DNA of 35,086 bases from Leptolyngbyaceae cyanobacterium T60_A2020_046 (GTDB lineage: Bacteria > Cyanobacteriota > Cyanobacteriia > Phormidesmidales > Phormidesmidaceae): positions 1-35,086 of the forward strand of contig JACYME010000180.1 in NCBI GenBank assembly GCA_015272155.1, given 5' to 3'. Shown piece by piece: positions 1 to 35,086 of the stretch. Position numbers and translations under genes: made by a program. The notes under the pieces are model-generated. The model did not search any database. It was not told the DNA's origin and was given only the letters and a program-made list of their open reading frames with translations. How positions within the stretch are numbered: position 1 is the first letter of the stretch; each line of letters starts with the position of its first letter.

Positions 1-144
1 GGATGAAGTCGTTGCTAACTATCGATGTACCTAAAGCAAGTCTGATTCTCATTCTCAAGTAGAATCACTATAACCGACAGATTCTGATAAATGGTAAGGA
101 AAGCAATTGACGCGCCAGAAATTCTCCCAGTTGGACAATCCGGG

Positions 145-243
145 TCATATCCTTAGGGTAAAGTCTCGCTCTCCAGCGGCGTAGAGCCGCAGGACGTGCT
201 GCGCCTTCAGTCGCTGCCCGTGATATTTGCCTGGTGCAGTCAT
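145..243 (-). pseudogene. Possible pentapeptide-repeat protein N-terminal remnant
   Basis: A 32-codon minus-strand frame starts with ATG and contains LRLYAAGERDF. Many cyanobacterial pentapeptide-repeat proteins open with a similar YAAGERDF-type segment just before the A(D/N)LXX repeats. Here the frame stops five codons after the motif, and I see no repeats in the other two frames downstream. I therefore read it as a decayed fragment rather than a working gene. The match rests on one short motif recalled from the family, so a chance resemblance is possible. Confidence 0.3.
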
Positions 244-261
244 CTGCCTCCCCACTCGGCC

Positions 262-294
262 AGAAACCCGGTTTCTTGGAGAAACCGGGTTTCT
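262..294. repeat. Paired palindrome AGAAACCCGGTTTCT
   Basis: Two 15-base units, AGAAACCCGGTTTCT (262-276) and AGAAACCGGGTTTCT (280-294), are separated by TGG. Each unit is itself a palindrome around its central base, and the two are reverse complements of each other, so the whole forms a 15-bp stem with a 3-base loop. It lies about 100 bases past the stop of the minus-strand operon and could fold as a terminator for it. The same core occurs again at 8019-8086, so it looks like a dispersed intergenic element of the genome. Confidence 0.75.
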
Positions 295-390
295 TTGATT
301 TAAGCCCACCCGCCGAAGCGATGCCACAGTGAGCTGGCATGGAGACTCACGTCACGCAAGCCCGATTGATAGAGTTCGCCGCGTCCTGGC

Positions 391-1005
391 CTAATCGACC
401 CAGCCGATTTCCTCTTCAGACAGCATGGCTTGGGTTTTGGCGGGTTGTTCGCCGCGTCGGATGGCGTATTCTGGGATGCCCTTTTCGCCACCGCGCCGCA
501 TCATTTTGACCGAAAGGGCCGGGCGCGGAGCGGGTGCTGTGGGGCGGGTGGGGACGGCGATCGGTGCGGGTGGGGCGCTGGCTTGCGGTTCGGGCGGGGC
601 GGCGGCGGTGCTCATCTTGAGGATCATCTGCTTGGCTTCTTCGAGTTCCGCGATCGCCGTTTCAAGCTGGGCCGCTTTTTCCTGGGCTGCTTGTTCTGCC
701 TGCTCCAGATCGTCCTTAAGTTCAAACAGTCGGGTCTGTTGAGCGTCGAGGTCTTGCTGAAGTTCTGCGATGGTTTGGGTCAGTTCCGCCTCCTTGGCGG
801 TGGCGGCAGTGGTGGCGGCTTGGAGTGCGGCCTCTAGCTCAGCGACTTGTTTTTCCAGGTCAGCCTTGGTGGGGCCGCGCTGACGGGTCGATCGCGATGG
901 GGTGGGCGAGTCTGGCGCTTTTGCAGCCTCCTCGACAGCGGCCTCCGGGGCCGGGGTCGGCTGTACTTCTTCCTTGAGGAGGTCAGATAGATTCTTTTTA
1001 CTCAT
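391..1005 (-). CDS. Coiled-coil partner of ParA, McdB-like
   Basis: This 204-residue protein has a charged N-terminus ([13 protein letters not shown]), a linker, a long heptad-like segment rich in Ala, Glu, Gln and Leu (about 46-130), a Pro/Ala-rich stretch (134-163) and a short basic-then-acidic tail ending EEEIGWVD, with Trp202 as the only tryptophan. The ATG overlaps the TGA of the upstream parA gene by four bases (ATGA), implying translational coupling. McdB proteins, which position carboxysomes together with the ParA-type ATPase McdA, are small, partly disordered coiled-coil proteins with a tryptophan in an acidic C-terminal tail, and this fits. A generic ParB-like partner or an unrelated adaptor remains possible because no DNA-binding domain or family signature is visible. 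Confidence 0.7.
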
Positions 1006-1754
1006 CGGGATCTCCAGTCTTGCTGTACTTCTTCGGCGACGCGGCGATAGTCGTTGCGGGCTTCGTTGGCGTTGGCTCCGCGCCAGTGGGTGATGGGCAG
1101 GCCGTCGAGGGCGGCGCGTTCGTGGGCTTTGTAGGTGCGGACGATCGCTTGACACGCCGGAATGGCCAGCTCGCTCAAGGTGGTTTGCGCCTCGATCGCT
1201 TCGGCTAAGCTACGCGAGTCAACCTTGGTGAGCAATACCCGATGGGCCACCCCCGACGGCGTCACGGCGGCCTTGATGGTGCGAATTAGGGCAGACAAGT
1301 CCATCGGGGCCGGGGGAGTGGGCAACAAGATATAGTCGGCAATGGGAATCACCGCCGCGAGGGCTTGGGAGTCGAGGGCGGGAGGCGTATCCACCACAAT
1401 CAGAGAATATTGGCGCACTGCTTTCAGTTTGCCGAGTTGTGCGGCGTCTGTGGTCTGTGTGATATCAAACGTCACGGGGTTGGGGCTGCGCGACACCCAC
1501 CAGGTCGCTGAGCCCTGGGGGTCGGCATCCACCAGCAGGACGGATTGGGTGTCGGCAAAAATCGCCGCCAGGTTGACCGCCGTCGTGGTTTTGCCCACGC
1601 CGCCTTTGCCGTTGAGCACAACCAGCACGCGGGGCGGCGGCGCGGATGCACCAGCGGCGGATGATGATTCGGTTTTGGTGTGTGGCGATCGCCCCAAAAT
1701 CGAACTCCCGATGACAGACTCAGTGGCCCCATTTTGCCTAATGACAGCAACCAT
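1002..1754 (-). CDS. ParA-family ATPase, McdA-like
   Basis: The protein carries a deviant Walker A box KGGVGKTT at 50-57 with the signature lysine, a DADPQG motif at 76-81 and a Walker B-like strand LIVVDTPP at 118-125, so it is a MinD/ParA ATPase that should dimerise on ATP and bind DNA non-specifically. The chosen ATG gives an unusual leader of about 45 residues before the first strand; a GTG at 1628 would place the start just before LVVLNGKGG and is a fair alternative. It sits 18 bases after the HAD gene and overlaps the coiled-coil gene by four bases. No parB or centromere repeats are seen nearby, so carboxysome or other cargo positioning (McdA type) is favoured over chromosome partition. 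That choice is inference. Confidence 0.85.
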
Positions 1755-1772
1755 TGGGCCATGACAGGTTGA

Positions 1773-2402
1773 CTATACCGCATCTGCGATCGCGAGCAAC
1801 TCCTGGGGCTGGGAGATGAGCCAGTCGGGCTGGGCAGCGGTCAACGCCGAGGCGCTGTTGAACCCCCAGGTAACGGCAACCATCCGCAGCCCGGCCCGGC
1901 GCGCAGCCTCAATGTCGCGGGTTTCGTCGCCGACGTAAAGGGTTTGAGCGGGGTCTAGGGCGTGGTGCTGAAGGCAGCGGCGAATCAGCCGCCCTTTACC
2001 GAATAGGGTGCCGCCGCCCTCGACGCCCAAAAACAGCGGGGTCAGGCCGTGGGCGTCGAGAAAACGCTGGACATTTTCGGCGGCATTGGTGGTGACGATC
2101 GCGCACTGATGCCCCTGCGATCGCAGCGATCGCAGGGTTTCTGGAATACCTGGAAACGGTTGCAGGTGTGGGCTTTCGTGGTGAAGCTCCGCCCGCACCC
2201 GTCGCAGCAAGGCCGGCAACCGCAGCAGCGGCATCTGAGACTGCCAGATCAGTTGTCGCGCACTCAGCCCCTTCAGCGCATCGACCTGATCCAGCGGCGT
2301 GGGCCGATAGCCAAACTCCGGCGCGAGGCGGTTGGTAATCTCCACCAGCACCGGCAGGCTATCAGCAAGGGTGCCGTCAAAATCAAACAGCAACGTCGTC
2401 AC
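1773..2402 (-). CDS. HAD-superfamily hydrolase (phosphoglycolate phosphatase-like)
   Basis: This protein is a phosphatase of the haloacid dehalogenase superfamily, 209 residues from the GTG start. Motif I is DFDGT at 7-11 (nucleophile Asp7 and Asp9), motif II is VTTN at 103-106, motif III is a lysine near 136, and motif IV is GDETRD at 158-163. The alpha-helical cap between motifs I and II is the type seen in phosphoglycolate phosphatases, but the substrate cannot be read from sequence. The GTG at 2402 lies five bases after the stop of the oxidoreductase gene; a TTG at 2423 overlapping that gene is also possible. It belongs to the four-gene minus-strand operon. Confidence 0.85.
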   Translation of the reverse strand: MTTLLFDFDGTLADSLPVLVEITNRLAPEFGYRPTPLDQVDALKGLSARQLIWQSQMPLLRLPALLRRVRAELHHESPHLQPFPGIPETLRSLRSQGHQCAIVTTNAAENVQRFLDAHGLTPLFLGVEGGGTLFGKGRLIRRCLQHHALDPAQTLYVGDETRDIEAARRAGLRMVAVTWGFNSASALTAAQPDWLISQPQELLAIADAV

Positions 2403-2407
2403 AGGCG

Positions 2408-4483
2408 TTACCAGGGTCGCCAATCATCCCAATTCTCATTGAAAATTGAGGTGTCGGGAAACTTCGTCGGGTTGCCCTTTTGCTCAATTTCGCGGCGCAG
2501 GGCCTCAAGCTGGGGTTCCTGGCTGGGCAGGTTATCAACCAGCTCGTAGGGCATGACGCCATTGCGCAGGGCAAAGTCGATGGTGATGCCAGCGGCAGCC
2601 CCAACCGACCACTCAAAGGAATGGACGCGGTAGGCGGCGGCAGCGATGGTGCTGGCGGCAATACTCTTGCTGGCGACCAGCAGGTTATCGATGCGCTGGG
2701 GGATCATCGCCCGCAGGGGAATCTGGGCGGGGTAAGCTGGGCCGTGGGCCTGGCGCACACCCGGCCGCTCGATGTTGCCGGGGGCTTCGGGGGGGGCTTC
2801 GGTCATGCAGGGGTGGAAGTCGATCGCGTATTGCGCAATGCCCACCGAGTCGGGATAAATGCGCGATCGCGTCCGACGGTCAATTTCTGACGGCTCTAGG
2901 CGATTCATAATGGCATCCACCGCGTTGACGCCCGCCACCTCTTGCCAGAGGGCGCGGTACATCTCAGGAGTCAGGTTTTCGCGATAGAAGGGATCGTTGA
3001 AATCCACCCAGGTAAAGTCAATTTCATTAATGGCAAAGCCCTCGTCATAGCCAAAGGAAGGACGCCCGATGATGCGCCGTCCTTCGCGCATGTAGGGATG
3101 CTTTGATAGCCCGTGGGCAGTGCCCATGGGCGCGTCAAAGCCCGTTAACAGGCGGCTATTGGGGAAAGGCTCCTTAACCGCATCATCCAACTGGGAGTCG
3201 GTACTGCCAAAGGCCAGCCAGTAGTAATAGGCGAGGGCGTTTTCTTCCCCTCGGCGCAAGGTTTCCGTGCGCAGGCCACCCAGCCAGCCACCGGGCTCAA
3301 GCTGCCCCTCAGTGACCAGTTGCTCATGGGTGTAGATCAGGTTATCGACGGCGGTACCGGGACGATAGTCGTTGCCCCAGGTCCAGTTCTGCATCGAGAT
3401 ATCGCCGGGGCGGGGCCGGGGGACGCCCGCGATCGTCTCCGTACGACGCGGCCCGGTGCTCAGCAGGCGGCGATAGGTAAACACAAAGTCGTAGTAATCC
3501 AAGGGGCGGAAGCCATCCCGCGCCCGTTCGTAGCTGAAGTAGGGCTGGTATATCCAGTAAAATTCCGGGATTTCCTCACCGCTGGGGCGGCGGGTTTTCT
3601 CCATGGCAAAGGTGTAGGTGAAGCCCTGGGTGCAGTAGGGATCGGCTGTCCGCACGGGGGAAGAGGGGTTCAGGGCCGACTGGGGATCTAACCCGAGGCG
3701 GTAGGGCACGTCGGCGAGGGCAATGACTTCCCCGGTTTCCGTCGCTTCGACGACATACCAATCGGCAGGGCCGTCGGCATGTTGGGCGCGGGGCACAAAC
3801 TCCAGGATGGTTTTCTGGAAGCGATCGGAGTCTTCGTAGCGGTAGGCGTCTTCAATGGTTTGGGACAGCGGCTCGGTATTGAGGGGGGGAGCACCGGGGG
3901 CCGGGCGATGGCGCAAACTAATGACGCGGGTGATCTGGCGTCCGTCGGGGCTGGTGGCGATCGCTTTAGGCACCGTTGAGGGGAACCACTTCAGCTCACC
4001 GCGACCTTCGCGGGCGGCCTCGGTCAACATGCCGAAGAGGATGTCGTGGGCGTCTTCGGGCATGAAGCAGGAGGCGCTTACCCAGCAGCGGCCTGGGTTT
4101 TGCTCACCATAGCGCTGGGCCACGCGATCGCGCAGTTTGAGATAGCCCGCCGCGTAGAACAACAACTGGCGCTGGCGGCGCGACTCATCCAGCGCGGTAG
4201 TGCCCTGGGAAGAAATCTGTCCGCCCACCCAGTCAGTCATCTCCGTGAGGCAGACGGTGCGGCCCGCCTTGAGGCTTTCGTAGGCGGTAGCGGTGCCCGC
4301 CAACCCGCCGCCAATGATCAGTACGTCGCATTCCACCGTACGATCAGGGTCGCGCGGTAAGCCCAGTTCGGCATTGCTCGTCTCTTGGGCGGGGGCGATG
4401 TGGGGTGCCAGGGGCACGCTGCTGAGGGCGATCGCGATTCCCATCACAAGGCTCATCCATCGCCGAGGCGCACGTCGAATCAT
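2408..4483 (-). CDS. Exported FAD-dependent oxidoreductase
   Basis: The 691-residue product opens with a basic N-terminus (MIRRAPRRW), a hydrophobic core and a likely cleavage site after APA near residue 32, so it is predicted to be exported. The mature part starts with an FAD-binding Rossmann strand, DVLIIGGGLAGTATAY, with GGGLAG at 58-63. The overall pattern, including the segment DWVGGQISSQGT after the nucleotide fold, fits the FAD_oxidored family (PF12831-type), whose substrates are mostly unknown. Folding with FAD before export would call for the Tat route, and RRWMSL is a loose Tat-like motif. The ATG at 4483 was preferred to the GTG one codon upstream. It is the first gene of the operon leading to the parA pair. 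Confidence 0.85.
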   Translation of the reverse strand: MIRRAPRRWMSLVMGIAIALSSVPLAPHIAPAQETSNAELGLPRDPDRTVECDVLIIGGGLAGTATAYESLKAGRTVCLTEMTDWVGGQISSQGTTALDESRRQRQLLFYAAGYLKLRDRVAQRYGEQNPGRCWVSASCFMPEDAHDILFGMLTEAAREGRGELKWFPSTVPKAIATSPDGRQITRVISLRHRPAPGAPPLNTEPLSQTIEDAYRYEDSDRFQKTILEFVPRAQHADGPADWYVVEATETGEVIALADVPYRLGLDPQSALNPSSPVRTADPYCTQGFTYTFAMEKTRRPSGEEIPEFYWIYQPYFSYERARDGFRPLDYYDFVFTYRRLLSTGPRRTETIAGVPRPRPGDISMQNWTWGNDYRPGTAVDNLIYTHEQLVTEGQLEPGGWLGGLRTETLRRGEENALAYYYWLAFGSTDSQLDDAVKEPFPNSRLLTGFDAPMGTAHGLSKHPYMREGRRIIGRPSFGYDEGFAINEIDFTWVDFNDPFYRENLTPEMYRALWQEVAGVNAVDAIMNRLEPSEIDRRTRSRIYPDSVGIAQYAIDFHPCMTEAPPEAPGNIERPGVRQAHGPAYPAQIPLRAMIPQRIDNLLVASKSIAASTIAAAAYRVHSFEWSVGAAAGITIDFALRNGVMPYELVDNLPSQEPQLEALRREIEQKGNPTKFPDTSIFNENWDDWRPW

Positions 4484-4722
4484 CACGGTTCTAGGTCCTC
4501 ACCACCTTGTCTCTTTACGGTAAAAGCCGGGACGAGTCTTGTCCTGACCGGGTTTCATCAATTTTTCAGTGCAGACAATTTAGCGCTTAGGCAACCCACA
4601 GCAGGATGGCTGAGCCGAAGCTATTGTAATCTCCCCAATCGGGGGTCAACAGAACTCCGCGTTCTGGCTGGGAAAAGGTTGCGATTCAGGCAGTAGCTAA
4701 GAATTTAGCGTTTTGGGCAGCC
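4484..4722. other. Operon upstream region
   Basis: This spacer separates two minus-strand genes and should contain the promoter of the oxidoreductase-to-mcdB-like operon. The nonamer AATTTAGCG occurs twice in direct orientation, at 4577-4585 and 4702-4710. I could not identify a convincing -35/-10 pair or a known operator. Confidence 0.3.
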
Positions 4723-6462
4723 CTAAAATCCTAGGTCAGCCTTGGCAATTTCGGCAGCTTTGAACAGGGGTTCATCGGGCATTTCTTCCCAGGCGGTGGT
4801 GCCCACCTCGGCATAGAACTGGCTGTCATAGCCCCGGGTGCGGACGACGACGGGCATCGGCGTAGCGTGGCCAAGAATCAACGCCTGTTGTTTTGAATCC
4901 AGTTTTGCCAGCACCGATCGCAAGCTTTGGGCGCCAGACACGCCGGTAAAAATGGCGTCGATATCCTTCTCATCGTTCAACAGGGCGGTGATGCGGGTGC
5001 CAATTTGCGACATCACCTCGTTATCGATGCCCGAGGGCCGCTGATCGACCACCAGCAGGGTGACGAAGTATTTCCGCATTTCGCGGGCGATCGTGCCAAA
5101 AATGGTCTGTCGCGCCGTCGCCGGGTCTAGAAAACGGTGCGCTTCTTCGATGGTGATGACCAACTGTTGCGGGCGATCGCTGGGGTTTTTGGTTTGCAAA
5201 AAGCGATCGGCCTTTTTCACATAGCTGGCGTGGATGCGGCGCGCAATCACATTGGTCGCCAGCATGTAAGACAACAGGTTTGACTGCGACCCAAACTCAA
5301 CGATGACGTGCTTCCCACCATCTAATGCTTCGAGCACTTGCCCCACATAATTGTGCGGACAGGCGGCGCGGATGTATTTCAAATCTGCCAAGCGGGTCAG
5401 TTTGCGTTGCAGCGCCATAATCGAGGACTTGTTGCCCATTTTGGTTTCGCAAAAGTCCTGGATTTCCTCATTCGTCATCGACAGCAGGCGGTTGACCCAG
5501 CCCTTGCCAAACTCATTGCGCAGAATGATGGCGTTTTCCAAGCTGGCTTCCGAGAGGTTGAGTTCTCCCCGCACCAGGGTCAAATCTTCCACATCAATTT
5601 GGTCAAAGCTGATATAAAGCTCCTGGGCATCGCGCACGCCGCGCCGTTTGGTCGCCTCAGGGTCGAGGGTGAAAATCTGTACCTGCCCCGGAAAAAGCTG
5701 ACGCAATCCCTTCACGGTGCTGAAGTGCTTGCCCTCACTCATGGCCTCCCAGCCATATTCAGAGTGCATGTCAAAAATGAGGTTGACCGCTGCCCGCCGC
5801 TGAATGATGCCCGAAAGCAGCACCCGCGTCAGAAAGGATTTGCCCGTGCCGGATTTGCCAAAAATGCCGTTGCTGCGCTCGACGAAGCGATCGAGATCGA
5901 GGCAAATGGGCACGTCCATATCAATGGGTTGCCCGATGACGAAGTTGCGGCGGTGGGGGTCATCTGCCCATCCAAAGACGACGCGAAAGTCTCGCTCGGC
6001 AGCATCGTAGACCTGGCTAAAGTGGCCCGGAATGGTTTTGACGGGCAGGAGCTCAACGTCGGCGCTGCTCTGGGCTTGGTAGTTCGCGAGGGTCGCCTTC
6101 GAGGATTTGCGGGCGGGCCCTTGGCGATCGCGGTCAGCACTCCACACTGCGGGAACCGATGCGTCCTTAGGCGTAAACATCAGCATGGGGCTGAGGTTGA
6201 TGGTGCCGTAGGTGCCCGTGCCCGCGAGCACCTCTTGCAAAAACAGGTTGCTGGGTTCCGGGGGGTTCGCCAAAATGCGGGCGCTGGCAGTGCCCAGGGC
6301 CACGTCGGTCAACATGCAGAAAAAGCGCGATCGCCGCCCCTGCACCACAAGAAACTTGCCCACGCGCATGTCTTCGACCGACACATCGGGATGTAGCCGC
6401 ACCGCTAATCCCTGGCTCAAGGATCCTTCAATGACCGACCCCAAGGGCTGTCCTAACTCCAT
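4723..6462 (-). CDS. HerA-like ATPase with N-terminal barrel
   Basis: This 579-residue protein has a small N-terminal beta-rich region (about 1-95) resembling the HAS-barrel of HerA proteins, followed by a RecA-fold ATPase of the DUF87/HerA class. Walker A is GKSGTGKS at 202-209 and Walker B is LVITIEEAH at 434-442 with catalytic-type Glu pair; DQRPSGID at 473-480 matches the sensor/arginine region of the family. HerA proteins form hexameric DNA translocases, usually paired with a NurA nuclease, but no nuclease gene is visible next to it. The ATG at 6462 was chosen over a GTG four codons upstream. It is divergent from the AI-2E gene. Cellular role is unknown; a repair or DNA-pumping role is inference from family. 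Confidence 0.85.
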   Translation of the reverse strand: MELGQPLGSVIEGSLSQGLAVRLHPDVSVEDMRVGKFLVVQGRRSRFFCMLTDVALGTASARILANPPEPSNLFLQEVLAGTGTYGTINLSPMLMFTPKDASVPAVWSADRDRQGPARKSSKATLANYQAQSSADVELLPVKTIPGHFSQVYDAAERDFRVVFGWADDPHRRNFVIGQPIDMDVPICLDLDRFVERSNGIFGKSGTGKSFLTRVLLSGIIQRRAAVNLIFDMHSEYGWEAMSEGKHFSTVKGLRQLFPGQVQIFTLDPEATKRRGVRDAQELYISFDQIDVEDLTLVRGELNLSEASLENAIILRNEFGKGWVNRLLSMTNEEIQDFCETKMGNKSSIMALQRKLTRLADLKYIRAACPHNYVGQVLEALDGGKHVIVEFGSQSNLLSYMLATNVIARRIHASYVKKADRFLQTKNPSDRPQQLVITIEEAHRFLDPATARQTIFGTIAREMRKYFVTLLVVDQRPSGIDNEVMSQIGTRITALLNDEKDIDAIFTGVSGAQSLRSVLAKLDSKQQALILGHATPMPVVVRTRGYDSQFYAEVGTTAWEEMPDEPLFKAAEIAKADLGF

Positions 6463-6684
6463 CGTGCCCCTCACAGCGTGCCTTTTGAGTCATGGTAGCC
6501 CGTTTATCCCAATCCAATACATCTGTTTACCAGTTCGTTTGCATTGCCCCCTTCCCCAGATGAGGCTGTCCACCCACTTACCCACTTCCCTCAGCGAGAT
6601 CCATCAACCCAGACCCTTGAGAATGGCTGGAGATCTGCTATAGATGAGGTGGCAAATCCTCGCTTCAAAAAGGATTCAGACGGG

Positions 6685-7824
6685 ATGCAACCCAATGAAC
6701 AGCGCATCACCCTATCGGTGACGAGCATTGCCTGGATAGTTGCGGCGGTGCCGTTGCTGTTGCTGGCGTGGCAGCTTCGCAGCTTGGTCTTGTTATTGAT
6801 GATTGCGATTGTGCTGGCGGCGGCGATTGCCCCCGTGGTGGATTGGGCAGAGCGCTATCGCGTTCCCCGGTGGCTGGGGGTGGTGCTGGCCTATTTATCG
6901 ATTTTTGCGGTGATTACCGGCATTGGGCTGCTGGTGGGGCCAACGGTGGTGGAGCAGATTCAGCGGTTGCTGCGTCAGACGCCGATTTCCCTCAAACAGG
7001 TGCTTGACTACGCGGAAAGCTGGATCGTGTCGTTCAACGATGAACGCCCAGAACTGGCCAGCCAACTCTTCAACCAAGTGGTCGATGTGCAGGGATTGAC
7101 GCGCTGGGTGATTCGCTCTAGCCAGCAGTTGTTGGTGCGCTCTTACAGCGTTACAACGGGGATTTTGGGCGGGGTGTTTAGTATCATTTTGGCGCTGTTT
7201 TTGTCGGGGTATATGCTGGCCGACAATCGTACCCTGATTCGCAACTTTGTGCGGCTGCTGCCGCAGCCCTGGGACGATCGCATGGCAGCGCAGATGGGGC
7301 CAATGGGAAATCGCATTGGCAGCTACATTCGGGGCCGATTGTTGGTGTCGATCATTCTGGCGATCGCAACGACGATAAGCCTCAGCGTGCTGGGCCTGTC
7401 GGATTTTGCCCTGGGGTTGGGCGCGATCGCGGGCGTCACCAACTTGATTCCCTTTTTGGGGCCAATTTTGGGCGCAATTCCCGCCCTCGTCGTCGCCATC
7501 TCCCAAGGCGGTTGGACGTTTTTGTGGGTGTTGCTGCTCTACGTCATCATCCAAAACGTCGAAACCTACGTCCTCGATCCCCTCTTGGTGGGGTCATCGG
7601 TGGGGGTGCATCCCCTTTATCAACTCTTGGCAGTGCTAGGCGGCACCCAAGTGCTGGGAATCATCGGCGCACTCATCGTCCCGCCGTGGATTGCAGGCGG
7701 TGCGGTGCTGCTCGAAAATCTCTACCTGCGGCCCAAGCTCATGGCCGAACGTCGGAATGGTGCTCAACTAAGCCCAACCCCTTCCGCAGAAGCGCCCCCT
7801 GAGCCAATGATGAGCGGCTCTTAA
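6685..7824 (+). CDS. AI-2E family transporter
   Basis: A 379-residue polytopic membrane protein. The N-terminal half has tandem hydrophobic helices (about 14-60 and 68-95), then a soluble amphipathic stretch (about 100-165), and the C-terminal half has four or more further helices with the conserved pattern NLIPFLGPILGAIPA near residue 255. This is the AI-2E/PerM family (formerly UPF0118), whose members move small molecules or ions in ways that are poorly defined; the quorum-signal name should not be taken literally. The ATG at 6685 was chosen because upstream in-frame codons show no membrane-protein character. It stands alone, divergent from the HerA-like gene. Confidence 0.88.
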   Translation: MQPNEQRITLSVTSIAWIVAAVPLLLLAWQLRSLVLLLMIAIVLAAAIAPVVDWAERYRVPRWLGVVLAYLSIFAVITGIGLLVGPTVVEQIQRLLRQTPISLKQVLDYAESWIVSFNDERPELASQLFNQVVDVQGLTRWVIRSSQQLLVRSYSVTTGILGGVFSIILALFLSGYMLADNRTLIRNFVRLLPQPWDDRMAAQMGPMGNRIGSYIRGRLLVSIILAIATTISLSVLGLSDFALGLGAIAGVTNLIPFLGPILGAIPALVVAISQGGWTFLWVLLLYVIIQNVETYVLDPLLVGSSVGVHPLYQLLAVLGGTQVLGIIGALIVPPWIAGGAVLLENLYLRPKLMAERRNGAQLSPTPSAEAPPEPMMSGS

Positions 7825-7951
7825 GCACGTGTTTTCACGCTCTCAGCCTCCCCTTGAGGCAGCATCTTCCCCAGTGCCGCACAGGAAAGGCAATTGATGT
7901 TGAACCACTTCCCCAAGCAGGATTACCGCGCCCGCCCTCAAAACAGGGTAA

Positions 7952-8004
7952 GGGGCTGTCACCCAGCAGTGATCGGAACTCTGAGTTGAATTGGTGACAG
8001 CCCC
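7952..8004. terminator. Long inverted repeat between convergent genes
   Basis: GGGGCTGTCACC (7952-7963) and GGTGACAGCCCC (7993-8004) form a perfect 12-bp stem with a 29-base loop. It lies between the ends of the AI-2E gene (plus) and pntB (minus) and could stop transcription from both sides, although there is no long T-run. A bidirectional terminator is an inference from position. Confidence 0.5.
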
Positions 8005-8018
8005 CAGAAGGTCAATAC

Positions 8019-8086
8019 AGAAACCCGGTTGCTCTGCTGAAATTGACTGCATCGTGTCAATTCGCGGCCGAACAAACCGGGTTTCT
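8019..8086. repeat. Nested inverted repeat carrying the AAACCCGGTT element
   Basis: AGAAACCCGGTT (8019-8030) pairs with AAACCGGGTTTCT (8074-8086), giving a 12-bp outer stem. Inside, AATTGAC (8041-8047) pairs with GTCAATT (8056-8062), so a two-tier hairpin can form. The outer arms share the core of the palindrome at 262-294, here pulled apart by an insert of 43 bases. It ends about 18 bases before the pntB stop and may act as the terminator of the transhydrogenase operon as well as a dispersed repeat. Confidence 0.6.
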
Positions 8087-8104
8087 TCACACGGCACCGA
8101 TGCC

Positions 8105-9538
8105 CTAGCCCACAGCAGCGGGCACCAGGGTCGATGTCGCTTCGGTTGCCGTCAGTTGACTGAGGATGCCGTTGACATTTGCGCGGGCGTCGCCATAGAG
8201 CATCTGTGTATTGTCTTTGTAGAACAGAGGATTGGGGACGCCTGCATATCCCGGAGAGAGGCTCCGCTTGAGCACAATGACGTTGCGGGCTTTCCAGACT
8301 TCGAGGACGGGCATTCCGGCGATCGGACTATCAGGATCTTCGAGCGCGCTGGGATTGACCGTATCATTGGCACCAATCACCAGCACCACGTCAGTTTCTG
8401 GGAAATCATCGTTGATTTCCTCCATTTCTAGCACGATGTCGTAGGGCACGTTGGCCTCCGCGAGCAGAACGTTCATGTGGCCCGGTAGGCGACCCGCCAC
8501 GGGGTGAATGCCGAAACGCACTTGTTTGCCGCGATCGCGCAGAATTTTTGTAATCTCTGCGACGGCGTGCTGGGCCTGGGCCACTGCCATGCCATACCCC
8601 GGCACAATGATGACGCTATCAGCAGCGTCTAGGCTTTCCACCGTTTCTTCGAGAGTGGTCGCGGTCGCGGTGCCCTCCGCAGCCTTGGCAGTTTTGCCGC
8701 CGCTGGTGCCAAAGCCACCCAAAATCACGCTGATAAACGAGCGATTCATCGCCTTGCACATGATGTAGCTGAGGATAGCTCCGCTGCTGCCTACCAGCGC
8801 GCCCGTAATGATCAGCAGGTCGTTGGAGAGCATGAAGCCCGCCGCCGCCGCTGCCCAGCCCGAGTAGCTATTTAGTATGGAGATCACCACGGGCATGTCG
8901 GCTCCGCCGATCGCCACCACCAAGTGAATCCCTAGCACCGACGCGATCGCCGTCATCCCCATCAGCGGCACCAGGCCCGCCGTGCCCTCGGCACTCATAA
9001 AGGGCACACCCAGCGCGATCGTCCCTACTAACAGCGCAATATTCAACCCGTGGCGTCCTGGCAAGAGGACGGCTTTGCTGGTGATCAGGGCACGCAGTTT
9101 GCCAAAGGCGACCACCGATCCCGTGAAGGTGACGGCCCCGATGAAGACGCCGATGTAGATTTCAAGCTGGTGAATGGTGGCCTCTACCCCCACCAAGTTG
9201 TGGTCGGGCTGAAGGTAGCTGGCGACGCCCACCAACACCGCCGCCAACCCCACAAAGCTGTGGAGAATAGCCACCAGCTCGGGCATGGCGGTCATCGCTA
9301 CCCGCGACGCGACGATCGCGCCGATGATGACTGCGGGCACCCCAGCGGCAGCCAGCACGCCATAGCCCGATCCCGACACTGCGGTGCTGGCGGCGGTGGC
9401 CACAAAGGCGATCGCCATTCCAGCAATGCCGTACACATTGCCGCGTTTGGCCGTTTCTTGGTTGGCCAAGCCACCCAGGCTGAGGATAAAGAGCACACTG
9501 GCCGCGATGTAGGCGACCGTCAATACATGATTCGACAT
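8105..9538 (-). CDS. pntB: NAD(P) transhydrogenase subunit beta
   Basis: PntB is the beta subunit of the proton-translocating transhydrogenase, which moves hydride between NADH and NADP+ using the proton gradient. The 477-residue product has an N-terminal membrane domain with about eight or nine helices (roughly 1-270) and a C-terminal NADP(H)-binding domain III with the marker [13 protein letters not shown] and, near the end, [11 protein letters not shown]. Length matches the family (about 460-480). The ATG giving MSNHVLTV was chosen; upstream codons in frame are unlike the family. It follows pntA by 76 bases on the same strand, and the two clearly form one operon. In cyanobacteria this enzyme sits in a membrane and tunes the NADPH pool. 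Confidence 0.96.
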
Positions 9539-9614
9539 GGAAACAATCCTTGAAGTGCGGTAAAACTCGCGCAGGTCGCGATCGCCTGCGGCAACCAAAA
9601 CATGCGGGATCGCC

Positions 9615-11201
9615 CTAGCGGCGGAACATTTTCAGCATTCGTTGGGTGACTAAGAAGCCGCCGGAAATGTTGATAGTGCCGACAAAGATCGCGATCGCGC
9701 CCAAAATGGTCGTCGGTGAGGTCAGATCCCCAGAAATTTGCAGCATTCCGCCGATGATGATGATGCCGCTGATAGCATTGGTCACGCTCATCAGGGGCGT
9801 ATGCAGGGCGGGCGAGACATCCCAAATCAGCTTCCAGCCCAAGAAAATCGCCAGCACAAAGACCGTGAAGTGGGACAAAAAGGACTCCGGCGCGCTGACC
9901 CCAACCCCGATGAGGGCCGCCGCGATCGCGATCGGCATCACCCATTTTCCCAACGGCCCCCCCGCCGGAGTAGAGGCCGGGACGGCGGCTTCCGGCGCTG
10001 GGGTGGTCGCCGCCGGGGAGGGCGCAACCGGACGCGCGGGCGGCGGCCAAATCACCTGCCCCTCGTGAATCACCGTTGCCCCGCGAATCACCTCATCCTC
10101 CAGGTCAACCTGGTAGTTTTCGGCTCCCCCGAGATCTGTCAACAGGTGAACCAAGTTCGTGCCATAGAGCTGGCTGGCCTGATTTGCCATGCGGCTGGGT
10201 AAATCCGTCAGCCCGATGATTTTGACGCCATTGTGGTCATAAATTTCACCAGGGCGAGTCAGTTCACAGTTGCCTCCCTGTTCCGCAGCCATATCCACAA
10301 TCACCGATCCCGGTCGCATGGCGTCCACCATTTCCCGGGTAATGAGGCGTGGGGCAGGCTTGCCAGGAATCAAAGCGGTAGTAATGATAATGTCCACTTC
10401 GCGAGCTTGCTGAGCAAACAGCGCCATTTCGGCGGCGATGAACTCAGGGCTCATCACCTTGGCATAGCCGCCCGTCCCGGTGCCATCTTCTTCAAAGTGC
10501 AGTTCCAGAAACTCTGCCCCCAAGCTTTGCACCTGCTCTTTCACCACGGGGCGGGTATCAAAGGCACGCACCACCGCGCCCAAGCCACGGGCCGCTCCGA
10601 TCGCGGCCAACCCAGCCACCCCAGCCCCAATCACCAACACCTTGCAGGGCGGCATCTTACCCGCAGCGGTAATTTGTCCGGTAAAACACCGCCCAAACTG
10701 CTGTGCAGCCTCGATCACCGCTCGATAGCCCGCCAGGTTTGCCATGGAGCTGAGGGCATCCATTTTTTGGGCGCGGGTGATACGGGGCACCGCATCGATC
10801 GCGATCACCGTCGCATGTCTAGCCGCGAGGTCTTGCAACAACCCGTCATTCTGGGCAGGCCAGATAAAGCTGATGAGCGTACCCCCATCGCGTAGCTGAG
10901 CCGCTTCTTCTGGGGTAGGCGGGCGCACTTTCAGCACCACATCCGCCTCCGCCCAAACCTGTTCCGGGCGATCAACCACACGACACCCCGCCGCTCGGTA
11001 GGCTTCGTCAGGAAAGCTGGCCCCTTGTCCCGCGTTCGCTTCGACCCAGACCTCAAACCCGAGTTTTTGGAGCTTTTTGGCGGTGTCGGGCGTAGCCGCC
11101 ACCCGCCGCTCACCGGGAAACACCTCTCGGGGAATGCCGATGCGCATCGCAGGCTGCGGCGATGAATGCTGATCGGTTTCAGGTGCGATCGCAACCGTCA
11201 T
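9615..11201 (-). CDS. pntA: NAD(P) transhydrogenase subunit alpha, fused form
   Basis: This 528-residue alpha subunit combines both parts of PntA that are separate genes in some bacteria. The N-terminal domain I is the NAD(H)-binding module, beginning [20 protein letters not shown] at about residue 19 and containing the Rossmann motif [12 protein letters not shown] Pro/Ala-rich linker (about 375-405) leads to a C-terminal membrane segment with about four helices ending in KMFRR. The single in-frame ATG before domain I sets the start; upstream frame looks non-coding. It is the first gene of pntA-pntB. The long spacer upstream (11202-11952) should hold its promoter. Confidence 0.95.
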
Positions 11202-11952
11202 AGTCAAAATCCTCTGGTTTAGACAAATATCGATGGGGCTCAGAGTGGATTGGGAGCCTACCATCGCTGAAAAATTTCCGACTGTTTTTCCCGTCAATTC
11301 CCCCGCGTTGGGCTCATGAGTCCCAATGGGGAAACCCAATACTGTCCGCTGAGAAAAACGGAGTCCCGTTCGCTTTATAGCGAAACCCAGAGCCGCACTC
11401 CTAGACTCGATCAAATATTTTTTACATTGGGGCAGAGTTCGCCACAAAATTCCTATGGAATCCTGACAAAATCCTGAAAAATTAAGGCTTTCACGCAGGA
11501 TTTCGACCAGAAACAATACAAAAAGTTAAATTCTGAAATTCTTAGCAACACTCAGAAGAGCGATCGCAATTTGAGATCGAACGCGGGGCATAAAATCCCG
11601 TGGTTCGTCAGAGTTCACCATCTCAAGTCGCCCATTGCTTGCCTCCAACCGGGGGCATCATTTCCCAGGCTGTAATCCCCAAAAAATGCCCTGCTGTACA
11701 CCTCGCCATATCCGTTGACGGGCGATCGCTCTCGAGCCGTGTGACAAATGTTAAAATTGCACACCGTGGCCGGAAGTTCCGCTTGCTCAAGTGATTTCCA
11801 GCAACGAAAACCCTTACCCTGTGGGCATTGACGACGCCTTGCCGGGCTGATCCCAGCTCGGGCACTTTAGCGCCGAAGCCACCGTCTCAGGCGACAGAAC
11901 TCAACTCAATTCGTCCCATTCAGATGACCGCATTCGTGGAGGTACAACAAGC
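11202..11952. other. Long divergent spacer between pntA and the DUF2808 gene
   Basis: About 750 bases without a convincing gene. A short plus-strand frame (11600-11794) lacks family features. The stretch must contain the promoters of pntA (leftward) and of the DUF2808 gene (rightward). A small hairpin, TTCGCT-TTAT-AGCGAA, lies at 11369-11384, and HIP1-like GCGATCGC sites occur at several places. I could not find a -35/-10 pair with good spacing on either side, so no promoter is called. A small RNA in this spacer is possible but nothing in the sequence shows one. Confidence 0.4.
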
Positions 11953-12534
11953 ATGATCTGGGCAAAACGACTGTTAGCGAAAGGACTCTGTGGGGCAGTT
12001 GCACTGTCGGGCCTGGCCGCGATCGCAGGGAGCCATATTGTTCCTCGCGCCACCAACGCGATCGCCCAAACCACCGGAGGTGGCCTCACCATCTACGGCG
12101 GTGTGGATGCAGAGTTTCGTCTGAACTACCTTATCGACAACAACAAGCGCCGCGATACGCGGGCTCGTTATTACCTCGCCGTCCCCGGTCGCAAAATTAC
12201 GCGCGAGATTGTTGAACTGGAAATCACCTATCCCCAAGACTTTGAAGACAATGGCGGCTACTTTAGCCGCGCCAGCGTTGAATTACGCGAAGGCGACGGT
12301 CGTGGCCAAGGCTCCATCCCCGTCGAGGATGTGGTGTTCAACCTCGATCGCAACACCATTGAAATCTACCCGGCAGAACCCATCCCCCCCAACAAAAACT
12401 TTGTGATCGTGGTGTCCAGCGTACGGAACCCCAACCGCTATGGGCAGCACTACCTGAACCTGCGCACCATGTATCGTGGCGACGTGTTGCGACAGTTCGT
12501 CGGCATCTGGCCGATGGATATCGCAGCGGAATAA
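11953..12534 (+). CDS. Exported DUF2808 protein
   Basis: A 193-residue protein with a signal peptide (basic MIWAKRLLAK, hydrophobic core, AIA before Gln near residue 39) followed by a soluble domain with the features of DUF2808, a family common in cyanobacteria: FRLNYLIDNN, ARYYLAVPG, ITYPQDFED and a C-terminal part ending VGIWPMD. It is expected in the periplasm or thylakoid lumen; its function is not known to me. A ribosome site GGAGGT lies about ten bases before the ATG. It is transcribed alone and followed after about 60 bases by a strong hairpin terminator. Confidence 0.88.
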   Translation: MIWAKRLLAKGLCGAVALSGLAAIAGSHIVPRATNAIAQTTGGGLTIYGGVDAEFRLNYLIDNNKRRDTRARYYLAVPGRKITREIVELEITYPQDFEDNGGYFSRASVELREGDGRGQGSIPVEDVVFNLDRNTIEIYPAEPIPPNKNFVIVVSSVRNPNRYGQHYLNLRTMYRGDVLRQFVGIWPMDIAAE

Positions 12535-12593
12535 CTTCGCCGCTGTTGGCTCACCGGAGCCAATGCTTGCGGCCTAACCCAAGCTTGCATGAG

Positions 12594-12627
12594 ACTGCCC
12601 TGCCAACTCGATTGGCAGGGCAGTTTG
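12594..12627 (+). terminator. Rho-independent-type terminator after DUF2808 gene
   Basis: ACTGCCCTGCCAA (12594-12606) and TTGGCAGGGCAGT (12612-12624) make a perfect 13-bp GC-rich stem with a five-base loop, followed by a short T-rich tail. It separates the DUF2808 gene from the rpmH cluster. Confidence 0.85.
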
Positions 12628-12889
12628 CTGTAACGCTGCCGAAGAAGTTATGACGCGATCGCCCTTTCTAAACCCTCAACCAAGCTGCTAGACTGATGAA
12701 CCCGAGGCGGTCTCAGGTCTTGCCGCTGGTCTGCATGGAGAGTATCCCGCAAGGACGGGGCTTTCCCGATGCGCTCTGGACTTTTCAACACGGGTATACT
12801 TTCCTGGGAGGGAAACCTGGTGCTAAAGTAAGAGATTGTGTCTCATGAAAAGAATTGCCCATCCATCCACGCTGAGAAGGAACTAAACC
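12628..12889 (+). promoter_or_regulatory. Leader and promoter region of the rpmH cluster
   Basis: No gene is visible. A TATACT hexamer at 12795-12800, preceded by GGG, could be a -10 element, but no good -35 sits at the right distance, so the promoter call is weak. Downstream there is a short TTTCC/GGAAA hairpin and, just before rpmH, AAGGAA as a ribosome-binding site six or seven bases from the ATG. Confidence 0.3.
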
Positions 12890-13027
12890 ATGACAAAACG
12901 TACGTTAGGCGGCACGGTGCGTAAGCAAAAGCGGACTTCTGGGTTTCGGGCTCGGATGCGGACTGCAACGGGTCGGCGCGTGATCAAAGCGCGTCGTCGC
13001 AAGGGACGGGCGCGGCTGTCGGTCTAG
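12890..13027 (+). CDS. rpmH: Ribosomal protein L34
   Basis: A 45-residue, strongly basic protein starting [20 protein letters not shown] and ending KGRARLSV. The segments SGFRARM and [15 protein letters not shown] are diagnostic of bacterial L34 (FRARM, VLxxRRxKGRxxL). Length matches the family exactly. It is the first gene of the conserved order rpmH, rnpA, PH-domain gene, yidC, and AAGGAA upstream serves as ribosome site. Confidence 0.97.
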
Positions 13028-13214
13028 GTGGCAGCGTTTTGCCTTTTCGTCGCTGTCGCGATCGCGCCAATTATCCTAAACCTGTACTGTGCGGGGCAAT
13101 GTCCCCTCCTTGGCAGACTTCGGTAACGCTGCGATTCAGGCTATGGCGATCGGCAATCGTTACAGCCCCAATTCAGTTTTAGTTATCGTCCTGCTCGTTA
13201 CGTGGGTTTGCCCT

Positions 13215-13595
13215 GTGGCGCTCCCCAAATTGCACCGTCTAAATCGTCCCAAGGAGTTCGCCGCTGTATATCGGCAGGGCCAGCGGGCCTCCGCTGCTGC
13301 ATTATCGGTAATTGTGCTGCCTGTTTCGCCTGAGGGCGTGTCTGTCCCAAGCCGTTTCGGCATTTCGGTCAGCCAAAAGGTTCACAAGCGTGCGGTGGTG
13401 AGAAACCGACTCAAGCGGCAAGTGCGATCGGCAATTCAATCGCTGATCCCCAAGGTGAAATCGAATCTTTGGATTGTGATTGTGCTGCGGCCCTCAGCGG
13501 TTCGATGCGACTATTGGCAATTTTTGCGACAATTAGAGCACACGTTTGCAGAGCTTGAGGTGATCGATGGGCATACGAGAGGATGTGTACTATGA
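13215..13595 (+). CDS. rnpA: Ribonuclease P protein component
   Basis: RnpA binds the RNase P RNA and helps it take precursor tRNA. The 126-residue product starts at a GTG and reads ALPKLHRLNRPKEFAAVYRQG, the usual opening of the family, followed by the RNA-binding signature RNRLKRQVRSAI at about 63-74. The open frame continues upstream for another 42 codons, but that leader contains no family features, and the GTG is the nearest start to the conserved region. The last 29 bases overlap the next gene in another frame. Length (about 110-130) is normal. Confidence 0.93.
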   Translation: MALPKLHRLNRPKEFAAVYRQGQRASAAALSVIVLPVSPEGVSVPSRFGISVSQKVHKRAVVRNRLKRQVRSAIQSLIPKVKSNLWIVIVLRPSAVRCDYWQFLRQLEHTFAELEVIDGHTRGCVL

Positions 13596-13959
13596 GGGCG
13601 GCCCCCACATTGGGGATCTCATCATCAACGGGTTGCTAGCGTTCACACTGGTCTGCATTCCGTTGACGGTTGGCGCTATCGTGCGGGCGTTGTGGCTGCG
13701 CTATCGTATCACCAACCGCCGCATCTCTGTCACGGGTGGCTGGATGGGCCAGACCCGTTCTGACATCATTTATTCTGAAATCACTAAGATTGTGACGGTA
13801 CCGCGTGGGCTCGGGTTGTGGGGCGATATGGTCGTGACGCTTAAGGATGGTAGCCGCCTTGAGCTGCGCGCCATGCCGAAGTTCCGCGAGGTGTACGAGT
13901 ACATCAGCGACAAGATCCCAAGCAAGGCGAAGGCTGTGAGCGGATCTATTGGCTCCTAG
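13567..13959 (+). CDS. PH domain-containing membrane protein
   Basis: A 130-residue protein with one long hydrophobic segment (about 18-47) near the N-terminus followed by a compact domain with RYRITNRRISVTGGWMG, which is the bacterial PH (bPH2/YdbS-like) pattern, ending in a helix (MPKFREVYEYISDKI). Genes of this type sit between rnpA and yidC in many cyanobacteria. The ATG lies inside the end of rnpA with a 29-base overlap, so the two are probably coupled. Function is unknown; context suggests a membrane-biogenesis role alongside YidC, which is inference. Confidence 0.88.
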   Translation: MGIREDVYYEGGPHIGDLIINGLLAFTLVCIPLTVGAIVRALWLRYRITNRRISVTGGWMGQTRSDIIYSEITKIVTVPRGLGLWGDMVVTLKDGSRLELRAMPKFREVYEYISDKIPSKAKAVSGSIGS

Positions 13960-14137
13960 GCGATCGCATTGGACTGTCGCGAGTGATCTTGTGTGACGGG
14001 TGAGCGTCTATGGCTCTGGAAGCCTCAGGCGCTCTCATTTTTTTGAGCGTCCCTCCCCACAGCAGGCTACGCTTTCATATAGAGTAGATTCAGATTTTAG
14101 CCGTCGAATCACATCGACCGATTGAGGTAGCGCGCGA

Positions 14138-15286
14138 ATGGATTTTGGTATTGGCTTTCTCTCGAACAACATCATGTTGCCAATCCTGGACTTTTTCTAC
14201 GGGATTGTGCCGAGTTATGGTCTTGCAATCGTTGCATTGACGTTGGTCATCCGATTTGCGCTCTACCCGCTCAATGCTGGGTCTATCCGCAACATGCGTC
14301 GTATGAAAGTGGCGCAGCCCGTCATGCAAAAGCGGGTCAAGGAAATTCAGGAACGCTATAAGGACGATTCGGCCAAGCTCCAAGAGGAAATGAGCAAGGT
14401 TTATAAGGAGTTTGGCAATCCCTTTGCGGGTTGTTTCCCAGTCTTGCTGCAAATGCCAATCCTCTTTGCACTGTTTGCAACATTGCGGGGGTCGCCCTTT
14501 GCTGATGTCGCCTACCCGGTCAACCTTCAAATTCTTCCCCCCGATAAGGTGGAGCAGGTTCAGCCCCAGGTGTTTTCAACGGCTCCCAAGAATATTTACA
14601 TCACAGACGGGGTTCACTTCCCGATGTCTGCGGTTATTCCAGGTGGCACGCGTCTCGCTATTGGTGAAAAGACAAACATTCGCCTCCAAACCGCTGAGGG
14701 TAAAACCCTCGAGCAATTGGCAACGGAATACGAGAACACCGATGCGCTGGCTCCCCAGTGGGAGGTCACAAAGGGGCAAAATCTGGTAGAGGTGGATGGC
14801 GAAGGCAACATTACCGCGATCGCGCCCGGCGATGTGACCGTACAGGTGAAGGTGCCAGGGCTGGCTTCCCAGAAGGGCTTCTTGTTTATTGAAGCGTTGG
14901 GTCGCGTTGGAGTCACCGGCGACGATGGCAAAATCCACTGGGATATCTTGATCATGGTGCTGACCTTCGGGATCAGCCTTTACGTGAACCAGCTTCTTTC
15001 GGGGCAAGGGGGATCGAGCGATAATCCTCAACAAAACGCCATCAACAAATTCACACCAGTGATTTTTTCGGGGATGTTTTTGTTTTTCCCGCTGCCAGCT
15101 GGGGTGTTGATGTACATGGTGATTGCCAACATCTTCCAGACGCTGCAAAGCTTCATTTTGTCGCGGGAACCACTGCCCGAGAATCTACAAAAAATTGTGG
15201 ATGCGGAGTCCTCAAAGTCCAGCGAGGGCGGACGGCAGACTCTGCCCTTTGAACCCGGTCGATCTAAGAAGTCCAAAGCGTCTTAG
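14138..15286 (+). CDS. yidC: Membrane protein insertase YidC
   Basis: YidC inserts proteins into the plasma and thylakoid membranes. The 382-residue product has a first helix (about 23-45) with the conserved Arg39 in the groove, a cytoplasmic hairpin rich in charged residues (52-95), the [20 protein letters not shown] helix (94-113) and C-terminal helices (268-288, 305-342). Between helices two and three is an exported insert of about 130 residues whose second half (roughly 190-252) contains [17 protein letters not shown], which looks like a Big_2-type immunoglobulin-like fold. The last 40 residues are basic, as expected for ribosome contact. The stop TAG shares its last base with a GTG of the next gene. 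Confidence 0.95.
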
Positions 15287-15291
15287 TGGCT

Positions 15292-15783
15292 ATGAACGAA
15301 CAATTTCAGCAGCTTGGCGTGAATTGGCTTGCGCAGCTTTTGACCTTGCAAGGGTTATCGGCAACGGTGACGGCGGCAATGGTTGAGGATGAGGTGAGTT
15401 CAAGCTGTTGGTTGACCATTGATGAAGCTCAGCTCTCACCTCAGCAGATCGAGGTGCTGCTGGGTGAGGAGGGCCGGGTCTTAGATGCGTTGCAGTATCT
15501 GGCAAATACGACGCTGAATTTGGGGCGATCGCCCGATGAGCAACATGCCTATACCGTTGACTTGGCGGGCTATCGCGCTAAGCGCCTTGAGGAGCTGAAA
15601 GTTCTGGCTGAGCAGGCCGCTGAGCAGGCCCGTACCACGGGGCAGGAGTATGAACTGACGGCGCTGTCTTCCGCAGAGCGGCGGCAGGTTCACCAATTGC
15701 TGAAGGCGTATGACGGGTTGGAAACCTTTAGTCGAGGCAAGGAGCCCGATCGCCGATTAGTGGTGCGTCCCGTTGAAGCATAA
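15292..15783 (+). CDS. Jag/KhpB-like RNA-binding protein (KH and R3H)
   Basis: This 163-residue protein lies directly after yidC, as jag does in many bacteria. The middle part has a KH-like region around LLGEEGRVLDALQYLANTTL (VLLGEEG replaces the GxxG loop), and the C-terminal part has an R3H motif in ERRQVHQLL (Arg-x3-His) followed by a strand LVVRP. It lacks the N-terminal Jag domain of Bacillus proteins, as is usual in cyanobacteria. It should bind RNA and may act in post-transcriptional control. The ATG at 15292 was chosen, but a GTG at 15286 that shares a base with the yidC stop is equally plausible. Confidence 0.88.
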   Translation: MNEQFQQLGVNWLAQLLTLQGLSATVTAAMVEDEVSSSCWLTIDEAQLSPQQIEVLLGEEGRVLDALQYLANTTLNLGRSPDEQHAYTVDLAGYRAKRLEELKVLAEQAAEQARTTGQEYELTALSSAERRQVHQLLKAYDGLETFSRGKEPDRRLVVRPVEA

Positions 15784-15831
15784 TTTCGACGGGGTTTCGG
15801 CCTGACGCCACGATCGCTCGGAAATGGAATT

Positions 15832-16350
15832 ATGGATCCAATTTACGTTCCACATCTACTGAAGGCGCGCGATCGCACTCGCACCTTTGACATTGAAACC
15901 GTTTTCCCAGAATTAGAAACGCTGACCCCCGTACGAGGTTCGGTGCAGGTCAAGCACTGCACGACTTATCTGGAGGTGCAGGGTAAGGCGGAGGCGATCG
16001 TAACGCTGACCTGCGATCGCTGCTTGCAGCATTACAATCACCGCCTGACGGTGGACGCTGAAGAGTTAATCTGGTTGGAAGATCCCACTGAGTGGGGAGA
16101 TGAGGAGCTCTTGGAGCGCGAGGTGAGCGTTGAGGATTTGGTGGAAAACCTTGCGCCAGATGGTCACTTTGAGCCGAGAACGTGGCTCTATGAGCAGGTT
16201 TGTCTTGCCTTACCCCAACGCCAAATCTGTGACGAGGCCTGTGCTGGCATTCCTGTCGATGTTCAGCAAGAGACCGCAAATCCCTTGCGCGATCGCCGTT
16301 GGGCTGCCCTGGCAAAACTCAAGCACCAGCTTGCCCCAGAAGACGCCTAA
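15832..16350 (+). CDS. DUF177 (YceD-type) protein
   Basis: A 172-residue protein with the family signature CDRC at 61-64 in a strand-rich region (LTCDRCLQHY), an acidic middle segment, and a C-terminal pair of cysteines (CDEAC at 133-137) where most relatives have an LCxxxCxxCG-type knot. YceD proteins lie next to rpmF in many bacteria and are linked to 23S rRNA maturation; the plant and cyanobacterial form is needed for ribosome assembly. Here it follows the jag-like gene and precedes ycf46, a conserved cyanobacterial order. The reduced C-terminal cysteine cluster is a small departure from the family. Confidence 0.87.
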   Translation: MDPIYVPHLLKARDRTRTFDIETVFPELETLTPVRGSVQVKHCTTYLEVQGKAEAIVTLTCDRCLQHYNHRLTVDAEELIWLEDPTEWGDEELLEREVSVEDLVENLAPDGHFEPRTWLYEQVCLALPQRQICDEACAGIPVDVQQETANPLRDRRWAALAKLKHQLAPEDA

Positions 16351-16411
16351 CGTCAGCTCTCTCCCCAGACTGAATGGCTCCCCCTAACGATTTTCTGTTG
16401 AGCGCTGTGTC

Positions 16412-17941
16412 ATGAGCTTCACCGATGACCTAGCCCTGCTACTGAGGGCGCGTTACCCCATTCTTTACTTGGCCACTCAGGAAGAGGAACGAGCGGAGGG
16501 CGCGATCGCCCGATGTGCAAAAACCCTCAACCAGCGCAGCGTTTACGTGTGGGATTTTGTTGAAGGCTACCAAGGCAACCCCAACGATGCCGGAGTGGCG
16601 CGACGCAACCCCCTACAAGCCTTAGAACATGTTGAGAAGTTGCCGCAGTCTGTGGCAGCGGTATTTGTGTTGCGAGACTTCCATCGCTTTTTAGATGATG
16701 TGGCGATCGCGCGCAAACTCCGCAACCTTGCCCGTCGCCTCAAATCCCAGGCCAAAAACATCATCATGTTGGCTCCCCAAGTCCAAATTCCAGAGGACTT
16801 GAGCGAAGTCATCACCGTTTTAGAATTTGCCCTGCCCAGTCCAGAGGAAATTCAGCACGAGGTCACGCGCCTGCTGGAGGCATGTGGTGTCACACTTCAG
16901 GAACGAGCACTGGATAGTTTAGTGCGCTCGTGCCAGGGGCTTTCTATTGAGCGCATTCGACGGGTCTTGGCTCGGGGCATTGCCGCCCATGGCAGCTTCC
17001 GCGCGGAGGACATTGACCTAGTGCTCGAAGAAAAACGCCAAACTATCCGTCAAACCCAAATTCTGGATTTTTACCCCGCCAATGAGCGCATCTCTGACAT
17101 CGGCGGCCTGGATAACTTGAAGGATTGGTTGCTGCGGCGGGGCAATGCCTTTTCTGAAAAAGCCCGTCAATATGGCTTGCCCCATCCTCGGGGGCTTTTG
17201 TTAGTGGGCATTCAGGGCACAGGTAAGTCGCTCACGGCAAAGGCGATCGCCCATCACTGGCATCTGCCACTCCTACGCTTGGACGTGGGCCGACTCTTTG
17301 GTGGGCTGGTGGGGGAGTCAGAGTCCCGCACCCGCCAGATGATTCAACTCGCCGAAGCGCTGGCTCCCTGCATTCTGTGGATCGACGAGATTGACAAAGC
17401 TTTTGCCGGATTTGATGGCCGGGGCGACTCAGGCACCAGCAGCCGAGTATTTGGCACCTTCATCACCTGGCTCGCCGAAAAAACGTCTCCGGTCTTTGTG
17501 GTCGCCACCGCCAACAACATCCAAGCCCTGCCACCAGAAATGATGCGACGGGGCCGGTTTGACGAGATCTTCTTTGTTGGGCTACCTACCCAAAGTGAGC
17601 GTCAGGCGATTTTTGAGGTGCATCTGTCGCGGCTGCGACCCCATAACCTGCCCCAGTATGACTTGCCTCGCTTAGCCTATGAAACTCCAGACTTCTCTGG
17701 GGCAGAAATTGAACAGGCCATCATCGAAGCAATGCATCTTGGCTTTAGCCAAGGCCGCGACTTTAGCACCGAGGATATTTTGGAAGCGGCAAGCCAGATG
17801 ATTCCTTTGGCACGCACAGCCCAAGACCAAATCGACGCCCTGAAGGCGTGGGCAGCCTCTGGTAAGGCTCGGCTGGCCTCGCGAGGAGGTGATGCCCTCA
17901 GCGATCGCCTCAAACATCACAAACCCAGTGGCGATCGCTAG
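16412..17941 (+). CDS. ycf46: Ycf46-type AAA ATPase
   Basis: The 509-residue product is an AAA+ ATPase of the Ycf46 type, encoded in algal plastids and all cyanobacteria. The first 200 residues form the degenerate N-terminal ATPase-like region typical of Ycf46 ([15 protein letters not shown] near the start). The second half has Walker A GIQGTGKS at 266-273, Walker B ILWIDEID at 321-328, and an arginine finger region in [13 protein letters not shown]. Published work links the cyanobacterial homologue to regulation of photosynthesis and carbon uptake; the precise role is not settled. It is the last gene of the cluster starting at rpmH. Confidence 0.95.
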
Positions 17942-18024
17942 CCCCGAAACTTCCGTGAAAATTGTTGATCTTTCTGCACGGGTGCTATACAACCGTAGGT
18001 CAGACCAGACCCCGACACTGAGGG

Positions 18025-18510
18025 ATGTTGAAGAAGCCTATGAAAGGTTGCTTGTTGGGAGTATCAAAGCTTGTCATTGGTGTGACGCTAGCGCTGTTTT
18101 TGCTATCCCTTGCGGGCGTAGCAACGGCGCGCTACTTCATGGCGCGGCTCTCGGTTTTGCCGCCCCGTCCGGCCTTTAGCAACGACAACCCCAGCGGCTC
18201 GGCTCCCCCCACCTCCCCAAGTCCAGCCCCGGAAGCTGCCACACCAGCCCCAACTCCGGAACCTGCTGCCGCTCCCGTTGAGGAAAAGCCCCCAGGCAGT
18301 TATGACGCGATCGTGGTACAGCCCGTGGGTTTGATTCTGAGAAGCGGCCCCGGCACCAATTTTGATCGCATGGGCGGCGTGGATAACCAGGACAGAATTC
18401 TGGTGCTCAAAACCAGTGATGACGGCCAGTGGCTCAACATCCGCATCCCTGACACGGGGCAAGAGGGCTGGGTCAAGGCAGGGAACACTCGGGCAGTGGA
18501 TGGCGAGTGA
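18025..18510 (+). CDS. Membrane-anchored SH3-domain protein
   Basis: A 161-residue protein with a transmembrane or signal anchor (about 14-36), a long Pro/Ala/Ser-rich linker (55-90) and a C-terminal bacterial SH3 domain (about 94-158). The SH3 signature GLILRSGPGTNFDRMGGVDN is followed by GQWLNIRI and GWVKAGN. Such domains often bind cell-wall peptides, so an envelope role is likely but not shown. A GTG or the second ATG (MKGCLLG) five codons on are other possible starts. It follows ycf46 by 83 bases on the same strand and may share its transcript. Confidence 0.82.
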   Translation: MLKKPMKGCLLGVSKLVIGVTLALFLLSLAGVATARYFMARLSVLPPRPAFSNDNPSGSAPPTSPSPAPEAATPAPTPEPAAAPVEEKPPGSYDAIVVQPVGLILRSGPGTNFDRMGGVDNQDRILVLKTSDDGQWLNIRIPDTGQEGWVKAGNTRAVDGE

Positions 18511-18772
18511 TTTCCTGGCCAAATTCATCAGGCATGCTGTGAGTCTGGGAGCGCGTGGATAGGTCAATGGGTGGATGGACACCTAGCCTGAAAGATACGG
18601 CCTCACCCTGGGCAAGGCTCAACATTCCGTAATCTCACAGGGCATAAAAGTTAAGAAACCTCTCTCAACCTAAACCTTGGTTGCAGCTCCTGTGGAGAGA
18701 GAAAAGTCCATAGGGATCCGGTGGTAAGTTAGGGCTACTCAAAAATTTTCTGCGTGAGCGCCCTCAATATCC

Positions 18773-18940
18773 ATGTATAAAAATACCAACACTGACTGGC
18801 TCGGCTCGATGGTTACGGCTGGGCTTGGTGCGGGTGTCATTACCACCTTTGCGGTCAGCCAAGGGCAGAGCCCCTGGGTCGCGATGGGGATTACGATTTT
18901 TGCCGCGATCGCGGCGGTGTTGTTTGATCGCCTGTCCTAA
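18773..18940 (+). CDS. Small membrane protein of 55 residues
   Basis: A 55-codon gene starting MYKNTNTDWLGSMVTAG and ending FDRLS. It has two hydrophobic stretches (about 14-28 and 34-50) separated by the short polar turn SQGQSPW, so it is a small two-helix membrane protein. I recall similar short proteins with NTDWLG near the start in other cyanobacteria, but give no family name. The reading frame has HIP1 and normal codon use for the genome. A clear terminator lies about 90 bases downstream, which supports an independent transcription unit. Function unknown. Confidence 0.75.
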   Translation: MYKNTNTDWLGSMVTAGLGAGVITTFAVSQGQSPWVAMGITIFAAIAAVLFDRLS

Positions 18941-19241
18941 CTGTCACCTAGGACGCTGTGCGTACTCGATAGGTGACGCCCCACCTTCTCTAATACACTA
19001 CGGTTACACTACGGTTCAACCCCCTGTGTCCGCCAGCCCCGCGCTGGCTTTTTTTATGGCTGGGCGATCGTGGGGGATGATCGGCACGTGCCGAGTGCGC
19101 CTGTCATATCAAGTCCGGTTGCTTACCCATAAATAGAATTCCTGGAACCTTTACAGAGTTGGCATCGTTATTGCGGGTGATTAGCAGGACTTCATATCAC
19201 ACCCCCGTCCAGCCGTTGCCGAGTCAAGCCCCCCCCTCTGC
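18941..19241. other. Spacer between convergent genes
   Basis: About 300 bases without a gene. It contains the terminator at 19032-19055 for the small membrane protein gene. The rest, up to the end of thiD on the opposite strand, shows nothing recognisable. Confidence 0.5.
19032..19055 (+). terminator. Rho-independent terminator
   Basis: GCCAGC (19032-19037) and GCTGGC (19043-19048) form a GC-only stem with a five-base loop, followed at once by seven T residues (19049-19055). This is a textbook intrinsic terminator for the 55-residue gene upstream. Confidence 0.9.
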
Positions 19242-20051
19242 CTAAGCCTCCAGAAGGGGGTAAAAATGGCCCACCGGCCCCTGCCCTTTCCCAATGCGCA
19301 GCGATGCCTGGAGAGCCTGTGTAACATAGTCCTTCGCGGCTCTGACCGCAGCCTGGGGAGCTTTGCCCAGGGCAAGGTTGGCCGCGATCGCGGCTGCCAA
19401 GGTGCAGCCCGTACCGTGAGTGTCTTGGGTGGCGATGGTTTCTGTACGTAGCGTCAGCAGCGTTTCGCCATCAAACCAAACATCGACACCGCGCAGGTCG
19501 CCTGTCATGCCACCGCCCTTGACCAAAACCGCCGCAGGGCCACGTTGGTAAATGGCCTGGGCCGCAGCTTCCATCTCCGCAAGGGTATCAATCGTGAGGC
19601 CGCTGAGCATTTGCGCTTCGTAACGATTGGGGGTGAGCACCGTCGCCAGGGGCAAAAGCTGCTCGGTGAGGGTTGCGATCGCGGCATCATCAATCAGTGG
19701 TGCCCCCGTCCGCGACACCATCACCGGATCGACCACAAGGGGAATTGTTCCCAGCGTCTCCAGCGTCTCAGCCACGGCAGTCATAATCGCCGCATTCAGC
19801 AGCATCCCCGTTTTAATCGCCTGCACCCCAATATCCTGGGTCACCGCCTCAATTTGGGCGATTACCGCCTCAGGGGGTAACGCATCCACTCTCGTGACGC
19901 CGCAGGTATTCTGGGCCGTGATGCAGGTCAGGGCACTGGTGCCATGCACCCGATGAAAGGCAAAGGTCCGCAAATCAGCTTGAATGCCAGCCCCGCCACC
20001 GCTGTCAGAACCAGCGATCGTGAGGGCTACGGAGGGAGTTAAAGCAGTCAT
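19242..20051 (-). CDS. thiD: Hydroxymethylpyrimidine (phosphate) kinase
   Basis: ThiD phosphorylates hydroxymethylpyrimidine and its monophosphate in thiamine synthesis. The 269-residue protein has the substrate loop AGSDSGGGAGIQAD at 13-26, the pattern VVDPVMVSRTG in the middle, LTPNRYEAQMLSG after it, and the anion-hole motif THGTGCT ending at residue 217. Length is normal. The open frame extends about 70 codons further upstream through repeat-rich sequence, but the ATG giving MTALTPSVALTIAG sits at the usual distance from the fold, so I choose it. No thiamine riboswitch was seen upstream. Confidence 0.95.
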   Translation of the reverse strand: MTALTPSVALTIAGSDSGGGAGIQADLRTFAFHRVHGTSALTCITAQNTCGVTRVDALPPEAVIAQIEAVTQDIGVQAIKTGMLLNAAIMTAVAETLETLGTIPLVVDPVMVSRTGAPLIDDAAIATLTEQLLPLATVLTPNRYEAQMLSGLTIDTLAEMEAAAQAIYQRGPAAVLVKGGGMTGDLRGVDVWFDGETLLTLRTETIATQDTHGTGCTLAAAIAANLALGKAPQAAVRAAKDYVTQALQASLRIGKGQGPVGHFYPLLEA

Positions 20052-20062
20052 CGTCAATTGCC

Positions 20063-20092
20063 ACGCACAAACACGCACAAACACGCACAAAC
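20063..20092. repeat. Three-copy 10-base tandem repeat upstream of thiD
   Basis: The unit ACGCACAAAC occurs three times in perfect tandem (20063-20072, 20073-20082, 20083-20092). It begins about ten bases upstream of the thiD ATG, within the leader of the mRNA. Short repeats like this can change copy number by slippage and so alter spacing of control elements. It is too short and has no spacers, so it is not a CRISPR. Confidence 0.85.
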
Positions 20093-20181
20093 ACAACAGC
20101 TCAGATAGCAACACCAGCGTTGCTGATTCCCAGGATGAATGACCCACCCTGCGGGAAGCCGCGAAGCGTCTACATCCCAAA

Positions 20182-20247
20182 CCCTTCTCCCCAGGGAGAA
20201 GGGCTGAAAAAGCTTTCTGGCCCCCCTTCTCCCAGGGAGGAAGGGGG
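20182..20247. repeat. Two CCCTTCTCCC palindromes
   Basis: CCCTTCTCCC (20182-20191) and GGGAGAAGGG (20194-20203) form a perfect 10-bp stem with two bases between. A second, slightly damaged copy runs 20221-20247, where the right arm has one extra G. Palindromes of this kind are scattered through intergenic regions of many filamentous cyanobacteria and are usually read as non-autonomous repeat elements. Either copy could also end transcription leaving ftsZ. Confidence 0.75.
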
Positions 20248-20423
20248 TGGGGGATGAGGGGCAAGCCCTATCCACAAGGGTTTCAGGAGTGATGTATACA
20301 CGGTAGCTCCCCTCGGGAGGGCTCGGGAGCGTTCATCCCCAGATGCAACAATGCCGCAAAACCCTCCCCCAAACCTGCCAGGGAGACAGGCTGAGAAAGG
20401 GGTTATGCCCAAGCATTTCCGCC

Positions 20424-21722
20424 CTAGCGATTGGGGCGGCGGCGCTGGAGAAATTCGGGAATATCGAGGGTTCCACTTCCAGCATTGCTGTTGCCACTGG
20501 GGGCAGCGTTGCTCAAGGTATTGCGCTTCAGCGGGGTGATCCGGGCGGCATCAATGCCCGTGGCGGAATGGGCTTCCAGATTAAACCCGGTTGCAATTAC
20601 CGTAATCTGCACCTCTCCCTGGAGGCGTTCATCAATGACGGCACCAAAAATGATGTTTGCGTTTGGATCCACTGCTTCGTAGATAATCTCTGCCGCTGCG
20701 TTGACCTCGTGCAGGGTGAGGTCGCCGCCGCCAGTGATGTTAAAGACTGCACCAGATGCGCCATCGATGGAGGATTCTAACAGCGGGGAAGAAATGGCCG
20801 CGATCGCCGCTTCCCGCGCCCGAGACTTACCCGAACCGACCCCAATGCCCATCAGCGCCGAGCCTGCATCCGCCATCACCGCCCGTACGTCAGCAAAGTC
20901 CACATTGACCAGACCCGGGATCGTAATGATGTCAGAAATCCCCTGCACCCCCTGGCGCAGCACATCATCCGCAGCCTGAAACGCCTCCTGAACCGGAGTC
21001 TGCTCTGAAATCACCGACAGCAGCTTGTCATTGGGAATCACAATCAGCGTATCCACCCGGGTTTGCAGCGCCGAAATCCCTTCATCGGCCTGGGCCGTGC
21101 GTCGTCGCCCCTCAAAGGTGAAAGGCCGCGTGACCACACCAACGGTCAGCGCTCCGGCTTCCTTAGCAACCTCCGCCACAATCGGCGCGGCCCCAGTGCC
21201 AGTGCCGCCCCCCATGCCCGCCGTGATGAAGACTAGGTCAGCTTCTTCCAAGGCTGCGGCGATTTCATCGCGGGATTCCTCTGCAGCCTTCTGTCCGATC
21301 GCTGGGTTACCGCCTGCGCCAAGCCCGCGCGTCAACTTCTGACCAATTGGCAGGGTGTTCTCCGTTGCCACATGGGACAGGGCTTGCGCATCGGTGTTGA
21401 CTGTCCAAAACTCTATGCCAGAAACGCCGCTGCTAATCATGCGATTCACCGCGTTGCAGCCGCCACCGCCGACACCGATTACTTTGATCTTGGCAATATT
21501 GCTGGGCACAGTCTCACCGTTTAGGGGCTTTTCTTCAAACATTAAAAATTGAGAGGCACCGGATATGGGGTGGCCGTTGTGGGGCTGAGCAAACGCCCCA
21601 GGCTCTTGGGTAACCTCTTCCCCACCGTTGACGGACGAGTCTTTCCCCGCGATCGCAGGGGCTTCATCATCTGCATAGGGGACATCGGAACGAGCATCGA
21701 AAGGCGTTTGACGGATGGACAT
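20424..21722 (-). CDS. ftsZ: Cell division protein FtsZ
   Basis: FtsZ is the tubulin-like GTPase that forms the division ring. The 432-residue protein has a GTPase core beginning [19 protein letters not shown] (78-95), the tubulin signature GGGTGTG at 171-177 and the T7 loop [11 protein letters not shown]. The tail ends in the conserved C-terminal peptide [10 protein letters not shown], the docking site for partners such as ZipN/Ftn2 and SepF. An acidic N-terminal extension of about 75 residues precedes the core, as in other cyanobacteria. No ftsA is present, as expected for the phylum. It is 239 bases from ftsQ on the same strand and likely has its own promoter in that gap. Confidence 0.98.
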
Positions 21723-21961
21723 AAGCTCTCATCAGCAGCAGACAACTCGGTTCCGGGGAAGCCAAACTCCAAATGATTTTAGACAACTATAGGGTACTTC
21801 GGTTGAAAAAACCAAACTAACCGATAGCGAATGAAAGCGCCTGATATTCGGCTTTATTTCCCCAAAATCTTTCCAGGATTTCAGCTCACTCCCGATCTCG
21901 CAAAAAAGTTAATTGATCAGACTCGATCTTCCCTGCAACCGCCTCAGATCTTCAGATTTTC
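21723..21961 (-). promoter_or_regulatory. Gap between ftsQ and ftsZ
   Basis: This 239-base gap is AT-richer than its surroundings and holds no gene. In cyanobacteria ftsZ is often transcribed from its own promoters upstream of the coding region, and this is the obvious place for them. I could not assign a specific -35/-10 pair. Confidence 0.35.
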
Positions 21962-22810
21962 TTAGAAGGCTTCGAGATCCGTCGCGGGACGAATCGCCTC
22001 CCTCAGCTTCACCGCTGGCGTTGATGGATTTGACAAATCAATATATTCGATAGAGATTTGTTTGTCCGCAGACTGGAGCGAAGACAGCCGCTCTAGAGTG
22101 GAGAGCTGAAAGTCAATCTGATGTGGCGTATATACGCCGAGGTGCACCATCCCAAACTCAGTCTGCAAGACCAGATTAGAAGGGATTCGCCAGTCCACCT
22201 CGTCTACCCGGACAGTGCTGCGTTGAATGGCCTGATAAAGACTCGGCCATTGGGATCTCACCGAGTCAGAAACCCCCCGCAAAATCAACGTTGGCTTCTC
22301 AAAGTCCGGGTCTACCATGGCAATGCTGCTTTGGGGCATCCAATAGCCGAGGGCATCGATCAAGCCCGGGGTTTGTGCGGGATCACTGCCTTCGGTGACA
22401 CCGGGGCCAGTGGGCAGCGTGATCGCCACAGGTCGCCGCTCTTGAACCTGCACTTCTAGGCGCGGGGGAAAGAGATGGCGGGTGACGATCGCCGATTGAA
22501 TCGGGGCTTGGGCCTCAAGCTGAGCCGCGAGGCGATCGGGCTCAATCGCGAGCAACGACTGCGGATAGGTTAACCCCAGTTGCTCATGGATGGCAGCTTC
22601 TGAGAACAGGTGATGGCCCTGTAAAACCACTTGGTCAGCACTTTGAAGCACCCAAATCGGTTGGGTCGTCATCCACAGTGCGCCCCCCGCCAAGCCAGAC
22701 ACCGCCAGACTGCGCCACAGTGCTTTGAGGTTACGCTGCCGCCGTTGCCGCCGCAGGGTACGACGGCGATCGGCCAGGGTTTCTGGGGAAGGGGAGGCCA
22801 GATCGGTCAT
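21962..22810 (-). CDS. ftsQ: Cell division protein FtsQ
   Basis: A 282-residue bitopic membrane protein: a highly basic cytoplasmic start (RRRTLRRQRRQR), one transmembrane helix (about 31-48), and a POTRA domain (about 52-122, including the VVLQGHHLFSEAAIHEQLG pattern) followed by a beta-rich FtsQ domain. FtsQ links the division ring to wall synthesis. The fold order, length and position before ftsZ agree with cyanobacterial FtsQ. It follows the small membrane-protein gene by 77 bases on the same strand. Confidence 0.92.
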   Translation of the reverse strand: MTDLASPSPETLADRRRTLRRQRRQRNLKALWRSLAVSGLAGGALWMTTQPIWVLQSADQVVLQGHHLFSEAAIHEQLGLTYPQSLLAIEPDRLAAQLEAQAPIQSAIVTRHLFPPRLEVQVQERRPVAITLPTGPGVTEGSDPAQTPGLIDALGYWMPQSSIAMVDPDFEKPTLILRGVSDSVRSQWPSLYQAIQRSTVRVDEVDWRIPSNLVLQTEFGMVHLGVYTPHQIDFQLSTLERLSSLQSADKQISIEYIDLSNPSTPAVKLREAIRPATDLEAF

Positions 22811-22887
22811 GGAAAATCGGGGTCAAGGAAACACCAACACACAGCCTGAGCGCAGTGCCCCACCCAGGCAAAGCCTGAAGGCCACGG

Positions 22888-23319
22888 TTAAGGCTGTGGC
22901 GTTGATTGTAGCGAGTCGAGATCAGTCTGCAACACCTTTTGCCACTGGGTGGCCAAATCTGCCTCGGTGAAGGGAATGTCGTGGTAGGTGCGATCGCGCA
23001 GCACCAACCGGACACAGGCAGAGCATCCCCGAGGCAAGTGAGTATCCTCGGGCAGGGGAGTATCACCGCCATAGACCTCGATCGCGGCGACGTCGCTCAA
23101 GGCCACCGTAGTCAAGGCCACAGGGCCAGATCGAGTGGGGCGGCCCCAGGTCAGCGTATGGTTCATTTGCCCTAGGGCAGCATAGAGGTCATACTTAGCC
23201 CGCTGAAAGGACTGAGCCCACTGCTTATAGGCCTCGAGCTTTTGATATTCGTTCCATCCGGCCCAGGCGAGCCAGCTAAAGAGGCCCAGGAGGGGCAACC
23301 AGAGAAGTCCTCGTTCCAT
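22888..23319 (-). CDS. Small membrane protein upstream of ftsQ
   Basis: A 143-residue protein not recognised by name. The first 22 residues form a hydrophobic anchor (MERGLLWLPLLGLFSWLAW), followed by an amphipathic helix (WNEYQKLEAYKQWAQSFQRA) and a soluble part of mixed strands containing RGCSACVRLVLRDRTYHDI. An earlier in-frame start ten codons upstream (at 23349) is possible, but the ATG at 23319 places the anchor at the very N-terminus. It lies immediately upstream of ftsQ in the same direction, so co-transcription with division genes is likely; a role in division is only a guess from position. Confidence 0.7.
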   Translation of the reverse strand: MERGLLWLPLLGLFSWLAWAGWNEYQKLEAYKQWAQSFQRAKYDLYAALGQMNHTLTWGRPTRSGPVALTTVALSDVAAIEVYGGDTPLPEDTHLPRGCSACVRLVLRDRTYHDIPFTEADLATQWQKVLQTDLDSLQSTPQP

Positions 23320-23593
23320 GACTGTTGGGGGTGGCAGGGTTGCCGTCAAAAGCGGGTGCGCTTGTCATTTTATCGGTCGGGCGATCGCGCAGACAGGGGT
23401 CGGTTGCCCTTCTGCGCAGGTTGAGTTTATGTTAATTCTTGCAACGGGAGCAGGCCAAGGCTTTACGAGGTCGTGAAAAATCTTGGCTAAGGGTTACAAA
23501 ACACCAGGGTCTTTGCCAGTGCGCTGGTCGGAGTTTGGATGTGTCAACCCGAATCATTACTGTTGGCCCGAAGGAGACAGAAAATTGGCTGTT

Positions 23594-23851
23594 ATGTCTA
23601 TGTCTTTGCTTGCTGCTGTGCCCACAACCCTTGTGTGGAGCCCCAAGGTCGCGGTTGTGATGGTGTTGTGCAATGTGTTGGCGATCGCCATCGGCAAATT
23701 CACCATCAAGTATCCCAGTGCTGGCCCTGAACTGCCCTCCTCCAACCTATTTGGGGGCATGGGGCTACCGGCCCTGTTGGGCACCACAAGCTTTGGGCAT
23801 TTGCTCGGAGCTGGCGTGATCCTCGGCCTTGCCAACATGGGCGCGCTCTAA
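23594..23851 (+). CDS. psaK: Photosystem I subunit PsaK
   Basis: PsaK is a two-helix antenna-side subunit of photosystem I. The 85-residue product has helix one around VWSPKVAVVMVLCNVLAIAIG, a loop KYPSAGPELPSSNLFGG, and helix two around GHLLGAGVILGLANMGAL, matching the family in length and in the loop and C-terminal glycines. The ATG at 23594 was chosen. A TTG nine bases upstream is better spaced from AAGGAG (23572-23577) and could be the true start. One GTTACA half-site, of the kind found in HLR1/RpaB elements, lies upstream, but no second half is seen. The frame open further upstream is not PsaK-like. Confidence 0.94.
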   Translation: MSMSLLAAVPTTLVWSPKVAVVMVLCNVLAIAIGKFTIKYPSAGPELPSSNLFGGMGLPALLGTTSFGHLLGAGVILGLANMGAL

Positions 23852-23896
23852 TCTCTCAACCCTGCCCACTGAGGGGCGACTGCCCCAGCAGTGGGG

Positions 23897-25006
23897 TCAA
23901 ATTTTCTGACTGCGGTGGTGATCCCCAAGGGCGATCGCCACCGTATTTTGTTCGGTGCGCGTCGGGCGCGATCGCGATGCTTCAGAATCGGGGACAGGAT
24001 TCTGCTGAACCTCCTTCGCCGTGCGCCCCTCCGTTTGGGTGCCAAACCGCCAGAGCACAGCGGCAGCCTCTGCACGGGTCACGGCCTTTTGCGGCTGGAG
24101 TAGTGTGGTGTAGCCAAAGGCGCGACGGATGTTGGCAAAGTCGCCAAGCTGATAATCGGCAGCGATCGCCCGCAGAGCCAAGGGCTCGATCTGCGTCACA
24201 TCTTGAAACCCCCAAGTGGCGGTCACTGTCGCAGAATCGACTTGGGGCAGCGCCCGCCGGGTATCTAGGGGCACCTTCCAAAGCACGAGGGTTTCGCGGG
24301 TGAGGGGAGCATCGGGCCGAAAGGACACCGCCGTACTGTTGCCTGACAAGGCGCTGGGAATGATTCCCGCCTCAGCCAATCCTTGAATTGCCCCAAAATC
24401 CGGATCCGTCGCGGGCACATCCTGAAACGCCGGAGTGTCAGCGGTGTCTCCGCTGCGAATGCGTTTACCCGCGTCTTGGGCATAGAACGCGTTATGCACT
24501 TGGAACAGCCAGCGGGCATAGTCTCGACGGGTGATCGGGGCATTCCAATCGAGGTCGCGATCGCGGGCTGACTCGCCGCCCTCTGCATCCAGCGTTAGCA
24601 AATCGAGAGCGAGCAGGTCGCGCAGGTAAGGGCGCAGTTCCTCGGGCACAGTGGCCAGGGGAGGGCTCCCCCCGGCGTCTGAGATCGAGGCGTCCGTCGC
24701 AGGGCGCACCGGCCCAATAAAGTCAGGATCTCCTGGTTGGGGAACTGCCGCTGTGCTGTCGGTATTGGCGTCCACATCCACTGAGGTTGAGGCGCTATCG
24801 TTGGTGTCCTGATCCCCATCGATCGCAGTTGAGGCGTCCTCGGTCGAAGCGTCGGGATCAATCCCAAAGGCGGGGGATTCTTCAAGCTGGGGATCGGGCT
24901 CTAGGGCTTGCTGCACAGACTCTCCGAGGGGGCTACCGGCACAGCCGATGAGCAGTGCCAGGGTGACTCCTCCCGCGATCGCGATTGTCCGCCTCATCGC
25001 TTCCAT
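23897..25006 (-). CDS. SLH-domain lipoprotein
   Basis: A 369-residue protein with a lipoprotein signal: basic MEAMRR, hydrophobic core and lipobox LLIGC with the acylated cysteine at residue 22. An acidic low-complexity linker rich in Asp, Ser, Thr and Ala (about 40-95) precedes a region with S-layer homology features, namely FQDVPATDPDFGAIQGLAEAG with FRPDAPLTRETLVLW, and a second, weaker unit (WGFQDVTQIEPLALRAI to VTRAEAAAVLWRF). SLH modules in cyanobacteria tether proteins to peptidoglycan or outer-membrane polysaccharide. An upstream start at 25054 is possible but gives an odd leader. It converges on psaK, 45 bases apart. Confidence 0.88.
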   Translation of the reverse strand: MEAMRRTIAIAGGVTLALLIGCAGSPLGESVQQALEPDPQLEESPAFGIDPDASTEDASTAIDGDQDTNDSASTSVDVDANTDSTAAVPQPGDPDFIGPVRPATDASISDAGGSPPLATVPEELRPYLRDLLALDLLTLDAEGGESARDRDLDWNAPITRRDYARWLFQVHNAFYAQDAGKRIRSGDTADTPAFQDVPATDPDFGAIQGLAEAGIIPSALSGNSTAVSFRPDAPLTRETLVLWKVPLDTRRALPQVDSATVTATWGFQDVTQIEPLALRAIAADYQLGDFANIRRAFGYTTLLQPQKAVTRAEAAAVLWRFGTQTEGRTAKEVQQNPVPDSEASRSRPTRTEQNTVAIALGDHHRSQKI

Positions 25007-25154
25007 TCCTACTGAATCTTGCCTTTTACGAGCTTGGATGAGCCGAGGCCGCAACGCCAGACATCCTGATTCTAGAGAGCCCCGTTCCTTTACGCTAGCG
25101 CAGTATCCCGTACACTAGGGGGCAAGCGCGGGGCAACGGGTGAGGCACGGAAAT

Positions 25155-26087
25155 ATGGCAAGCAAATCTATTTTGATCGATTGTGATCCGGGGGTCGATG
25201 ACGCGATCGCCCTGATGCTGGCCCTGCGATCGCCTGAGCTCACCGTCGAAGCCATCACCGTCGTGGCCGGAAACGTTCCCCTAGACCTGACCCAAGCCAA
25301 TGCCCGCCGCATTTGCGAACTCATGCAGCGATCGGATTTGCCGGTGTATGCGGGTTGTCCGCGTCCGATGCTGCGGCCCCTCATTACTGCTGCCCATGTC
25401 CACGGCAAAACGGGGCTAGACGGGGCCAACCTGCCCGCCCCCGAGATGCCCCTGTGCCCGCAGCATGGGGTCAATGCGCTGATCCAGCAGGTGTTGGCCG
25501 CCCCAGAACCCATCACCATCGCGACCCTAGGCCCGTTGACGAACCTCGCGATCGCGCTGATTCAGGCTCCGCGACTGATTGACCACATTGCCGAAGTGGT
25601 GGTCATGGGCGGTGGGCTCACCTTTGGCAACGTGACTCCGGTGGCCGAGTTCAATATCTATGTCGATCCCCATGCGGCGCGGGTGGTATTTGAGGCGGGG
25701 TTGCCTATGACGCTAATCAGCTTAGATGTGACCCACCAAGTGCTGACAACGCCCGATCGCCTGTCTGCCCTGCGATCGCTCGGCACCCCGGCCAGCCAGG
25801 TTGCTGCTGCCATGCTGGCCCACTATGGCAAAACCGACTGCGCAACGTGGAACTTACTCGGCCCGCCGCTCCATGATCCCTGCGTGATTGCATATCTCAT
25901 TGCGCCGGATCTATTCCACGGAGAACCTGGCCACGTAGCCGTTGAAACCGACAGCCCGCTCACCCTTGGGCAAACTGTAGTCAGTTCTCCATCCCAAGAC
26001 AGTCCCCTGCCGCCCGTGAATGTCATCAAATCCGTAGACGCCGACGGGCTCTATCGTCTCCTGTGCGATCGCCTCGCGATCGCCTGA
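25155..26087 (+). CDS. Inosine-uridine-type nucleoside hydrolase
   Basis: A 310-residue protein with the calcium-binding signature DCDPGVDDA at 9-17, GNVPLDLTQANAR after it, and the middle pattern ATLGPLTNLAIAL followed by MGGG, and the later LHDPCVIAYL. These are the active-site blocks of the IU-nucleoside hydrolase family, which cleaves the N-glycosidic bond of ribonucleosides for base salvage. Substrate preference is not readable. The ATG at 25155 was preferred to a GTG five codons upstream. It is followed after 75 bases by the gene of unknown function that leads into ccmK3-ccmK4. Confidence 0.93.
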   Translation: MASKSILIDCDPGVDDAIALMLALRSPELTVEAITVVAGNVPLDLTQANARRICELMQRSDLPVYAGCPRPMLRPLITAAHVHGKTGLDGANLPAPEMPLCPQHGVNALIQQVLAAPEPITIATLGPLTNLAIALIQAPRLIDHIAEVVVMGGGLTFGNVTPVAEFNIYVDPHAARVVFEAGLPMTLISLDVTHQVLTTPDRLSALRSLGTPASQVAAAMLAHYGKTDCATWNLLGPPLHDPCVIAYLIAPDLFHGEPGHVAVETDSPLTLGQTVVSSPSQDSPLPPVNVIKSVDADGLYRLLCDRLAIA

Positions 26088-26162
26088 GGATAAGCTGACC
26101 CTGGCTCAAGCCCGATGACCAGACCCCTTGGTAGGATAGAGTCAATCGTGAGTCAACTGCCC

Positions 26163-26750
26163 ATGACCTACACTACACAGGAACTCCTCGAAATCTTGGA
26201 TCGGGAGCTGCGGGCAGCGTGGCGAGGTGAACGGGTGGTGCTGTCCTCCGCCGAACGCCTGGATGATCCGGTGGTGGCCAAGGCGCTGGGCTCTGCCAAA
26301 CTCAGCAAAGTGTTTGCGGTACAAGACTTTCGCGATCAAATTCATCACTATCAGCGGGAACACAACGTTTCAGGGCTCATCTGGCAAACCTGCCGATTTG
26401 GGGGGCGATCTCAGCAGTTTCCAGAACTCCATCCCCAGCTCGCGGCCATTCCCCAAGATAAGGACACCCTGATCGCAGCCAAGGCAGGGGTGATTGCCTT
26501 TTGGCGAGCGGCGATTCCAGGACTGCAACTGTGGCGACCCGGCCCGCCGCCCATCGCGCTGACCCACGAGACCGTCGAAACGCTGATTGCTACGACGGAA
26601 TGGGCAGAGTTGGCCGCCACTCGCGATGAGCTGTACCTGAGTCTATGCTGGGGTAACCCCAAGGAGTGCCATTATGACTGGGCGCGGCCCGAGTCGGGGT
26701 GTGAGCGCATTATTGCCGCGATCGCGGAACCCAGCGCAATCAAGGTATAA
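26163..26750 (+). CDS. Unknown protein next to ccmK3-ccmK4
   Basis: A 195-residue soluble protein that I do not recognise by domain. It begins MTYTTQELLEILDRELRAAW, contains a segment VFAVQDFRDQIHHYQREH and a Trp/Cys-bearing part LIWQTCRFGGR, and ends with WGNPKECHYDWARPESGCERI, in which two cysteines flank a Tyr-Asp-Trp. An earlier in-frame ATG at 26115 would add 16 residues without helix features. The stop is 40 bases before ccmK3 on the same strand, so co-transcription with the shell genes is likely. A carboxysome-related role is inference from position alone. Confidence 0.75.
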   Translation: MTYTTQELLEILDRELRAAWRGERVVLSSAERLDDPVVAKALGSAKLSKVFAVQDFRDQIHHYQREHNVSGLIWQTCRFGGRSQQFPELHPQLAAIPQDKDTLIAAKAGVIAFWRAAIPGLQLWRPGPPPIALTHETVETLIATTEWAELAATRDELYLSLCWGNPKECHYDWARPESGCERIIAAIAEPSAIKV

Positions 26751-26790
26751 TCTAGGGTTGTGAGCACAGCTTTATCACGAGAGCACGCCG

Positions 26791-27105
26791 ATGACAATTG
26801 CGGTAGGGACGATTGAGACACAAGGGTTTCCGGCGGTGTTGGCCGCCGCCGATGCAATGGTCAAGGCGGGCCGTGTCACCCTGTCGAACTATGAGCGGTC
26901 GGAGAGTGGACGCCAGCACGTCTCAGTGCGTGGGCCAGTGGGCGAGGTGCATCGGGCAGTGGAAGCGGGCGTGGCCGCTGCAAATGCCTGCCCCGGCGTG
27001 GCGGAGGTGACCGCCTACGTGGTGATCCCTAACCCCCAAGAAAATGTGGACGCGGTGCTGCCGATTCACTTCATTCCCGCGTCAGAGCCCCATCGCGTGC
27101 TGTAG
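26791..27105 (+). CDS. ccmK3: Carboxysome shell protein CcmK3-like
   Basis: A 104-residue single BMC-domain protein with the family core GFPAVLAAADAMVKAGRVTL at about 12-31. The loop that lines the central pore of the hexamer reads NYERSESGR, unlike the KIGSGR of CcmK1/CcmK2 and the RAGSAR of the next gene. In Synechocystis, CcmK3 and CcmK4 are encoded side by side, CcmK3 has a divergent pore, and it is reported to assemble with CcmK4 into mixed hexamers rather than alone. Gene order, length and pore divergence support CcmK3 here. It lies 40 bases after the unknown gene and 145 before ccmK4. Confidence 0.88.
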   Translation: MTIAVGTIETQGFPAVLAAADAMVKAGRVTLSNYERSESGRQHVSVRGPVGEVHRAVEAGVAAANACPGVAEVTAYVVIPNPQENVDAVLPIHFIPASEPHRVL

Positions 27106-27250
27106 CGATCGCGTTGCTGAATCTGACGACCCATGAAGAATTGACCAGGGACGCTACAGACGATTGTGCCAGGTTTCGGCAGTTGCCACAGGCCCGTACA
27201 ATGAAGGATGGCTTTTTTGTCAAAAACAGGAATTTCTGAGGAGATCGGCA

Positions 27251-27595
27251 ATGCCACAGGCAGTCGGGTCGCTTGAGACCAAAGGATTCCCTCCGGTGTT
27301 GGCCGCCGCGGATGCGATGGTCAAGGCGGGGCGAGTCACGTTGATTGGCTACATTCGGGCCGGGAGTGCGCGGTTCGTGGTCAACATCCGGGGAGATGTG
27401 TCAGAGGTAAAAGCCGCAATGGAAGCTGGGGTCGAAGCGGCCCAAAACTGTCCCGGCGGCGTCCTCGAAACCTGGGTGATTATTCCTCGACCCCATGAAA
27501 ACGTGGTGGCTGTCCTGCCGATTGACTATGACGAGAGTGTGGAGCAGTTCCGTCAGGCGGTTGAACAGCCGCTGTTGCCCCGCGTCAATAACTAA
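27251..27595 (+). CDS. ccmK4: Carboxysome shell protein CcmK4-like
   Basis: A 114-residue BMC-domain shell protein starting MPQAVGSLETKGFPPVLAA, with pore loop YIRAGSARF and the shared WVIIPRPHENVVAVLPIDY strand, which matches CcmK4 of model beta-cyanobacteria as I recall it. The C-terminal tail (EQFRQAVEQPLLPRVNN) is longer than in CcmK1/CcmK2. CcmK4 forms minor hexamers in the shell facets and is thought to tune permeability under changing conditions. The open frame continues 29 codons upstream, but the ATG at 27251 has GAGGAGA nearby as ribosome site and fits the family start. A hairpin with a T-run follows downstream. Confidence 0.94.
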   Translation: MPQAVGSLETKGFPPVLAAADAMVKAGRVTLIGYIRAGSARFVVNIRGDVSEVKAAMEAGVEAAQNCPGGVLETWVIIPRPHENVVAVLPIDYDESVEQFRQAVEQPLLPRVNN

Positions 27596-27673
27596 TCGAA
27601 GGGTTTGACGCCGTCGCGCTGCCGCCCATGCCCAATGGGTTCTCCCATCTTGGCAGCTTCGGCTTCAAGCTTG

Positions 27674-27713
27674 AATCCCCTGCGCTTGTGGTCATGAGCG
27701 TGGGGGATTTTTG
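27674..27713 (+). terminator. Terminator-like hairpin after ccmK4
   Basis: AATCCCC (27674-27680) pairs with GGGGATT (27703-27709), with CGCT/AGCG able to extend the stem across a small internal mismatch, and the right arm runs into five T residues. It is about 80 bases past the ccmK4 stop and overlaps the predicted 3-prime end of the EamA gene on the other strand. Confidence 0.6.
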
Positions 27714-28648
27714 TTGGATGTAGGATGGCCACGGCTCCCAACGCGATCGCAATGCCTCCACCGGATGTCTCCACCGGTGCGCCAATCCGTTTTCTGAGAC
27801 AGCCCGGCAGACCCAGCAGCAGCCAGACTCACTAGGGCGATCGCGGCTCCCATCCGTAGAGTCAGGTGCTCGCCCAATAGCACCAGGCCCACCGCCGAGG
27901 CCACCACGGGCTCCACGCTCATCAACACCCCAAACACCCGCACCGGAATCTGCCGCAGGGCCGACATTTCGATGGAGTAGGGCAGCGCCGAGGCCATCAT
28001 CGCCACGATTGCCCCCAGCAGTAAGACCTTTGGCGAGAGCAGCACCGCCCCGTTTGTCCCAATGCCAAAGGGTAGAATCGCGATCGCGCCCACGGTCATC
28101 GCCATTGCCACCCCCTCACTGCCAGGAAACACCTTGCCCACCCGCGCGGCTAGCAAAATGTAAGCGGCCCAACATCCCCCAGACAGCAGCGCTAGCGTGA
28201 TCCCCAGCAGATTGAGGCTGGCCCCTTGCAGGGGAGTCAGCAGCGTCACCCCAGCGGCGGCCATGACCACCCATAGCACGTCAATACCCCGGCGCGAGTA
28301 GAACAACGCCACCCCCAGCGGGCCGAGAAACTCCAGAGTGACGGCCACCCCAATGGGGATATAGGCGATCGCGCTGTAAAGCAGCACATTCATGAGCCCC
28401 ATTGTCAGGCCGAGGAGTGCCAGCATTCCGTAATTCCGGGGAGCGTGCTGTCGCCAGCGCGGGCGGGCAATGCCCCAAAGCAGCAGGGAACCGAGGCTGA
28501 GGCGCAGGCTGGCAATCCCCAAGGGGGTGACGAGGGTGAACAGCCCCTTGGCGATCGCCGCCCCGGTATGAATGGACACCATCGCCACAAACAGCAGGAC
28601 AATGGGCGATCGCCATCGCGGCGGCGCAGAAGATAACGTAGACGACAC
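27692..28648 (-). CDS. EamA/DMT-family transporter
   Basis: A 318-residue protein with ten hydrophobic helices arranged as two EamA repeats (about 15-135 and 145-285), of the drug/metabolite transporter superfamily and nearest by feel to the RhtA threonine/homoserine exporter group (VEPVVASAVGLVLLGE in the second repeat). Substrate unknown. The GTG at 28648 was chosen because GAGGA stands about seven bases upstream; a TTG at 28681 would add 11 residues. The last 30 or so residues after the final helix (from about KTDWRTGG) are polar, family-unlike and overlap the ccmK4 terminator, so the gene may have lost its original stop or shifted frame. Confidence 0.88.
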   Translation of the reverse strand: MSSTLSSAPPRWRSPIVLLFVAMVSIHTGAAIAKGLFTLVTPLGIASLRLSLGSLLLWGIARPRWRQHAPRNYGMLALLGLTMGLMNVLLYSAIAYIPIGVAVTLEFLGPLGVALFYSRRGIDVLWVVMAAAGVTLLTPLQGASLNLLGITLALLSGGCWAAYILLAARVGKVFPGSEGVAMAMTVGAIAILPFGIGTNGAVLLSPKVLLLGAIVAMMASALPYSIEMSALRQIPVRVFGVLMSVEPVVASAVGLVLLGEHLTLRMGAAIALVSLAAAGSAGLSQKTDWRTGGDIRWRHCDRVGSRGHPTSNKNPPRS

Positions 28649-28824
28649 AATAGATTCCTCGCGTGACTCACCTCCACTCAACTGGCGCGCATCCCATCCG
28701 CCAATGACTTCTAGTGTAAGTTGGGCAGGCGGCTGACAGTCTCCCCAAGATGTTTGGCGGATTGCAGTGGCAATCCTCGGGACACACTCGGCACGGTTCA
28801 GCCAAATGACAGTGTTTTGCGACG

Positions 28825-28971
28825 CTAGCGTACATCAGCCTCGAAAATCCAGGCATGGGGCTCATAGCCCGGATGAGCCCCATCGATAGAACGCCATCCT
28901 GCAACGCCCGATGGAAAATCTTTGTAAACTTGTCTCAAGCATTCAGCGATCGCGTGGGTGCTATTCTTCAT
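28825..28971 (-). CDS. Small hypothetical protein of 48 residues
   Basis: A 48-codon minus-strand frame, MKNSTHAIAECLRQVYKDF then SGVAGWRSIDGAHPGYEPHAW and IFEADVR. The composition is balanced, with a predicted helix followed by a Gly/Trp/His-rich part, and it looks protein-like rather than a shadow of a gene on the other strand, since none covers it. It begins 16 bases from, and is divergent to, the alpha/beta hydrolase gene; an ATG at 28989 would make the two starts overlap. I do not know a family. It could be a truncated remainder of a longer gene. Confidence 0.5.
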   Translation of the reverse strand: MKNSTHAIAECLRQVYKDFPSGVAGWRSIDGAHPGYEPHAWIFEADVR

Positions 28972-28987
28972 GCTCAGGTTTACCCCC

Positions 28988-29902
28988 ATGACCGTCGCGA
29001 CCCGTTTGACCCCAACCGACCATACTTGGCCCTGGCAAGGGTTTCCCATCCGCTACCAAGCCGCTGGCCGCACCGGCGCGCCCCTGCTGCTAATCCACGG
29101 CTTTGGCGCATCCAGCGACCACTGGCGCAAAAATATTCCCGAATTGGCGACAACGAACCGGGTCTACGCGATCGATCTGCTGGGCTTTGGGAAATCCGTC
29201 AAACCCCGACCAAGCTCCGCGATCGCCTACACCTTTGACACCTGGGGCCAGCTCATAGTTGATTTTTGTCGCGACATCATCGGTGAACCCGCCTTCCTCG
29301 TCGGCAACTCCATCGGCTGCGTTGTCGCCATGCAGGCCGCCGTCATTGCCCCCGACCAAGTGCGCGGCATCGCCATGCTCGACTGCTCCCTGCGGCTCTT
29401 GCACGATCGCAAACGCGCTACCCTGCCATGGTATCGTAGCGCTCCCGCCCCCGTTTTACAGCGGTTATTAGGCATTCGCGCCTTTGGTAACTTCTTTTTC
29501 TCGCGGCTGGCACGGCCCCCAGTGATTCGCAAAGTCCTCAGGCAAGCCTACGCCCGCTCTGAGGCGGTGACGGAAGAACTTGTCGAGATTTTGCTCAACC
29601 CGGCGAAGGATCCCGGTGCGGCGGATGTTTTCCTCGCCTTTGTGCGCTATTCCCAGGGGCCACTACCCGAGGATTTGCTGCCCCAGTTGCAGTGCCCCGT
29701 TCTCTTTATCTGGGGTGAGGCGGATCCGTGGGAACCGATCGCCCTAGGTCGGGAATTGGCCGCCTATCCTGCCGTGGAAGATTTTGTGCCGCTGCCCGGT
29801 GTGGGGCACTGCCCCCAAGATGAAGCCCCCGAGCTGGTAAACCCCCTCCTGCGCGACTGGGTTGCTAAACACAGCACCCAGCCCAGCCCTCAAGTGGTCT
29901 AA
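28988..29902 (+). CDS. Alpha/beta hydrolase
   Basis: A 304-residue enzyme of the alpha/beta hydrolase fold. The oxyanion-region motif is HGFG at 37-40, the nucleophile elbow is GNSIG with Ser108, the acid is Asp246 (WGEADPW) and the histidine is His274 (GVGHCPQDE), so the catalytic triad is complete. The segment YAIDLLGFGKSVKP at 60-73 is typical of cyanobacterial and chloroplast-type hydrolases, several of which act on chlorophyll breakdown products or esters, but the substrate is not readable. The ATG at 28988 gives MTVATRL; a GTG at 28958 would add ten residues. Confidence 0.9.
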   Translation: MTVATRLTPTDHTWPWQGFPIRYQAAGRTGAPLLLIHGFGASSDHWRKNIPELATTNRVYAIDLLGFGKSVKPRPSSAIAYTFDTWGQLIVDFCRDIIGEPAFLVGNSIGCVVAMQAAVIAPDQVRGIAMLDCSLRLLHDRKRATLPWYRSAPAPVLQRLLGIRAFGNFFFSRLARPPVIRKVLRQAYARSEAVTEELVEILLNPAKDPGAADVFLAFVRYSQGPLPEDLLPQLQCPVLFIWGEADPWEPIALGRELAAYPAVEDFVPLPGVGHCPQDEAPELVNPLLRDWVAKHSTQPSPQVV

Positions 29903-30091
29903 GTCGAAATTTTGCAGGTTTTCAAGCCCTTAGCTTGGTGCAATGGGTTGAGCGCTGATCTGAGGCATAAAGGCAGGCTGTGATGAATGGGGGCAATGGT
30001 GCAAAATTCTGCATCCTGACATCCCCAAGCTTGAAAAAGTGTGGGACAACTCTGATGAAGTGCTGAGACATTTCATCAAAGGGTGTTTGAC

Positions 30092-31087
30092 ATGGCTGCA
30101 CCGCATCCGCCTGTATGGACGTTGCCCGTTGCAGCAATTTATGGGGCGTTGGGGACAGATTTGCAGGGGCTCTCAGAGGCGGAGGCGACCCACCGCCTAG
30201 AACAATTTGGCCCCAATGAGCTGCCAACGCCTGCCCAGCGTCCCTTTTGGTTGCGATTTACCGATCAGCTCACGCATTTCATGGCGTTGCTGTTGTGGGT
30301 AGCGGGCATTTTGGCGTTTGTGGCGCGCACGCCTGCGCTGGGCTGGGCGATTTGGGCGGTGATTCTCATCAACGCGGTGTTTAGCTTTTGGCAAGAGTTT
30401 CAGGCAGAGCGGGCCCTGGCGGCACTAAAGAACGTGCTGCCGATGCAGGTCAAGGTTTATCGGGAGGGCCGTCTAGGGCAGATTCCGGCGCGAGAGTTGG
30501 TGCGGGGGGATGTGATGCAGCTTGAGGAGGGCGATCGCATTTCTGCGGATGCCCGTTTGGTGTCTGCCGAAGGCTTTGCAGCGGATGTTTTGGTGCTCAC
30601 GGGCGAATCGTTGCCCGTTGCCCGCAGCCCCTACCTGGCGAGAGTGTGAGAGGCGATCGCGATGCGAGCCGGAAAACCCGTCCTGAGATCGGGGGAGCAG
30701 CCCCTCCAAGAGCGCGTGAACCCTGCGGATATTGCCAATTTGGTGCTGGCAGGCAGTACAGTGGCCTCAGGCCGTGCGATCGCCGTGGTCTATGCTACCG
30801 GAGCCCAGACGGAATTTGGGCAAGTGGCGCATCTCACCACGAGCATTAAGCGGGAGCCGAGCACGCTGGAATTGCAGGTGGCGCGCATTGTCCGCATCAT
30901 CACTGCGATCGCGATCACGATGGGGGTGACGGTCTTCCTGCTGAGCTATTTTTTAATTCACATGGCGGTGGCGGAGAGCTTGATTTTCGCGATCGGCATT
31001 CTTGTCGCTAACGTGCCCGAGGGGTTGCTGTCCACCGTGCCCCTGGCGCTGGCCCTCGGATTGGGATCCTCGATTCATCATGGGTAG
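30092..31087 (+). pseudogene. P-type cation ATPase, nonsense-mutated and 3-prime truncated
   Basis: The frame encodes the N-terminal third of a P2-type ATPase: an N-terminal segment ending LEQFGPNELPT, the first two membrane helices, an actuator domain with the dephosphorylation motif TGES (VLVLTGESLPVAR), and after it DIANLVLAGSTVASGR and the membrane motif VANVPEGLL. A TGA at 30647-30649 breaks the frame in the middle, and the same frame resumes afterwards, so this is a point nonsense change rather than a frameshift. The frame then ends at 31087 just before where DKTGT, the phosphorylated aspartate motif, should come. About 600 residues are missing, so no pump can be made. The product would have moved cations such as calcium. 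Confidence 0.9.
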
Positions 31088-31325
31088 ATGGGGCATCGGG
31101 TTGCGGCTGCGGGAAGAGGCCGTTGACCCGATGCGGCCCGTAACCAATTTGGTAACCAACGCGGGGGCAACGTCTCCCTTGGCTAGGGTAAATCCACGAC
31201 TGCGTGGGGTTGGGCGTCACGATCGCCCCCACCCGGATGGCGACTGCCCTCGGTTTTCCGTAGCCACCGATCACCACAGCATTGTGCAAAACGCCACCGC
31301 CAGCGGTAGCCGCAACGGCTTGATT
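31088..31325. other. Relic stretch after the broken ATPase
   Basis: About 240 bases with no supported gene. Frames on both strands are open in places, but none shows a fold I can name. The region may be what remains of the ATPase 3-prime part, a deletion scar, or the damaged 5-prime end of the next gene: one plus-strand frame reads GLGVTIAPTRMATALGFP, like a signal peptide, before a stop. Confidence 0.35.
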
Positions 31326-31712
31326 GTGGACTTCATTCCCTCCCCAGATCCTGCCCCCACCGCTGAGGATGTGGTCTTTCGGTCGGTGGAGTCTGGCAGT
31401 TTGGCGGGGTGGCAGCGGGAGATCGTGCTATTTGCCGATGGGCGACTGCAACACCGCGAAGGCGATACCCTCATTTCAGAAAAACGCCTCTCCGTAGCGC
31501 AAGTCACGGCATTCCAGCAGGTTCTTGAAGATCAGCGTTTCCCGAATCTGCACCGGATGCGCTACATCACCGATGCAGCCTTCGCCGACTACCCAACCGT
31601 GAGCCTCTCGGCGGGGTGGCTCCAAACGGACTATATTGACCTCGCGATCGCCGATGCCCCGCCTGCCCTCCAAGCCGTTGTGGAAGCCTGGGACGCCCTT
31701 ACCCAAGACTGA
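31326..31712 (+). CDS. Hypothetical protein, start uncertain
   Basis: The protein-like part is about 128 residues from a GTG at 31326. It contains VVFRSVESGSLAGWQREIV and LFADGRLQHREGD, then a helix (RLSVAQVTAFQQVLEDQRF) and a C-terminal helix (ALQAVVEAWDALTQD). The pattern of a strand with an SGSLAGW-type turn followed by a DGR strand resembles small secreted inhibitor-like proteins (emfourin-type) and cyanobacterial lipoproteins of similar layout, but I cannot assign a family. The frame is open back to 31002 and an ATG exists at 31131; the upstream codons look non-coding. A lost signal peptide is possible. Confidence 0.55.
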   Translation: MDFIPSPDPAPTAEDVVFRSVESGSLAGWQREIVLFADGRLQHREGDTLISEKRLSVAQVTAFQQVLEDQRFPNLHRMRYITDAAFADYPTVSLSAGWLQTDYIDLAIADAPPALQAVVEAWDALTQD

Positions 31713-31801
31713 GGACTTTGCGCTAGTGGTGGGATTGGGCAGGCAGTTGGGGGGATGGTGGTGTGCCAGTGGGGGCAGCCGCCGCGATCACCCAGCGGAA
31801 A

Positions 31802-32014
31802 TTATGGGGCGTTGCTGCGCTGCCCGATCGCGATCGCCATCCCCGTCAGCACCATCCCCCCGGCGGCACAGAGGCTCAGCACTACACCAACGGGCACCTC
31901 CACCGACTCAAAGGCCAAAAATTTGAGGGAAACTGGAGTGGCATTTTGCACCGAGACGATCGCCATTCCCACCACCCACACCGCCGTAATCCCCGCCAAA
32001 ATCACTTTATCCAT
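31802..32014 (-). CDS. LapA-domain (DUF1049) small membrane protein
   Basis: A 70-residue protein with two hydrophobic helices (about 4-22 and 42-64) joined by QNATPVSLKFLAFESVEVPVGV, the signature of the LapA/DUF1049 family (QNxxPVxLxFL). Family members in other bacteria help assemble lipopolysaccharide or other envelope parts; the role in cyanobacteria is unknown. It is on the opposite strand to its neighbours and stands alone, 193 bases from rplI, from which it is divergent. Confidence 0.82.
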   Translation of the reverse strand: MDKVILAGITAVWVVGMAIVSVQNATPVSLKFLAFESVEVPVGVVLSLCAAGGMVLTGMAIAIGQRSNAP

Positions 32015-32207
32015 TGCCTTAATCCCAGAGAATCATCCCGTTGGTTGCTGGGCGACAACGCGGCCTGTGCCCAAGCTTAGCATCCACTCGCGGGCTCACG
32101 TACCCGTCGCCTTCATCCTAAGAGTAGCGCCAGAAGATACCCACCGGGTCTTGCGATCCATCCATCCGTTTCGGTAGAGTGATAGACCGGGCGTTCAATG
32201 GAAAGTT

Positions 32208-32666
32208 ATGGCTAAGCGTGTTCAAGTCGTATTACAAGAAGGCATTCGTAAACTCGGGCAAGCAGGCGACCTCGTTGAAGTTGCCCCCGGCTATGCTCGC
32301 AACTATCTCTTCCCCCGAGGGTTGGCCGTGCGCACGACCCCCGGCGTGCTCAAGCAAGTCGAGCGTCGCCGCGAAGAACAGCGTCAACGCCTGCTAGAAA
32401 TCAAGCAAGAAGCGGAGTCGATGAAGACTGCGCTGGAAACTATCGGCCTGTTCACGGTGAAGAAGCCCGTCGGCGAAAACGATGCGATCTTTGGCACCGT
32501 GACCTCTGCGGATGTGGCAGAAGTCATTCAAACCAACACGGGCAAAGAAGTGGATCGTCGCGACATTACCCTGCCCGACATCAACAAGCTGGGTGAATAT
32601 CAGGCGACGATCAAGCTCCATGCTGAGGTGACGGCGACTCTCAATCTTCGGGTTGCTGCGGAGTAA
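32208..32666 (+). CDS. rplI: Ribosomal protein L9
   Basis: A 152-residue protein starting [20 protein letters not shown] and continuing [20 protein letters not shown], the N-terminal RNA-binding domain of bacterial L9, followed by the long connecting helix (about 46-75) and the C-terminal domain with [13 protein letters not shown]. Length matches the family. GGAAAG lies just before the ATG. It is followed by a large hairpin and then dnaB, an order common in cyanobacteria. Confidence 0.97.
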
Positions 32667-32716
32667 TTTCCCGCACCTTTTGCTTCGTCGCTTTCCCGCG
32701 ATCGCCCGCACTTGGC

Positions 32717-32764
32717 AACAGGTTAGGTCAACGGCATCTCACGATGCAGACCTAACCTGTTTTG
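32717..32764 (+). terminator. Nested hairpin between rplI and dnaB
   Basis: AACAGGTTAGGTC (32717-32729) pairs perfectly with GACCTAACCTGTT (32749-32761), and inside the loop GCATC (32734-32738) pairs with GATGC (32743-32747). Four T residues end the right arm. This is a strong intrinsic-terminator-like structure after rplI; because it sits upstream of dnaB it could also attenuate read-through. Confidence 0.8.
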
Positions 32765-32876
32765 CTGTATCTAGTCATGCTCAAGTCACGATGCATTACA
32801 CGACGGCCTCGCCCCGTGCGCCTCGCCCCACCCATCGTCTACGGTAGGGAGAGCCTCCGGCCTTTAGGAACGTTCG

Positions 32877-34223
32877 ATGGTTCAAAATCTCGACTTTCAA
32901 ACCTACAGCGATCGCCTCCCGCCGCAAAATGTCGAAGCCGAAGAAGCCATCTTGGGCGGCATTCTGCTCGATCCAGAGGCGCTGGGCCGCGTCATGGAGG
33001 TGATGATCCCCGAGGCGTTTTACACCAACGCCCACAAAACCATTTATCGCGCCGCCCTCGACCTCAACAGCAAAGGTCGCCCTACGGATCTGATGACCAT
33101 CACCGCATGGCTCAAGGATCACGACCTGCTTGATAAGGTGGGCGGGCAAAGTCGCCTCGCGCAACTGGTCGATCGCACCATCAGCGCCGTTAACATTGAC
33201 CAGTACGCTGCCCTGGTCATGGAGAAATACATGCGGCGGCAGCTCATCCACGTCGGGGGCGAAATTGTCCAACTCGGGTATGACGTCAACACCCCCCTTG
33301 AGATCACCCTCGACCAGGCGGAACAAAAACTGTTCGCCATCACCCAAGATCGCCCCCAGCAAGGACTGTCCTCCACTGCCGACATTCTGATCGACACCTT
33401 TTCAGACATCGAGCAGCGATCGCTAGGTATGGTGCTGCCAGGGGTGCCCTGCGGCTTCTACGACCTCGACGCCATGACCCAAGGCTTCCAGCGCTCTGAC
33501 CTGATCATCGCTGCCGGGCGTCCCTCGATGGGGAAAACCAGCTTCGTGCTGAACATTGCTCGCAACATCGCCGCCGGGCAAAAGTTGCCCGTTGCCGTGT
33601 TTAGCCTCGAAATGTCGAAACAGCAGTTGGTCTATCGTCTACTGTCGGGGGAAGTGGCGATGGAAACCAGCCGTCTTCGCACCGGACGCATTGCCCAGCA
33701 TGAGTGGGAAATGCTGGGTCAGGCGATCAGCTCGCTGTCGCAGGTACCAATTTTCATCGACGACACGCCCAACATCTCCGTGGTGGAAATGCGATCCAAA
33801 GCGCGTCGCCTCCAGGCTGAACAAGGGGGCGCATTGGGGCTGATTTTGATCGACTATTTGCAGTTGATGGAAGGCAGCAGCGACAACCGCGTTCAAGAAT
33901 TATCGAAAATTACGCGATCGCTCAAAGGTCTGGCCCGCGAACTCAACGTTCCCATCATTGCCCTGTCGCAGCTCAGCCGGGGCGTTGAATCCCGCACCAA
34001 CAAACGCCCCATGATGAGCGACCTGAGGGAATCTGGCAGCATTGAACAGGATGCTGACCTAATCATGATGCTCTACCGCGAGGAGTATTACGACCCCGAC
34101 ACCCCCGATCGCGGCATCGCCGAAGTGATCATTACCAAACACCGCAACGGCCCCACGGGCACCGTCAAGCTCCTGTTTGAACCCCAATTCACCCGCTTCC
34201 GCAACCTCATGCAACCCCAATAG
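32877..34223 (+). CDS. dnaB: Replicative DNA helicase
   Basis: DnaB unwinds DNA at the replication fork as a hexamer. The 448-residue product has the N-terminal domain starting RLPPQNVEAEEAILGG, a linker, and the RecA-like domain with Walker A GRPSMGKT at 214-221, Walker B LIDYLQLM and the C-terminal ARTNKRPMMSDLRESG-like block. Many cyanobacterial dnaB genes carry an intein; the well-known site in Synechocystis falls between DLRESG and SIEQDAD, and here those two are joined without insertion (bases 34020-34052), nor is there an insert at Walker A. Length is that of an intein-free helicase. It follows rplI. Confidence 0.97.
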   Translation: MVQNLDFQTYSDRLPPQNVEAEEAILGGILLDPEALGRVMEVMIPEAFYTNAHKTIYRAALDLNSKGRPTDLMTITAWLKDHDLLDKVGGQSRLAQLVDRTISAVNIDQYAALVMEKYMRRQLIHVGGEIVQLGYDVNTPLEITLDQAEQKLFAITQDRPQQGLSSTADILIDTFSDIEQRSLGMVLPGVPCGFYDLDAMTQGFQRSDLIIAAGRPSMGKTSFVLNIARNIAAGQKLPVAVFSLEMSKQQLVYRLLSGEVAMETSRLRTGRIAQHEWEMLGQAISSLSQVPIFIDDTPNISVVEMRSKARRLQAEQGGALGLILIDYLQLMEGSSDNRVQELSKITRSLKGLARELNVPIIALSQLSRGVESRTNKRPMMSDLRESGSIEQDADLIMMLYREEYYDPDTPDRGIAEVIITKHRNGPTGTVKLLFEPQFTRFRNLMQPQ

Positions 34224-34265
34224 ATCGGCAGGCAACGTCACCACGGCATTGGAATGACGGGCCAA

Positions 34266-34281
34266 GTTCGGCAACCCGTAC
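34266..34281 (+). promoter_or_regulatory. K-box-like element upstream of groES
   Basis: GTTCGG-CAAC-CCGTAC matches, at every fixed base, the K-box pattern GTTCGG-NNAN-CCNNAC that I recall from work on the Anabaena groESL operon, where it gives light-dependent negative control. It lies about 40 bases upstream of the CIRCE operator, the right kind of place. Confidence 0.7.
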
Positions 34282-34292
34282 TTCTCTGCAAA

Positions 34293-34322
34293 TTGTCGAA
34301 AATCCCCCTTCGTCGGTAAATT
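34293..34322 (+). promoter_or_regulatory. Probable groESL promoter
   Basis: TTGTCG (34293-34298) and TAAATT (34317-34322) are separated by 18 bases, a plausible sigma-70-type pair. The -10 box overlaps the first bases of the CIRCE operator, so repressor binding would block the polymerase directly. The start of transcription has not been measured. Confidence 0.55.
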
Positions 34323-34347
34323 AGCACTCAGATGAGGAGAGTGCTAA
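34321..34347 (+). promoter_or_regulatory. CIRCE operator (HrcA binding site)
   Basis: TTAGCACTC, nine bases, then GAGTGCTAA: a perfect match to the CIRCE consensus, bound by the heat-shock repressor HrcA. It lies about 140 bases upstream of groES and overlaps the likely -10 box. Confidence 0.97.
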
Positions 34348-34489
34348 AACGCGCAAGCGGCCTCGCTACGAGTGTTTGAGCGTTTTGTCACGGCCCTCAT
34401 GCCAGATCAGGCGACCGTTCAGGCGCGGGGTATCTGGCCGTAATTTCTCGTGAATCATTGCAACTGAGTCAACCAATGGAGGTCTGCAC

Positions 34490-34801
34490 ATGGCAGCGAT
34501 ATCTCTGAGTGTTTCGACGGTGAAGCCCCTGGGCGATCGCATCCTCGTGAAGGTCAGCGATGCAGAAGAAAAGACCGCAGGCGGCATCCTACTGCCTGAC
34601 ACCGCCAAAGAAAAGCCGCAGGTCGGCGAAGTGGTGCAGGTCGGGCCTGGCAAACGCAACGACGACGGCTCATTCCAAGCCATGGAAGTAAAGGTCGGCG
34701 ACAAGGTGCTGTACTCCAAGTATGCGGGCACCGATATCAAGATCGGTACCGACGAGTACGTGCTGCTGCGCGAATCGGACGTGCTCGCCACCCTGGCCTA
34801 A
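34490..34801 (+). CDS. groES: Co-chaperonin GroES
   Basis: GroES caps the GroEL folding chamber. The 103-residue product has the family blocks [12 protein letters not shown] near the start, the mobile loop [19 protein letters not shown] and [18 protein letters not shown] with the C-terminal [17 protein letters not shown] stands nine bases before the ATG. It is the first gene of the groESL operon, under the CIRCE and K-box-like sites, followed after 146 bases by groEL. Confidence 0.98.
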
Positions 34802-34932
34802 GGGCATCTGGGCGTTGCGCCCTGGCTGCGAATTGGGCTTGAACCTCACACAGATCAAGCCATTCGTACCGCGTTTCAGTTCATTTCAGTTCTGCAAACC
34901 ATTACTTCTGACAACTCACTGCATTGTGTTAG

Positions 34933-35086
<154 letters not shown>

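Follow-up and report, generated by a model that had tools for sequence, protein, structure and literature searches.

CcmK3 of a Leptolyngbyaceae cyanobacterium as a probable minority subunit of CcmK4 hexamers with less positive pores

Results

By inspecting the window (the whole 35,086-nucleotide stretch of contig JACYME010000180.1 from Leptolyngbyaceae cyanobacterium T60_A2020_046, assembly GCA_015272155.1) we located two neighbouring genes for carboxysome shell proteins on the forward strand. The adjacency of shell protein genes put forward in the original prediction was confirmed: both open reading frames are present and each encodes a single BMC domain (PF00936) scoring above the Pfam cut-off of 24.5 bits. 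The first gene, ccmK3 (26791..27105, forward), encodes a minor beta-carboxysome BMC-H shell protein of 104 amino acids, assigned from its open reading frame, PF00936 match (76.9 bits), clade and AlphaFold model. It is followed by a spacer of 145 bases (27106..27250, forward), which we scanned for a sigma-70-like promoter and a terminator and in which neither was found. The second gene, ccmK4 (27251..27595, forward; 84.7 bits), encodes a minor beta-carboxysome BMC-H shell protein of 114 amino acids from an ATG start; a TTG start at 27164, given in the open reading frame list, was set aside, the ATG at 27251 being the best start.

CcmK3 and CcmK4 are identical at 58 of 103 aligned residues, and CcmK3 is identical to the two CcmK1/K2 proteins of its own genome at 54/102 and 53/103. 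This genome holds seven BMC matches: the pair lies on contig C13, two CcmK1/K2-type genes lie on contig C239, and the remaining matches are an orphan on C154 and a gene on C239 which we infer to be CcmO-like, as its single frame holds two domains. In sequence searches of the PDB the top match of CcmK3 was 6ner, a synthetic tandem BMC-H fusion, followed by structures of CcmK4, CcmK2 and CcmK1, and the alignment to the solved CcmK4 chains is gap-free until about residue 69. The CcmK3 monomer modelled with AlphaFold (mean pLDDT 92.3, 55-row alignment) has a predicted canonical BMC fold and aligns with CcmK crystal structures, the ten top rows giving Z of 19-20 across 99-102 residues. Its closest relatives among the matches listed are from Nodosilinea/Leptolyngbya. 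The pair is an ordinary ccmK3-ccmK4 satellite locus of a beta-cyanobacterium and, for the window itself, a routine annotation.

Forty bases upstream of ccmK3 is a gene for an uncharacterised protein of 211 amino acids (26115-26750, forward). Its product has no match in Pfam or NCBIfam, its fold model (pLDDT 77) has none in the PDB at E <= 0.001, and phmmer against the PDB returned a single chance-level match (E 0.89). A homologue directly precedes ccmK3, in the same orientation, at 25 other loci, six of which have no ccmK4 in the locus. Among 125 genomes that match CcmK strongly, 109 have a homologue; of the 57 genomes of family f2, probably the alpha-cyanobacteria, none has one. In two genomes (G164 and G198) it is present as stop-riddled remnants. 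We considered the gene as a specific partner of CcmK3 and CcmK4 and rejected this, since 12 of the 16 genomes that lack a CcmK4-level match have it (genomes chosen as CcmK4-poor, with a best E of 6e-35, where CcmK4 itself reaches about 1e-49 or better). Identity with CcmS was likewise rejected, CcmS being a protein of 142 amino acids encoded near the main ccm genes as described in PMC11635287. A literature search for the upstream neighbour of ccmK3 found no report of it.

We compared the pore loops in register with those of the major shell proteins of the same genome. Residues 33-42 read NYERSESGRQ in CcmK3 (26887..26916, forward; placed by sequence, alignment and the pore position published in PMC6788708), GYIRAGSARF in CcmK4 (27347..27376, forward) and GYEKIGSGRV in both CcmK1 and CcmK2. 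The CcmK4 loop matches [IVL]R.GSAR and aligns with an identical loop in crystal entry 2a10. The strings NYERSESGR and YIRAGSARF, originally quoted as occupying the same position, are real but offset by one residue, the former being residues 33-41 of CcmK3 and the latter residues 34-42 of CcmK4. In register, the CcmK3 loop has Y34, E35, S39, G40 and R41 in common with CcmK1/K2 and differs from them by G33N, K36R, I37S, G38E and V42Q; Arg36 and Arg41 are common to CcmK3 and CcmK4. To call the CcmK3 loop charged and larger was therefore an overstatement: G38E (codon 26902-26904, forward) is one bulky charged change, but residue 37 is smaller, Ser against Ile. In this alignment Glu38, an acid among the pore-flanking positions, is the only change near the constriction that is both bulky and charged, whether CcmK3 is set against CcmK4 or against the major shell proteins. 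With this one substitution, the CcmK3 loop stays rather similar to that of the major shell proteins, which does not bear out, as worded, the claim of a pore unlike theirs.

To place the pair among its relatives we used 80 loci, the best 80 of at least 293 confirmed relatives found with the window CcmK3 as query, to which loci from further genomes and 40 further stretches, most of them from other families, were added. These 187 loci yielded 288 unique single-BMC proteins, a set which favours relatives of the window and does not amount to a census. FastTree resolved clades of CcmK3 (n=129, support 0.984), CcmK4 (n=131, support 0.789 in the tree rooted on CcmK1/2) and CcmK1/2 (n=22), six of the 288 (five orphan-type proteins and one cut fragment) being excluded from the class counts. 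The two window proteins fall into the clades of their names, and that of CcmK3 is distinct from those of CcmK4 and CcmK1/2. The CcmK3 class was named by published features and not by a labelled reference sequence; it was seeded by an acid at residue 38 with Asn or His at the edge and then widened to the whole clade, so that 11 of its sequences fail the seed rule. CcmK4 proteins were selected by their GSAR loop, and the invariance of G38-S39-A40-R41 (131/131) is therefore partly by definition, while the monophyly of the selected set is not. The loop difference between CcmK3 and CcmK4 is not chance, as the two fall into clades of their own (129 and 131 unique sequences) with different loops.

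The formal charge of residues 35-39, a count that takes no account of geometry or salt bridges, is −2 in 10, −1 in 90 and 0 in 29 of the 129 CcmK3 proteins, +1 in all 131 CcmK4 and 0 in all 22 CcmK1/K2. Over residues 33-42 it ranges from −3 to +1 in CcmK3 (+1 in 12/129) and is +2 in CcmK4 and +1 in CcmK1/2, so that 'never positive' is true of residues 35-39 only. An acid occupies residue 38 in 119/129 CcmK3 proteins; the other ten, from Acaryochloris, Petrachloros and Alkalinema among others (loci L020, L025, L026, L032, L036 and L039-L043), have Ala or Thr there, in the loops ESCAS, TSCAS and ESCTS. Three of these loci (L039, L041 and L042) have a second CcmK4-type gene downstream. Residues 35-39 occur in 32 distinct versions. 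The detail added to the published picture is that CcmK3 loops, over these residues, are variable yet never net positive in the sampled relatives.

We also examined the shell edge. At the position equivalent to PduA Arg79, CcmK3 of the window has Asn81 (codon 27031..27033, forward) and CcmK4 has the conserved Arg80 (codon 27488..27490, forward). Across the classes the edge residue in CcmK3 is Asn in 125/129 and His in 4/129, arginine being found in 0/129; CcmK4 has the edge arginine in 124/131, and CcmK1/K2 of the same genome keep it. Asparagine in place of the edge arginine has been reported as class-wide in CcmK3 (PMC5853843), and in our alignments this difference is as consistent as that in pore loop charge. 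One CcmK4 clade (seven unique sequences, support 0.937; loci L052, L054, L063, L064, L071, identical in L117, L073 and L080) also has Asn at the edge, so that neither protein of these pairs has the arginine; the account in PMC5853843 describes the loss for CcmK3 only. In L063 and L080 a third BMC-H gene, with the loop YENTDLGR, adjoins the pair. A search of the literature on R79 and capping found nothing further of relevance among the papers listed.

Is the CcmK3 loop drifting or constrained? Shuffling columns over the 129 CcmK3 proteins gave a mean of about 8 net-positive loops, against 0 observed; over the 32 distinct loops about 2 were expected and 0 observed, a difference short of significance (P = 0.079). 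Net charge is less variable among the 32 distinct loops than in the shuffles (variance 0.319 as compared to 0.744, P = 0.0018). Gains were then counted on a CcmK3 tree for which the loop columns had been left out: 13 base gains at residue 36 fell on a background with an acid at 35 and one fell elsewhere, the corresponding tree lengths being 6.59 and 6.28 (P = 0.0012, to be read as uncorrected since several tests were tried on one loop). The matching test at residue 39 gave 7 gains against 0 (P = 0.054). Same-branch changes at 35 and 36 were not above chance (2 against 1.8 expected), and loss of the acid at 35 showed no dependence on a base at 36 (3 against 8, P = 0.18). Since the charge over 35-39 is never positive and base gains at 36 are tied to an acid at 35, the loop looks constrained rather than drifting. 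The pattern can mean either a constraint on net charge or the mere keeping of an acid-35/base-36 pair, as in CcmK1/2.

Same-strand ccmK3 followed by ccmK4 was found in 125 loci (some redundant, with the window counted three times), with a median spacer of 97 bases over these loci, redundant ones included, as compared to 145 in the window. In 20 loci only CcmK3 was seen and in 18 only CcmK4, partly owing to contig ends and locus limits. Sixteen genome handles have a CcmK3 locus without CcmK4 (two of them, G063 and G407, are apparently one and the same genome), and 14 of these hold a CcmK4-level match elsewhere in the assembly; in two metagenome-derived genomes, G400 and G402, the search for such a match found none though CcmK3 is present. 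In the genomes of L019 and L031 (G403 and G405) ccmK3 and ccmK4 are on one contig about 1 Mb and 5 Mb apart, and adjacency is thus not needed for the pair. Sommer 2017 reported strict co-occurrence in 206 of 227 genomes, with separate loci in only eight (PMC5853843).

Co-evolution was tested on 119 unique CcmK3-CcmK4 pairs, for an effective number of about 38. An initial null of four clusters proved too coarse, with 226 of 4500 residue pairs at p <= 0.005. With clade-restricted shuffles at p <= 0.01, a cut of 0.20 gave 174 of 3404 pairs, including 5 of 31 pore pairs (CcmK3-36 with CcmK4-37 among them); a cut of 0.14 gave 34 of 2792 (about 28 expected) with 0 of 21 pore pairs, and a cut of 0.10 gave 92 of 2159 with 0 of 20 pore pairs. 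Since the pore signal is gone in the finer clades, we take co-evolution between CcmK3 and CcmK4 to be unproven, and PMC6788708 likewise reports none.

Elsewhere in the window a ParA ATPase gene (1002-1754, reverse) is followed by a gene for a protein ending in IGWVD (391-about 1155, reverse), which are a probable mcdA-mcdB carboxysome positioning pair. The partner protein ends in IGWVD or VGWAD in 11 of 12 loci (L208-L219, window included), the twelfth frame being cut by the end of its locus. The candidate pair is about 25 kb from ccmK3-ccmK4. The orphan BMC-H paralogue of the same genome (G000:C154:33372-33686, reverse; L220) falls outside the CcmK3, CcmK4 and CcmK1/2 clades and has a Cys at the shell-edge position ('PCP'). 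Matches to it at E <= 1e-18 occur in 11 of 63 genomes of the order, its own included (relatives L221-L230), and all 11 proteins end in a C-terminal WL[DI]D after a variable linker, resembling the C-terminal Trp and acidic carboxysome-targeting motif of McdB described in PMC11321042.

Discussion

A divergent pore, the pairing of the genes, mixed hexamers and the idea of a permeability role are already in print (Sommer 2017; Garcia-Alles 2019). The observation made on the window is correct, if overstated in its wording on the loop, and is a published one met here in a new strain. In Synechocystis PCC 6803, CcmK4 has the pore RAGSAR (2a10), as in the window, and CcmK3 has Glu38 and one extra residue following helix 2 (PMC6788708) and Asn for the edge arginine (PMC5853843), again as in the window; however, Glu38 is followed by Arg39 there and by Ser39 here (PMC6788708). 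CcmK3 of Synechococcus elongatus PCC 7942 has Glu38-Ser39 at the pore and is of the window type (PMC6788708). The 6803 pair has been tested biochemically, and for PCC 7942 mixed hexamers have been reported and the physiology of the double deletion is known. CcmK1 and CcmK2 of the same genome share the BMC domain with CcmK3 but have Gly38 and Ile37 at the constriction, a loop charge of 0 and the edge arginine.

The mixed hexamers invoked for Synechocystis in the original prediction are indeed on record: CcmK3 with CcmK4 forms them mainly at 1:5 and also at 2:4, and CcmK3 alone is insoluble, being recovered only with CcmK4 (PMC6788708). The same report finds that CcmK3 residues alter the modelled pore, namely Glu38 with Arg39 (Synechocystis, Halothece) or Ser39 (Synechococcus 7942), and that lattices of mixed hexamers are poorer. 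By analogy with these strains, the window pair would form mixed hexamers too. With its loops the formal ring charge is +6 for CcmK4 only, +4 at 1:5, +2 at 2:4 and −6 for CcmK3 only. That the pore charge is set by the ratio of the two thus stands in part: the ring charge falls from +6 to +4 or +2, but is not negative at the reported ratios. At realistic ratios the pore would become less positive, towards the neutral sum of CcmK1/K2, and not acidic. Control through the CcmK3:CcmK4 ratio has been proposed from transcript ratios (PMC5853843); an operon as the means of such control is weakened by the genomes in which the genes are far apart.

We suggest, with a good deal of confidence, that at this satellite locus CcmK3 is a minority subunit of CcmK4 hexamers which alters both the pore and the lattice contacts of the shell tiles that it joins. 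CcmK4 would form the hexamer frame, with its Arg36/Gly38/Ser39 pore and a normal edge arginine, and CcmK3 would join it at 1:5 or 2:4, forming no hexamer of its own. Each CcmK3 would put Glu35, Arg36 and Glu38 in place of Ile35, Arg36 and Gly38, which would lower the formal loop charge by two units, narrow the hole and break the six-fold symmetry; an edge arginine would be lost with each as well. Taken together, this would probably give a small set of tiles in which the pores are less positive and partly obstructed and the lattice contacts are weaker. A more specific version, possible but rather doubtful, is that CcmK3 is a conserved diluter of pore charge, residues 35, 36, 38 and 39 varying so that the loop never turns positive, whose dose would step the ring from +6 towards neutral and so set the passage of anions.

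The strongest rival, which competes with the pore part only and to which we give somewhat less than an even chance, is that CcmK3 is mainly a structural modifier which dilutes edge contacts, its pore difference being a by-product of lost constraint, and that CcmK3/CcmK4 hexamers sit at defects, capping the shell or permitting its remodelling. It stays strong since no CcmK3 has the edge arginine (129/129), a loss more uniform than the pore residues 35, 36 and 38, and the diversity of loops, the CcmK4 clade of seven unique sequences that likewise has Asn at the edge, and the poor assembly of mixed hexamers seen by AFM (PMC6788708) also favour it. Without the two genes, maximal CO2 assimilation is roughly 65-75% lower (PMC13181412) and carboxysomes are aggregated with blurred shell edges (PMC13181412, PMC3425506). 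Rae 2012 held the physiology of the double deletion to fit an unclosed shell better than reduced solute transit (PMC3425506). However, the charge of residues 35-39 is held at −2 to 0 despite sequence change, and base gains at 36 occur almost only where 35 is acidic, hence not by free drift. Deletion phenotypes do not tell pore effects from lattice effects.

The clustering of carboxysomes in the double deletion (PMC3425506; PMC13181412), together with the probable mcdA-mcdB pair in the window, might instead point to CcmK3 and CcmK4 acting chiefly in carboxysome spacing, effects on permeability being secondary. We consider this improbable: recruitment of McdB to carboxysomes persists when both genes are deleted, as reported in PMC13181412, and the candidate pair is about 25 kb away. 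Least probable of all, and by a long way short of plausible to us, is a separate gate made of CcmK3 hexamers with an acidic or blocked pore. The predicted canonical fold of the monomer, the negative homology models of CcmK3 hexamers (PMC5853843) and the stability in simulation of one of two CcmK3 homohexamer models (PMC6788708) speak for it, but the Synechocystis protein is insoluble without CcmK4 (PMC6788708) and six Glu38 side chains would presumably come face to face.

What our analysis adds to the published picture is a loop alignment in register with CcmK1 and CcmK2 of the same strain, statistics on loop charge, a test of base gains on a tree and a co-evolution test that gave no proven signal. 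The double mutant is strongly impaired, and the parts of the cited work considered here do not separate roles in the pore, the lattice and spacing. The charge pattern makes the pore effect, by a pore swap, separable from the edge effect, by an edge swap.
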